From contig CM060989.1 in assembly GCA_030765065.1 (NCBI GenBank), positions 35,827,501 to 35,891,500 of the forward strand: a DNA stretch of 64,000 bases, read 5' to 3'. Made by a program: the position numbers and the translations under genes. The DNA comes from Deroplatys truncata. Lineage: Eukaryota; Arthropoda; Insecta; Mantodea; Mantidae. The notes under the pieces were generated by a model that worked only from the letters and a program-made list of their open reading frames with translations, searched no databases and was not told the DNA's origin. Position 1 is the first letter of the stretch. The number at the start of each line of letters is the position of its first letter. Below are positions 1 through 64,000 of this stretch, one piece after another.

Positions 1-51
1 TGGTACTTTCTACCATAGTCATTTGTTTGAAACAACCGCTAGGTATACGTC

Positions 52-91
52 AGGTCGGGTACTTCTGGAACTGCCCTCGTAGAATCGGACT
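52..91. repeat. TA-inserting DNA transposon terminus
   Basis: This short stretch matches 13120-13149: both read GGTCGGGTACTTCTGG followed by AC, A or T, and GCCCTCGTA. The outer edge CCCTCGTA resembles mariner-type inverted termini, such as the one ending at 50890. Only one end is present at each place, so these are truncated or solo ends. Class is inferred from the terminus only. Confidence 0.4.
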
Positions 92-169
92 GAAAAATTC
101 TAATTCATACCTGGTTCGTCTGGTTACTCTAACCAGAAAAATGCGAGTCAATTGGAGAATTTAGTGTCC

Positions 170-245
170 TACCGGCGTGTTGCCACGGTAATGCTGTTAA
201 AGCAACCGGACAGAAACCGGAAGATCCGTGGTTCAAATCCCGACT
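170..245 (+). repeat. tRNA-derived SINE head
   Basis: The stretch contains a Pol III B-box-like GGTTCAAATCCC near 230 and an upstream A-box-like segment (CCACGGTAATGCTGTTAAAG), arranged as in a tRNA-derived SINE promoter. It is followed directly by a HEL-A copy, so the SINE body is missing. A functional tRNA is unlikely because no acceptor stem pairs. Confidence 0.45.
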
Positions 246-255
246 ATAGCACTGA

Positions 256-988
256 ATTTTTACTTTTTCTATCACGTACATAGTAGGTAGAGTAGGTATT
301 GTATTCCACTCAAAAATTCGATATCGAGATTTCACCATAAATACATGTTTTGGGGCCCCTGAATAAAAAAATAATTTTAAAAAAAGTATCGCGTGTGTGT
401 CTCCATAACTCATAAAACGAAAAGTCGGATAAACATCAAACTTGACATTTAAGTTTAATATCTTCCTAAGATGCGACAAGAAGATTTTCAAGAAAATCCC
501 ACACCCCAAACTACCGTTTACATGGAAGATTTTTTCGAATTTTTGTATTTTCTAAAACATGACTTTAACGACTTTTACTAAAATTCCATATATTAAAGAT
601 ATTTCCATGAAAATAAGATGCATATCTTGAATTTTCTAGGAATAGCCTGTGAAGTCCTCTTCATTCGGAAGGAATGTTTGCATAACTGGTAAACGTTAAG
701 TGATAAACGTAAACATACTACACAAAAAGGTAGCTGTCTTTAAAACACACAATTTATTAAAATACGTTTTTGTAGCATAAGCTGTTTCTGAGATATCCGT
801 TATTAATGCTTAGAACTGTTAAAGTTATGTCGACAATCAGTTGTTTCTTGTGGCTGCATGGAAAGATTTTAAAGCTAGTATATATTGTCCAGTTCTTAAA
901 CATTTGACTCACTAATCCCTTTGAATTTATAACAAAATATATACTGTAGCTACTTCTGCAAAGCATGTCCCGATTAAAATGAAACACA
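256..988 (+). mobile_element. HEL-A repeat, 3'-truncated copy
   Basis: A HEL-A copy beginning TTTTTACTTTTTCTA and running through the usual internal blocks (CCGGAAATACATGTTTTG-like, GTGTGTGTCT tract, ATGCGACA, ACTGGTAAACGTTA). It belongs to the diverged subfamily with AACATTTGACT near 900. It ends near 988 where an oppositely oriented copy begins, so it lacks the 3' hairpin. The 126-codon frame at 129-509 on the minus strand covers this repeat and is not a gene. Confidence 0.75.
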
Positions 989-1578
989 TTTTAAAAATCT
1001 GATGTGTTTCACTCACATGACTTTCTCTATTCTTGTACAAACTATTTTTACAAACGCTTATTCTCCATATGCTTCATGTTAATCGAGATATCGAGATGTT
1101 AATCTTATAGCTAATTTTCTTGTAGATGCAAGGGAATTGGTAAGCTTTAAGCGATAGTCAAATATTTTAAGAGCTGGTTGCTATGTGCAGTATTCCCTTC
1201 TCTTTGTATGTCCAGGACAAAAAAAACTGAATAACGAATTCCAATTTGAGGAAGAGTGTAGGTATTGGAAGATTCAAACAAATAACAAGGAATATCTCGG
1301 TAATTGTTCACTCCACAAAAGAAATGTATATGCAATACACTGTGTGTTTTAACGAGATCTAATTGTTCTGTGTAGTCTATCTCTTACGGTTTACCGGTTA
1401 TGCGAAAGTCATTCGGAATGAAGAGGACTTTTGGGGACATTCCCAGAGAATTCAAGATATAAATTTCATTCGCTATGAAAACATCTTAAACATATGATAT
1501 TTTAATCAAAATCATTAGAAACATTTTTGAGAAAATTGAAATCTTCGAAAAATGTTCCATGTAAAGGGTAGTCTAGGG
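989..1578 (-). mobile_element. HEL-A repeat, first part, split by solo LTR
   Basis: A reverse-oriented copy starting with its 3' end (AAATCTGATGTG, then ACTTTCTCTA). It stops at 1578 in the middle of the block that follows TTCCATGTAAAGGG and resumes at 2462 after a solo LTR. The AGGG at 1575-1578 is duplicated at 2458-2461, so the LTR at 1579-2457 inserted into this copy. Confidence 0.75.
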
Positions 1579-2457
1579 TGAGGCAGTATTTTCAACACTT
1601 AAATGATTTCAGTATAGTTATATAATATATAAATTCAATAACAGCCCGCCTTAAAGCAATATGTGTATGTAACAATATATAAAAAAGTGTATATTACAGT
1701 CATTGTATATGTTTATATAATTGTATACGTGTGCAATAATGTTATGTGAATGCATTATGTAATTTAATAATGTAGGAGCTGTGAGAAAAATAGGTTAAAA
1801 TTTGCTAACAATGAGGTAACCTTGATGTAATAATGAATTTGAAAGTTTAACAATACTACTTGTAATTCTTGGAAGCAATAATGTAATTTTTGAGACAGTT
1901 TATAAAATAGCCAATCAACAACCAGAAAAAAGCTTAAGTTAAATAAAAGTATTCTATTGGATTAGGTATAGCCAATCAGAGACTTGAAATAAGGAAATTT
2001 ACAAATTTAGGCGGTAGAAATCAAGTCAGTTGCTTGTAGACAGCGCTCATAACTGGACGCGTTGCTTGCAGACAGTGTTTCTAACCGGACGCGAGATGTG
2101 TCCTCGAGAAGTGTAAGCCTACATTCTTAGTCGCACTACTCCCTGCAAAGAAATCCATGTCTCTAACAATAATACTGACGCAGCCGAGGCAAACATAAAT
2201 ATATAATATGTAAAGATTCAGTCAAAATTACAAAGTTAAATTCTTAAATTTTGGACGAAGGCTACCGGGTACCATTCGTGCGGTTGCAATTACTTCAAGT
2301 TCGGCTCCCCAACAGTTGAACTACAATACAACTCCTACTTCAAATTGGCTTTTCATACTGAAACAACAACCTATTTCAAATTGGCTCCCAAAGCGTGGGG
2401 CAAATAACAACGTAAAAATAACAATACAACACCACCATAAGTAAAATAACTACTTCA
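1579..2457 (+). mobile_element. Solo LTR, family LTR-2, with tandem PBS-like cassettes
   Basis: An 879 bp unit starting TGAGGCAG and ending ACTTCA, flanked by the 4 bp target duplication AGGG (1575-1578 and 2458-2461). It shares its body with 8445-9361 and, in reverse, 16046-17008. It lacks about 140 bp near 2100 that the copy at 8445 keeps. Close to its 3' edge are three repeats of ACTTCA or ATTTCA followed by a primer-binding-site-like block: a diverged one at 2299-2321, a decayed one at 2341-2360 and a clear one at 2381-2401 (TTGGCTCCCAAAGCGTGGGG). No coding sequence is present. The Ty3/Gypsy-like assignment is inference from TG..CA ends and the 4 bp duplication. Confidence 0.8.
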
Positions 2458-2461
2458 AGGG

Positions 2462-2692
2462 TGGAGGGGTTTTATTGAAGATCTTCGTGTCGCATTCTTG
2501 GAAGATAGTGAACTCAAGTACCAAGTTTGGTATTTATCCGACATTTTGTTTTTGAGTTATGCCGTTCACAATAGACATACGCACGCAAATGCTTCTAAAA
2601 TGCATTCAGGGCACCTCAAAACATGTATTTCCGGTGAAAGGTCGGTATCGAATTTACTATACGTAGTAGAGAAGGTAAAAAAGCTTTCGTAA
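2462..2692 (-). mobile_element. HEL-A repeat, second part of split copy
   Basis: Continuation of the copy at 989-1578. It runs through CTTCGTGTCGCAT, the CA-rich tract near 2575, and ends ACTATACGTAGTAGAGAAGG, the inverted 5' end of HEL-A. The 64-codon frame at 2498-2692 is the recurrent antisense frame of the repeat. Confidence 0.75.
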
Positions 2693-2712
2693 GAATAGTT
2701 TTATACCCTTTA

Positions 2713-2874
2713 ATAAATAATAGAGAATAGAGTCATGTGGAAGTAACACAGATTTTTCCTCCTTCTGTAGTCCATACAAAGAGAATGGAAATTCAAAGTC
2801 TTACATTAAAATATTTGAATATTGCTTAAAGTCTACTTTATTTTCCTAATCATGTTGTACGTACAAGGAAATAT
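2713..2874 (+). mobile_element. HEL-A 3'-end fragments
   Basis: A 3' terminus (GAGTCATGTGGAAGTAACAC then AGATTTTT) is followed by a second 3'-region segment from 2758 (ATACAAAGAGAATGGA, AAATATTTGAATATTGCTTAAAG). That segment continues at 3307-3415 beyond the inserted solo LTR. The succession resembles the 3'-end duplication seen at 21304-22545. Confidence 0.6.
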
Positions 2875-3302
2875 TGTTACATGCTGGGTAGAGGTCTAAA
2901 GATTCACATGGAAATTAAATTAATTTTTAATACTCAGCACGTACATTGAGGGGACATATAGTCACTTGGCTGCGGAGGATCGATAGTGGTGTGGAGGTTA
3001 AGAGGAAGATGTGGGTATTCACTATGCAAAATCCATAACACAAACCTACTTACACATTCCTAGGTTTATTTCCCAACCATTTAGGGTTCCTACATTATTA
3101 AATATGAAAGATGAGGGGAGATGTTCACCGATCCAAAGGCCGGCTTGCACGCGCGATCCTTTCTCTCGGAGTCCTAAGGAAACACGCTATATCCCCACCA
3201 CTCGTGGCTAGCAAAATCCCAGCCAGGAGTGATGTCATCCCAGACGAAAACAACAATATGTCTGGTAATGGCAATGAAACGCCAAATTATTAATACGCCA
3301 CA
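2875..3302 (-). mobile_element. Solo LTR, family LTR-3
   Basis: A 428 bp unit. In minus orientation it starts TGTGGCGTATTAATAATTTG and ends CCAGCATGTAACA, flanked by the 4 bp duplication ATAT (2871-2874 and 3303-3306). The same unit is at 52005-52438 in plus orientation and diverged at 12391-12901 and 61214-61731. An AATAAA signal lies in the R-like region. The short frames at 3011-3293 and much of the 159-codon frame at 3174-3653 lie over it and are not genes. It is inserted into a HEL-A fragment that resumes at 3307. Confidence 0.8.
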
Positions 3303-3306
3303 ATAT

Positions 3307-3415
3307 GTAATAAGATAATTTTTGCAATTGTTTATCTCGATTAACATGAAGTAGACAGAACCGAAAATGTTTGTAAGAATAATTTTTACAAGAGTAAATG
3401 AAAAAATTTCAGTGT
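3307..3415 (+). mobile_element. HEL-A fragment, continuation
   Basis: Continues 2758-2874 after the LTR-3 insertion: TTTATCTCGATTAACATGAA, then GTTTGTAAGAATAATTTTTA. It fades near 3415 before a reverse fragment. Confidence 0.6.
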
Positions 3416-3418
3416 ACT

Positions 3419-3492
3419 CTGCATATCGAATCTTTGGTTGGAATGCAATATCTTCTCTACCTACTAGGGACGTGATAGAGCCAGTAAAAATG
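3419..3492 (-). mobile_element. HEL-A 5'-end fragment
   Basis: Only the terminal region remains: ATCGAATCTTTGGTTGGAAT and CTTCTCTACCTACTAGGGAC, the inverted 5' end of the diverged HEL-A subfamily. Confidence 0.55.
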
Positions 3493-4140
3493 ATGTGTGA
3501 TGTGGTTAGATGTTCAATATATGTTAACAAATACATTAATAAAGTTGTGGGAGGGAGGACACGGTTCATACATTTTAATGACCACTCGTCGCAGGTGGAA
3601 GAAATTCCCTTTTTCCTTGTGGTAGCTACCCTACTGGAGAACGTGCAGAGCATGCATTATTCATTGAGCCATGAGGTAGATCTCTCTCAAAGAAAATGAA
3701 ATACATGAGAAACTTCTTCTAAAGGCTTGAATTCGCTTTAAAACCGATAACCGAATTTTATTAAGGAAGCTTAGCTCTTTTCTTCTTTCTTACATCTTAC
3801 TTTTTAGATTAGAGAGCGCTCGCTATTCAGTTTTTTGTGTGTGTTGATGGTGGAAAGCTTTCTTCTAGACTCTACAAAGTCTTTAGTTAGGAAGTACAAG
3901 AACCGCCTTTCTTCAGCGTTTCCTGACCGCAACTAAAACTTTAAGAGTGTTTTCAGAAGTGGCAACCAATTCCAATGGACAAAAGCATACTAACTATGGG
4001 CTCAACGCAGCTTTGACTGCAACCAAGTATTGTGGTTTTGATTAAGCGAATGCATCTCTGAAATATGAACAAAAATTGTGAAAAATTAAACAATTAATTT
4101 TGCTTCATAATAAAATACCATGAATTGCAATCTTTATGAC
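3493..4140. other. Unassigned non-coding sequence
   Basis: No supported gene or repeat. Short frames are chance. Confidence 0.5.
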
Positions 4141-4562
4141 GCACGGCTAGGAGTAGAGGAGGGCAAGCACCTCGAACTAAGCAGGTCTTTTGTACCTAGG
4201 CAGCTAACGGAGCGCCCCCGGGAGGGCCGGATCAGGAGGCACGGCAGAGCATAGGGCAACTCCTCTTTGGCAGCTGGTACAACCGGTTCCCGCTGGTGTG
4301 CTCGGGAGTCGAATCAAGTGTTACATAGAGCATCCTTTTTCCCTGCTATGCAACACCGACACTTGGAACCCTGAAAGAACGAAGCAGATGAAAGGTGATG
4401 TGAAATAAAGGAGGTGAATTGGAAAGACAGGATATTCGCCTAGCGACCCTGGGAAATCCTCGAAAAAAGCCATATGTCAGCAAGATCGGCCGCGGGAATG
4501 AACCCACGACCTTACGAATCTGAGCCACACGCGCTACAGCTTGCGTCACTTTGCTCGGTTCC
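4141..4562 (-). repeat. tRNA-derived SINE (SINE-1-like)
   Basis: On the minus strand the unit starts GAACCGAGCAAAGTGACGCA near 4562, has an A-box-like TGTGGCTCAGATTCG and a B-box-like GGTTCATTCCC, then the SINE-1 body words GGATTTCCCAGGGTCGCTAG. It is diverged from the copies at 18150 and 41868. The downstream part (4141-4345) is GC-rich and may belong to the SINE or to another repeat. Confidence 0.6.
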
Positions 4563-4687
4563 AATATCTAAGAAAATATATAGGTTTTTTTTCCACTTTG
4601 CTCATTTAAACTACCAATTAACTGAAGCTATAAATGGACAAGCGCAATTTTAGCACACCCAACATTAAATCTTGTTTTCTCGCTTAC

Positions 4688-5497
4688 ATTTTTACCTTCT
4701 CTACCACGTACATAGTAGGTAGAGAAGGTATTGCATTCCACCCAGGAGATTTCACCGGAAATACAGGTTTAGAAACCCCTGAATAAAAAAGAGGCATTTT
4801 TTTTAAAAAAAAAAGTCCCTTTGTGTGAACACTATAATTCTAAAAGGAGAAGTCGGATAAATACCAAACTTGGTATTAGAGTTTAGTATTTTCCAAAGAT
4901 GCGACACGAGGATCTTTTAAGAAAATTCCCCACTCTAACTACCCTTTACAAGGAATATTTTTCGAAAATTTTTATTTTCTATAAATGGCTCTAACGATTT
5001 TGATTAAAATACTTGTGTTAGATAATCACTTTATTTACATGACAAATAAAATGTATATCTTGAATTTTCTGTGAATAGCCTAGGAAGTCCTCTTCATTCG
5101 GAAGGAATTTTGTATAATCTTGTATAACTGGTAAACGTTAAGCGATAGTCGAAAACGTGTACCCAAAAAAAACGTACATCTCTTTAAAACACACAATTTA
5201 CTTAACATGTTTTTTTTTGGCATAGATCATTTCTGCGATATTCGTTATTAAAGACTCAAATTGTTCAATATTTGTCATTCTTTTAATTCCCATTGATTTT
5301 CATTTGTTTTTCAGGATTACGTGGAAACAGTATGCAATTTTAAGGCTAGCATATAGTGTCAAGTTCTTAAACATTTGACTATCGCTGTTCTCCTTGTATT
5401 TATAACGAAATGTGTATTGTGGCTATTTTTGCAAAGATTTATTAGGAAGGTAGAGGGTAGAAAAAGTCCTGTGAATGCATCACATCAGATCTTTAAA
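4688..5497 (+). mobile_element. HEL-A repeat, nearly full-length diverged copy
   Basis: Starts TTTTTACCTTCTCTACCACG and ends at the diverged 3' terminus GTAGAAAAAGTCCTGTGAAT followed by CACATCAGAT. The central tract is shortened to an A-rich run near 4800. It belongs to the subfamily with TTTATAACGAAATGTGTATT near 5400. The 264 bp after it carry no recognised feature. Confidence 0.75.
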
Positions 5498-5761
5498 ATA
5501 ATGATCCAATTTTGAGAAATAAACGATTAACTATCGAAAATTAAAGATTTTTGGAGAGTAAAAAAAAAGAAATAATTTGTTTTCAATAATTAGGGGTTAA
5601 GCTAAAACTTCTGATATAATCCATCTTTTTGTAAACTAATTTACTGTAAAACCTGAATTTTTATGTAAATATTTTTTAAAAATATTGAATAAGGCATTTT
5701 TATTAGAACAATGAATTTACACAATAAATTTACTTCCTCCGGTTACGGGCGCCTCCGTTGG

Positions 5762-5945
5762 TGTGTACCTTTAGTATGTATATATGTATAAGATATTGCA
5801 CTTCAACCAAAAATTCAATATCGAGACTTCAAGGGAAATATATGTTTTGAGGCCCCCTGAATCCAAAAAAACATATTTAGAAAGAGGTCCATGTGTGCCT
5901 GTGTATCAGTGTATCTGTAGACAGCATAAGTCAAAAACAAAGTCG
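5762..5945 (+). mobile_element. HEL-A repeat, first part, split by LINE
   Basis: The 5' part of a HEL-A copy (AAAAATTCAATATCGAGACT to AAAACAAAGTCGGATA). It stops where the reverse LINE begins; the remaining parts are at 8062-8444 and 9366-9565. Confidence 0.7.
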
Positions 5946-8061
5946 GATAGATAGATTAGATTGGATTGCATTTTGTGAGTTCACTAGCAGCCATAAAGGC
6001 TTGTGAACATAGAACATATCAAGAAAATGTACAAAAATTACATATAAGCATAAATATTACACACTAGAACATTGGAAATAAAATAGAGACATACTATATG
6101 CGTGTCAAGGAAATGTGCAATATAGTTACATATATACATAAATATTACATAGAATACAGAACATTTCAATAAAATAAAGACATTATATACAAAATGAAAC
6201 AAATCACATTAAATTTCACTAGGATTGTACCTTTTGTTCGTCTCATCATTTTGTTCTATTTGATTTTTAATGCATAGCATTTGCTGTCAGTTCTTAATAT
6301 ACATACATTTAAATAGCTTCATTAATTCTAGAGCAGGCATCAAATGTAACTGCCAATTGTCATTAATATTTACTAATACTACTTAGAGGGCTATATATGT
6401 ATTATCATCAGATAATTTGTCATTCAGATAATCTTGTACAGTATAATATGCTTTTGAGTATAGGTACTCTTTAACAGCAGCTTTAAAGACATTGAAAATG
6501 TCAACTTTTCCCTTAAGATCATTATGGAGAGTATTAAATATGTTTATGGTCTCATAATATACACCTTTCTGGAAGCAAGAAAGCTTTGCACTAGGATGAT
6601 GGATGTTACCCTTTTGTATGGTGTTTATCTCATGAATTTCCATGTTTGTAATAAATGTGGTTCGATTGCATACATAGAATTTTAAGATAAAAAATATGTA
6701 AATGCAAGGTAGCGTTGATATCTTCAGTATTCTAAAAAGATGTTTTCAAGAGTGTCTGCTATGGGTGCTGGAAATGATTCTTATAACCTTCTTTTGCATG
6801 AGGAATATTCATTTACTTTCTACCGAGTTTCCCCAAAATAATATTCCATATTCAATGATAGAGTTAGAATATGCATAGTATACTAATTTAAGTGTATCTA
6901 TAGAACTGACATTTACCAGTGCTCTGATAAACAGGCAGAACTGAGTTTGGGTAAGATATAGGTACGTAATGTGAGCTTTCCAATCTAAATATCTCTACTT
7001 GGAGGCCCAGAAATTTAAAGTTGTCTATTTGTTCTAGTAACATATCATTAATCCCAATTTCTATTGGAGTGTGTGATGATCGATGAGTTTTAAATTTAAC
7101 AACTTTTGTTTTGTCTAGACTTACTGATAATTTGTTAGTTTTAAACCAGTGTGACATACAGTTCAAAACATAATTCAATTTAATTACACACTCATTCAAG
7201 TTTTTACTAGTCCCCAGAACACTCGTGTCATCAGCAAACAGAATGATACTTGCAATATCCTTTATATAAAATGATAGGTCATTATATAGATCAAAAATAG
7301 TAAAGGTCCTAGGATTGAACCTTGGGGCACTCCATGAGTTACTGTTTTGCATTTTTATGTATGTTTTCAAAATCCAATATCATTATCTACCTCAACACTT
7401 TGTTTTCTTTCGTTTAGATATGATACGAACCAACTTAGAGTTTCATTGTTTAGTCCATATAATTTCATTTTTTCTATCAGAATATCATGATTAACACAGT
7501 CAAATGCCGTTGCTAAGTCACAGATATTCTCACCTACATGAATTTTTTTGTTTAATGCAGTTAACACTTTATGAGTAAGTTTATAAGTTGCAGTATTGGC
7601 CGGCATTCCTTTTCTGAACCCGAACTGATCCCTGACAAGTATGTTGCTATATTCAAGGTGTTTATATAGTCTATTAAACACCACCTTTTCAAGAAGTCTT
7701 GAAAAAAATGGCAAGAGAGATGGTTTGAAACATTATTGCGTTCGCCTTTTTTTGAAAAGGTGGTTTAACAATGGAAAATTTCATTCTGTCAGGGAAAATT
7801 TCTGACCTTAGTGACTCGTTGCACAAGTAACTAAGGGAGTGGAAATTTGAGAGAATCGTGACTTTAGGATTTTTATTGTTATTTCATAATAACCAGAAGA
7901 ATGTTTTGTTTTGAAGGAGTTAATAATTTTGTTTATTTCACAAGGCGTTGTCAGATTAACTTTAAATGCAGGCACTTCATTAGTGAAACATTTGATCTTA
8001 GAAATTCCAAAGCTGCCTCTTTACTTCTAAAATTAATACTCAGTTTGTTTGTTACATCCAA
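5946..8061 (-). mobile_element. 5'-truncated non-LTR retrotransposon (LINE)
   Basis: A reverse-oriented LINE of about 2.1 kb. Its 3' end is at the low-coordinate side with a short TCTA-like tail (about 5946-5965). Reverse-transcriptase coding remains lie at 6383-8061. It interrupts a HEL-A copy, which resumes near 8062 with AATTTAAGTTCATCAACTTC. About 15 bases of target appear lost at the 5' junction, as is common for 5'-truncated LINE insertions. The 3' UTR (5966-6380) is AT-rich and non-coding. Confidence 0.75.
6383..8061 (-). pseudogene. Reverse transcriptase remnant of LINE
   Basis: Degenerate RT domain read in three frames. The 5' part (about 7740-8061) encodes remnants including SSGYYEITIKILK. 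Positions 7367-7714 encode FFSRLLEKVV, DQFGFRKGMPANTA and the motif A region DLATAFDCVNHDIL. Motif B (GVPQGSILGPLLF) sits near 7285-7335 in a different frame. Positions 6888-7370 encode motif C, ILFADDTSVL. Positions 6383-6643 encode the C-terminal tail with SAKLSCFQKGVYYETINIFN, typical of insect jockey/CR1/RTE-type LINE proteins. Several frameshifts break it, so no functional enzyme is expected. The clade is uncertain. Confidence 0.8.
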
Positions 8062-8444
8062 AAAGAATTTAAGTTCATCAACTTCCAAGGATGCGACACG
8101 AAGGTTTGTAAGAAAATCTCCCACCCCAAACTACACTTTACGTGGAAGATGTCTCAACATTTTTAATTTTCTGAAAGAAAATCGTTCTAACGGTTTTGAT
8201 TGAAATGTCATATATTAAACATATTTATGTGACGAATAAAACCCATATAGTTAATTTTCTGCGAATATCTTATGAAGTACTGAAGGAACTTTAAATAATC
8301 TTAAATAATTGGTAAACGTTGAGCGATAGACGAAAACTACTACACATAAAATGTTGATCTCTTTAAAATAACTTCGTCATTATTTTCAAATCCTATTCGA
8401 CATTCAGTTGTTTCTAGCGATTGCATGGGAAAAAATACGGAATT
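8062..8444 (+). mobile_element. HEL-A repeat, middle part
   Basis: Continuation of the copy at 5762: GGATGCGACACGAAGGTTTG, TTGAGCGATAGACG, TTGCATGGGAAAAAATACGG. It stops at AATT (8441-8444), where a solo LTR is inserted. Confidence 0.75.
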
Positions 8445-9361
8445 TGAGGCAGTGTTTTTAACACTAAAATGATTTCAGTCTAATTATATAATATATAAAT
8501 TCAATAACAGCCCGCCTTAAAGCAATATGTGTATGTAACAGTATATAAAAATGTATGTAACAGTCATTGCATATGCTTTATTATTGTATCTATGTATAAT
8601 AATGTTATGTGAATATATTACGTAATGTAATAATGTAGGAGCTGTGAGAAATAGGTCAAAAGTTGCTAACAATAAGGTAACAATGAGCTAACCTTGAGGC
8701 AATAATGAGTTTGAGTGTTTAAATGTTACTTGTGATTCTTGGAACCATTAATGTAATTTTAGTGACAGTTTATAGAAATAGCCAATCAACAACCAGAAAA
8801 AGCTTTAGTTAAATGAAGGTATTCTATTTGATTAGGAATAGCCAATCAGAGAATTGAAATACAGAAATTTACAAGTGTAGGCGGTTGAAATTAATTCATT
8901 TGGTTGCAGACAGCGTTACTAACCAGACGTAAAAAGAGTCCTCAAGAAAATCAATACGTATTCGTGTGAGACGAAAACACTTTACGTGTTAAAAAGTGCA
9001 AGTAATTCATAAAAGAATCTCACAGCTCTCTATATCAGTGAAGTGTTATTTAAATCGTATGAAGCATTAATAAAAGGAGTAAATTAAAAATTATAATCTG
9101 TGTAAGCCTACATTCTTAAGTCGCACCACAACCCTGCCAAGACATCCATGTCTCTAACAATAATACTGACGCAGCCGAGGCAAACATAAATATATAATAT
9201 TTAAAGAAACAGTAAAAAAATACAGAGTTAATATTTTTAAAAAATTGGGGCAAAGGCTACCGGGTACCATACGTGCGGTTGCAACTACTTCAAGTGTTGT
9301 TCGGCTCCCCAACAGTTGAACTATAATACAACTCCTTCAATACAATAAAATACCATCTTCA
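8445..9361 (+). mobile_element. Solo LTR, family LTR-2
   Basis: A 917 bp unit with TGAGGCAG start and CATCTTCA end, flanked by AATT (8441-8444 and 9362-9365). The uninterrupted HEL-A at 49415 shows the empty site GGAATTCTAAGG. It is the most complete LTR-2 copy, keeping the segment missing from 1579-2457. A PBS-like cassette at 9300-9320 (CGGCTCCCCAACAGTTGAAC), preceded by ACTTCA, lies inside the LTR. No coding sequence. Confidence 0.8.
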
Positions 9362-9365
9362 AATT

Positions 9366-9565
9366 TTAAGGTCGGCATATAACGACCAGTTCTTAAACAG
9401 TTGACTATCGCTGTTCCCTTTCTATCAATAACGAAATGTGTAATTTAGGTGTTTCCGGAAAGGTTTATCTCGATTAAAATGAAGTAGATAGAAAGACAAG
9501 AATAATGTGAATACCCACTAATAAACGATAGATGGTAGAAAAAGGTGTAACACATCAGATTTTTT
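9366..9565 (+). mobile_element. HEL-A repeat, 3' part
   Basis: Third piece of the copy at 5762: TTAAGGTCGGCATATAACGA to the 3' end GTAGAAAAAGGTGTAACACA then TCAGATTTTTT. Together the three pieces form one near-complete HEL-A copy. Confidence 0.75.
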
Positions 9566-10206
9566 ACTTTATGTCTCCTGTTACTATGTTTTCCTTCGTT
9601 CATCTCGTTTATTATTCAGTTACGTTGCTCCTTTCCTCCGAGCTTATGGAAGTATGCGATTCTCTCAGGTATCTTACGACACAGCGTAGCATAATGGAAA
9701 TGACAAAAGAGAAACGTTTATCAGCCATTTATAGCTACGTTGCACAACTTCCCGATGGCTGTAATATTAAAAAGGAAGATAATGGCTTTTGGACGATGAC
9801 AAAGAGTTCCCCCGTGACGTATGCAATATTGTTTCAAAGAGGACGTCTTTAACGCATGTTATTGCTAGTATGCTGCCGGTGCCTATTAGCGAGCAACATC
9901 TTTTATTGATATCCTCGACGAGCAAAGGATGTGCCTTTCAGCTCCAGTGACTGTAATCTCGGAAATATAAAAGCCCACAAGATGTTTGAGCTTATCAACT
10001 TGTGGATCGCGAACCCCTACTCTGTGGCAGATGGGTCTATTAAGCTTTTTCTGCGGCTTCTCCGGCGTGGATTCACGTTTGCGTTCTTCGTGAGCTAGGA
10101 TGCTGGGAAGATGCTGTATTTAGTAAACTAAATGTAGTTAGGTTACTGGCTGCGAATAATTAAAGGTGACCAAACAACTCTGAGAGCAATATGTTATCGT
10201 CATCAA
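9566..10206. other. Unassigned sequence with a 106-codon frame
   Basis: A forward frame at 9532-9852 begins inside the HEL-A 3' end and continues outside it, ending FWTMTKSSPVTYAILFQRGR. I recognise no domain, and there is no splice or promoter evidence. It is mentioned because its second half is not explained by any repeat I could see. The rest of the stretch holds nothing I can support. Confidence 0.3.
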
Positions 10207-10710
10207 ATGGACAACATAGAGCATCCAAAATGGTGGACGGTGGGGTTACCACGGGAATTATCAAAAATTAGCTACAGGATATCTAGCAAAGGGGTAATGA
10301 AAAGGCGGATATGTGATATAAACAGGCAGGAAATAGAATCTGAATGTAAACAAAGATCAACATTGGAGCTACAAAATGAAATAAAAACCAGGTGGGGTAA
10401 GGAAACATATTTTGGAATTGGGTGTAAAACAGACGCCGGGAATAGCATGGCTCAGGTTGGGAGGGTGGAAAGCTCGCAAGATTGTTGATGATGATGGCAG
10501 GAGGATTTGCCCATTATGCGAGGAACAAGAAGACTGGACGCATATTTTGGCAGCATGCGTGCAGACGGAGGGTTAAAGGAAAAAATTATTACCGGAATTA
10601 TTTTTGGCTTCCAACAGACGGAGGACAGTATGCTGGGACTTGATTCTAAACAGCCAAAACTGGCCAAGCTTGGGCACATACTTAATGGAAGTACGTGTAC
10701 TAAGAGATAA
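10207..10710 (+). pseudogene. C-terminal LINE protein remnant with zinc knuckle
   Basis: Positions 10439-10563 read AWLRLGGWKARKIV and CPLCEEQEDWTHILAAC. This is a C-x2-C-x7-H-x4-C knuckle with the upstream AWLRLG block that closes many jockey/R1-type LINE reverse-transcriptase proteins. The upstream frame at 10207-10488 (WWTVGLPRELSKISYRISSK) is out of register with it, so there is at least one frameshift near 10437. The RT domain itself is absent, so this is a 5'-truncated copy. The 3' flank to about 10970 carries a (GT)n tract and a (TAC)n-like tail. Confidence 0.6.
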
Positions 10711-10756
10711 GGTGTCTATGTAAATGTTCTTTAAATATATGTGGTACTTGAGCATT

Positions 10757-10788
10757 TGTGTGTATGTGTGTGTGTGTGTGTGTGTGTG
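10757..10788. repeat. (GT)n microsatellite
   Basis: A GTGTGTGT run inside the 3' UTR of the LINE remnant. It generates spurious frames on both strands. Confidence 0.9.
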
Positions 10789-11244
10789 GTTCAGAGTATT
10801 TTTCATTTTATATGTATGTATATAATTGGTGATTATAAACATAGTTGTTTCTGGTCGATTCTGCAAGTCACGTATATAGACCAGGTACGGTCTTATGACC
10901 CATGCGACTGTGTTATGCAATTAATGTAATACTAAGTACTTAATAAATACCACTACTACTACTTTTCTTTTCTTTGGAAGGGTTCTGTAAACTAGAGCTT
11001 TCAAAGCATGTCTTTTTACTAGAAAATAGTTCTAAAAATGAATTGAAAATATGTTGGAAATTCGGGCTTAGCAAAGAGGCGAAACGCTACAAAACAAAGA
11101 GAAAAAATAAAAGTAGATCAAAAGAAAAATACAAGAAAAATATAGAATAAGAGCAAGAAATAATTTAGAACAATAAAAAACTAAAGTGCTGTATGATAGG
11201 GAAGAGGGGAAGAAAACATGTTGTAATACCTGAAAAACACAGAC

Positions 11245-11425
11245 CGTGATGGCTCTGCGATAACCTGTGAACCTCGTATTTGGGGGGTGCAGGGTTTGAT
11301 TATCGTTGGTTCGGCCACTCTGAACGTGTTTTTTATAGTTTCCCCGGATCTGTAGACGAATGTTGAGGTGGTTCCCCTTCTACCACTAATTTCCTGTTCC
11401 CATCATTTACTTCCATCTGTTAGAG
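11245..11425 (+). repeat. Degenerate SINE-1-like element
   Basis: The head CGTGATGGCTCTGCGATAAC has an A-box-like TGGCTCTGCG and a decayed B box near 11291, followed by body words GTTTCCCCGGATC and CCTGTTCCCATCAT as in other SINE-1 copies. Strongly diverged. Confidence 0.5.
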
Positions 11426-12390
11426 ATGGCATTGTCAATTAACAAGAAAAAGGTAGAAAAATAAGCTTTTGAAGAATCGTTTGTAGAAGAATGAATAGAG
11501 AAATTCATGTGATTGTTACACATCGATGTAATTTATTTTCTTTCCGCTCAATGAGCGCTTTTGGTCTTGAGTCTAATACATTCATTTCTACAGCAAGCCA
11601 AAGTGAGGGTGAAATAGAATGACGAAGAGAAGCCCAATTATAATAGAACTCTTTAATCTTCTAGGATCGAAGCCTGGCCCCGACTATCAAGGCCAAAAGA
11701 AAGAGTGAAATAAATAAAACTACTAATAGGGCGTAGTAAGGCCAACAAAAATATCTGCATTCATTTCCAGTCACGTCTCGCATTCTTAGATAAAGTTAAT
11801 GTTTTATCTCCAAGTAGGAGAGAGCCCTTAGTCAGTAGATTGTAGCCAAATGCAGACATACTATACCTTGTCTCCAAACACGCGTCCCACAAAAGCGAGT
11901 TCTCAAATCCTTTGAGAAAAGCTGTAGTGGAAGGAAGCCATGATGTTGTTTTTCCCGCGAGGTTAGTAAATATTCATATCATGGGGAATTTTTCCCCTGG
12001 GTAGATATCCAATATTAAAGGCTTCTGAATATTTTGTTTGAAAGTGTTTTAAATGGCTTTTTTTCCTTGGTATTTTAAGTATTTTAATTCCTTATTCTTG
12101 ATCGCTATATCGAGTTTCCATTATAAGGAGTAGACCAGGGGCAGGTTGGAACAGTGATAGCAACAGGTATTGTTTGTTTAAATACTTTTTCGGACGTTTC
12201 CAATTATTTTGTGCACAGTGCTTTGTTTTATTATTGCCATTTAAGTGTTTAATTAACTTTAGACGTTATATCTTACTTTAACGACCTGTTGATGTGTTTT
12301 AAAAGAAACGTTACTCTGTATTAGGTGGTTTTACTATGAGGAATCTGTAATCATATATCTGAAGTGTTCTTAATAACTTGACCATGATAT
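11426..12390. other. Unassigned non-coding sequence
   Basis: No supported gene or repeat. AT-rich, with only short frames. Confidence 0.5.
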
Positions 12391-12901
12391 TGTTACAAGT
12401 TGGGGTGAAGGCCAAAAGGTTACCAGAAAATGATTAATTTAGATTACCCCAACACGCAGATGGGGGACCTTGGTGTGTAGATTAAAGGGGAAGACGTGGG
12501 TTTTATATTATACTGAAGGATTACATAACACACATTACCTTCACATACCTGAGATTTATTCACAAAGCGTTTGGTGACTCTACATAATGAATAAATGAAT
12601 CAGAATGAAGGGAATGTCACTAGAGCATAGACCGGCCACACACAACGTCTGGCTCCAACGACTACTTCTAATGTAGTGACGATATCTTAACCCCACCAAC
12701 CGTGTCTATCCGAAGCCAGACAGGGTTGACGTCATACCAGACAATTTCAAACAGACCTTTCCCTTCGACGTGGTCCGCACCGAATGGCAAGAAGACCGTT
12801 AAGCCGAAATACAACTGAGGAGACACAATAATGCTATTGGTAGCAACAATACAGCACAACAGTCCGTCTGGTAATGACAATAAAATTAATAATACGCCAC
12901 A
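12391..12901 (-). mobile_element. Solo LTR, family LTR-3, diverged copy
   Basis: In minus orientation it starts TGTGGCGTATTATTAATTTT and ends AACTTGTAACA. It is 511 bp, flanked by ATAT (12387-12390) and ACAT (12902-12905), a 4 bp duplication with one change. Near the 3' edge it shares CTTTTGGCCTTCACCCC with 61214-61731. The 70-codon frame at 12668-12880 is chance. Confidence 0.7.
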
Positions 12902-13119
12902 ACATTTCTTTTTAATAATTATTTAAAACACACCTGTTCGCTTACTAAGTTAAGTGCAGCTAGAAGGAATTGGCATGTTGGGATCTACTGGCTGTTCAGA
13001 GGAACTAGCAAATCATGAGAAATTTTCTGGCTAAAGTGCACAAAAGTGTATCGAGCTGAAAGGAGTTTATGTAGAGAAATAAACATGTTTTTCCCCAAAA
13101 TGTTTGTGTTTTCTTTGTT

Positions 13120-13149
13120 AGGTCGGGTACTTCTGGGACAGCCCTCGTA
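13120..13149. repeat. TA-inserting DNA transposon terminus
   Basis: Second copy of the terminus seen at 52-91, ending CCCTCGTA, followed by a (TCTG)n microsatellite at 13155-13185. Confidence 0.4.
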
Positions 13150-13154
13150 TCTAT

Positions 13155-13185
13155 ATATGTGTCTATCTGTCTGTCTGTCTGTCTG
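13155..13185. repeat. (TCTG)n microsatellite
   Basis: Tandem CTGT units, seen directly. Confidence 0.85.
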
Positions 13186-13187
13186 TA

Positions 13188-13249
13188 TATGCTGGGGTAA
13201 CTAAGATTTAATATCTAGCTGCAAACCTTTTTGGCCTCACCCCTTATAT
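13188..13249 (+). mobile_element. LTR-3 3'-end fragment
   Basis: Matches the reverse complement of 61214-61280: TGCTGGGGTAACTAAGATTT, then TTTTTGGCCTCACCCC. It is followed by ATAT at 13251-13254, so even this fragment keeps the family's usual flank on one side. Confidence 0.6.
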
Positions 13250-13254
13250 AAGAA

Positions 13255-13605
13255 TATACATTTTGTCATATAAACATCTTTACAATATAGTATTTTACTC
13301 AAAGGCGTTAGAGCCATTTTTCAGAAAATGAAAAATTTTGAAAAATCTTCCTTATAAATGGTAGTTTGGGTCCGGGAGACTTACGTAAATACCAAGTTTC
13401 GTATTTATCCATCTTTTCGTTTTTGAGTTATGCTGTTCACAGACTCACATAGACAAGACACTTACACACGGACTTTTGTCTAAAACGTTTTTTTTTATTC
13501 AGGGGCTTCAAAACATGTATTTCCAGTAAAATCTGATATCATCTTTTGAATAGAATGCAGTACCTTCTCTACCTACTATGTACGTGGTAAAGAAGTAAAA
13601 ATCCT
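13255..13605 (-). mobile_element. HEL-A repeat, partial
   Basis: Internal to 5' region in reverse: GGCGTTAGAGCCATTTTTCA, ATACCAAGTTTCGTATTTAT, CA-rich tract near 13450, and ACCTACTATGTACGTGGTAA at the end. Confidence 0.7.
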
Positions 13606-13613
13606 ACATTTTT

Positions 13614-13732
13614 TGGTTCAGGGGGCCTCAAAACACGTATTTCCGATGAAATCTCGACATCGAACTTTTTGTTGGAATGTAGTATTTTATTTACTTCAAG
13701 AGGGTACTAGAGAAAGTAAAACTATTTAAGCC
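13614..13732 (-). mobile_element. HEL-A 5'-end fragment
   Basis: A second 5' end directly after 13255-13605: GGGGGCCTCAAAACACGTAT to ACTAGAGAAAGTAAAA. Successive 5' ends like this occur elsewhere (54118-55135). Confidence 0.6.
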
Positions 13733-14224
13733 CATTAGTGGAAAAGGGAGAAAAGAAGGAATAAATAAAACACAATAAAATAAATAAACAGAGGTAGAGA
13801 AAGGTGCAACACAGAAAAATAAAATAAATAGAGGAAGGCTGGTAGGAAATGCAGGAATTCGAGAAAGAAGTATAGAAAAAAACAGGGAAAAATAGAAAAA
13901 AGTTAAAATAAAACAAGAAGGGACTGAGAAGGAAGAGTTGGAAAATCAGAGAAGAAAAATAAACAGCAGTATGGCCATCTCTAGAGTGAGGGGATTATGA
14001 AATTGAATTAAGTCTCGAGTACGGCCGGTGCTGGAAAATCTTCAGCCAATTCTGCCCTCCCCTATTTACATAAGCATCACGTAGCACAGTCGGGCCTTCA
14101 TTATCATCACTGGTGTGTTTTCATTTCCACTGCACCTTAGCACTAATACCTTTATTCTCTTTAGACTGATTTAGATAATAATTAGTATTTGGTGAAGATG
14201 AGTTTGATTATTCTCTATTACTTA
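13733..14224. other. Unassigned A/G-rich sequence
   Basis: Purine-rich on the plus strand to about 13970. The 64-codon minus-strand frame here is low-complexity. Nothing supported. Confidence 0.5.
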
Positions 14225-15055
14225 CTCTACTACATAGAGTAAGTAGGGGAAGTATTGTATTCCACCCAAAAATTCGATACCGAGATTTCACCGGAAATAT
14301 ATGTTTTTCGGCGCCCTGAATTCAAAAAAAGCATTTTTGGAAACATGTCCGTGTGTGTCAGTGTGTGAACAGCACAACTCAGAAACGAACAGCCGGATAA
14401 ACACCAAACTTGGTATTTAGGTTCAGTATCTTCCAGAGATGCGACACGAAGGTTTTCAAGAAAATCCCCCTCCCAGATTACCCTTTACATGGAAAATTTT
14501 TCGATTTTTTTTTTTAGAAAATGGCTCTAAAGGTTTTGATTAAAATATCATATGTTTAAGATATTTTCATGACAAATGAAATGTATATCTCGAATTTTCT
14601 GGGAATGTCTCCAAAATTATTCTTCATTGTGGACGACTTTTGCATAACTGGTAAACCATAAGAGATAGACAAAATTTTACTACACAAAAAATGTAGATCG
14701 CGTTAAAATACACAATTTATGTCATATACTTTTTTTGTTGAGTGAACCATTTTCGAGATATTACTTGTTATTCCCTTAAATTTTCCAATACTTATACTTT
14801 TTCTCATATTCGTTATTCATTTTTTTTGTCCCGGTAATGCAAAGAGAATGGAATGCTCCACATAGCAACCAGCTCTTAAAATATTTGTCTGTCGCTTAAA
14901 GCCTAGCAATTCCCCTTGCATCTACAAGAGAATTAGCATTAAGATTAGCATCTCGATTAACATGAAGTAGATGGAGAATAAGCGCATGTAAAAATAGTTT
15001 GTACAAAAGTTGAGAAAGTCATGTGAGTGTAACACATCAGAATTTTTTAACGCAT
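14225..15055 (+). mobile_element. HEL-A repeat, near full length
   Basis: Starts ACTTACTCTACTACATAGAG and ends GTTGAGAAAGTCATGTGAGT followed by CACATCAGAATTTTTT, with the 3' hairpin intact. It belongs to the common subfamily with TTGTACAAAAG before the 3' subterminal repeat. Confidence 0.8.
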
Positions 15056-15119
15056 TTTACTGCTTTTGCCAATTTCTAAGGTGTTTGTATCAAGACAGCT
15101 GTGGGTTCTAAGTCAGTCA

Positions 15120-15320
15120 AGCCACCGATGCTCGTAGTCGAGGTCGTTAAGGCATGGACTCGTGAACAGGAGGTCTGCGGCTCATATCCCACCAGGACCG
15201 TCGTTCCTGTTAGGTTTTATCCAGGTTTTACTCAGTCCTTGTAACTGTTAAATGCCGGGGAGGCACCGTAAACTAAGGCCTGGAACGCTTCCCTTCCCAG
15301 TAATACCACTTCATTTCATG
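15120..15320 (+). repeat. tRNA-Ser/Leu-like SINE
   Basis: The head GTAGTCGAGGTCGTTAAGGC resembles the D-arm of a class II tRNA (Ser/Leu type). A decayed B box (GCTCATATCCC) and the body AGGTTTTATCCAGG follow. The A box and a long variable-arm-like stretch support a tRNA origin. This head is different from SINE-1 and SINE-2. Confidence 0.5.
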
Positions 15321-15749
15321 CATGCTCAATGTCACCGCCTGTGGTGCCGCATGAACGGGCGTTGAACACTTTACGAAACTGAGTAAGTGTAGTATAGAAG
15401 TAAATTAATAATATCTCATTTCACTTGAATTCTGTTAATTGAGAAGGTAGGTTGAAGAAGGGCCTATGTACTCATGAGTCCTTTTTCTGTAGAGCTGAAA
15501 ATTATATCCGCCATACTTTTGTTAATACTTCTGCCAAGTTTGGTTTCAATATTTCAATTGTATGTGTTGGTACACTTGATTCAATAAAAGAACGTAATAG
15601 TTGTTTATACACGATTTTGTTCAGTTTGCCTGCCGATACTCTGCCTGGTTCTGCTGAGGTGGAACCATTGGCTCTATAGGAAATATCAAACGCGCTATAA
15701 AACAATTAAGGATAAGAAGAGAGAAATAAAAAGAAGGAATGTTTAACAG
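15321..15749. other. Unassigned sequence
   Basis: Two opposite frames at 15452-15705 overlap. Neither matches a family I know. Confidence 0.4.
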
Positions 15750-17708
15750 TAGTGATGGGACGTTGCCACTATTTCTCGATACTCGATACTGATACTGGTT
15801 TTTGAATACCGATATTCCATACTCACTTTATAAAAACTGTAAAGGTGATAGCTTGTTCACTAAATTATATTCTTATTGGTAGTTTTCTGTATATAAACGC
15901 ACGTAACCAACTTTCTATTCTATGCGAATTCCGAAATTGTTTCTCTTTGACATCCTCCGATTGGCAGCATTTTTTATCTTGATAAGTTTACAGGTAATAT
16001 ATCCCTTATTGTTTGTCAAGGCTAATAATAATAATAATAACAATATGAAGAAGTTAATTTGTTGTAGGAGCTTGCACCACGCTTTGGGGTCAAGTTGTAG
16101 TAGTTTGTATTGAAGGAGTTGTATTATATTTCAACTGTTGGGGAGCTGAACTTGTAGCACGTATAGTACCTGCTTTCCGGTAGCCTTCGCCCCAAATGTA
16201 CTTTCAGGTGACCTTTGCCCCAAGTTTTAAACAAAATATTAACTTTGTAATTAAATTGTTTCTTTAAATATTTAATATTTATGTTTCCCTCGGCTGCGTC
16301 AGTATTATTTTAGACACATGGATATCTTGGTAGGGCGTGATGCGACAAGAATGTAGGCTTACACAGATTATAATTTTTACTTCACTCCTTTTATTAAATA
16401 CTTGATACGATTTAAATAACACTTCACTGATATAGGGAGCTGTGAGATTCTTTAATTAATTAATTTGTACTTTTAACACGTAAACTTATTTTTCGTCTCA
16501 CACGAATACGTATTAAATTTCTTGAGGACACTTTTTGCGCCTGGTTACAATCACTGTCTGCAGGCAACTGAATTGATTTCAACCGTCTATACTTGTAAAT
16601 TTCTGTATTCCAAGTCTCTGATTGGCTAATCCTAGTCCAATAGAATACCTTCATTTAACTAAAGCTTTTTCTGGTTGTTGATTAGCCATTTTTAAACTGT
16701 CTCAAAATTTACATTATTGCTGCTCTAAAAATGACTAGTAGCATTTAAACTTCCTTACTCATTATTGCCTCAAGGTTACCTCATTGTTAGCAACTTTAAA
16801 CCTATTTCTCACAGCTCCTACATTATTAAATTACGTAATGCATTCACATAACATTATTGAACATGCATACAGTAATATAAGCATATACAATGACTGTTAC
16901 ATACATTTTACAAATTATTACATACACATATGGCTTCAAGCTGGGCTATTATTCAAATATATATTTATATAATTTGATTAAAATCTTTAAGTGTTAAAAA
17001 TACATTTAATAATAATACATTTTCTTTGCTTCACATTTTATATAACTATATTTTGTGCTGAAAAATATCTTTTTAAGGATTTTCTATTCATAAAAAAAAT
17101 TACTAGAGATTTTTCTTTACTCTGCAATCTTGAAAATATAAACAAATATATTACATGACACTCAAACAACTAAAAATAACAAATATTTCCACGCGCTGCA
17201 TTATCTCACGTCTTGAGTTTTGATTTGTTTCTGCTGGATTCACAGATTTTGGTCATCGAAGCAGGTAAATGTAATGGCTGAGAGTGTGTCACCAAGCCAG
17301 GCTATTGCAGAAACGTGATTTAGTGCGTCAGCTAAATCAACTTCATTCTCAACTCAGCTAACGCAGCATATAAATGAGAACTTCTTCTACTTCCCCCATT
17401 GTTTTACATGTTTTCATTTAGACACAAGGGTCTTTGGAATGTTGCATTCATCCACAGGAAACGCAGTCAAGGTCTATCAAGAACTATAGTGCAGCAACTC
17501 TATAGAGACACGTGCAAGGCAATAAAGGGAAGTCTCGACTCCTTTCATTCCTTATATCGCATAAAGTTAAACGCAACAGTAATGCAAAACTTAAACATTT
17601 AAAAGTATCGAACAGGTATTGAAGGTTTATCTCAAAATATTAGACATACCTCGATACCACCGAGTATCGAAAGTATCGAGGTTCGACGGTATCGAGATCC
17701 CATTTCTA
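15750..17708. mobile_element. Non-autonomous hAT-like DNA transposon with nested LTR
   Basis: Inverted ends TAGTGATGGGA (15750) and, in reverse, TAGAAATGGGA (17708), each followed by TCGATAC-rich sequence. They are flanked by TTTAACAG and TTTAATGG, which agree at six of eight positions as an aged 8 bp duplication. The TAGNGNTGGG ends and 8 bp duplication are hAT hallmarks. No transposase is visible. About half of the length is the LTR-2 insertion at 16046-17008. A (AAT)n run lies at 16022-16040. Confidence 0.6.
16046..17008 (-). mobile_element. Solo LTR, family LTR-2
   Basis: Reverse copy of the unit at 8445-9361, including AGCCTACATTCTTGTCGCA-like, GACGCAGCCGAGG and the R/U5 region. Its 3' edge, in minus orientation, contains cassettes at 16132-16152 (diverged) and 16072-16094 (TTGACCCCAAAGCGTGGTGC) and ends TTCTTCA at 16046. 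The 5' edge near 17008 is diverged, so the target duplication is unclear. Confidence 0.75.
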
Positions 17709-18149
17709 TTTAATGGTATTATCAACATAAGTTAAATAAAGATACAAAAGCACCGAAAGAATGGAAAACTTTAAAGGGGAAGTATTAAAAGAGAATAACT
17801 ATTATATGTAGTGAGGAAAGAAACTGTTTATAGGAAACAGAATAGGTTAGGAAGGAAGGTTTTGTTAGGTGCAGGCGCCTTCAAGCGATAGGATAACAAT
17901 AGAATTTAGGGAACTTTAACAGACGAAAACTTCGACAATTCTGGGGAAATCATAGTGACCTGAAATCAGTCAAGCGAACAGAGAATTAAATTAAGCGAAA
18001 TAATATAACTGCACACGCTATATACTGTAACTCTGTATAGAAATAAATTGAAATCTGTCACACGAACCAATAAAAGCAATCAAAACCAGGTAAATAGAAA
18101 GGAATCTAAAGAAACAGAAACTGGGCATGAAATTGTTATCCTAGAAGCA
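17709..18149. other. Unassigned non-coding sequence
   Basis: Nothing supported. Confidence 0.5.
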
Positions 18150-18690
18150 CCGAGCGGGATGGCTCAGGAAGTTACGTCTGTGGCCCGCATTCAGGAGGTC
18201 CCGGGATCGATCCCGGCAACCGTCCATGGGCTTTTCGTGCTCTTCCCGGGTCGCCAGGCATATGCTGCGATGGTTCATGTTCTAACACGACTCTCCTTCC
18301 TCTCATTTCCTATACTCATCATCTTCCTTGTCACCTGTTTCAGAGTTGTAGGACCAGGTGACGGCCTTCGGCGGATTGCGGTTGGGCGGTGTCTTGCGCT
18401 CTCTAAAGGTTTATTACCTTACGTCGCTGCGGTACCGCTCAGTTAGATCTCTCCTCAGCGTAGGGCTCCGTTCCAGGGAACCCTGGAGTTTGGTGACTTG
18501 TGGTCGGGGACGGATGCGTTCTATCTGGAAACGTTAGGGACCTCGTCGGCATCCGGAGCTTGTCGTCCTTTGGGTCTCTCCCCTCATCCCTCCCAGGGGT
18601 CACTTGGAAGCACAAAAACACAATGGACCGACTGGCCTGTGCTCCGCCCCGGTTCCGGGTTTTTTTTAATTGGTGTGGCCACGCCTCCGC
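18150..18690 (+). repeat. Long tRNA-derived SINE (SINE-1)
   Basis: Starts CCGAGCGGGATGGCTCAGGA, so it has an A box (TGGCTCAGGAAG), and has a B box GGGATCGATCCC near 18203. A long body follows: TCCATGGGCTTTTCGTG, TCATCATCTTCCTTGTCACC, GTTGTAGGACCAGGTGACGG, ATCTGGAAACGTTAGGG, TGCTCCGCCCCGGTT. The same order appears at 55547-56062, in part at 30178-30775, and in reverse at 41200 and 41868. The several 60-134 codon frames across it overlap in both strands and are not genes. The 3' boundary is approximate. Confidence 0.75.
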
Positions 18691-18999
18691 CACACCAGGT
18701 GACGATCATTCGAAAGGGATATACATCGCCTCCCCTACCATGCACTAACTACTCTACGGTGATGGAAGGGAAAAACGATGGTAAGGTGGAGTCCGGTACC
18801 GCCGAAGCAAGCCGAATGTTAGTGGGTGATTTTCTAAAAAGGCGCCTGCATACAAGGGAGTATGCAGACAGAGTGGAGGTCAGGTACTGGCCTTGGCGAT
18901 AGCACAGACCAGGAACCTGTGGTTAGTAGTGGTAGTCATGCTCATGCTAAGAGGATTGAGGTGATGGTATCATGCTCATAGAATAATTGATGGTGGTAC
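18691..18999. other. Unassigned sequence between SINE-1 and LINE
   Basis: No recognised element, although it includes a GTTAGTAGTGGTAGTCATGC tract. It may be LINE 3' flank. Confidence 0.35.
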
Positions 19000-20817
19000 T
19001 TACAGTTTTATGGAGGCCTCGGCCGGAGAGGGGGCCGATGTTGTCTATCCCAGCTGGCTGCTGTTTGTTCTGAAAGCAAAGAGAGGGGAAAGAGGGAAGG
19101 GGAAAGGGGTAGGACATATTATTTACACTCTGAAATATATATTTTATGTTTGATATTGTTTTTCTTTCTTTTTTTGTTTTTTTTCTATTATTTATTTTTT
19201 TTAATTTTATTTTGAGATTATTCTAAGGGTCAGGGATAGACTGCCTTAAGAAAGGCTAGTCTGCATGTGCAGGAGACTACTGTTCTGCTGCACTGCCTTA
19301 AAAGGCAGTGACGGAGTGGTGCTGTACAGTCCGCTCGTGTCCCGGTCGTTGCCATGGTCGTCATGTGTTTGGGGCTGCCTTCTCGCCCCGATCCGCCCCG
19401 GGTGGGGAAGTCATCCGCCCGGGGTCTTCAAGGCGTCTGCTGGATGTGGCTTCAAGGTGGTACGAGGCTGTTTAGGTATTCCAGGATGGCCTCGTTGTCA
19501 TCTGTTATGTGGCGATTTAGGGGGGTGCTTCTGTTGAACAGCGATAGTGGTCGTTTGTGTTTGTCCGTGGTTGTGTCGTATTGGCCCAAATCGCGGATGG
19601 TCGGGTTGTTGTTACCTTGGGCTTGTTTGTACATGTTGGCTGCAAGTTTCTTTATAAACTCCTCTACTGTGTGCATTTTGGTGTCTGCGTGAAGCGCATC
19701 CAATGGGACTACTCTAGGTGTCTTTGTGATGATTCTAAGAGCTTTATTTTGTAGCAATTGGAGACCTTTAATATGTGTTTGGGCGCAGTGGCCCCACGCT
19801 GGGACAGCATAAGAAATAACTGGCCTAATTAGGCTTTTGTAAAGGGTTAGTCCCATGCTTTGGTTGGCTGAGCTTGTACGGTTAAGCATAGGGTACAGGG
19901 CGTCTAACTGCTGGTTTGCCTGTCGCCTTACTATGGCTTTATGTTCGCAAAGGTGAGCTTGGAGTCCAGGGTTACCCCTAGATACTTATTTGTCCAGTTT
20001 AAGGTGTCGCTATAGAATTTCAACGGCGTGGTTTTATTAAAGTGTTTGATTCTTTTGGAGAATAGTGCCGCCTGCGATTTCGCTGCACTTATCTTAATTC
20101 TCCATTTGGTGAGCCACGGTTCTAGGGCTCCTAGCGATCTTTGTAGCCTCTGTACAATCAATCCTGGTTTCCAGGATTGCGCTAACATGGCAGTGTCATC
20201 GGTGTATACGGACAATTTTGTTCCCTCTGTTTTGGGGATATCATCAATAAAAATGTTAAATAACACGGGACCCAGCAGACTACCTTGTGGGACCCCTGCT
20301 TCTATTCCCCGGGAGGTCGAGCTCCTGCCTTCAATGGTGACCGCAAATGTCCTCCCGGTTAGGTAGTGGGCAATGAGCTTGATCATGGCGTCATTGAAGT
20401 TCAGGTCTTTCATCTTGCTTACGAGCCCGGTATGGTAAACTGTGTCAAAAGCGCGTTGCACATCTAGGAATAGTACCCCGGTGGATTTCTTTTCGTTGAA
20501 ACCACGCGTTATATGTTCGATTGTTCGTGTTAATTGTAATGTTGTCGAGTGGCTGGCACGAAAGCCGAATTGCTCGTTTATTAGGATTGAGTGCTTTTTA
20601 ATATGGGCATTTAGTCGTTTCTGGATGACCTTCTCCACTACCTTGCTGGTCGTTTTGAGTAGGCTGATCGGCGTGTAGTTGCCTGGGTCGGTGTGATCTT
20701 TGCCTGCTTCGGGAACATGAGCACATTTGCCTGTTTCCAGCATTGAGGGAAGTGCCCTTTCTGTAGGCAGTAATTGCTTATGTCACATAGGAGGCTGAGG
20801 TTCTCTCCCTGATACGT
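19000..20817 (-). mobile_element. 5'-truncated jockey-like LINE
   Basis: The reverse-oriented element holds RT coding remains at 19452-20817 and a 3' UTR from 19451 down to about 19000, including an A-rich block at 19150-19210. The 5' end is cut within the RT domain near 20817. The exact 3' end was not resolved. Confidence 0.7.
19452..20817 (-). pseudogene. Reverse transcriptase remnant, jockey-like
   Basis: The frame 19931-20743 encodes most of an RT domain. It has DPGNYTPISLLKTTSKVVEK, then EQFGFRASHSTTLQL, motif A LFLDVQRAFDTV, motif B GVPQGSLLGPVLFNIFIDD and motif C SVYTDDTAML. The usual catalytic Y-A-D-D box reads Y-T-D-D here. The thumb and C-terminal segment (NKYLGVTLDSKLTF, then 19452-19889 with LTLYKSLIRPVISYAVPAWG) is in another frame, so a frameshift lies between about 19890 and 19931. 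Upstream of 20700 the frame also shifts (LSLLCDISNYCLQKGHFPQC). This is an LTR-less retroelement reverse transcriptase that no longer makes full-length protein. Confidence 0.85.
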
Positions 20818-21303
20818 ACATTTATACCTTTACCTTTAGCCTAGAAGTCCAGTTTCTGACGGTAGTCAACCTTAACTATTTAACTGGGAGTTGCAGTAGG
20901 CAAGTGCGAAGTTGGTGTTCGGGAGTAAGGAAAGACTCGTTCTAAGTGCGGAAATACAGAAAGGGGCAGTTATGGAGTAATTAGCAGTGTTTATTTACCT
21001 CCGGTGCACACGCCCCCTGAGAAGTAAGACCCTCAGTTCCAAGAAATTCTCCTGAGGATAATTACCTGCCTTACCGGAGCTTCAAAACGCATTTCGCTTT
21101 AAACTCCCTCCATCAAACAGAGCCTATTCGCACTACGTCATTTCTAATCAAGTATTGAAACAAAATAAAGATAGAAGTAAAGTGTTGAAAGAAATTTGTA
21201 AGTAGAGAAGAAGGGTAGAAAGAAAGTAGGGTGGTAATTACATGAGTACTACTGAAAATATATTTTCTTCTATTAGTAACTGCTCTAAGGCTGGGTGTTT
21301 TAA
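20818..21303. other. Unassigned non-coding sequence
   Basis: Nothing supported. Confidence 0.5.
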
Positions 21304-22545
21304 CTTAGTATTATCTCTACTACGTATAGTAAGTAGGGGAAGTATTGTATTTCACCCAAAAATTCGATACCGAGATTTCACCGGAAATACATTTTTGAGA
21401 CCCCTTGAATCCAAAAAAAAGCATTTTTGGAAACATGCCCGTGTGTGTGTGTCTGTGAACAGCATAACTCCGATACAAACAGTCGGATAAACACCAAACT
21501 TGGTATTTAGGTTCAGCATCTTCCAGAGATGTGACACAAAGATTTTCAAGAAAATCCCCCACCCCAGATTACCCTTTACATGGAACATTCTTCGAAAATT
21601 TTAATTTTCACAAAAATGGCTCAAACGATTTTGATAAAAATATCATACGTTTGAAATATTTTCATGACAAATAAAATATATATCTTGAATTTTCTGGGAA
21701 TGTCTCCAAAAGTATTTTTCATTGTGAACGACTTTTGTATAACTGGGAAACCATAAGAGATAGACAAAATTTTAATACACAAAAAGTGTAGATTGCGTTA
21801 AAATACACAATTTGTGCCATATACATTCTTTTTGTTGAGTGAGCCATTTTCGAGCTATTGCTTGTTATTCCCTTAAATTTTTGAATACTTATTTTCTCAA
21901 ATGGGAATTCGTTATTCATTTTTTTTGTCTTGGATATGCAAAGAGTATTAATCTGTGGCAAAGAGAATGGTGCTGCACATAGCAACCAGCTATTAAGAGT
22001 AATGTCTATGCTTAAAGGCTACTGTATTTCTATATTGCCCTTGTAAATATATTCCCCTTACATCTACAAGAAAATTAGCAATAGGATAGAGTCTTCAAAT
22101 GTTTATCTCGATTAACATGAAGTAGATGGAGAATAATCCTTTGTAAAAATAGTTTGTACAAGAGTAGAGAAAGTCATGTTAGTGTAACACATCAGATTTT
22201 TTGTCTTTGATATGCAAAGAGTATTAATCTGTGGCAAAGGGAATGGTGCTGCACATAGCAACCAGCTATTAAGAGTAATGTCTATGCTTTAAGGCTACTG
22301 TATTTCTATATTGATCTTGCAAATACAAAACAAGGGGAACATAGCACCCCTTAAGCGATAGTAAAATATTTTTAGAACTGGTCGCTATGTGTAAAATGTA
22401 ATTCTATTTGCATGTCAAAAGATCGTTTCTGCAAATGTTTATCTCGATTAATATGAAATAGATGGAGAGTAAGAGTTTGTAAAAATAGTTTGTACAAGAG
22501 TAGAGAAAGTCATTGAGTGTAACACATCAGATTTTTTTTAGACAG
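21304..22545 (+). mobile_element. HEL-A repeat with duplicated 3' end
   Basis: A complete copy from CTCTACTACGTATAGTAAGT to a first 3' terminus at about 22203 (GTAGAGAAAGTCATGTTAGT, CACATCAGATTTTTT). About 340 bp of 3' sequence is then repeated, starting again at ATATGCAAAGAGTATTAATC and ending in a second terminus at 22545. Each 3' end has the subterminal repeat; the second hairpin is shortened. The copy at 27491-28735 has the same arrangement in reverse. Confidence 0.85.
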
Positions 22546-22717
22546 CATGGCCTAAAAATAGAACTTCTAACACAGAGCAAACGAAATACAATCCTTATTG
22601 TGACCAACTTTGGTTTCAAGTCCAATCACATGGCAGCTCCCTTTGTATTTGCACATGTTTAATAGCTTGATTTGATTTGATTAGGTTTTATTTTTCATTA
22701 TATCTTTTTACAGATTA

Positions 22718-22721
22718 ATTT
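22718..22721. other. Target-site duplication ATTT, left
   Basis: Matches 27187-27190 on the other side of the LTR-1 element. Confidence 0.65.
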
Positions 22722-23710
22722 TGATGCAGTAATTTGTATCACAAATTACTTAAATGTAAATAATGATTGTAATATGAATATGCATTTTTATGTGACATTG
22801 ATTTGAGATGTTTATTGATTGTAATTATTGTTGAGAAGTAAGTTTATACTGCCTTACTGAAACTGACAATAATAGCGTGCAATAATGCAGCGAGGGGGTG
22901 AGCTGTTTATCATTATTGGAAACGAGGAAGTTACGTAATGTTGGCGCGTTTTTCTTTTAGAATCTTCTGGAACATTTCCCTAGAGCATATGTATTCATAA
23001 TTTTCATTGGATATAAATATAGACGCTAATGTTGGCGCGTTTTATTAGCCAATTGCAGCTCAGTTATAATCTTTAGGCATATCGGTGTGTATGAGTATAA
23101 AAGGTAGGTTAGAGGTAAAGACCCCGTCAGTTCATCAAAATTCTTTGTACACTACACGTCGCATTCCCGTCAGTTCGTCGAAAATATTTGTATGATACAC
23201 GTCGCCTTCAGTCCAGCAGAAATATTAACCGTCGGCTATCGATTCACAAGTTACGCGTAGCAGAATTATGAAAAATCCAAAGTGTTGTAAAGTTAATTAT
23301 ATAAAAAGTTGAAGTACGCGAATTAAGCGTTATCAGTAATGAAGTTATTATAACAGTTTCAGTTTGGCGAGTGTCAAGATCAATGTGTAAATGTGATAGT
23401 GACTGTGTTTCGACAATAAAAGTGTAAAACAAATTTCTTCATCAGTGTTATCTTTGGATAAAAGATTCCTTTCCGTTTACACAACCTGTATAAAGAGAAG
23501 TGCTCGACCAAAAGGATAATAGCTAGCCGGAGGACAGAGAACCAAAATTAAATAAAATAACAGTAGCATTCTTTCAAACAAACATTAATACTACCGCAAA
23601 TTGCTAACACCAGATGGAGCTACCAAACCTAACAAATGAATCACGTAACAAATTGGCTCCCAAACGTGGGGCTCAACAACAAAATAAATATAACAAATAA
23701 TGTTACTTCA
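22722..23710 (+). repeat. 5' LTR of LTR-1
   Basis: 989 bp from TGATGCAGTAATTTG to GTTACTTCA. It contains a TATA-like TATAAAAGG near 23096 and an AATAAAAG signal near 23416. Its 3' edge carries two PBS-like cassettes (23601-23620, decayed; 23653-23672, TTGGCTCCCAAACGTGGGGC) before the terminal one that lies just outside. Confidence 0.75.
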
Positions 23711-23733
23711 AATTGGCACCCAGAACGTGGGGC
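23601..23733 (+). promoter_or_regulatory. Tandem primer-binding-site-like cassettes, 5' array
   Basis: Three blocks at 23601, 23653 and 23713, spaced 52 and 60 bp. They read TTGCTAACACCAGATGGAGC, TTGGCTCCCAAACGTGGGGC and TTGGCACCCAGAACGTGGGG. The known complement of the tRNA-Lys(CUU) 3' end is TGGCGCCCAACGTGGGGC, which the second and third match apart from one or two substitutions and one or two inserted bases. The third follows ACTTCA directly and is the best placed functional site. Confidence 0.65.
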
Positions 23734-24078
23734 AGAATAACCAGGAAGAAGTGAGATAACCAGGAAGGAGCAAAGGAATCAGGACGTGGAGCGAATGGAG
23801 CAGTGAACTGAACTACAAGACGCAGATTCCAGAAACAACTATAGGAACGACAGACTACGCGGATGATTGGACATCGTAATTCCGAGATTAAAAGGCAACA
23901 GGGGAATTCAAATACAGAACACCAAAACGACGTAGATTCATCATGATACGACGCAGAAGCGACATACAAACCTAGGAGAGAGGGGCAGGAAGCTGGACAT
24001 CAAAGTAACAGCAACAGACAGCATCACAAAGGTCAGAGTATAGTAATTTTTTTTAGAAAACAAAATTGTAACAATCAA

Positions 24079-25215
24079 ATGTACTTGAGGAGCGGTAGGA
24101 TAACGAGAATAATGGCTACTAATAATATTGAAGGAACAATAATGGAAGGGGATAGTGTAACAGTTAGCTGTAATTCAATACAGGTTACAGAAAATAGCTC
24201 AAATAATGTAGTATTTGAGGGAGAAAATGTTAATGAAGAAAGTGAGAATAGAATAGCAGGAAATGTTAATTTTGATGCTAATATGATGATGGAAATGCTG
24301 AAAGATATTGTTAAGAGTAATGAGAAATTAGAACAAAAACTAACTCAGAATATGGAAAAGAATAATGAGAAATTAGAAACACTAACTCAGAATAATGAGA
24401 AATTAGAACAAAAATTAACTCAGAGTATGGAAAAGAATAATAGAGAATTAAGAGAAGATATTAGTAAGAGTATTACAGATCAATTAAGGGAAGATATGCA
24501 AAAGAATAATAGAGAATTGAGGGAAGATATTGGTAAGAGCTTAGAACAAAACAGGGAAGAAATTGAAAAGAAATTCATGGAGCTAGATAGTAGTATGATG
24601 AGAATGAGAAATGAAAATCAGGAAATGATAGCAAATGAGATAGGGGAGGTTTCAAAGAAAATGTTAGACATGAGCAGGGAAATAGGTAACAAAGAAAGTG
24701 AGGTTAATACTAAAAGTGAACATGTTGATGTAGAATGTACAGAGTCAGGTAGTAGAATGAGTAGTATTTCAAGTGAGATAAGAGAGATGAAAGAGGTTAT
24801 GAATGCAGATGTGAATCAGGCGCAAGTTAATTTCAGAGGGGAGATATCAGAAATACAGAATGAGTCAGTAATGCAAAGAAATAGATTGTACGAAGAAGTT
24901 AAAGTTTTGCCTGTAAATAATCAAAAGCTAACTTCTGAAATTAACAAGTACCAAGTTTTTCAAAATGAAAACTCCAATCCAGTACAATTTATGACAGATT
25001 TGTTAGAGTACTTTCAAAGTAAAAAGATAATAGAAGAATTGAAAATGACAATTGTTAAAAGATGTGTTGTTCAGGAAACTTTAGATTGTTTTCAAATGTT
25101 ATCATGGGACGAAATTTCATATGAATACAAGAGGTTATTCATGAACAAATTTTTGAAGGTTAGGATACGGCTACGAGTAATGTTTAGCCACACACAATTT
25201 TATCCAGGAGGGTAA
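24079..25215 (+). CDS. Gag-like protein, C-terminally truncated
   Basis: A 378-residue frame, the only long intact frame in the LTR-1 interior. Residues 1-70 are low in hydrophobics. Residues about 70-290 form a long charged coiled coil with internal repeats (NNEKLEQKLTQ, KNNRELREDI). Residues about 295-360 (NPVQFMTDLLEYF ... LSWDEISYEYKRLFMNKF) resemble the capsid N-terminal region of insect Ty3/Gypsy Gag proteins. After MNKF the frame decays and stops at PGG, so the second half of the capsid and the zinc knuckle are missing. It would make a particle-assembly protein only if helped by a full-length Gag. The start at 24079 follows a leader of about 370 bases after the terminal PBS; a second ATG lies at 24112. 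It could also be a fossil frame kept by chance because the insertion is young. Confidence 0.7.
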   Translation: MYLRSGRITRIMATNNIEGTIMEGDSVTVSCNSIQVTENSSNNVVFEGENVNEESENRIAGNVNFDANMMMEMLKDIVKSNEKLEQKLTQNMEKNNEKLETLTQNNEKLEQKLTQSMEKNNRELREDISKSITDQLREDMQKNNRELREDIGKSLEQNREEIEKKFMELDSSMMRMRNENQEMIANEIGEVSKKMLDMSREIGNKESEVNTKSEHVDVECTESGSRMSSISSEIREMKEVMNADVNQAQVNFRGEISEIQNESVMQRNRLYEEVKVLPVNNQKLTSEINKYQVFQNENSNPVQFMTDLLEYFQSKKIIEELKMTIVKRCVVQETLDCFQMLSWDEISYEYKRLFMNKFLKVRIRLRVMFSHTQFYPGG

Positions 25216-25933
25216 ATATCAATGAGATGTAAAGTAAATGCTGGAGAGTTAAAGTTGAACTGCAGAGAAATGTATTGGAACGTAAGAGGGTTAATTATGT
25301 ATGTATGTCATAAGAAAGGAGAAATAAATTTTGGAACTAACTAAATGTAGGAAAATAACATTTTTTTTAGTAACTGTAACAGTATTTGAAATTAATAATG
25401 TAAAAATTGAAACTTAATATGATATTAAAGTAAAAGTACGTAACTATAATTCCAAGAGTATTGTGAATATACAGTACAAAACAACAAAAATGGGGTAAAA
25501 ATAATTAAAACAAATACTTATGTAACAAACAGAAAAATGTGAAACAGTGCCTAGATTTAAAAGATGTAAATATATTTATGTAGAGGGTGAATATTTTAGT
25601 AAACATGTATAGTAATTACAAAAATTCTTAAATGCACAAATTTTTGTCAAAAATATAAGAAAGTAAACCAGTTTTTGTAACAGTACCTAAATAATTCAGG
25701 GTACAGTACTTGCTATAAAAATTTTTTTTGTAATGTCAGATTAATGTCTAAAAACATTAGACCAGAGCCAGTAAATAGTGGCGAGATAAAGGAAAAACAT
25801 GTCGTGTGTTAAATACGTGTGAAGTGTTAAGTGAAAGTGATAGCGTGTGTTCCAAGATTTAGGAGACTAAAAACCCAATTATAAAATTTCCAAACAAGTT
25901 GTAAATATTCATAATTATGTTTAGTGGGGCATA
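25216..25933 (+). other. LTR-1 non-coding 3' interior
   Basis: AT-rich, stops in all frames. Remnants of gag-like sequence may continue for about 60 bases. A short purine-rich AGTGGGGCATA just before 25934 could be a weak polypurine tract. Confidence 0.55.
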
Positions 25934-27186
25934 TGATGCAGTAATTTGTATCACAAATTACTTAAATGTAAATAATGATTGTAATATGAATATGCATTTT
26001 TATGTGACATTGATTTGAGATGTTTATTGATTGTAATTATTGTTGAGAAGTAAGTTTATACTGCCTTACTGAAACTGACAATAATAGCGTGCAATAATGC
26101 AGCGAGGGGGTGAGCTGTTTATCATTATTGGAAACGAGGAAGTTACGTAATGTTGGTGCGTTTTTCTTTTAGAATCTTCTGGAACATTTCCCTAGAGCAT
26201 ATGTATTCATAATTTTCATTGGATATAAAAATGGACGCTAATGTTGGCGCGTTTTATTAGCCAATTGCAGCTCAGTTATAATCTTTAGGCATATCGGTGT
26301 GTATGAGTATAAAAGGTAGGTTAGAGGTAAAGACCCCGTCAGTTCATCAAAATTCTTTGTACACTACACGTCGCATTCCCGTCAGTTCGTCGAAAATATT
26401 TGTATGATACACGTCGCCTTCAGTCCAGCAGAAATATTAACCGTCGGCTATCGATTCACAAGTTACGCGTAGCAGAATTATGAAAAATCTAAAGTGTTGT
26501 AAAGTTAATTATATAAAAAGTTGAAGTACGCGAATTAAGCGTTATCAGTAATGAAGTTATTATAACAGTTTCAGTTTGGCGAGTGTCAAGATCAATGTGT
26601 AAATGTGATAGTGACTGTGTTTCGACAATAAAAGTGTAAAACAAATTTCTTCATCAGTGTTATCTTTGGATAAAAGATTCCTTTCCGTTTACACAACCTG
26701 TATAAAGAGAAGTGCTCGACCAAAAGGATAATAGCTAGCCGGAGGACAGAGAACCAAAATTAAATAAAATAACAGTAGCATTCTTTCAAACAAAAACTAA
26801 TACTGCCGCAAATTGCTAACACCAGATGGAGCTACAAACCTAACAAAGAATTACGTCACAAAATGGCATCACCACGTGAAGTAAACACACATACACAAAC
26901 ATTATAAGTAATACCATCGCAAATTGGCTACCAAAACGTGGGGCTACAATAATGTTAAATAAATAACATTAGTAAAACACTTCAAATTGGCTCCCAAACG
27001 TGGGGCTCAATAAATAAATAATAACTTAACAAGTATACCACTTCAAATTGGCTACCACAACGTGGGGCTACAAAAATGTTAAATACAAACAAACCATAAT
27101 TGTTACCACAATTTCTCATTGTGCTCGCATTACAAATACAAAAGTGAAATGTATTACATTACAGCAATACAAATCGTCATACTTCA
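25934..27186 (+). repeat. 3' LTR of LTR-1, expanded
   Basis: It starts TGATGCAGTAATTTG like the 5' LTR and is nearly identical to it through about 26790. It is 1,253 bp long, 264 bp longer than the 5' LTR. The extra length is in the cassette region and a terminal spacer. It ends CATACTTCA with ATTT immediately after. The small frame at 27048-27230 is not a gene. Confidence 0.65.
26813..27068 (+). repeat. Tandem PBS-like cassettes inside the 3' LTR
   Basis: Five blocks at 26813, 26863, 26924, 26987 and 27048, spaced about 50-63 bp. The best are TTGGCTACCAAAACGTGGGG (26924), TTGGCTCCCAAACGTGGGGC (26987) and TTGGCTACCACAACGTGGGG (27048). The last two follow ACTTCA, the same six bases that end the LTR. 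Confidence 0.75.
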
Positions 27187-27190
27187 ATTT
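27187..27190. other. Target-site duplication ATTT, right
   Basis: Pairs with 22718-22721 and follows the LTR end TTCA. Confidence 0.65.
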
Positions 27191-27364
27191 ATGGCGATTC
27201 GTTGTAGAGTTAACCTATACGTTATATTGATACCATTCTGTTTTCTTTAATCTAAAATGTTACTCTTTTATCTAGTATAACCTATCCGATGCAGTCATAG
27301 CCCCTTAAATGCAAGCACATAGATTTCTCATGCAAATTATATCTACAGTAATCATACACCTTCT

Positions 27365-27490
27365 TCATAGAAGATGTTTAAAATTATGTGCTTGTTTATC
27401 CACACAACTTTCAAACCATTTAAGAAAAATTGCGTTAACTCTCATTAATTCTTCATGGCCATGTAAATAAAACCATGCTTCGTCCGTAAA
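27365..27490 (-). pseudogene. DNA transposase remnant, C-terminal part, internally deleted
   Basis: The frame reads FFTDEAWFYLHGH joined directly to ELMRVNAIFLKWFESCVDKQ and ends NFKHLL-stop. The TDEAWF block carries the first catalytic Asp of a Tc1/mariner-like (DUF4817-associated) transposase, and the second block is its C-terminus. The segment with the other two catalytic acids is deleted between them. The N-terminal part of the same gene is at 28756-29150, separated by a HEL-A insertion. Confidence 0.7.
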
Positions 27491-28735
27491 AAAGAAAAAA
27501 ATCTCATGTGTTACACTCACATGACTTTCTCTACTCTTGTACAAACTGTTTTTACAAACTCTTATTCTCCATCTACATCATATTAATCGAGATAAACATT
27601 TGCAGAAACGATCTTTTGACATGCAAAGAGAATTACATTTTACACATAGCGACCAGTTCTAAAAATATTTTACTATCGCTTAAGGGGTGCTATGTTCCCC
27701 TTGTTTTGTATTTGCAAGGGCAATATAGAAATACAGTAGCCTTTAAGCATCCACATATATCTTAATAGATGGTTGCTATGCGCAGCACCATTCTCTTTGG
27801 CACAGATTAATACTCTTTGCATATCCAAGACAAAAAAATCTGATATGTTACACTCACATGACTTTCTCTCCTCTTGTACAAACTATTTTTACAAACGCTT
27901 ATTCTCCATCTACTTCATGTTAATCGAGATAAACATTTGCAGACTCTATCTTATTGATAAGTTTCTTGTAGATGTAAGGGGAATATATATTTACAAGGGC
28001 AATATAGAAATGCAGTAGCCTTTAAGCATATACATATCTCTTAATAGCTGGTTGCTAGGTGCAGCACCATTCTCTTTGCCACAGATTAATACTCTTTGCA
28101 TATCCAAGACAAAAAAAATGAATAACGAATTCCCATTTGAGAAAATAAGTATTGAAAAATTTAAGGGAATAACAAGCAATATCTTGAAAATGGTTCACTC
28201 AACAAAAAAATGTATATGACATAAATTGTGTATTTAAACGCGATCTACATTTTTGTGTAGTAAAACTTTGTCTATCTCTTATGGTTTACCAGTTATGCAA
28301 AAGTCGTTCACAATGAAGAATACTTTTGGAGACATTCCCAGGAAATTCAAGATATACTTTTTATTGGTCATGAAAATATCTTAAACATATAGTATTTTAA
28401 TCAAAATCGTTAGAGCCATTTTTGAGAAAATTAAAATTTTCGAAAAATTTTGCAATGAAAAGGGTAATTTGGGGTGGGATGATTTTCTTGAAAACCTTCG
28501 TGTCGCATCTCTGGATGATACTGAACCTAAATACCAAGTTTGGTGTTTATCCGACTGTTCGTTTCTGAGTTATGCTGTTCACAGACAGACACACACACGG
28601 ACATGTTTCCAAAAATGTTTTTTTTTTGGATTCACGGGGTCTCAAAACATATATTTCCGGTGAAATCTCGGTATTGAATTTTTGGGTGGAATACAATACT
28701 TCCCCTACTTACTATACGTAATAGAGAAAGTAAAA
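27491..28735 (-). mobile_element. HEL-A repeat with duplicated 3' end, inverted
   Basis: Reverse counterpart of 21304-22545, very similar to it along its whole length. It includes the second 3' terminus at about 27838-27880 and the shared words ATGGGAATTCGTTATTC and CAAGGGGAACATAGCACCCC. It is inserted within a transposase pseudogene, whose parts flank it on both sides. Confidence 0.85.
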
Positions 28736-28755
28736 ATTAAACATGGTTCAATATC

Positions 28756-29150
28756 CAACATTCAGCTGTAGAATTAGCTCTACTCACATTATCGCATGAT
28801 TACAATTCATGAGCTACAGGTATCTTACAAGATTGTAATTTTAAAAGTTTAGTGTCATTTCAGGCCGAGAATTGCGAAATCCTAATTCCTGAGCAAGTTT
28901 TCTCAGAGATTTCTTTGGAATTCGTTCTAACTTTCCTTCATTGTCATCTAGTTTTTCCTCTGTAAGAACACGGCGATTTAATTTCAGTTTCTTCTTAAGA
29001 ATAAATCAGTTTTTACCTAAATCTGTTTATAAGATTATGAACCGTTTATCTATGATACGCATGAATAGCAGGACTCTGTCTATAAATCGCTTCTCACTTC
29101 TTTACAAGAGTTCTTTGTCACTTAGAAATCCTACATGAAAATTCTTAGTG
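28756..29150 (-). pseudogene. DNA transposase remnant, N-terminal part
   Basis: On the minus strand the region reads RRVLTEEKLDD, GKLERIPKKSLRKLAQELGF, then after a frame change KLLKLQSCKIPVAHEL and AECWILNHV. It also has an upstream helix-turn-helix-like stretch (AYHR, TVHNLINRFR). This order matches the DNA-binding half of the same Tc1/mariner-like transposase family as 27365-27490. Several frameshifts and stops are present. Confidence 0.65.
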
Positions 29151-30177
29151 CTAATGTACGCGGGATATTATAACAGCACTGATACACTATAACACTGAAA
29201 CACGTGGTCCCACAACGTATGAACGTCTTTTCAAAGACTTCACATGAACTGATTAGCCGACACACGAAAATAAGGGGGAGCGGAGAAGGAAGAGAACCGG
29301 TTAGAAACAGCGGAGTACAGAATAAGCAATTCCCCGTAGTAAGGCCACGCGTCGAAACTAACGTTCTGTAGATTTATACTGCCTCAGCTGACAGGTTACC
29401 AACATTTCGTGCCTCACATCATTTAGTCCCTAATTGCTTCGTATGTTCATCGACACTTACTGCTACCCAACAACCGTTCAGCCTTTGTTTTTCGGTGTGG
29501 AAACATTCCTTAGCATTTTACAGTAGGATAAACTTCCGAAACTTAAGCGATCGAACCAGATATCTTCACCACCTGAACCACAATACACTCAGTTTCATTT
29601 AAAACCCATATCTATAAAGCTGTCACGGCTTGCTTTCTTCTTTTCGGCACTTTGCTTTTTCTTTTTACTTTAATTTTCTTCCTTTGTTATTCGGTTCCCT
29701 TTTCCTTCATCACGCTTTTGTTTCCTTTGTGCTGAATTATTTACGTAATGTCTCACCTCTAACAATAAGTTGTGTTTAGGAGCGTGGCGAAAGAATGAAG
29801 GTCTTTGTAGCTTTCCAACTTTACCTGGAATGAAAAGTGGATTACTTTTTAACACAGGGAAAAGAAATAAGAAAACTCCTCCTGGCAACATTAAGGTGGA
29901 TAGGAAATAAAACAGGGAACACAGAATAAAATGAAAAAACAAATATTATAGAAGAGAACACACATTTCACTTTTATATTTTAGGTTCCCTTTTATTTCTT
30001 AAATTTGGTGTCGTAATTTCACTTAAATTTAAAGCCGGAGGCACTTTCGCTGTATATACAAGAGTCTCAGACATGTACATTTAGATAGGAAGTACGGGTC
30101 AAAATTTAGCGCTTAAGTCTTAAAAATGCATGCACACCAGTAACAAATATCTCACAAGGGTTATAAGCAGGCATAGA
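29151..30177. other. Unassigned non-coding sequence
   Basis: The first part may be transposon flank. No gene or repeat supported. The 90-codon minus-strand frame at 29670-29942 is T-rich and has no recognisable domain. Confidence 0.45.
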
Positions 30178-30775
30178 ACTGAGAGAGGTGGCGCCGTGGA
30201 ATGCGTGCAAAACGCATTCGGGAGGTCCCGGGTTCGATTCCCGGCGATCGCCCATACTTCCCCATGTTTTTTTCGGGTGTTTTCCGGAGTCGTCAATGCT
30301 GGAGTGGTTTCTTTGAGCTCCCAAATTTCCTGTTCCTCCATTCCGTTCCATTCATCATTTAATTTATCCTTCACCCCGTTAGGTCTGTTTCAGAGTTGGA
30401 AATGTCGGCGATGGTGTTGCTGTGCGGCCTGGCAGGGAAAGGGGATGATTTCTGTGAAACTTTCTCCCTCCCTCGGCTTTCGGCTGGTTGCCGGGGTAAA
30501 CGACCCGCCCCTTCGGAGCGGGATGTTGGCCTCTCTGTGTGGGATGGGGGTTTCCGGTCTGCCTGTCCGACTGTCTCAATCTGGAAACTGTATGGACCCT
30601 ATCGTTGCTTTGCCGTCACTTCTGGTTCCGGCTACCCGGTGTCTCCTCTCAGCTCCTCCTCCCTCCAGGAGGCGCCCCTTGTGGGGCATAGGTACAGTGT
30701 CTTCACTGAAGCAGTGCCGAGTCCCCTCTGTAATCAGGTTTTTAAAAAAGTCATAAATAGGAATTTCTAAGTTAA
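30178..30775 (+). repeat. Long tRNA-derived SINE (SINE-1 subfamily)
   Basis: The head GAGAGAGGTGGCGCCGTGGA and a perfect B box GGGTTCGATTCCC near 30230 are followed by CATGTTTTTTTCGGGTGTTT, GTTTCAGAGTTGGAAATG and a GC-rich 3' body not shared with 18150. The 208- and 124-codon frames over it overlap each other and antisense frames, and contain no domain. Confidence 0.7.
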
Positions 30776-31984
30776 CACCAGGACGCAAGGAAATAAAGTT
30801 GAAGTATCACTAGACTATAGGCAGAGACGTCGCTGGTAACAAACTACCCCATCCGTCGTAGTATTTTGGCGTTTACATATACCTGCCTGTTAGTGACCCT
30901 AGGCCTCTGTTGTTTTGTATTATTTGTATGGATAATGGTTTGAGTGTAGATAACTTGAAGCCAACTACTTAAGAATTCCATGCCTGATGTGCCGTGCTGT
31001 AATAATTATATTATTATCCTTCAAGCACTTGTTACACATATGTGATGAAGCTGCTGCCAAATTCAACCGTAATGGTGTAATATTTATTTACTATGGATAT
31101 AGATTGTTAAGGGAGGTTAGTTTTTGGAATATTCACACGAGTAAACTATGTATTATAACTCAAGGATTTATATAACGTTAACAATTCTATACGTTTCAAT
31201 TAATCCTGCAAGTTTTTAAAATACACAAAGACTTAAAAATTAAATGTTTTAAATACATGATGGTTCTCGTATTTCTCTTTCACCTTTGTTTCTGATAATT
31301 AATTTCCTTTACAGTAGTTTCTGATTCCTTACGAGTGTTTAGTTTGCTGCGACTGTCAATGCAGTATACATACAAATGACAAGATGTAAAGAGACGTTTC
31401 TCCAGCGAGCTTGAAGAATTTAGAACAAGGGTAATTAAATAAAGTTTGAATGTGCCTATCGAAAACGTATAAATTCAATTTTGACAAGTCCAGAAATTAC
31501 TAAGCTGTCGGCTCACTCCGTCTCTCATCGTTCACTGATGGCTACTCTCGCCCGGGCGACACACGTTCTTCCTCTTGCCTGGTAGGACGCTGTAATCGCT
31601 GACGTAGCTAATACCGCCAATGGCAAGTGCAGACGATCATGACATCTCTCTACCAAACTCGTATTAGCAAGTCGATATGGTTCTAGCGCATTCCTCGATT
31701 TTCGTCTGCTGGTGGAGTGTTCAACGCTAAGGAGGGGGTTCACAGCGGCGCACTGATTACAGTAATAGAAGACAAGTAGAATCGCTGAAGGTTGATGTAT
31801 GTGAACCAAAACAAACCTAATCGCGCACATCAGCGTCGTGGATGTTGTTGGTTGCGCGCCTAGAAATAGTTCGCTTGCATGTACGCATTTTGTAGCAATT
31901 AGATAGGTAATACAGAAGAAACATTAGCACAATCTTAAACACATTACTAAACACTATAACTCAGGAATTAAATAAAAGTGACAC
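30776..31984. other. Unassigned non-coding sequence
   Basis: Mostly AT-rich. A more balanced segment at 31490-31870 has a 101-codon minus-strand frame (31525-31830) of no known family. Nothing supported. Confidence 0.4.
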
Positions 31985-32793
31985 TAATAGAAAAAAATCT
32001 GATGCGTTACACTCATATGACTTTCTCTACTCTTGTACAAACTATTTTTACAAACGCTTATTCTCCATATTCTTCATGTTAATCGAGATGTTAATCTTAT
32101 TGCTAATTTTCTTGTAGATGCAAAGGGAATTGCTAAGCTTTAAGCTATAATCAAATATTTTAAGAGCTGGTTGCTATGTGGAGTATTCCATTCTCTTTGC
32201 ATTACCAGGACAAAAAAATGAATAACGAATTTGAAAAAAGTATAAATATTGGAAAATTTAGGGAATAACAAGCAATATCTCGAAAATGGTTCACTCAACC
32301 AAAAAATGTATATGACATAAATTGTGTAGTAAAATTTTGTCTATCTCTTATGGTTTACCATTTATGCAAAAGTCGTTCACAATGAAAAATACTTTTGGAG
32401 ACATTCCCAGAAAATTCGAGATATACATTTCGTTTGTCATGAAAATATCTTAAACATGTGATCTTTTAATCAAAATCGTTAGTCATTTTTTAGAAAATTA
32501 AAATTTTCGAAAAATGTTCCATGTAAAGGGTAATCTGGGGTGGGGGAATTTTCTTGAAAACCTTCGTGTCGCATCTCTGGAAGATATTGAACCTAAATAC
32601 CAAGTTTGGTGCTTATCCGACTGTTCGTTTCTGAGTTATGCTGGTCACAGACACACACACGGACATGTTTCCAAAAATGCTTTTTTTTGATTCAGGGGGT
32701 CTCAAAACATGTATTTCGGGTGAAATCTCAGTATCGAATTTTTGGGTGGAATACAATAATTCCCCTACATACTATACGTAGTAGAGAAAGTAG
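31985..32793 (-). mobile_element. HEL-A repeat, near full length
   Basis: Starts with the inverted 3' end (AAATCTGATGCGTTACACTC, ACTTTCTCTACTCTTGTAC) and ends ACTATACGTAGTAGAGAAAG. CA tract near 32655. The 117-codon frame at 32606-32959 is the recurrent antisense frame running out of the repeat. Confidence 0.8.
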
Positions 32794-32937
32794 TAATTAC
32801 GTTTGCTTCCAACGTGAACTCCGGGAGGTAGGGATGAGAGGGATATTTGAAGGGCGATCACATAGAACGTATCCGGACCAGCCCTGCCCACAAGTCTCCC
32901 GGGGGCCCCTACGGCCACGCAACACACTGAACTTCCT

Positions 32938-33692
32938 CGTTCTATCTACTTCATTATAATTGAGATAAACCTTTGCAGAAATAGCTACATTACACATTTC
33001 GTTATAGATACAAAGAGAGCCGCGATAGTCAAATGTTTAAGAACTGCTGGCCTTAAAATCCTATACTGTGTATGGAGAAACAACTGAAAATCGACAGAAC
33101 ATGAATAGGATGACAAAGTATTGAACATTTCGAACCATTGATAACGTATCTCGGAAATGGCTTATGCCACAAAAAAGGTATTTGAAATAAATTGTGTTTT
33201 AAAGAGATCTACATGTTTTGTGTAGTAGGTTTTCGTCTATCGCTTAACGTTTACCAGGTATACAAGACTATATAAAATTCCTTTCGAATGAAGAGGACTA
33301 CACAGGCTATTTCCACACAATTCAACATATACATTTTGTTGGTCATGTAAATGTATTTAATATGTGATGTTTTTATCAAAATCGTTAGAGGCATTTTTAA
33401 GAAAATAACAAAATTTGAAAAATACTTCATGTAAAGGGGGTGGAAATTTTCTGAGAATCTTCGTGTGGCATCTTTGGAAGTTACTGAACTTAAATACTAA
33501 GTTTGGTACTTATCCGAATTTTAGTTTTTGAGTTATGCTGTTAAAACATACACACGCGTTCGCGCTGACTTTTTTCTAAAAATACATTTTTGGATTCAAG
33601 GGGCCTGAAAATGTGTATTTCGGTGAAAGCTCGGTATCGAATGTTTGGGTGAAAAGCAATAGCCTTTATGTACGTGGTAGAGAAGGTAAAAA
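32938..33692 (-). mobile_element. HEL-A repeat, diverged subfamily
   Basis: Lacks the 3' hairpin end. It begins at CTACTTCATTATAATTGAGA and runs to TACGTGGTAGAGAAGG. A CA/CG tract is near 33550. Confidence 0.7.
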
Positions 33693-33859
33693 GTATCTCT
33701 TTGTAGTATATAATCTTCGCAATATTATCACTTTATTCCACGTTTCCATATTTGTATGTAACAAGCGTATAAAAGATATCGGTACAGATTTCCAATACTA
33801 TAACATTATACTCGAAATCCAATTATACATGTACGCCAGCACTTAAAATGCTCTGGAGT

Positions 33860-34093
33860 CCCTAATATGAAAGTGTTTTATAGGGTGAAGACCAAGGCAT
33901 GATAGAGAATATTCCAGCAATTACATTTTATATATGAGTTTTCACGGCGGTATCTTCGCCTGATATCCTTGGAAGATGCTTAATTTAAACCTATGTTTGG
34001 TATTTAATAATCGACTTTTCATTTCTGATTCATGCTGTTCGCGCACGCACACATACGCGCGCGCGCGGATCTTTTTCTAAAATGTTTGTTTTT
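33860..34093 (-). mobile_element. HEL-A repeat, first part, split by Tc1 element
   Basis: Internal to central region in reverse, including CTTGGAAGATGCTTAATTTA and a (CG/CA)n tract at 34050-34070. The piece resumes at 35466 after a Tc1-like insertion. Confidence 0.65.
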
Positions 34094-34095
34094 TA

Positions 34096-35463
34096 CACTA
34101 CCGTTTGTGAAAATTGCAACACCAAGAAGAAAACGCATGAATTCAATTACTTTCATACCACAGGTTAGGTACATGACAAGTAATAAGTAATAAACTTTTC
34201 AAGTCTATACATGCCCTTTGAGCCCTAATATTCAGTATTTGGTGTGGCCTCCATGCACTGCCGAAGCATTGAATCAAAAAGGTTCTGAATACGTTCCTGA
34301 GGGTTTTCCCTACACGCAGTTTGTATTCCAGCCCACAAATCCGTGACACTGGTTACTGGGGGACCGTGACGCACCAACCATATCCCAGACATGTTCGATG
34401 GGCGACATGTCAGGCGAACGTGCAGGCCAGGGAAGCAATGATACTCGTCGCTCTTCGAAGAAGGCTTATACATTCCTCGCAAATGTGACTGGGCATTATC
34501 CTGTTGAAATGTGGCCTGTGAAGAGGCCTGAAGTAGGGGAGCAGGCTCTGCAACCACCGTTAGGTACCGGTTGCTATTCAAAGTGCCCTCAATTCGTAGG
34601 AGGCGAGATCGATTGTTGTAACCAATAGCGCCCCAAACCATAACACTGGTCTTTGTCCGCTATTCCACTCAACAATGGAGTCCTCCAGGTTGCGCTCACC
34701 ACGGTATCTCCGGACTCATATGCGGGTCATCATTGTAAGACACGTTGAAGCGGGACTCGTCCGAAAAGACTACATTTTGCCACTCAGCATCCCAGTGACA
34801 GTGTTCACTTGCCCATTGAAGTCGGAGAGGCTTGTGGTTTCTGACAATGGAAGCCGACGTAATGGCATTCATGCAACCAGTCTAACCTGCAGTATACGGC
34901 GACGAACCGTTGATGCAGACAAGTTCACACCTGTTGCAGTGCTCTAGCGTCGAGCCAACACTGTGGATGAAGCTGTACGGTCCGTTATGGCCATGCGGAC
35001 AAGCTGACGGTCATCCCGTGATGTGGTCATGTTCCGTGGTCCAGTACCCGCTCTTCACTGCGTACAACCTTCGTTTATCCACTGCTTGCACATACGCATC
35101 ACTGTCGTAGCAGCGTGCCCTGTACGAGCCGAAATGTCATGGTATGACAAACCCGCCCCGATGATCGATCATTCTGCCCTGTTCAAACTCACTCACATGC
35201 CCATATGGCTCCACTTGACGTCGAAGAGGCATACTGGCACTCACTTTATTGTTTCCACCTTGTTTGACAGCACTGTACTGGCTACACTGTGCGCAACACT
35301 GACCTTGTCGGACCGACACGAGAGGGCTCTGCTCGGTCCACGTGTACCCCATCTCTCTGCAAACCTAATAAATTATTCCTTGCACACTCTTCTACACTTC
35401 CACCAAGTTTGGAGTTATTTAGGAAATTCTTTCCTGGTGTTGTAATTTTCACAAACGACAATG
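34096..35463 (-). mobile_element. Tc1-like DNA transposon
   Basis: About 1,368 bp between TA dinucleotides (34094-34095 and 35464-35465). The ends are inverted: CACTACCGTTTGTGAAAATT on the left, and on the right the reverse complement CATTGTCGTTTGTGAAAATT. Both continue RCAACACCARGAAR. It carries a broken transposase on the minus strand and is nested in a HEL-A copy. Confidence 0.8.
34143..35260 (-). pseudogene. Tc1-like transposase, multiple frameshifts
   Basis: The N-terminus MPLRRQVEPYGHVSEFEQGR is near 35200-35250 and opens the helix-turn-helix region. The catalytic part MVWGAIGYNNRSRLL and FQQDNAQSH (second catalytic Asp) is at 34225-34641. The third catalytic region SPDMSPIEHVWDMVG, with its Glu, lies near 34380-34425 in a different frame. 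LVRHGPPVTSVTDLWAGIQT then returns to the first frame, which implies two frameshifts around the DDE-type active site. The middle of the protein (about 34650-35130) is decayed. It cannot make an active cut-and-paste enzyme. Confidence 0.8.
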
Positions 35464-35465
35464 TA

Positions 35466-35545
35466 TTTAGGGATCATTTTCGTTGAAATCTCCGTATGAT
35501 ACGTAATACTTCATCTACTTATTATAGGTAAATATGTGAAGGATA
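35466..35545 (-). mobile_element. HEL-A repeat, second part after Tc1 element
   Basis: Continues 33860-34093: TTGAAATCTCCGTATGATAC to CTACTTATTATAGG, the inverted 5' end. Confidence 0.6.
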
Positions 35546-35665
35546 TAATTTTGAAAGGTTGTGAATTTTAGAGAAATAATGAATTTAGTTTTGGTGTATG
35601 TCAGTAACGAGGGTCGCGTGATCCCAGGGAGAATGACTGCAGTATTGTTCCGGAAGGTGCTGACT

Positions 35666-36567
35666 TTTTACTTTCTCTACTACGTATAGTAAGTAGGGGA
35701 AGTATTGCATTCCACCCAAAAATTCGATACCGAGATTTCAGCGGAAATACATGTTTTGAGACTCCCTGAATCCAAAAAAAGCATTTTTGGAAACATGTCC
35801 GTGTGTGTGTCTGTGTGTGTGTGTGTCTGTGTGTGTGTGTGTGTCTGTGTGTGTGTGTCTGTGTGTCTGTGAACAGTATAACTCAGAAACGAACAGTCGG
35901 ATAAACACCAAACTCGGTATTTAGGTTCAGTATCTTCCAGAGATGCGACACGAAGGTTTTCAAGAAAATCCCCCCACCCCAGACTACCCTTTACATGGAA
36001 CATTTTTCGAAAATTTTAATTTTCTCAAAAATGGCTCTAACGATTTTGATTAAAATATCATATCTTTAAGATATTGTCATGCAAAATGAAATGTATATCT
36101 CGAATTTTCTGGGAATGTCTCCAAAAGTATTCTTCATTGTGAACGACTTTTGCATAACTGGTAAACCATAAGAGATAGACAAAATTTTACTACACAAAAA
36201 ATGTAGATCGCGTTAAAATACACAATTTATGTCATATACATTTCTTTTGTTGAGTGAACCGTTTTCGAGATATTGCTTGTTATTTCCTTAAATTTTCCAA
36301 TACTTACACTTTTTCTCAAATTCGTTATTCATTTTTTTATGTCCTGGATATGCAAAGAGAATGGAATGCGCCACATAGCAACCAGCGTTAAAATATTTGA
36401 CTATCGCTTAAAAGCTACCATATTCCCCTTGCATCTACATGAATATTACCAATAAGATTGACATCTCGATATCTCGATTAACACGAAGCATATGGAGAAT
36501 AAGCGTTTGTAAAAATAGTTTGTACAAGAGTAGAGAAAGTCATGTGAGTGTAACACATCAGATTTTT
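35666..36567 (+). mobile_element. HEL-A repeat, reference copy
   Basis: The clearest copy. The 5' subterminal repeat ACTTTCTCTACT is at 35670-35681 and its exact reverse complement AGTAGAGAAAGT at 36529-36540. The 3' hairpin is ATGTG (36542-36546) pairing with CACAT (36554-36558) over a 7-base loop, followed by CAGATTTTTT. A long compound (GT)n/(CTGTGTG)n tract fills 35798-35873. No Rep/helicase coding is present, so the copy is non-autonomous. The 107-codon minus-strand frame at 35680-36003 is the recurrent antisense frame. Confidence 0.85.
35798..35873. repeat. (GT)n compound microsatellite
   Basis: An expanded form of the tract found at the same internal position in other HEL-A copies. 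Confidence 0.9.
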
Positions 36568-37290
36568 TGGGATGATGCTAACCAAGGTGCTAGCCTAAGT
36601 GCTTAACGGGATTCCGGGTATACATAGAGAAGGATTTTAAAGGGATGTTGGTCTTCAAGGTATCTCGAATTCCGGCCTTTCTGACTTTTAAATACTCATT
36701 AACGTTGAAGGAATCGTCGAGGAATTGAACACTCAAAACCATTAATAGATTATGGACATTTAAAAGTGGAATGGGGAAAAGAAACATAAATCGAAATATG
36801 CCACTAAGAGGCCAGAATTTGGTATGCATGGACGAGGATAGGTGTTATGAATTTAAGTGGTCTAACAGGGAGAAGGGGGGAGAGAAGTACTAAATGTAAT
36901 GAATTGCATGACAATTGGCAATATATTCTGAAATGTGAGGACGCGGATAAAGGAAGATAACATTTAATACTAGGGAAATGGAAAAAATTACCAATAGAGC
37001 TAAAAGTTAGGAAGAAAAAGATCAAACGAATATATGGAGAAAGCAGGAAAATATTTACGAAACATTAGGTTAAAGTGGTTAAAAGAGATGTGAAGCAAAT
37101 TGGAGAAGATACGGAAAAAGGTTAACAGAGCAAAAAAAAGTAAATAGTGGAAAATTATACATCCCCATTATATATACAACAGAAAGTTAAACATAAGGGG
37201 AAGAAAAATAAGAAGCAACTCCATTGTATTGTAAACATTATATAAATTGCATGTATGTACAAAGTAGACAATAAATCATTCATTGAACAT
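36568..37290 (+). pseudogene. LINE C-terminal remnant and 3' UTR
   Basis: The forward frame near 36840-36955 reads IGVMNLSGLTGRRG and KCNELHDNWQYILKCE, a decayed version of the zinc-knuckle block seen at 10439-10563. GKWKKLPIELKVRKKKIKRI follows with stops between. The tail is AT-rich and ends near AATAAATCATTCATTGA. No RT domain is left. Assignment rests on the resemblance to the 10439 remnant. Confidence 0.45.
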
Positions 37291-37460
37291 CAAAGCCATG
37301 GCCGTCACTGAGACCTCCGCCATAGTCTCCGGACAGCTTTATGTAAACTTCTGTTATGCACTTTAGAATAGAATGGACACTAGACAATTAAACTAGTTGG
37401 AGTACAAGAGTTAATGTTCATTGTCGCACTCCTGCTCTAAGCATCCTTCCCCGGGCGAAC

Positions 37461-38115
37461 GCATCCTAACTAGGTCCTGTTATATTCGTGAGTAAAATGT
37501 CAACAACCCAACTCAGTCGCGTAGCATATGCTGTCTGCAACCTAACTTAGTCCGTGGCATACACTGTCAGGAAGTTAACACAGTCCCGTAGCATACAGTA
37601 CGAAACAGTAATAATACCCTGAGTATAGTGAAGTGTAAAGTGGTGTGGCATCCCAAATTGATAATGGAACTCAGCACAAGTAGTTGGTTGTGATCACGAC
37701 TTTGGTGGTAGCTCATCACAAAATAACAAACGTAATTACAGATTACATATTTTTGACGTTTTTAAAAATCATTCATTTAGAATTATATTTTTTAACAACA
37801 CAACGATTTTAAATTATTTTGTATGTGAAGTTTTCAAATTGTTACACGCATTTAGTAGAGCAAATGTTTTTATATAACATCTGATGTTAAAACCTGTTTT
37901 AGTGAAACATGAAACTGCAATATCGTTTTGCATTCACTATAGGTCTGCTGAAACTCATGACATTTAAAATGAACTAGATTGAGATTAATTTTCTACAGGA
38001 CCGAGTTGGGTCGTTAATATTTTGGAAAACGGGACAAGTTAGGTTGTTTACATTTTGAAGACGGGGCCGAGTTAGGATTCGAAAGTGGGAAATGGAACCG
38101 GGTTGAGTTTCACTT
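37461..38115. mobile_element. Foldback-type element with inverted arrays of subterminal repeats
   Basis: Four direct units around 37461-37595 have the consensus CCTAACTYAGTCCYGTRG and lie about 30-45 bp apart. Four units of the reverse complement lie at 37997-38115 (CCGAGTTGGGTCG, ACAAGTTAGGTTG, CCGAGTTAGGATTC, CCGGGTTGAGTTTC). The arms flank about 400 bp of AT-rich DNA without a frame. This looks like a non-autonomous DNA transposon with subterminal arrays. Superfamily unknown. Confidence 0.55.
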
Positions 38116-38624
38116 CCCTGGGTACAGGGTTTTCACAGTAAGGACCGGTTTCACAGTTTAAGCTTAAGCCGAGACTTTAGAGAGCTACGGATGTGGCTTA
38201 AGTAAGGCTTAAACTTTGCGAGTTTCAGGGCCGGTTTCACCAACGATGTTAAAAAGACTCTAACATCTTGTTTGTTAACAAGGTGTTCAAAGTTTAACAT
38301 AATGTTAAAACTTTTGCGTTTCATTAAGCTTTTACAGCAAATTGTTAGCTAACATTTTGTTAACGTCAAAGACAACTGCGAACGCTAGCTTTCGAAAAGG
38401 CGGCGGCCGAACTATACTGCTTCTGAAAGTACTCCGATTCACTTTTGTCTACGTATCCCGGCGCTCTCTGTCAGTAGACGACAACTATTTATATTCATGG
38501 GAATGGCCATGTGATGTTCACGATTGTTTGAGGTTAGTATCTTGATATCAACTGAAATAAACGTTTCACCGTTTGAAACGCGTTAATTAACACCCGATTA
38601 ATAAGTATAGACGTATTGTCAAGT

Positions 38625-38880
38625 GCGAAAAATCTGACGGTCTTACATTAAAGGATGAAATTGCAGCCTGGGACAAAATTCACGAGTAATTTAATTGGAA
38701 TGAACGCGGTTCTCTTAAGTCCAGTAAGCAACTACGGCAATTTATGCTAACATAAAGTGATGCACTAGAAACGTTAGGTGCAAAAAGCTTTTAAAGACGG
38801 TTTAAAACTGATGGTGGACACTACATTGAAACTAAAGTGGATAAAAATGTGTTATCGCTGATTAATCAAGCAGATCCGAA
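38625..38880 (+). pseudogene. Myb/SANT-like protein remnant of PIF/Harbinger
   Basis: The forward strand reads LTLKDEIAAWDKIHE, FNWNERGSLKSSKQLRQF, then RRFKTDGGHYIETKVDKNVL with stops between. The SSKQLR helix and the K-T-D-G-G motif followed by an acidic/LSLI segment resemble the Myb/SANT-like DNA-binding partner proteins of Harbinger transposases. It is too broken to be expressed. Confidence 0.55.
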
Positions 38881-38889
38881 AAAAAAAAT

Positions 38890-39005
38890 ACTGTTTGTTT
38901 CTTGAAGCAATTGCTTTGGAAACCTTCTGGATAAACCCACAAACGGTAGCTTTCGAAATATCAACATTATCACACGTAAATGTTAGTAGCGTAAAATCTA
39001 AGTAC
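38890..39005 (-). pseudogene. PIF/Harbinger transposase remnant
   Basis: The minus strand reads YLDFTLLTFTCDNVDISKAT then VCGFIQKVSKAIAS, matching the helix-turn-helix region of HARBI1-like transposases (pattern: S-x-A/S-T-V-C-x2-I-x2-V-x2-A-I-A). The catalytic DDE region is not found in the remaining internal sequence, so the gene is mostly deleted. Confidence 0.6.
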
Positions 39006-39702
39006 CTAATTAACACTTAGCATAGGAGAAACAGGCATGTTTCTGTTGGTAGTATTGTAACCTCTCGTATTTCACATAAAACGTCGCAAATGACCGCTTG
39101 GACAATCTATAATGCTTTAAAATTTCTCCTTTTGCAGGGTTTCAAATTTATTATGACGTATGACTGCTCTTCTATTAGGAATGGCAGCTGCAGCAAATTC
39201 GCATCAACAGCTTGGTTTACGGCAGCCACTTTCCAAGTTCTAACATTTGTTAAACGCCTTAACACAGGGGTATCGGGATGTTCACTTAACACCGACTTTA
39301 ACACATTACTAAAGTTAACATTGTTTGATGAAACAGAATTTGTGTTAACTTCAGTGTTAAATCAGTTTAACATGTGTTAAAATTTAGCATCTTTTGTGAA
39401 GCCGGCCCTCACAGTAGGGAAGCCAGATTCGGCTTTACTGAACTGAACAATTCCACGGAACAATAAAGTTGGTAACGCTTGCGCATGCGCATTCTGTTAA
39501 TTCTCATCGTTTGTTTATGGTGACGCTCTTCTTAAAATAAGCTTTTGTAGGTTATTTAGCAACAGATAGTTAAAATTTCCGAAAAATCGGAATCAAATCC
39601 TAGAACCTTACTTCTCAAGAAGTCAGCATTGTCCTAGAAATTGTAAAGCAGCATAAGCATGTAATGGAGTGCAAGCAATCAGACGAATATTCTTTGGAGT
39701 AA

Positions 39703-40546
39703 AAAAGATCTGATGTGTTACACTCACAAGACTTTCCCTACTCTTGTAAAAACTATTTTTACAAACGCTTAATCTCCATCTACTTTATGTTAATCGAGAT
39801 GTCAAACTTATTGTTAATTTTCTTGTAGATGCAAGGGAAATATGGGAGGTTATAAGCGATAGTCAAATCTTTTAAGCGCTGGTTGCTATGTGGCGTATTC
39901 CATTCTCTTTGCATGTCCAGGACATAAAAACAATGAATAACATATTTGAGAAAAAGTATAAGTATTGTAAAATTTAAGGGAATAACAAGCAATATCTCGA
40001 AAATGGTTCACTCAACAACTAAATGTATGACATAAATTGTGTATTTTAACGTGATCTGCATTTTTTGTGCAGTAAAAGTTTGTCTATCTCTTATGGTTTA
40101 CCAGTTATGCAAAATTCGTTCACAATCAAGAATACTTTTGGAGACATTCCCAGAAAATTCGAGGTATACATTTCATTTGTCATGAAAATATTTTAAACAT
40201 ATAATATTTTAATCAAAATCGTTAGAACCATTTTTGAGAAAATTAAAATTTTCGAAAAATGTTCCATGTAAAGGGTAGTCTGGGTTGGGGGGATTTTCTT
40301 GAAAACCTTCGTGTCGCATCTCTGGAAGATACTGAACCTAAATACCAAGTTTGGTGTTTATCCAACTGTTCGTTTCTGAGTTATGCTGTTCACAGTCACA
40401 CACACGCACGGACATGTTTCCAAAAATGCCTTTTTTGGATTCAGGGGGTCCCAAAACATGTATTTCCGGTGAAATCTCGGTATCGAATTTTTGGGTGGAA
40501 TACAATACTTACCCTACTTACTATACGTAGTAGAGAAAGTAAAAAC
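39703..40546 (-). mobile_element. HEL-A repeat, near full length
   Basis: The inverted 3' end (GATCTGATGTGTTACACTCA) is at 39710 and the inverted 5' end ACTATACGTAGTAGAGAAAG near 40540. It carries the longest clean form of the antisense frame (40259-40549, 96 codons, MFHVKGSLGWGDFLENLRVA). CA tract near 40400. Confidence 0.85.
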
Positions 40547-41152
40547 TAAACGTGGGGAAAATTTGCGATACAAACGGTGGATTAGAATGGTGTGAAAGAA
40601 TTTTAATAGTTCTGTATGCGGAAAGTTTTGAGATGCGGGTAAAGTCTCCAGTTGCTATTACCATGCTTCTAATTAAATGTACCTAGCCTTAATTAAGAGA
40701 AGCAGTGGAGGGCTTTGTTACTGAAATATAAAGCAATGCATTATAATATTACGTAGATGTGACGGCAATGAGCGCTACAATGTATACGATAAAAGTATGA
40801 AGCATAATTTTAAAATTAAGGGTATGCCACTTGGTTTTAAGTTTAATTGTACCATCAATAAGTTCTGGTTACATCATTGCCAACTGTTTACTTAATCGAA
40901 ATCTCTCGTAGAATTCTCGGTTATTTCAGACGTGAAAGTGGTTTAGATGCATTCTAAACATTACATAGCCTTTTTTTGTACATATGGATTAAAATAAGTT
41001 GCATTTCTTCATCATCGATAGCTCTTCTTCCGATAGCACGGCGAGTCCTTAGTTTAAACCTCAGTTTACTACGGTTTAAGCCAAGCCACGGTAATTCCAG
41101 CTTACCGCTAGAACTACGTACTGTTAAACTCCATCGTAACGTGTCATCCTCC
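40547..41152. other. Mostly unassigned; possible transposon left end near 41040-41110
   Basis: GTTTACTACGGTTTAAGCC near 41068-41090 is the inverted partner of GCTTAAGCTTAAACCGTAAA near 42572-42591, so the SINE cluster between may sit inside a TIR element. The rest is unassigned. Confidence 0.35.
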
Positions 41153-41190
41153 GTGGTCTAGGGGTAAAGTTAAGGTATATATCGTGGAGG
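41153..41190 (+). repeat. SINE-2 head fragment
   Basis: CCGTGGTCTAGGGGTAAAGT matches the A-box region of SINE-2 and stops before a reverse SINE-1. Confidence 0.5.
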
Positions 41191-41199
41191 GGCCCTCTG

Positions 41200-41592
41200 T
41201 ATCGGGGCAGAGCACCGCACGCAGGCCAGCCGGCTCACGTGCTTCCAACGTGACTCCTGGGTGGGAAGCATGAGGGGAGAGACCCGAAAGGCGACCGATC
41301 CGCAAGCATGGACCTAACTGCAGTACCGCAGCGACGCCAGGAAAGAAACCTTTACAGAGTGCAAGCCACCGCCCAGCCGCAACCTACCGAACACCGTCGC
41401 TTGCTCCTACAACCCTGAAACAGATGGCATGGAAGATGATGGATACAGGAAGTGAGAGGAAGGAGAGTTATGGAGGAGATGAACCACTCAAGCATTCGTC
41501 TGGACCAAAAACGCTGGACCAGAGTGGGCGGTCGCCGGTGATAGTTTTCCGGGACCCCCCAAATACGTAATCGCCTGAGTCATCCCACCCGG
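41200..41592 (-). repeat. SINE-1, reverse
   Basis: Reverse complement of the SINE-1 body (GCGTCGCTGCGGTACTGCAG-like, TCATCTTCCATGCC, TCTGGTCCAGCG). Its head, with a decayed B box, abuts the SINE-2 head at 41593. Confidence 0.65.
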
Positions 41593-41862
41593 TTGGTTTA
41601 GGGGTACCATGCTAGCCTCTAGTTTCCAAGGTAGTGGGTTCAAACCCACGGAAGGTGTTGGATTTTTTCGGGCGTAAAAATCCGTAGTATGGTTTCCTTC
41701 GGAAGAGAAGTAAAGCCGGTGGTCCCGTGTCGTACATTTACGGCACATAAAAGAACCTCAAACCTGATAAAGAGGCCTCTGAGCAAAATTATCGGTTTAT
41801 CATGTCTAATATAGAATGGGACGCTAAGGACCACAGTAGTCAAAGAGCGTCCATAAATAAAA
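41593..41862 (+). repeat. tRNA-derived SINE (SINE-2)
   Basis: Head GGTTGGTTTAGGGGTACCAT (A box) and GGGTTCAAACCCAC (B box), then TTTTTTCGGGCGTAAAAATC, GTGTCGTACATTTACGGCAC, and the tail GCGTCCATAAATAAAAATGG. It is the first of a duplicated SINE-1/SINE-2 pair. Confidence 0.75.
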
Positions 41863-41867
41863 ATGGA

Positions 41868-42244
41868 TGGGGTGCCCAACGTTTTCCGACGCCGCACGGT
41901 CCCTGCCCACAAGCCACCAACCTCCAGGGTCCCCCGGAGTGGAGCCACACGCTGAGGAGAGACCTAACTGAGCGGTACCGCAGTGACGCCATGGAAGAAA
42001 CATTTACAGAGTGCAAGCCACCGTCCACCGCCTGGTCCTACAACCCTGAAACAGATGATAAGGAAGATGATGGGTACAGGAAATGAGAGGCAGGAGAGTC
42101 GTGGAGAAGATGAACCATCCCAGCATTCCCTGGCGACCCAGGGAAACCACGAAAAACCTTGGACGAGAGAGGGCGGTCGCCGGGGATCGATCCTGGGACC
42201 TCTCGAATATGGGACATAGACATAACCGCCTGAGCCATCCCGCT
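41868..42244 (-). repeat. SINE-1, reverse, second copy
   Basis: Minus strand starts AACCGAGCGGGATGGCTCAG at 42249 and has the B box GGGATCGATCCTGGGAC near 42190 in complementary form. Body TCCAAGGTTTTTCGTGG, TGTACCCATCATCTTCC. It duplicates 41200-41592. Frames of 78-103 codons here are chance. Confidence 0.75.
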
Positions 42245-42515
42245 CGGTTGGTCTAGGGGTACCAAGCTAGCCTCCAGTTCCCAAGGCCGTGAGTTCAAAC
42301 CCGTGGAGGGTGATGGATTTTTTTCGGGCGTAAAAGTCCATGGCTTCAATCGGAAGGGAAGTAAAACCGGTGGTTCCGTGTCGTAGATTTACGGCACGTT
42401 AAAGAATCTCAAGCCTGATAGAGGTCTCTGAGCAAACTTTCCAGTCTTTCACGCCCAATATTTAATGGGACAGTAAGAACCATAGTAGTTAAAGAGCGTC
42501 CATAAATAAAACTCA
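42245..42515 (+). repeat. SINE-2, second copy
   Basis: Head GGTTGGTCTAGGGGTACCAA, B box GAGTTCAAACCCG, body ATTTTTTTCGGGCGTAAAAG and CGTGTCGTAGATTTACGGCA, tail GCGTCCATAAATAAAA. It duplicates 41593-41862 with moderate divergence. Confidence 0.75.
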
Positions 42516-43805
42516 GTTTATTTATTTTTCCATTGTAGCTTAAGTCTCTGCATAAACTCAGTTCGAAGCTTAAGCTTAAACCGTAAAGCGGGCTAAGAGA
42601 CGTACTTTATCATCCTACCTGGAAAAGCATAGCTAGCCCTACCCGACCTCTGAAGCACCAGCTCATGTTTAGTATGTGATGGCGGCGGTTGGTATATTAC
42701 CGTCCAATAATCAACACCTTTCACCGTGACATTGTTGGCGAAGGTGGCAGCGTTAATTTCAAACGCCCGTCACAACTAGGAGAGAAAGTAAAAACCGATC
42801 TGTAGTAGCGAACGCCCCTAAAAAGCGAAATTCGAACAGCGGGATCTTTTCGCACCAATCTGAACGTTTCTTTGAGCGATGGAAACTATTTTCTAGCGTT
42901 CTCTTCAGCCAGGAATGCCAACCTAGCAATAAAACTGCCGTAGAAGGGAACGAGTCTAAGTCTCCAATGCAAAACCTGATATTGCCTGAAGCATTCTTGT
43001 GTTATATCGTGGAAACTCGCGACACAGACACTGTAGTGATGTTTTTTCTTTCTTTTTCTGTTTTTATGAATCTTTCGTTTAGATTCCACGGCTCTCATAA
43101 GGAAACTGCAGTCTTAGGCTGTAAAAAATAAAACATAACAGCCGTCCCTAGCGAGACAAGCGATATATTTGCCATACCCTGAGCCATCTCCTAATTGCGT
43201 GACAGTCGTTGGATGCTTTCAGCTGAGTGAGTTCTGTAAAGTGCAAAAATGGAGCGTCCGCACCCTGCAATTCAGAAACCCTAAGTGTTTTATCCCCTAA
43301 GAGAGAGAGAGAGCAAATTGAAATCACAAGCAGGTATACTTTTCAGACCGTTACATTCCAGTATCTCAGTATCATTGCTGCAAAAAAAGAATACTCCTAC
43401 CGGACACCAGAGAGCTGCCTGGTTGCAAGGGTCGTTCATCTCCCTCTCCGGACACGTAGTAGTCGATCGGGTATTCGAGAGAGGAAGTGTTAGGGACTTC
43501 TGGCATCTCTGTGATCCGTCTGCCTGTGGAAGGGGGAGTTCCGACTCCTTCAACTGTCGTGGTGCGTGCGCTGCGGACCCTGAGCACTTCTGACGTTACT
43601 AGAAGTACGCCAGCCGAACATTCGAGCCCCTCCCGACAGGGAGTTGTTTGGATTGGGTTGGACTCGGCGCGGCAGTATTTCCCGATACCCATGGCAAATT
43701 GGGCACGTTTGGGTGGTTTCCTGTTGTGAGACGCCTCAAGGTCCTCCGGTACCTCCCTGGATAGCCCTAGATCTTGTCGGCCCCACCGAGGTATTCGGTA
43801 GTCTT
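42516..43805. other. Unassigned, partly GC-rich sequence
   Basis: Includes the possible right TIR at 42572-42591. From about 43400 the composition becomes GC-rich, leading into the repeat at 43806. Overlapping frames on both strands (for example 220 codons at 43372-44034 on the minus strand) reflect GC-rich sequence lacking stops, with no domain that I recognise. Confidence 0.4.
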
Positions 43806-44000
43806 CCCTTTCGGGGGTTGACGCGCGTAAGTGGCGTATCCACTTCCACCCTGTAATGGGGAGGGGTCGGTAGGCAGTCAGGTGCCGGCCCATGGAAAAG
43901 CTCTCGGGGGTGGAAGTGTCACTTGGCTGACGCCCGCTCCTCTGGGTCACGTGGGGGTGCAGTCCCTTTGTGCTTATGCCCCGCTCGTTGGGGTACACCT
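43806..44000 (+). repeat. GC-rich repeat, family E
   Basis: Shares with 63114-63290 the words AGTGGCGTATCCACTT, CCCTGTAATGGGG, GGAAAAGCTCTCGGGGG, TGTCAC and GGGTCACGT. In both places it leads into strongly AT-rich DNA. Class unknown. Confidence 0.6.
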
Positions 44001-45667
44001 CGCATGATTCACCATAATGTAGTATATTATACAATAAGAATTTATTGCACTGCGAAGCTATAGAGTAGCAGATAAATAAGTAATTTAAATTTAAAAGTAG
44101 ATATAATAATAGCGAAAAGTGATGTGAAGTAATATGATGAAATTATTTAAAATGATAAATAAGTAAAATAAGGGAAAGTATAGGTGTAGAGGTGTATAAA
44201 TTATGTAGAATTTAATAAAATAAATAACATAAATATATAATTAACCAGATAAATAAATAATGATAATAAAGTAATTTAAATTAAATCAAGTAAGTAAAAA
44301 TAGCTTGATGATGTTAGATGAAGTGTTTAAAGTTATGATAAGAGTGTAAAACGTATAAGTAAAGTTGTATGGTGGAATGATTAGAAAATATAATTAAGTG
44401 TAATAAATATTGTAGTTGCATACAATACTTAAATAGTACATAAATTAAATAAAATTATACAAAAATAATAAAATAAGTAAATTAAACAATAATGGGGTTA
44501 AAAGATTACATAATGGCATAGTGAATATAGTTTTGAATGTTATATTGAAGTAACAGAATTTTAATACTAAAAAAGTTAATAATAAGTTAAATTAAGATAA
44601 AGAAATAAATTACACACATAAGTGCAGAACTCATATAGAAATATAAAATATGGAATATATTCGTATTGGATACCAGTACGTTTTACTGCCGGATACCGGT
44701 AGATAATATTAGATCTAGAATAAAGAGTTTAGTTAAGGGTAGTAGCTGGTTTCTAGTTACTTGTTTTTGCTGGCTTCCACTTTACTCAGGTGTTAGCAAT
44801 GTTCCGTTTTATTTTACTCTTATAAAATTGTTTTGTTTTGCTTTTATCTAGTTATAAGTGAAATGTGTAAAATGATAATGCATATGATATGTTTTTTTTT
44901 GGGTAAATGTGGAATAAAGTATAAAGGTTTGCAATGCATGTCCCGGTGTAGAAAACCGAGTACCGGAACATAGTATTTCAGGTTTTTATTTATTTATTTG
45001 TCCCTCTCGGTTAAAAAATAACTTTTGTTTGTTTCTTATAGTGTTAGTTTAGCAATGGAGGTACTGGATACGAGTATCTAAATTGTCAGTTTCTGACGCA
45101 CATTTTAGTTAGTAGGTCAGTTAGTTGGTTTTAATTAGATAGTGCTATCAGTTATTTTTACTGGCTACCAGCATAAATGTGATTGTTGAATATTTGTTTT
45201 GATTTAATAGGTGTAAATTTAATTTTTCTTTAGTTTACTTTTTTCTGTTTTCATTTTTTTAGTAGTTATAGTTAATTATCTGTATAATAATAATAATAAT
45301 AATAATGTGAGTGTTATTGTAATTAATACACTGAAAATTTGTTAATACACGTCTGGGTTTATATAACAAGATGTGAGGATGGAGTATTACGGATTTCATT
45401 TATTTATTTGTACCGCTTCATTGTACTCGTATATCCTATCTCAGTACCAATGTAGTAAAACGTCATAGCTATTAATGAAACATAGGGAAAGAATGATAGA
45501 AGTATAATTTTGGCGAAATGAACTTATAAGCAAAAATTGTGATTGATAACCAAATTTTACAGCGAGTATCAGTTATTTAGGGTACAATTTTACTATAAAT
45601 AGAAATATAGAAATAGAGATTAGTGTAGGGGTACCTAAATTCCAAATGATGTCCAAAATGATTTGTA
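44001..45667. other. Extremely AT-rich non-coding block
   Basis: About 1.6 kb of A/T-rich DNA with a poorly ordered AATAA/TAAATAA texture and a (TAA)n run at 45283-45306. GGATACCAGTACG near 44668 and GGATTCCAGTACT near 63630 suggest that the AT-rich blocks behind both family E copies are related. No frames of note. Confidence 0.45.
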
Positions 45668-45822
45668 AAACCTTTAAAAAAATCTTATGTGCTACATTCA
45701 CATAACTTTCTCTACCCTCTGTCGTTTATTAGTGAGTATACAAATTATTCTTACGAAAGCTAATTTTTCTGTCTGCTGCGTTGTAATCGAAATCAAATCT
45801 TTGCAGAAATACACATTTATTG
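45668..45822 (-). mobile_element. HEL-A repeat, first part, split by MITE
   Basis: Inverted 3' end AATCTTATGTGCTACATTCA, then ACTTTCTCTACC and TTTATTAGTGAGTATAC of the diverged subfamily. It continues at 46193 after the foldback MITE. Confidence 0.7.
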
Positions 45823-45826
45823 TATA

Positions 45827-46188
45827 CAGAGTGGATCATTTAAGTTGATACTGTACAATATCTTCAAAACTAAGCTTTGTAGAAAGAAATATCTTGAATA
45901 AAACTTGCGTGATAATATGGAGAAAAGTAAATGTCATTAGTCGTGTTTTGTTTGGAGGACCGTATGATGGCCATTCTGGGGTCAATTTAATTTCTGTAAA
46001 TGAAAACCTACAATTAGGGTCAATTTAAATTGACCCTAAAATGGCCATCACAACGTCCTCCAAATAAAACACGACTAATGGCATTTACTTTCCCCCATTA
46101 TATCAAGAAACTTTTATTCAAGACATTTATTTCTACCATGCTTAGTTTTGGGGATACTGTACAGTCTCAAATTGAATGATGCACCCTG
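45827..46188. mobile_element. Foldback MITE
   Basis: A 362 bp near-palindrome: the left arm (CAGAGTGGATCATTTAAGTT ...) pairs with the right arm (reverse complement CAGGGTGCATCATTCAATTT ...) over about 150 bp per arm. Shared blocks include ATTAGTCGTGTTTTRTTTGG and RTGATGGCCATT. It is flanked by TATA on both sides (45823-45826 and 46189-46192), consistent with TA or TATA targeting. The centre contains a direct AGGGTCAATTTAAATTGACC palindrome. No coding sequence. Confidence 0.85.
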
Positions 46189-46192
46189 TATA

Positions 46193-46870
46193 CAAAGGGC
46201 ACAGTGATAGTCAAATGTTTAAGAACAGGACTTTATATGTAGGCCTTAAAATACTATATTCTTTCCATGCAACTACGACAAACAACTGATTGTCGATAGG
46301 ACTTTAAAAGAATGACAAAGAATTGCACAATTCAAACCATTAATAACGGTTATGTCTGATCCACAAGAAAGTTATTTAAAATAAATTGTGTATTTTAAAG
46401 AGATGTATACTTTTTATGCAGTACGTTTTCATCTATCGGCAATGGAGGTTATACGTAGTTCCTTCCGAATGAAGAGGGCTTCATAAGCTATTCCTAGAAA
46501 ATTCAACATATGCATTTTACTTTACATATATCTAGTGTTTTTGATATAGGTATTTTAATCAAAATCGTTAGAGCCAGTTTTTATAAAATCAAACCTTTCT
46601 AAAAATGTTCCGTGTAAAGTGTAGCTGATGGCGGAGGGATTTCCTTTAAAATCTACGTGCCACATCTTTGAAAAGTATTAAACTTAAACACCAAGTTTGG
46701 TATTTATCCCACTTTTCATTTTTGAGTTATGTTTACACACATGCATACACACACAACACACACGGGCCATATTTTTAAAAATGCTTCTTTTTATTCAGGG
46801 GAGCTCAAAACATGTATTTTCGATAAAATCTTGGTGTGAATTTTTTGTGATAGAGAATGTAAAGACGTCT
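46193..46870 (-). mobile_element. HEL-A repeat, second part
   Basis: Continues the copy at 45668: CAGTGATAGTCAAATGTTTA to TTTTTTGTGATAGAGAATGT. CA tract near 46750. Confidence 0.7.
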
Positions 46871-47717
46871 TCAAGAAAATTAGCATCAAAAGTAGTTATT
46901 TCCTACTAAATGAATTAAAAGCATTTTAGTTAGTTTATATGGTGGAAACATTTCATATAATTATCGATATTGTTTTGATAAGCGCAAAGACAAATTCGTT
47001 TCTATTTATTCGGATCACTCGAAGGAGTGCCGTAATTTTTCATTCCCCTTAAATTGTAAAACTTTCCTCTTTTCGACAAAATAGTTGTTTTTCAGCACCT
47101 GTACTATAATCTTTATAACATGATCATCTGCTTATAAAGTTGTCTGGCTCTATTTCAAGAATGACAATCTTAAGGAAATAGTTTAGCGTTTTGCAGAGAA
47201 ACGGCATAGTTACGTTGATCTTTTTGTTGATTTAAGGATATAATTCTGGTTATTTTTATGTAGATGAAGGTAAACATGTCACAACTCTAAGCGTTTGGTT
47301 AATATTCCCTGTAAAGTTTAATGCAACGGGGCTCCTTAAATGGTATATCTGGGTAAATACAGTGTCTGGAGCATGCAACGGAGCTTCCTCCAGGGCAGCA
47401 GAGTGACAGCAAGGTTGGGGGAGAAGTTTTCCCCCGCAATTATTAAATTCCAGGTGGGTATGGATTAGAAAATCGATCTGGGTCACATCGATTTGCGATC
47501 GCTCGATATCGCCTGGGGAAATGCGAGGAATAGATTAAAGGAGGCATATTATCATCTTGTAGGGGTAACAACCCCTTCTACTGCAATGCATGTAGATTCC
47601 CATCTCCTTCTGCTGAAATGTTCACTGAGGGAAAAAATGATATCCTAGCACTCCCAGTTTGCCCACAACATTTTCGTTTTTCGCTAAGGCTTTGTGATTT
47701 AGTGGTTTTGGAAGGAA
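46871..47717. other. Unassigned non-coding sequence
   Basis: Nothing supported. The minus-strand frame 47256-47486 has no recognisable domain. Confidence 0.5.
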
Positions 47718-48545
47718 AATAGTCTGATATGTTACATTCACATGAATTTCTCTACCGTCATCGCTTATTAGTGAGTATATAAGTTATTTTTACTAAAGCA
47801 TATTTTTCCATTTTCTTCATTTTAATCGAGACAAACCTTTTACAGAAATAGCTACATTACACATGTCGTTATAGATACAAACGGAACAGCGATAGTCAAA
47901 TATTTAAGAACTGATCGCTATGTACTGGCCTTAAAATTCCATACTCTTTTTATGCAATCAAGAGAAACAACTGAAAATTGACGTGACTGAAAAGAATGAT
48001 AAAGTATTGAACAATCTCAGTCATTAATAACTGATATATCGGAAATGATTTATGCTACAAAAAACATTATTTGAAATAAATTGTGTGTTTTAAAGAGATC
48101 TACATTTTTATGTAGTACGTTTTCGTCTATCGGTTAACTGTAGTACGATTTATGCAAATTTATACAAAATTCCTTCCGAATGAAGATGACTTCACAGAAA
48201 ATTTAAGATATACGTTTTATTTGTCATGTAAAACGTTTTTAATATATGGATTTTAATAAAAATTGTTACACGTAGCTTTTAGAAAATAAAACAATTTTTA
48301 GTAATGTTCGATGTAAAGAGTGGTTTGGGGTGGGGATTTTCTTGAGAATCTTCATGACGCATCTTTCGAAGATACTGAACTTAAGTACCAAGTTTGGTGT
48401 TTATCGGACTTCTCGCTTTATCGTACTTTGCTTTTTATTCGGATTCAATGGGCTTCAAAGCATGTATTTCCGGTGAAATCTCGGTACCAAGTTTTTGGTG
48501 GAATACAATACCTTCTCTACCTACTTTGCACACGGTATAAAAAGT
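47718..48545 (-). mobile_element. HEL-A repeat, diverged subfamily
   Basis: From AGTCTGATATGTTACATTCA to CTACTTTGCACACGGTATAA. The central CA tract is deleted (near 48430). It keeps CATCGCTTATTAGTGAGTAT. Confidence 0.75.
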
Positions 48546-48767
48546 AAAAATGCTTTATAACATTACACAGAATTGCCCAGAATAGATAGTATATAGCTTT
48601 TTAAAAGCCATTTATAAAATGCTATATATAATTCAAGGGAACTAAGTATCATGGTTCTAGGAAATGCTAGGTAGTGTTCAATAGAATTGATGTATCTATC
48701 TGTATTCATAGAGAACATTTAAGTGGAGACTACAAAATGGAAAAAAATTGTCAAAAATGACATTTCT

Positions 48768-49595
48768 ACTTTCTCTACTACCTACATAGTAGTAAAGAAA
48801 GGTATGGCATTTCACCGGAAATTCTATAACGATATTTCATCGAAAATACATGTTTTGAGACCCCCTGAATAAAAAAACGTTTTTTAAAAAAAGGCCCGTC
48901 TGTGTTAGCGTGTGTGCGTGTGTATGAACAGCATAACTCAAAAATAAAACCTCGGGTAAATACCAAACTTGGTATTTAGGTTCAGCACCATTCAAAGTAG
49001 CAACACAAAGATTTTCAGGAAAATCCTCCACCCCAAACTACCCTTTACATAGAACATTTTTCGAAAGTTTGATTATCTGAAAAATGGCGCTAACGACTTG
49101 ATTAAAATACAAAATATTAAAGATATTTTCATAACAAATAAAATCTTGAATTTTGTGAGAGTCGTCAGTGAAGTCCTCTTCATTCGGAAGGATCTTTATA
49201 TAATCTTGTAAACGTTACGTCATAGACGCAAACGTACTAAAAAGGAAAAATGTAAATCTCTTTGAAACACACAATTTATTTCAAACAACTTTTGTTGTGA
49301 CACCAGCCTTTTCCGAAATATCCGTTATTAATGGTTCGAATTGTTCAATAATTAAGCTATTCCTTTAAACTCCTGTCGATTTTCAGTTGTTTCTGGCGAT
49401 GTCATGGAAAGAGTATGGAATTCTAAGGCTAGCATATAGTGTCCAGTTACAAAACATTTGACTATTGCTGTTCTCTTTGTATCTATAACGAAATGTGTAA
49501 TGTAGCTATTTCCGGAAAGGTTTATCTCGATTAAAATGAAGTAGATACGAAAATAAACGTTCGTAAGAATAATGTGTATACCCACTAATAAGCGA
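48768..49595 (+). mobile_element. HEL-A repeat, first part, split by mariner
   Basis: Starts TTCTACTTTCTCTACTACCT and runs to CCCACTAATAAGCGA, where a mariner sits at a TA. It resumes at 50891 with CAGAATAGAGAAAGTCATAT. Confidence 0.8.
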
Positions 49596-49597
49596 TA

Positions 49598-50888
49598 CGA
49601 GGGGCACTATTTATATTTTGAGCCTAATAATTAAAACAAAGCAATTTCTGATTGAAAACTGCTTTATTGTTTTTCAAAATATTCTCCTTTATGATCAATA
49701 CACTTTTGCATCCGTTTGAACCATTTGTCAAAGCATTTATTTCAGTCTTCTTGAGACACCTCCAAAACATGGTTTTTGAAGGCATCAACGGCTTCTTCTG
49801 CTAACGAAAATCGTTGTCCACGCAATTTATTCTTGATGTTCGGGAACAAAAAGAAGTCATTGGGTGCCAAATCAGGACTGTATGGCGGATGACCCATCAA
49901 TTCGATTTTTTGAGCCTTCAAATACTCTGTTGTTAGACGAGATGTGTGTGCGCTCGCATTGTCTTGATGAAGAACGATCCTACGGTTCTTGTTGGTTTTC
50001 CTTACTTCACCGAAGACTTCCGGCAAACAAATGGTTGTGTACCATTCGGCATTGACCGTTTTACGTTCCTCTAAAGGCACTGTTGCCACATGGCTAGTTT
50101 TTCTGAAAAAGCAGGTGACCATTTGGTTCGAAGTGCTTCGAATGCGAACTACTTTTGTTGTGTTTGCTTCATCTTGAAACACCCATACAGTCGACTGCTG
50201 TTTACGTTCCGGCTCATACACATAGATCCATGATTCGTCACCTGTTACAATCTTATATACGTCTTTTGAGACACCGCCATTGTATTTCTTGAGCATTTTT
50301 GTACACCAATCGACACCAGCATCTGTTTGAGAGTGCGTCAAATTATGTGGGATCCAACGAGAGCAAACCTTTTTCACGGCTAAATAATCATGCAATATTT
50401 TATATATGCTGGTGGAACTAATGCTTAGGGTTGCCTCAATCTCACAATATGTCGCATGACGATCTTTCATTATTAGTTTTTCCACAGCATCAATGTTTTC
50501 TGGCAAAACAACTGATTTTGGACGACCTTCACGAACTTCATCATTGAGCGAACGGCGGCTACGATTAAATTCGTTATACCAGCATTTCGCAGTGACAAAG
50601 GATGGAGCTTCGTCGCCAATGTGGAAGTTAGTTGATTGATGCACTCTTGTCTTGATAATCCACGTCGAAAGTCGTAATAAATCATTGCACGAACATTTTC
50701 ACGAGTTAATTCCATGTTTTTGTTGATACACAATTTTCAAGTTAGTGTAAACAAAACAAATGACGCTCTATTGACAAAATGTTTGAAGTAGATTATGGTA
50801 AAAAACGTTAAACTTTTCGTTGGAAACGTCAGATGGCACTTACAACATTCAGGGTTGTCATGGCTCAAAATATAAATAGTGTCCCTCG
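49598..50888 (-). mobile_element. mariner transposon, nearly complete
   Basis: 1,291 bp with near-perfect inverted ends: CGAGGGGCACTATTTATATT on the left, and the reverse complement CGAGGGACACTATTTATATT on the right, both followed by TTGAGCC. TA is duplicated at 49596-49597 and 50889-50890. Length and structure fit a full mariner. The transposase is broken at two points only. It is nested in a HEL-A copy. Confidence 0.95.
49664..50715 (-). pseudogene. mariner transposase (D,D34D), two lesions
   Basis: The family cuts and pastes its own DNA at TA sites through a DD34D catalytic triad. The N-terminus starts MELTRENVRAMIYYDFRRGL at 50715. The main frame runs from about 50620 to 49742 and holds the linker REGRPKSVV, catalytic VTGDESWIY, LHQDNASAHTS and YSPDLAPNDFFLF. 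Exactly 34 residues separate the second and third Asp. One base is missing near 50618 (between SRQECINQLTS and GDEAPSF). A TGA at 49742-49744 replaces the Trp expected before KCF. The same frame then continues KCFDKWFKRMQKCIDHKGEY to TAA at 49664. Other substitutions may exist, so the protein would be inactive as it stands. Subfamily not assigned with confidence. Confidence 0.92.
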
Positions 50889-50890
50889 TA

Positions 50891-50925
50891 CAGAATAGAG
50901 AAAGTCATATGGATGTAATAGCCAG
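50891..50925 (+). mobile_element. HEL-A repeat, 3' end after mariner
   Basis: CAGAATAGAGAAAGTCATAT completes the copy at 48768. The hairpin region is decayed. Confidence 0.65.
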
Positions 50926-52000
50926 GTTTGTTTATTTATTACCTGATGGTGTGTGCTCTACACTTTCCCAAGTGCTGTGCTAACATACAATATACAGTAG
51001 GGAGGACAGTAAAATAGAGTTGGTGTTAATTTACCATTTTTAATAATCAATAATAACACTTTACAGTGATAGCACACTTAGAACAGAACAACCTTACGTT
51101 ATTTCAAATATTATTGAAAACTAAGTAACTGCAATTAAAGATGAATAAATATTTCATACCCCATTCTAGATGTCTAAGGAATCAAGGACGCGCACCCAGT
51201 TGTCCATGCCTCTTATATATCTGTATTCATAATCCATGTCTTTTACTTCAAATCCTTGAAATACTGAATCTCTATTATCATCCATATTATTATTTTCAAA
51301 ACGACCTGCCTTTTTGATGAAAAAGAATACGGTATACAGCTTAATATAATTCAATGAAGGTAAAGAAATACAAATGGAAACATTTACACTGCATCAAATG
51401 TTCAAATAGACTCCAACACAATTTTTACTTTAACCACTTTATCGTTTAGTACTACTCACACTGTCCATTCAACACTTCTTTTTATCACTGTATACTTGAT
51501 GAAAGTTAGTGGGTAGAGCTATAACAATAGCATCAACGTCCATCCCAACACATAAATGGTCGGTTCTTCCTGCCTCAAGAAGCTCTGCAGGTCAGCTGCA
51601 GACGGTGGTTGGTAGTCAGGGGGTAGTAAAACTAGCCCATTATCAGCCATCCCAATGCAGGTCTTCTGGCATAAGGAGGAATATGCCAAGATTATTGGGA
51701 TGGTCACTGTGGTAGACACTGTCTTTGAGTCAGTGCCTTACTGAGCCATCGTATTAGACAACTGTTGAATTGGCAGCATTGTGTTACCGAAAATCCGAGG
51801 CGACGAAGGGCAAGTTCATTGGAATTGTTTTACTTTTATTAATAATCAGTTAAAAAAAATAAAACGCACGACCGTCTCGTCTTTTCAAAATAGTCCTTCA
51901 TTCTATAATAATGCACTTCACACATTCATATCGCAGTATACTATCGTCTGTTTAAACTATTAAAGCTAAACTACTAAAAGTGTTTTCAAGAATCAGCAAT
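50926..52000. other. Unassigned sequence with a possible tRNA-like segment
   Basis: The minus strand near 51690-51760 reads GATGGCTCAGTAAGGCACTG and can form a CACTG/CAGTG stem, faintly like a tRNA D and anticodon arm. There is no convincing B box. The rest, including the frames at 51509-51719, shows nothing supported. Confidence 0.3.
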
Positions 52001-52004
52001 ATAT

Positions 52005-52438
52005 AGTGGCATATTAATAATTTGGGGGTTTCATTGTCATTACCAAACAGTGTCGTTTTCCATTGTCATTACCAGACATATTGTTGTTTTCGTCTCAGTC
52101 GGTTTTGCTAGTCAGAGTGGTGGGGATAGCGTCAGTCTTGCTGAGTATTCAGTGAGAGGCGGATCGCGCGAGAAAGCTAGCCTTTGGATCGGTGAACATC
52201 TTCCCTCGCCTTTCATGTGTAATAATGTAGGAACCCCAAGCGGTTGAGAAATAAATCTAGGAATGTGTAAGTAGATTTGTGTTATGGATTTTGTACAGTG
52301 AAAACCTACAGTTTCCTCTTAACCCCACAACACGTTTCGGTCCTCCGCAGCCAAGTGAGTATACGTCCCTAAATGTACTAAAAATTAATTTAATTTTTTT
52401 TTCATGTGAACCTTTAAGCCTCTACCCAGCATGTAACA
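52005..52438 (+). mobile_element. Solo LTR, family LTR-3
   Basis: Plus-strand copy of 2875-3302: AGTGGCATATTAATAATTTG (expected TG start changed) through TTGAGAAATAAATCTAGGAA to CAGCATGTAACA. It is 434 bp, flanked by ATAT (52001-52004 and 52439-52442). The HEL-A copy that follows (52443) suggests it also inserted into that repeat. Confidence 0.8.
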
Positions 52439-52442
52439 ATAT

Positions 52443-52815
52443 GCAGTAAACTTTGTATATCGCTTAATGTATACCAGCTATACACAATTATACAAAATTC
52501 CTTCCGAATGAAAAGGACTTTACATAAAAGCCAGAAAATTCAAGATATACATTTTATTTGTCATGTAAGTATTTCTAATATATGGTATTTTAAGAAAAGT
52601 CGTTAGGGACGTTTTGGAGAAAATAAAAAATTTCGAAAAATTGTTTCATGTAGAGTGTAGTTGGTGTGGGGAAAGTTTCTTGAAAATCTTCGAGTCTCAT
52701 CTTTGGAAGGTACTGAACATAAATACCAGGATTGGTGCTTATCCAACTTTTCGTTTTTGAGGTATGATGTTCACATACATACTGACACATACACACAGAC
52801 AAAAATACGCAGTTT
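52443..52815 (-). mobile_element. HEL-A repeat, 5' half
   Basis: From TGCAGTAAACTTTGTATATC to the CA tract near 52785. It stops in the tract, and another copy begins immediately with its 3' end. Confidence 0.7.
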
Positions 52816-53670
52816 TTTTAAACAAAATCTGATGCAATACATTCATTTTTCCTACCCACTATCGCTTATTAGTGGGTATACAAAATATTCTTTCTAATCT
52901 CATTTTTCTATCTATTACACTTTAATCCAAATGAACCTTTGTAGAAACAGCTGCATTACACATTTCGTTATAGATACAAAGAGAACAGCTATAGTCAAAT
53001 GTTTAAGAACTGGACGCTATATACTAGTCTTAATATTCCATACTGTTTCCATGCAATCGCGAGAAACAGCTGAATGTTGACAGGACTTTTAACTGAATGA
53101 CCAAGAAATTAACAGTTCGAACCTTCTATAACGGATATCTCAGAAATGGCTTATGCCACAAAAAATGTATTTGAAATAAATTCTGTGTTTTAAAGAGATC
53201 TACATTTTTTGTGCAGTACGTTTTCGTCTATTGCTTAACGTTTACCAGTTATACAAGATTATACAAAACTCCGTCCAAATGAAGAGGGCTTTACAAGCTA
53301 TTCCCAGAAAAGTCAAGATATACATTTTACTTGTCATGTAAATATCTTTAATATATGGTATTTTAATCAAAATACTTAGAGCCAGTTTTTAGTAAATCGA
53401 AATTTTCTAAAAAATCTTCCATGTGAAGGGTAGTTTAGAAAATCTTCCATGTGAAGGGTAGTTTGGGGTTTCTTGGATTTTCTTGAAAATCCTCGCGTCA
53501 CATCTTTGGAAGATACTGAACTTAAATACCAAATTTGGTGCTTATCTGACTTTTCGTTTTTGGGTTATGTTGTTTACATAGACACACACATTTTTCTGAA
53601 AAAAAGTTCCTTTTGGATTCAGGGGCCTCTAAACATGTATTGCCAGTGAAATCTCGACATAGTAATGGAT
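52816..53670 (-). mobile_element. HEL-A repeat, diverged subfamily
   Basis: Inverted 3' end AAACAAAATCTGATGCAATA to TGAAATCTCGACAT. A local duplication of AAATCTTCCATGTGAAGGGT occurs near 53410-53470. The 5' terminus is missing. Confidence 0.75.
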
Positions 53671-54117
53671 AAAATAAAACTATGCATAATTTAGTACTGA
53701 CTTTCTACTCTACAATTTCCTGCACACTGTATTTCCGCACCCTGGTAGCTGCTATAAGGCAGAAAAGAAATAGAAAGCGAAGCAGTAAAGAAACGAAAGA
53801 ATAGAAAAAGAAAGCGGAATGAAGAAGAGGACCTGTCTGTTCCTGACACAAAATGAGCAACGGATCCCGTTAAATTGGAAAGGACGCAATTACTGCGCAC
53901 GCCAGTTACGATCTCATTTATTGGAGACACGCTGTTAGCTCTGGGCAGAGGGCGCCTGATCTCAGAGCAAATTGTCAATAAGCACAAGAAATAGAGCCCT
54001 ACATTTTCTTGTTTATACAAGTTACTCCACTTAGTTCCAGGTTCAGCACGATTACGCCACTTACCTCTTTGCTCTAATCATTGCATGCAGTCCCTCTCAA
54101 CAGTAATGAAGCTAAAT
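53671..54117. other. Unassigned non-coding sequence
   Basis: Nothing supported. The 109-codon minus-strand frame is T/C-rich and has no domain. Confidence 0.45.
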
Positions 54118-54855
54118 AGAAAGAATCTGATGTTTGCATTCATCGACCTTCTCTCTTCAGTTCTTACAAAAGCTTATTTATCTATCGACTTCTGGTTAAG
54201 GAAGACAAACTATTTTTATTAAAGCTTATTTTTCTATCTACTACATTTGAATCCAAATAAACCTTTGTAGAAATAGCTACATTACACATTTCGTTATAGA
54301 CACAAAGGAAACAGCGATAGTCAAATGTTTAACAACTGGACGCTATATACTGACCTTAAATTTGCATGTCTCCATGCAATCTCGAGAAACAGCTAAATAT
54401 TGAAAGGATTTAAAAGAATGACCCAGTAATGAACAAATCGAACCATTAATAGCGGATATCTCGGAAATGGCTTATGCCACAAAAAAAGTTGTTTTGAACA
54501 AATGCTGTGTTTTAAAGAGATCTACATTTCTTGTGTAGTAGTCGTCTTCTGTTGCTTAACGTATACTAGTTGTGTAAGATTATACAAAATTCCTTTCGGA
54601 TGAAGAGTACTTCAAAAGCTATTCCCAGAAAATTTGAGATATAAATTTTATTTGTCATGTAAATCATTACTATATGGTATTTCATTCAAAATCGTTAGTA
54701 AGTTTTTTAAAAAATAAAAAAATTTCGAAAGCGTAGTTTGGGTTGGGGATTTGCTTGAAAATCCTCGTGTTGCATCTTCAGAAGGTACTGAATCTAAATA
54801 CCAATTTTTATGTTTATTCGACTTTTCGTTTTGAGTGATAGTAGAGATAGTAAAA
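54118..54855 (-). mobile_element. HEL-A repeat, diverged subfamily, shortened
   Basis: Inverted 3' end AAGAATCTGATGTTTGCATT to GTGATAGTAGAGATAGTAAA. Most of the central tract and 5' third is deleted near 54830. Confidence 0.7.
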
Positions 54856-55135
54856 ATAATGAAAAAGTTTTAATGCAAAGGGGATTTTCTTGAAGATCTT
54901 CGTATCTCATCCTTGGAAGATACTGAACTCAAATACCAAGTTCGGTATTTAACCACACTTTGTTTTCGAGTTAAGCTATCAACAGACACACGTACACACA
55001 CGGACCTTTTTCTAAAAAATACTTTTCTTGGATTCAGGGAATCTCAAAATATGTATTTCTGTTGAGTTCTTGGTATCGAAGTTTTGGTGCAATACTTTCT
55101 CTATTTACTCTAAGTAAATAGTAGAGAAAATATAT
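54856..55135 (-). mobile_element. HEL-A 5'-third fragment
   Basis: A second 5' third directly after the previous copy, from GGGGATTTTCTTGAAGATCT to TAAATAGTAGAGAAAATATA. CA tract near 54985. It may supply the part missing from 54118-54855. Confidence 0.7.
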
Positions 55136-55546
55136 ATTTATATGTATCTGTATTAAAAGAAATCGAAGAACAAGTAGAGAAGGTCCACTCTATTTTAAAA
55201 CACTGAATATTGCATTTAGCTTCCGACCACTGGAATGAAATAAACCCTTCTAAAATGAAGCACAAAATAAAACTGTGCGGTATGTGTGTGTGTTTTTTAT
55301 TTTGTGAATTTAAACTGGACTGACTGATTAACCCACAAACACACACACATATACACATCCTCTCTCACTCTCTCTCACTCTCACTCTTTCTCTTCTTTTT
55401 CTGATTGGTAATATCACCGCCACAGATCATATAAAGAATGAAACACCTAAAAGTAATAGGTAATGAATAAGAACACAAATACGATTTACTGTTATACATA
55501 TAAAAGAGGAAAGTTTAAATAGGAACCAAAGTACACATTGCGCATA
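55136..55546. other. Unassigned sequence with microsatellites
   Basis: (GT)/(CA) runs near 55280 and 55340 and a (CTCT)n run at 55360-55400. No gene. Confidence 0.5.
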
Positions 55547-56062
55547 CCGAGCGAGGTGGTGCAATAACGTGGGCGGGAGATTCCGGGTTCGATCCCCAGC
55601 GACCGTCACACTGATCCATGGGTTTTTCGTGGTTTCCTCAGGTCGGCAGTCTACCACGATTCTCCTCGCCCTCGTTTCCTGTACCCATCATCTTCCTTGT
55701 ATCTGTTTCAGGGTTGTAGGACCAGGCGACGGTGTCCACGGGTTGCGGCTGGGCGGTGATGTGCGCTCTGTAGAGATTTCCTCCCTGGCGTCGTTGCGTA
55801 ATTGCTTAGTTAGATTCAAACTCCGGGTGCTCTCGGGCAGGCGCCCCTTTGGAGTGTGTGGGCCCGGGCCGCGTTGGATGCGTTTGATCTGGAAACGTTA
55901 AGGATTCCGTCCATGTTTGCGCCCTCCCAAAGTTCACGATAGAAGCAAAAATGCCCGCTATGACATATTTGCGATGCTCCGCCCCGGTTACAGGGGGGCC
56001 CCTGCGTTCGTCCTTATCTTTGCCTTTGCCACATTGCACATAATAAAGGAATAAATAAAGTT
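55547..56062 (+). repeat. Long tRNA-derived SINE (SINE-1), best copy
   Basis: Head CCGAGCGAGGTGGTGCAATA, perfect B box GGGTTCGATCCCC near 55585, body GGGTTTTTCGTGGTTTCCTC, TACCCATCATCTTCCTTGTA, GTTGTAGGACCAGGCGACGG, ATCTGGAAACGTTAAGG. The 3' tail is (AATAA)n: TAATAAAGGAATAAATAAAG. The tail makes this the best defined full-length copy at about 515 bp. Confidence 0.8.
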
Positions 56063-56385
56063 ATTATACCTCATCAATTCTTATAAATCAAGATAAAAAT
56101 AAGAAACACCAGAAGAATACGTGATGTATTGAGTATAGTAAAATGCAGATTAACCCAAAATCAAGCTTGTGCAGGGAGGAAGCTAAAATACCCTCCGACA
56201 CCATTAACAAAGCCAATGTGTCATTGAAGCTAAAATAGATGGCAAAAGACTACAAACAGTCCAAAATTTTGAGTCACTCAAAATCTGTCAACTGAACATA
56301 AAAGATAATGAAGTAAGTATTGGAATAATAGTTTAAGGGACAAGTAAGGAACCTTTCTAATTTCCAAAATAGTGAAATGCATTCC
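56063..56385. other. Unassigned non-coding sequence
   Basis: AT-rich. Nothing supported. Confidence 0.5.
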
Positions 56386-57228
56386 TTTTTTACTTTCTCT
56401 ATTACGTATAGTAAGTAGGGGAAGTATTGTATTCCACCCAAAAATTCGATACCGAGATTTCACAGGAAATACATGTTTTGAGGTGCACTGAATACATATA
56501 AGGCATTTTTGGAAATATGTCCGTGTGTGTGTCTGTCTGTGAACAGCATAACTCAAAAACCAACAGTCGGATAAACACCAAACTTGGTATTTAGGTTAAG
56601 TATCTTCCAGAGATGCGACACTAAGGTTTTCAAATAAATTCCCCCAACCCAGATTATTCTTTACATGGAACATTTTTTAATTTTCTCAAAAATGGCTCTA
56701 ACGATTCTGAATAAAATACAATAAGTTTAAGACATTTTTATTGCAAATGAATTGTATATCTCGAATTTTCTGGGAATGTCACCAAAAGTATCCTTCATTG
56801 TGAACGACTTTTGCATAACTGGTAAACCATAAGAGATAGACAAAATTTTACTACACAAAAAATGTAGATTGCGTTAAAATACACAATTTATGCCATATGC
56901 ATTTTTGTTGTTGAGTGAACCGTTTTCGAGATATTGCTTGTTATTCCCTTAAATTTTCCAATACTTATACTTTTTCTCAAATGGGAATTCGAAATTAATT
57001 TTTTGTCCTGGTAATGCAAAGAGAATGGAATACCTCACATGGCAACCAGCTCTTAAAATATTTGACTATCGCTTAAAGCCTACGAATTCCTCTTGCATCT
57101 ACAAGAAAATTAGCAATAAGATTAACATCTCGATTAACATGAAGCGTATGGAGAATAAGCGTTTGTAAAAATATTTTGTAAAAGAGTAGAAAAAGTCATG
57201 TGAGTGTAACATATCAGATTTTTTAGTT
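56386..57228 (+). mobile_element. HEL-A repeat, near full length
   Basis: TTTTTTACTTTCTCTATTAC at the start and GTGAGTGTAACATATCAGAT at the end, with one mismatch in the 3' hairpin. Short GT tract near 56525. Confidence 0.85.
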
Positions 57229-57404
57229 TCATTTATACCTCGCCATTAACTACATTGGTCTTATTGCTTATGGTAATGGTGTTAATCGTATTCTCTTGTC
57301 GTTGGGTTTCTTGGATTTTTTGGGTTTTAATCATTAGAAAACATACTTTTTCACACTCTCATTCACATTTCCAGACTCTGGGGAGTATAGGAAATAATCC
57401 TGGC

Positions 57405-57495
57405 TAGAGAAAAATTCCCATCCCAACCGGAAATCGAACCCGGGACCCCTCGCACAACAGGCAGGTGCTCTACGGACTGATCTACGGGAGCTACC
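57405..57495 (-). repeat. tRNA-like sequence, probably a SINE head
   Basis: The minus strand has an A box in GATCAGTCCGTAGAGCACC and a B box in CCCGGGTTCGATTTCC. The anticodon arm CCTGCCTGTTGTGCGAGG has an imperfect stem and would present GTT. The acceptor ends GCTCCCG and TTGGGATG pair only in part, so a working tRNA is unlikely. Confidence 0.5.
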
Positions 57496-57699
57496 GACTG
57501 AGTTTTTTGATTAAGCGCACAACCCAATCATAGCAAGCCAGAAAGAACATGCGGAATAAGAGAAAAAGTTCACGTGGCGAAAAATGAATCTCGACTACCT
57601 AGGAAACAGACGTGGAGTAGAACATTTGTTATTGTAAGAGATGCGATCGAGGTGAGTGAAAAATCTCGCTACAACTTATCTTCTTTTGAACGTGGCTCA

Positions 57700-58065
57700 A
57701 GTAGAGGAAGCAGGTATTGCATTCCACCGAAAAATTGGGTATCGAGATTTCACCAGAAATATAAGTTTTGAGGTTCCCTAAATAATTAAAATTAAAGCAT
57801 TTTGGAAAGACTTTGTGTGTGTGTGTGTGTGTGTGTGGGGCCAGCATGGATCACAAACAAGCAGTTGGTTAAACACCAAACTTAGTATATAAAATAGGAT
57901 GTGGCACGAAAATGTTCAAGAAACTTTTCCCTTTACATGGAAAATGTTTTCTTATTTTTTATTTTCTCAAAATTGACTAACGATTTTGATTAGAATACCA
58001 TGTATTTAAGATGTTTGCATTATAAATAAAATGTTTATTCTAAATTTTCTCGCGACAACTTCACG
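57700..58065 (+). mobile_element. HEL-A 5'-half fragment
   Basis: GTAGAGGAAGCAGGTATTGC through a (GT)n tract at 57815-57838 to TAAATTTTCTCGCGAC. The 3' half is absent. Confidence 0.7.
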
Positions 58066-58559
58066 ATGAAGCGGGACTTAAAAAGGTTTCATATCAGCGG
58101 AACATAGTTTGATTCATAGTGCGTGGCCGAACAAGCAAACATCTTAAATATTAAAGGGGTTTGCACTGCATTATTCCGGCGTCACCGCGGTGATAGAAAG
58201 TGTGTTAAGAATACAGATTAATTTGGAGTGCGAGATATCGATCGCGTCCTGTGTGCGGGAATAAAGGGGACGATTTTGTACCTGTTCAGTACGTCAGATA
58301 AAAAAGGTCTTACACTGTAGTTGGAATTTGTATTTATTTCCACCAGCTCACACGAGCGCTGAGATATAAGATCTCATTTCCTAGAAACAGCCTAATTGCC
58401 AAGCCTGCTGACCTAAGAAGGTTTTAACGACCTGTCGCCCGGCATACCCGAGACATACACTCATTGATTCTTCCTTGGAGATCCCTAAACACACCTACGC
58501 GTAACTTATTCCACTCCAACAAATATCAATAGACAAGCACTTGCTTAGACGCGTATGTC
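58066..58559. other. Unassigned non-coding sequence
   Basis: Nothing supported. Confidence 0.5.
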
Positions 58560-58690
58560 GTTCTAAACGTGTTTTTTACAACTTTACAGGACCTTAAACG
58601 TACATTTTAAGTGAAGTCACGATACTGAACTTTCAGGTTGAATACAATGCTTCCTGTACCTCATGAAATAGTAAGGAAATCCAAAGTAAT
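58560..58690 (-). mobile_element. HEL-A 5'-end fragment
   Basis: Diverged inverted 5' end: AACTTTCAGGTTGAATACAA, TGCTTCCTGTACCTCATGAA, ATAGTAAGGAAA. Confidence 0.5.
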
Positions 58691-58699
58691 TTGCGCAAA

Positions 58700-59126
58700 T
58701 GGCGCACCAACGTGGCAGCAACTACCATAATTAAAACTGACTAGACTTGCGACACGCATTAGTTAAGGAAGGGAAGAAAAGAAACATGCAAGTGAAGTAT
58801 AGAACAGAAAAGATGACTTCACGACTGTGCAAATGGCGAATAGAAGGTACGAAAAGATAGCTATACGGCCACGTAAGTGAAGAAAGAAAACAAAAAGAAA
58901 AAGACGGTTTCATGACCAAGTAAGTGATGAAACGGAGAATGGTTAAAGAAAAAGGCAACATCTCCTTAGGAAATCAAGAGTAACTAAATATAAAAGATAT
59001 CACTGCGCAAAGTGAAGAAGAAAGTTAAAAGATTGTACTAGAGAAGTCGTAATAAATTGTAGAAGTGTAGAAAGAAAAGTGTATATATCTGGGAAGCAGC
59101 AAGTAAACGGCGCCCAACGTGGGGCC
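58700..59126 (+). other. PBS-like motifs without a recognised LTR
   Basis: TGGCGCACCAACGTGGCAGC at 58700-58719 and CGGCGCCCAACGTGGGGC at 59108-59125 resemble the complement of the tRNA-Lys(CUU) 3' end. The second matches 17 of 18 positions, and a partial TGGCGAATAGAAGG lies at 58834. The first and the partial one follow TGCGCAAA or TGTGCAAA. I could not find an LTR body upstream, where HEL-A remnants lie. They may be the U5 end of a truncated LTR of another family. Confidence 0.4.
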
Positions 59127-59439
59127 ATAGCCAAATTACCATTCCGCTGCAAAGTGTAAATAAAATGGGGAACGATTAAGGCAAGTAGTAATGAATATGT
59201 TTTATTCTTTTCACTTTCTTCCTTTATTGCTTCGTTTCGCCACAATAAAATTTACCAATTTTATTGTTATTCTTTTTAATCGTAATTCTTGCTAAAGTCA
59301 ATACACTGCAAAGAGCATGCATGCTACCCGAGCTTGCACACCCTACAAACAGATCCCACGCTATAGACAGGTTTACCGGAATTGCGCGTTATTTTCTTTT
59401 TCATTCATTCATTATCTGTTTAGCCTCCTCTTATGTAGG
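59127..59439. other. Unassigned non-coding sequence
   Basis: Nothing supported. Confidence 0.45.
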
Positions 59440-59795
59440 ACTTACACCCCCCAGGACTTACACCCCCCAGGACTTACAAGCGGGTGCCTGGGGTCAGAGG
59501 CCCATCGAGGAGCAGACACTCATGGATCAGACAGAGCATCCAGGATGGGTGATCAGCCCGATGCCTGGTATGGGATGAAGGAAGTAGATGAAACGAAATG
59601 TTGGTGAAATGGATGAAAGGAAAGGTGATGATGGATCAGTTGGTGGAATGAATGGCGGGGGAAACCGGAGAACCCGGAGGAAACCCGCCCAGATGCCGCT
59701 TCGTCCACCACAAATCCCATATGTAGGTCCCTGGGATTGAACCCGGGCCGGTGGGAGGCGAGCGGTCTAACCACTCGGCCACGGCGCCGCCCCCA
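59440..59795 (-). repeat. tRNA-Leu/Ser-derived SINE
   Basis: The minus strand starts GGCGGCGCCGTGGCCGAGTG with A box TGGCCGAGTGGTTAGA, then GCCCGGGTTCAATCCCAGGG as B box. The spacing is that of a class II tRNA. The body continues ATATGGGATTTGTGGTGGAC, GGGTTTCCTCCGGG to CCAGGCATCGGGCTGATC. A local direct duplication ACTTACACCCCCCAGG lies at 59440-59476. The forward frames at 59264-59607 are chance. Confidence 0.75.
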
Positions 59796-60454
59796 TTTTC
59801 TTTTTCTTTTATTAAATACTTAAGTGCAATTAAAATGTGAATAAAATGTTTCCTAACTGCTACTCTCTAAATTGCTAAGTTAAAATATTTCGCTTCGATG
59901 TGTTTCCATCGACTGTTTAGATAAACACAAATCGTATTTATTTTAGTTAAAATCATTGCAGCAGCATGGTTTTTATTTTAAGTACGTAAACAATCAATTT
60001 AAATAATTTCTTCTGTTTCACCATTAAAAGTTAAAATAGCAGTGTTTTCGGTTTAAATTAATTTGTTTTAGATTATATGAGAATTAAATACAACTAGCAA
60101 AAGTTAAAATTATTTACTTAGTGAGCTCGACGATGCACGTAATCGCTTCGCTTTTAATTTCGCAAGTTTATCTTTCAAACCCAATGTTCTCACCCTCAGT
60201 AGTAGCAACTTCTCTTCCTTTAGAGGTTTTGTATAAATCTACTAAGAATAAACGTATTATATTACTGAAAATACGACCATATTACATATAGATTAATTCA
60301 AATAAGTAGCAACAGAAGCTCTAAAATTAGATAACTACTTTCAGGGGTGTTACACGATACGTTAGGGGTATACTATATACAACGAAGACGAACACTTCGC
60401 ACACTTCGACCTATATAGATCTGTTGAGACTACCATCCGCCAGGAGGAAGGGAT
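59796..60454. other. Unassigned AT-rich sequence
   Basis: Nothing supported. Confidence 0.5.
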
Positions 60455-60890
60455 GAAGTGAAGGAACTACAGGAGGCTACAGACCGCAGACAGACCATAG
60501 AGACGTGCGGAAGACCCTAACAGTTCCAGGCTCAGGAACCCGTCGCACTGCTGGAGCTACCTATAGAGGACAACGAACGATCCGTCAGCCCTCTAGTGTC
60601 GACGGGGAGTATTATTTCCTTTCACAAAGCATCCACCTGCCTGTCGGCACTGCCATACACCACGAAACCTTGAAGCACATCTGAAACATGAGAAGGAAAA
60701 GGAATGAAAGGTAAATGAAGAAAAGGAAATCATGGTAGATGAGAAACCACTCCAGCATTCACCTACCAACCAGAAAAAACTACGAAAACCCCTATGTCAG
60801 AAGGGGCAGTCGATAGAAATTGAATCCGGAACCTTCTGAATGCGAGCCTCACACGTTACCGGAGAGCTATTTCGCTCGGTGGTGTCAATA
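60455..60890 (-). repeat. SINE-1-like element with extra 3' body
   Basis: The minus strand starts ACCGAGCGAAATAGCTCTCC and has a decayed B box (TTCCGGATTCAATTTC), then GGTTTTCGTAGTTTTTTCTG and a distal body (ACAGTTCCAGGCTCAGGAAC on the plus strand). It matches 61803-62170 in the same order. Confidence 0.6.
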
Positions 60891-61213
60891 TAATAATAAT
60901 GTGGCACAAATGGCCAAATTACAGACTTTTATGCCTCTACACATGTGTTTAACTTTTAAATAGAGCAAAGTGTAGGCTCATTGATAATAAGGTTTATTAT
61001 CCTGGCAAAACATCTTAAACTAACTCCCAAAACCAAATGCCGTAAAACCTGCAGGCAGCAACACTCCACAGTGACCTTTCGCTTTGTACCTGCGCTGCCC
61101 CTTTGAACAGCAGTGATGTGACAACTTCTTTTGCACCTATGTATGTGGGAAACATTAAACTGCAAAGGACGGCATGTTTGAGCTTCCGTAGGAATAGTTT
61201 GTAGTGGCTATAT
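60891..61213. other. Unassigned sequence
   Basis: Nothing supported. The 69-codon minus-strand frame is chance. Confidence 0.45.
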
Positions 61214-61731
61214 TGTTATATACCGGGGTGAGGCCAAAAGGTTTGCAGCTAAATATTAAATTTTAGTTACCCCAGCATAAATATTGGGAGGCATAGCATC
61301 AGAGGTAACGAGAGGACCAGAAACTTTAACTACGCATTCCAGAGCAGGCGCGGGATATTTATCACAAAATACACAGAATTTCACATTAATCACATTGCCT
61401 GTGGTTTATTGGACATAAGCACGGTGCCCCTACATCTCACACAAAAGATAAAACGGAAGAAATTGAAGAGAGATGCTACACACATGCGGTTACATTCACA
61501 CAATTCACATACGACCTTCCACACCAGACACTCGACCAGAAGTGACACTAACACACAACACAAAGGAATAATACTCACTTCCCCCACTCTCCACCGCTAG
61601 TAGGAATCGCCAGCTAGACAGTGGCGAGTTTCGCCACGCCTTCAAAACCCCAGCCGAAAGAATTACCCCAACAATACTGTCGCCAACGACGCAATAATGC
61701 GTCTGGCGTGACAATACACATACACGCCACA
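61214..61731 (-). mobile_element. Solo LTR, family LTR-3, diverged copy
   Basis: The minus strand starts TGTGGCGTGTATGTGTATTG and ends CACCCCGGTATATAACA. It is 518 bp, flanked by ATAT (61210-61213 and 61732-61735). The R/U5-like part GGGGTAACTAAAATTTAATA, TTGGCCTCACCCC also occurs at 13188-13249. The small frames across 61390-61857 are chance. Confidence 0.75.
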
Positions 61732-61802
61732 ATATAAAAGCAAGCGATACTGGGTAGAGAAAATATGAATGTGTAGGTATAATGTATAGGTAACACAACG
61801 GA

Positions 61803-62170
61803 GAGGGACACCTCGCTCCCTGGCTGCAGGCAGACAGGAAGTCACTAACAGTTCCAAGCTTAAAGAAACGCCCTACTGTTGGAGCTGCCTAGAGAGGGCG
61901 CTCAACGACCCGTCGACCAGACAGCCCTCTAGTATTAACAGGGAGTACTCTTTGTTTTGAGTAACCATTCTTGAAACATGAGAAGGAAAAGGAATGAAAG
62001 GCAACTGACAGAAAGGAAGTCGTAATAGATCAGAAACAACCCTGTATTCGCCTGCTGACCCAGGGAAACCACAAAAATCCTATGGGTCAGAGTAGGCAGT
62101 CGCCGGGGTTCGAACCCCGAACCTCTCGACCTCGAGTCGCCCACGTTACCACAGCGCCACCTCGCTCCCT
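61803..62170 (-). repeat. SINE-1-like element with extra 3' body
   Basis: The minus strand starts AGGGAGCGAGGTGGCGCTGT, with A box GTGGCGCTGTGG and perfect B box GGGGTTCGAACCCC, then ATAGGATTTTTGTGG. The distal part, shared with 60455-60670, includes ACAGTTCCAAGCTTAAAGAA and CAGCCCTCTAGTATTAACAG on the plus strand. Confidence 0.7.
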
Positions 62171-62686
62171 TTGTAAATGTATCACATCAAATTTGTTTCT
62201 CTATTTTCACAAAGTTTAGCTTTATTGGTTTTTAATCCAGACACCTCCATAATAAACCTTTTTGTAGTGAAATGAAGCTTCTGGAAAACGAGAGAGCAGA
62301 TTTAGGTGCGTGCAATTAATCATACGCATTACATGAGCGAGACTAAACATTTGCACACGGCGGGTTTCGAGGCATTGATGCCTGAATTGTTAATAACTGT
62401 CCGTGTATGCAGTTAGTTCCCCCAGCGGCAGGTAATTCGGAATTGGAAACAGTTTAACACTTTATAATCTTCTGAACAGACCATACTGCTCTGGGCTGAG
62501 TGGTAGAAGGCCAATTGTATCCAGATACTGTAGTGTCGGAATGAATCTATTATTCCGCTTTGTAACAAAGCCCTGCGGCAGGGATATGTAACTTGTGGTT
62601 AGCGAACCACTTGTTGCCAGTTTAACCTCGCCTATGTAGGTATATCACTACTTTTACTTCCTCTTCTGCTGATCTGTAGTAAACCG
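62171..62686. other. Unassigned sequence
   Basis: Nothing supported. Confidence 0.45.
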
Positions 62687-62785
62687 AGTAGGGTGGCGCC
62701 ACGGTAAAGTGTGCGACTTGCATTCGGGAGATCTCGGGATCTATCCCCGGTGACCGCGCACTCGTTCCATGGGATTTTCGTTTTC
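62687..62785 (+). repeat. SINE-1 head, truncated
   Basis: CCGAGTAGGGTGGCGCCACG (A box) and CTCGGGATCTATCCCC (decayed B box), then TCCATGGGATTTTCGTTTTC. The body is replaced by a reverse SINE-2 tail. Confidence 0.65.
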
Positions 62786-62866
62786 TTTTTATTTATTTAT
62801 TTATTTATTTATTTATGGACGGTCTTTAATTGCTTTGGTCCTTAGCGTCCCATTATACAGGGTGAT
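62786..62866 (-). repeat. SINE-2 3' end, reverse, with (ATTT)n tail
   Basis: On the plus strand an (ATTT)n run (62787-62815), then ATGGACGGTCTTTAATTGCT, GTCCTTAGCGTCCCATTATA. This is the reverse complement of the SINE-2 3' end seen at 41810-41862. Confidence 0.75.
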
Positions 62867-63113
62867 TTATGAAGAACTGACACATTTCTTTCTTTAATTA
62901 TTCTGTTCTAAATTCAATCATGCCCCGATTTTACCACCAAATAAAGCAGAATGTTCTGAAGTTTCGATTGCCTGTCACTAGATGCGCAAATGTTTATGTT
63001 TTATTCGTGATTGTTAGTTTTATTATCGGCAACTGTTTTTGAGATTTTGTTCTAGTCAACGTGAAAATGGAGTACACATTAAATAAACGACTTTTCCTTG
63101 TAAAGCAATACTG
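62857..63113 (+). mobile_element. DNA transposon 5' end, TACAGGGTG type
   Basis: TACAGGGTGATTTATGAAGA near 62857-62876 is a typical terminus of a group of insect TA-inserting elements; the MITE at 45827 has a similar end. About 210 bp later the frame MEYTLNKRLFLVKQYY opens at 63067, like the first residues of DUF4817-type transposases. It is cut after about 16 codons by the family E repeat at 63114. The rest of the transposon is absent. Confidence 0.55.
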
Positions 63114-63290
63114 CTAAGTGGCGTATCCACTTACGCCCTGTAATGGGGTGGGGCCGGATTAAAATGTTCAGGTATCGGCCCACAGGAAAAGCTCTCGGGG
63201 GAGTGAGTGTCACGGATGACGAGATCCTCCCAGGGTCACGTAGGGGCATAGTCCTCTGGTGTCTCATGTGCTTATAGATTTGGACAGATG
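63114..63290 (+). repeat. GC-rich repeat, family E
   Basis: Second copy of the unit at 43806-44000, starting at the same palindromic AAGTGGCGTATCCACTTA. It cuts a transposase frame. AT-rich DNA follows within about 250 bp, as at the first copy. Confidence 0.6.
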
Positions 63291-64000
63291 GCGTGGATGC
63301 TTGCTCAATGGAAAATGTATTCCCCGTGGACACAAGAGGGCTGTTTGATTGATGGGTCGTTTATCTTAGGGACCAGTTCTACGAGCTTTGAAATTTTAGT
63401 GACTTCCATGCGTCTCTTGGCCTGTCTGCCTATGATCTGTGGCCTCCTGTGGTTACTTCTCCCTTCCTTCTGGCGGTTGGCAATAGATCTCTGTGGGTCG
63501 CAGTGCGCGAGGTGTCCCCTTCCTACAACAGTAACCTACTAACAAAAATAAATTTAATTATAAACGTACGTATTAGTTATATAAATAAAATAAATAAGAA
63601 TAGTTTTCAAAACAGAAACTTTTGTGCTGGATTCCAGTACTTAATTTACTGGAGGTTTAAGGTAGATGAAGCAACATACAGTACTAGCCACAGACAAACT
63701 AATACAGTAAGTCATTAATGTAATAAGATATCTAATTTACAGCTTCTCAGCATCAACACATTACTAATAATTTCTTTCCTTAATACATTTTTGTTCTAAG
63801 CTTTACGCGTTATGTATTTTCTTTACTAATATTTTACCTATAATAATTAAAAGGATGTTAAAACACATACATTCATAATGTACACATAGTAGAAAATAAG
63901 TATATAACGTTATAACATATAAAGTATAATATAAGAGGGAAAGGCTATTGTTAGCTATATAACCAGTCATATAAAATTACGAGAAATGCAGTAGTATCTA
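63291..64000. other. Unassigned sequence turning AT-rich
   Basis: Positions 63540-64000 are strongly A/T-rich, as behind the first family E copy. The small forward frames are not supported as genes. The window ends within this block. Confidence 0.4.

Follow-up and report, generated by a model that had tools for sequence, protein, structure and literature searches.

In textbook reverse transcription a single primer-binding site (PBS) sets the end of U5 and makes the two long terminal repeats (LTRs) of an insertion identical. The locus analysed here raises the question of where an LTR ends when the junction of LTR terminus and PBS is itself repeated in tandem. The window, the whole 64,000-nucleotide stretch of Deroplatys truncata DNA that was analysed, contains the element LTR-1 at positions 22722-27110 with the target-site duplication (TSD) ATTT. 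Our analysis suggests, with good confidence, that at the U5/leader junction of LTR-1 complete 'LTR-terminus + tRNA-Lys PBS' cassettes are arrayed in tandem and the LTR end is movable; a priming and template-switch mechanism is proposed for this. The array is present in many copies of the element, where it varies in number and order of cassettes, and the cassette boundary at which the 3' LTR ends differs among copies.

The window element is a gag-only LTR retrotransposon of the Ty3/gypsy type. No pol is present in the window copy, and its gag-like open reading frame gave no Pfam match above the curated cut-off. Between the LTR start and a point shortly before the clear blocks, the two LTRs agree at 914 of 922 aligned positions, and five of nine differences between the pair fall within the last 95 bp before the array. 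The sequence-only reading had carried the 3' LTR to 27186; the actual end makes it 76 bp shorter. An end at 27186 was ruled out because these last 76 bp (27111-27186) match the window alone, the window itself being the sole match both in the 4.29-Gb genome and by BLAST against 105 collected loci. The ACTTCA at 27181-27186 is flanking DNA with a chance resemblance. Since the two LTRs of this element carry different arrays, the primed cassette is unreadable from the window element.

Table 1. Positions of the LTR-1 element, its cassette blocks and a related block in the window.
Feature	Positions	Strand	Remarks
Left target-site duplication ATTT	22718..22721	+	Sequence; partner at 27111-27114
5' LTR (TG...CA)	22722..23710	+	989 bp; ends at CA before leader-adjacent PBS
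Decayed inner cassette block, 5' LTR	23601..23620	+	8 edits from tRNA complement; support needs CAAAT context
PBS-like cassette block TGGCTCCCAAACGTGGGGC, 5' LTR	23654..23672	+	2 edits from tRNA-Lys complement
Leader-adjacent PBS TGGCACCCAGAACGTGGGGC	23714..23733	+	3 edits from exact 18-mer
Gag-like coiled-coil ORF, 378 aa	24079..25215	+	Gag-like is a reading, not Pfam-based
3' LTR (TG...CA)	25934..27110	+	1177 bp; CA, then TSD ATTT
Decayed inner cassette block, 3' LTR	26813..26832	+	Support needs CAAAT context
Decayed inner cassette block, 3' LTR	26864..26881	+	Edit distance and shuffle test
PBS-like cassette block TGGCTACCAAAACGTGGGGC, 3' LTR	26925..26944	+	Edit search, shuffles, tRNA pairing energy
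PBS-like cassette block TGGCTCCCAAACGTGGGGC, 3' LTR	26988..27006	+	Edit search, shuffles, tRNA pairing energy
PBS-like cassette block TGGCTACCACAACGTGGGGC, own spacer terminates 3' LTR	27049..27068	+	Edit search, shuffles, pairing energy
Right target-site duplication ATTT	27111..27114	+	27111-27186 matches genome once only
PBS-like cassette, U5 end of second LTR family (copy ending near 2457)	2382..2401	+	

The cassette array forms the U5/leader junction of LTR-1. A cassette consists of CA-AAT, a block of ~18-20 nt that pairs with the 3' end of tRNA-Lys(CUU) and an AT-rich spacer, and cassettes are mostly 48-76 bp apart. All eight blocks claimed by the sequence-only reading were located in their places. 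Five are clear plus-strand blocks, with TGGC beginning at 23654, 23714, 26925, 26988 and 27049; the inner blocks at 23601, 26813 and 26863 are weak, lying 8, 8 and 7 edits from the 18-mer. For these three, 152, 181 and 14 of 500 shuffles were equally good with the 18-mer alone and 4, 3 and 1 of 500 with the preceding CAAAT included; these three are taken as decayed cassettes. A search for matches within four edits of TGGCGCCCAACGTGGGGC revealed 10 on the plus strand of the window, five of them inside the element, and two on the minus strand; in 20 shuffled versions of the window no strand had more than one match. TRF independently detected the 3' array (26920-27077, period 62, 2.5 copies). The window also contains a second LTR family, with its U5 near 2150-2457, whose U5 tails are similar.

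First-look searches of the genome gave 3090 candidates with the U5 query and 4901 with the leader query, and the best 40 of each were scored, so that the sample represents the best-scoring matches and not a random draw. The 30 5' arrays of this best-scoring sample contain 1-7 blocks each and 25 distinct block strings. Spacing between blocks is 48-76 in 46 of 50 cases and 120-136 in the other four, and the five bases preceding the block are CAAAT in 73 of 80. Divergence among 46 distinct units is 0.114 in the block against 0.416 in the spacer. The claim that the junction of LTR terminus and PBS is itself the repeat unit was borne out, the array occurring in the host genome's many copies. Overall, the other copies carry more than a single PBS and the blocks match a tRNA, as the earlier claim required, yet a single PBS was found in 5 of the 30 5' arrays. 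Mean edits were 2.64, 2.11 and 2.25 at the first, second and third positions and 2.10 at the last; a regular gradient of decay along the array was rejected, since these means show no clear gradient beyond the decayed innermost blocks.

The guess that tRNA-Lys(CUU) is the primer agrees with the genome, which holds tRNA-Lys(CTT) genes identical to the expected sequence (73/73). For the three commonest inexact cassettes the energy of pairing with the tRNA-Lys 3' end is -33 to -37 kcal/mol, and the means for shuffles are -12 to -15. The exact 18-mer accounts for 12 of the 80 blocks in the 30 5' arrays, the remaining 68 being inexact; the last block is the exact 18-mer in 7 of 30 arrays. A genome pattern search for a tRNA gene with a 3' end matching TGGCACCCAGAACGTGGGGC found none and only 68 one-mismatch sites, which we read as PBSs of other LTR elements. 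A match of the leader-adjacent TGGCACCCAGAACGTGGGGC to another tRNA was rejected because this search gave no exact tRNA-like site.

A total of 41 5'/3' LTR pairs were tried, of which 28 were readable with a 4-bp TSD (26 exact, two with one mismatch) and five were readable without a TSD check (L096/97, L102/103, L104/105, L109/110 and L111/112) and kept outside the 28. Eight were dropped (L032/61, L039/67, L045/73, L048/75, L049/76, L054/81, L058/85 and L107/108), the reasons being pol or other DNA replacing the 3' LTR, a tandem element, an oppositely oriented LTR, a 5' LTR cut short or a stretch lacking a 3' LTR. The 3' ends were sought as CA followed by the TSD, which builds in the ending in CA, and 9 of 27 pairs had more than one such site, among which the cassette-type terminus was chosen, which favours the claim of cassette termini. 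Pairs were called concordant at distances up to 0.054 and discordant at 0.072 and above, a narrow gap, with L052, L055 and L057 at 0.072-0.076; the concordance of L024/L106, added later, was read by eye. Among the five pairs without TSD, likewise read by eye, three end at the last cassette, L111/L112 ends at cassette 4/5 and L104/L105 is discordant.

Seventeen of the 28 TSD-supported pairs are concordant, and 12 of these 17 have at least two candidate junctions. In six of the 12 the 3' LTR stops immediately ahead of an internal cassette, and additional ones remain in the leader. The last 22 nt of these 3' LTRs lie 0 edits from the used internal junction and 4 from the last junction in L013 and L023, 0 and 6 in L041, 0 and 7 in L056 and L098, and 3 and 9 in L002. 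Overall, 18 of 27 pairs have the last 22 nt of the 3' LTR within three edits of a junction belonging to the 5' array of that same element; for cross-pairs the figure is 60 of 702. With the used cassette defined by the 3' LTR end, independently of PBS sequence, the exact 18-mer was found in 7 of 16 used PBSs. Among the remaining cassettes of those arrays it occurred in 2 of 26 (Fisher p=0.009), and the 35 cassettes located within 27 3' LTRs included one exact copy (p=0.0006); adding L024/L106 gave 7 of 17 against 2 of 28 (p=0.009). The internal-cassette ends and the enrichment of exact complements at the LTR end support the earlier suggestion that the LTR end moves by whole units. Overwriting by the tRNA is far from regular, since 9 of the 16 used PBSs in concordant pairs are inexact (1-4 edits), as are most leader-adjacent PBSs, the last block being the TGGCACCCAGAACGTGGGGC variant in 16 of 30 5' arrays.

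The remaining 11 of the 28 pairs with TSD support, among them the window element, differ in array between their 5' and 3' LTRs. These pairs misfit a simple choice of priming site and would need recombination. Outside the array they are ~99% alike (10 of 11 measured), and LTR body identity is 98.5-100% in the 24 of 28 pairs aligned for divergence (L059/L086, L098, L100 and L024 left out). From different arrays in LTRs otherwise so alike, we infer that reverse transcription switched templates among the blocks. Divergence points, judged by eye, lie near a block in ~6 of the 11 pairs and in spacers in the remainder, so blocks are not proven hot spots.

Ectopic gene conversion between copies, rewriting U5 arrays after insertion and leaving priming-site choice to the concordant pairs only, is a possible but rather doubtful source of this discordance. 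The family is large (4901 first-look candidates), and the discordant 3' terminal cassette of L053/L080 is identical at 76 of 76 positions to a cassette of another element. The terminal stretch of L046/L074 is identical at 40 of 40 positions to another locus, without a block. Only these two of the 11 pairs showed such identity; in the other nine the best end-reaching matches were partial, ~80-92% alike or, for the window, absent. The last 95 bp before the array (a gap run counted once) are somewhat more divergent in discordant pairs, with 13 differences in 950 sites against 30 in 3497 (0.86%; 10 of 11 pairs) over the rest, and not in concordant pairs, with 10 in 1330 against 59 in 7666 (0.77%; 14 of 17). 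Strong clustering of differences beside the array was rejected, being clear in the window pair and modest over the 10 measured. Raised divergence there could be produced by conversion or by template switching. Upstream divergence is about the same in the two classes, so conversion tracts would have to cover little beyond the array itself. No increase with age was apparent, and discordance as a trait of older insertions was rejected.

It is unlikely that the array is a U5 minisatellite that happens to contain a PBS, altered after insertion by slippage or unequal exchange, with only the leader-adjacent site priming. Spacers do vary by short AT-rich indels, single-PBS arrays occur (5/30) and the 5' and 3' arrays of one insertion can differ (11/28). 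However, loss of units would retain the last spacer as terminus, and six elements end in an internal spacer; exact tRNA complements are enriched at the LTR-end cassette, internal ones included (L013, L041); discordant pairs are not clearly older; and the terminal unit of L053/L080 has its match in another element instead of in a local duplicate. Selection of the array for host evasion, in which mismatched PBS copies would serve as decoys for 3'-tRNA fragments directed at exact PBSs, or would escape them, is improbable and is a hypothesis of benefit and not an alternative anatomy. In its favour, 68 of 80 blocks are inexact yet the types tested pair strongly, and in mouse elements with a PBS are silenced by 3'-tRFs, an effect relieved by mismatches (PMC7472051). 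Against it, used sites show no avoidance of the exact PBS (7/16). The mismatched copies have a 2-nt bulge or mismatch and still pair at -31 to -37 kcal/mol with the tRNA.

In the preferred reading of a movable LTR end, tRNA-Lys(CUU) would prime at any well-matched cassette near the RNA 5' end. The selected cassette would set the U5 end of that cycle and be partly overwritten by an exact 18-nt tRNA copy. Cassettes upstream of the primed one would become U5, and those downstream would stay in the leader, reusable in the next cycle, so that the LTR boundary could shift out and back in whole units. Cassettes long resident in U5 would decay into the inner blocks. The repeated blocks may also serve as template-switch sites for nascent strands, within one RNA or between two packaged RNAs; such switching would add, remove and reshuffle cassettes and could give the LTRs of one insertion different arrays.

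TG...CA LTRs with a TSD were found in 28 of 33 readable pairs, CA having been part of the end search and thus not independent evidence. A PBS complementary to a tRNA 3' end adjoins the LTR. In the LTR body, paired copies are as alike as expected for LTRs with one fixed U5/PBS junction, but the U5 array departs from this expectation in 11 of the 28 TSD-supported pairs. As the variation lies at one end, LTR-1 keeps its classification as an LTR retrotransposon. Coding relatives contain Ty3-type reverse transcriptase and RNase H: the L067 stretch, downstream of L039, matched RVT_1 (5.6e-16) and RT_RNaseH_2 (1.3e-21), its best solved relatives being Ty3 Gag-Pol (1.5e-39) and a second RT/RNase H entry (1.2e-38). 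L076 carries a near-identical stretch. Another superfamily, BEL/Pao with less certainty, was rejected, the pol relative being closest to Ty3 among the solved structures compared.

By traits, not phylogeny, LTR-1 resembles the Osvaldo lineage in its LTRs of 989 and 1177 bp, 4-bp TSD and tRNA-Lys PBS; Osvaldo and the mosquito cqgypsy elements have a tRNA-Lys PBS, ~1-2 kb LTRs and mostly 4-bp TSDs (PMC3286476). In contrast to the cassette array of LTR-1, the available portion of that paper describes one PBS for the Osvaldo lineage and, for cqgypsy_1, a 149-bp tRNA dimer inserted where LTR and PBS meet, accompanied by a duplication of 26 nt of the LTR, and no PBS cassette array (PMC3286476). HIV-1 shares with LTR-1 the presence of additional PBS copies close to the U5/leader junction: revertants with multiple PBS arose during passage of PBS mutants (PMC1084362), and the MAL isolate has one partial PBS copy downstream of the PBS (PMC3185550). 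Unlike in LTR-1, neither an array within the LTR nor a displaced LTR end is described in the accessible text of these papers. Pao, of another superfamily, also has tandem units inside the LTR, but its unit, by the title of the paper, is R, whereas that of LTR-1 is U5 end plus PBS. In retroviral vectors, according to the part of the source consulted, template switching deletes direct repeats and changes copy number in one cycle (PMC3187697); those are vector or enhancer repeats, whereas in LTR-1 the repeat is the priming site itself. A limited literature search by titles and abstract openings, with few subscription papers, recognised no paper with the array layout of LTR-1, which is weak evidence of absence.

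In LTR-1 the PBS and LTR terminus together are the repeat unit, and an individual insertion shows which unit served, exact tRNA copies being the footprint. The choice of priming site, overwriting by the tRNA and plus-strand transfer are thereby readable from many natural copies, the first-look candidates numbering thousands. Such families also call for caution with LTR ends and with dating by LTR divergence, both of which can mislead; the window pair appears 99.1% identical without the array and 96.2% with the array counted. The similar U5 tails of the second LTR family may point to a clade-wide habit. It is quite possible, and we propose it tentatively, that in this clade the LTR end is a position chosen each cycle from a modular PBS array, and that block-to-block strand transfer routinely gives the LTRs of a new insertion different ends; if true, the array would be a readable record of past priming sites.

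Thirty 5' junctions of LTR-1, the retrotransposon family of the window element, were used for the analysis (the window element plus 4, 20 and 5 from successive searches of the 4.29-Gb, 818-contig assembly, in which the window is C15:35827501-35891500). The 5' arrays contain one to seven blocks resembling a primer-binding site (PBS), with one block in 5 arrays, two in 7, three in 14, four in 3 and seven in 1, and 25 distinct block strings were found among the 30. CAAAT directly precedes the block in 73 of 80 cases, and divergence between units is 0.114 for blocks versus 0.416 for spacers; therefore the repeat unit consists of the LTR terminus (CA), AAT, PBS and spacer, as the sequence-only reading had proposed. 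A longer spacer (approximately 100-120 bp, beginning agttaaaattatg) recurs among the short ones at loci L010, L012, L023, L033, L043, L057, L071, L084, L096 and L097. Two leaders 3.3 kb apart, L045 (C3:90625839) and L047 (C3:90622511), carry identical cassette arrays, an arrangement as in a tandem element sharing its middle LTR.

All eight blocks of the sequence-only reading are present in the window element, three inner ones being weak and treated here as decayed cassettes. The 3' LTR end at 27186 in the same reading was wrong: positions 27111-27186 match the window alone in the genome search, and the boundary 27110-ATTT yields a target-site duplication (TSD) plus a spacer of typical length. 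The gag-like ORF gave no Pfam match above cut-off; it contains short repeats at 24335-24530, whose number apparently varies between copies in the open stretches compared. RT and RNase H are encoded by L067, a longer relative located downstream of L039, with Ty3 as the top solved-structure match, and L076, downstream of L049, contains a stretch near-identical to this RT/RNase H stretch. At 23096-23209 (3' LTR counterpart 26335-26421), two 43-bp units in tandem come after TATAAAAG, each with a TCAGT that we take to be initiator-like. The putative R start also seems to be duplicated in this element, like R in Pao according to the title of the Pao paper. Two more PBS-like sites, at 58700 and 59108 (CGGCGCCCAACGTGGGGC at 59108), possibly belong to another element. 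The window ORF at 49742-50644 is presumably mariner-like.

Coordinates of the features analyzed (window positions unless a contig is named)
Feature	Location	Remarks
LTR-1 window element	22722-27110	TSD ATTT on both sides
LTRs of the window element		5' LTR 989 bp; 3' LTR 1177 bp
Gag-like coiled-coil ORF	24079-25215	one in the window element
Second LTR family copies	1579-2457; near 8445-9360; near 16081-17003 (-)
tRNA-Lys(CTT) tandem array	C9:191137150-191204696 (L088-L095)	~144-bp period

No tRNA genes were found within the window by ARAGORN. The genome contains tRNA-Lys(CTT) genes that agree with the expected sequence at all 73 nt, with at least 365 matches reported and a tandem array on contig C9; hence the PBS tRNA of LTR-1 elements is massively amplified. 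Four of the eight array loci were scanned, and a few genes were called TTT and one Asn. The complement of the tRNA-Lys 3' end plus CCA is TGGCGCCCAACGTGGGGC (18 nt), a length that presumably stops at the methylated A58 of the tRNA. The exact block pairs with the tRNA at -46.8 kcal/mol, the commonest three inexact types, 2-3 edits off, still at -33 to -37 kcal/mol, and the block at 26925 at -30.9 kcal/mol, against shuffle means between -11 and -15; two decayed blocks gave -11.0 and -14.7 kcal/mol, values close to the averages of their own shuffles (-9.4 and -9.2). At 68 genomic sites, TCGAG/TCGAT-like bases come after the variant CACCCAGAACGTGGGGC, and these sites are probably PBSs of other LTR families; no tRNA gene exactly matching it was found in the genome search.

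Both LTRs were sought for 41 elements. Matching TSDs accompanied 28 readable pairs (exact in 26; one mismatch each in L037 and L046), another five pairs could be read but had no TSD check, and eight were dropped. The 3' ends were searched as CA plus TSD, and all 28 termini, 27 of them compared as terminal hexamers, are of the type preceding blocks inside arrays, the cassette-type end having been chosen in 9 of 27 pairs where the TSD permitted another CA. Analysis of these pairs revealed 17 of 28 to be concordant, the 3' array matching its own 5' array as far as a single junction (distance ≤0.054 for 16; L024/L106 judged by eye). In a control comparison, the terminal 22 nt of a 3' LTR lay within 3 edits of at least one junction in its own 5' array for 18/27 pairs versus 60/702 cross-pairs. 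A single junction only is present in 5 of the 17. Among the 12 multi-junction elements, six used the leader-adjacent junction (L009, L037, L038, L043, L060 and L024) and six an internal one (L002 and L013, 3 of 4; L023, 5 of 7; L041 and L056, 2 of 3; L098, 1 of 2). Had a full-length 3' LTR lost units later, its terminus would still be the last spacer; an internal spacer is found instead. In L041 the LTR stops before an exact 18/18 tRNA complement, and the 5' copy continues with one spacer and the leader-adjacent PBS. By eye, three of the five pairs without TSD end at the last cassette, one ends internally and one is discordant.

If the tRNA were copied into plus-strand DNA, this step would leave the exact 18-mer at the used cassette. 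The exact 18-mer occurs at the LTR-end cassette in 7/16 concordant pairs versus 2/26 of the remaining cassettes in those arrays (p=0.009; 7/17 versus 2/28 with L024/L106 included, p=0.009) and 1/35 cassettes inside 27 3' LTRs (p=0.0006). However, the used cassette is inexact in 9/16, which counts against such a footprint. The leader-adjacent block is a 3-edit variant in 16 and exact in 7 of the 30 arrays; the same leader is preceded by this variant in most other copies but by the exact 18-mer in L009.

Discordant arrays were found in 11 of the 28 TSD-matched pairs, window included, and the matching TSDs indicate that both ends came from one insertion. Outside the arrays, the LTRs of the 10 discordant pairs measured are ~99% identical (L059/L086 did not align), and these pairs are not clearly older (30 differences/3497 sites versus 59/7666 in 14 concordant pairs). 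In the window pair the arrays diverge at a decayed block, with 5 of 9 differences within the last 95 bp. We infer template switching among blocks in reverse transcription; a switch, for example an early plus-strand transfer at a block, would give different arrays. Template switching is well known to delete direct repeats in retroviral vectors (PMC3187697). Gene conversion as the source of the discordant arrays, with priming-site choice explaining only the concordant pairs, is a possible but less likely combination. The L053/L080 terminal unit is identical (76/76) to a unit in another element, and a terminal 40-nt stretch of L046/L074, without block, is identical to L085; for the remaining nine discordant pairs an identical counterpart was absent among the loci compared.

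Multiple PBSs in HIV revertants and partial PBS duplication in HIV-1 MAL are reported in passages of PMC1084362 and PMC3185550, respectively. No recognisable description of an LTR family with a terminus-plus-PBS array was found in searches of the open-access literature. LTR-1 resembles the Osvaldo lineage described in PMC3286476 in PBS use, LTR size and TSD. U5 tails of the second LTR family, which vary between copies, show by eye recognisable, more decayed blocks (2382-2401 clear), and so do the tails of this family's copies in L014 and L029. At L008, an LTR-1 array with the first ~25 nt of leader joins directly onto second-family sequence, resembling a chimera between the two. Because the second family has PBS-like blocks in U5, the cassette layout is probably not confined to LTR-1, which we file as an ordinary element class with an unusual, movable LTR end.
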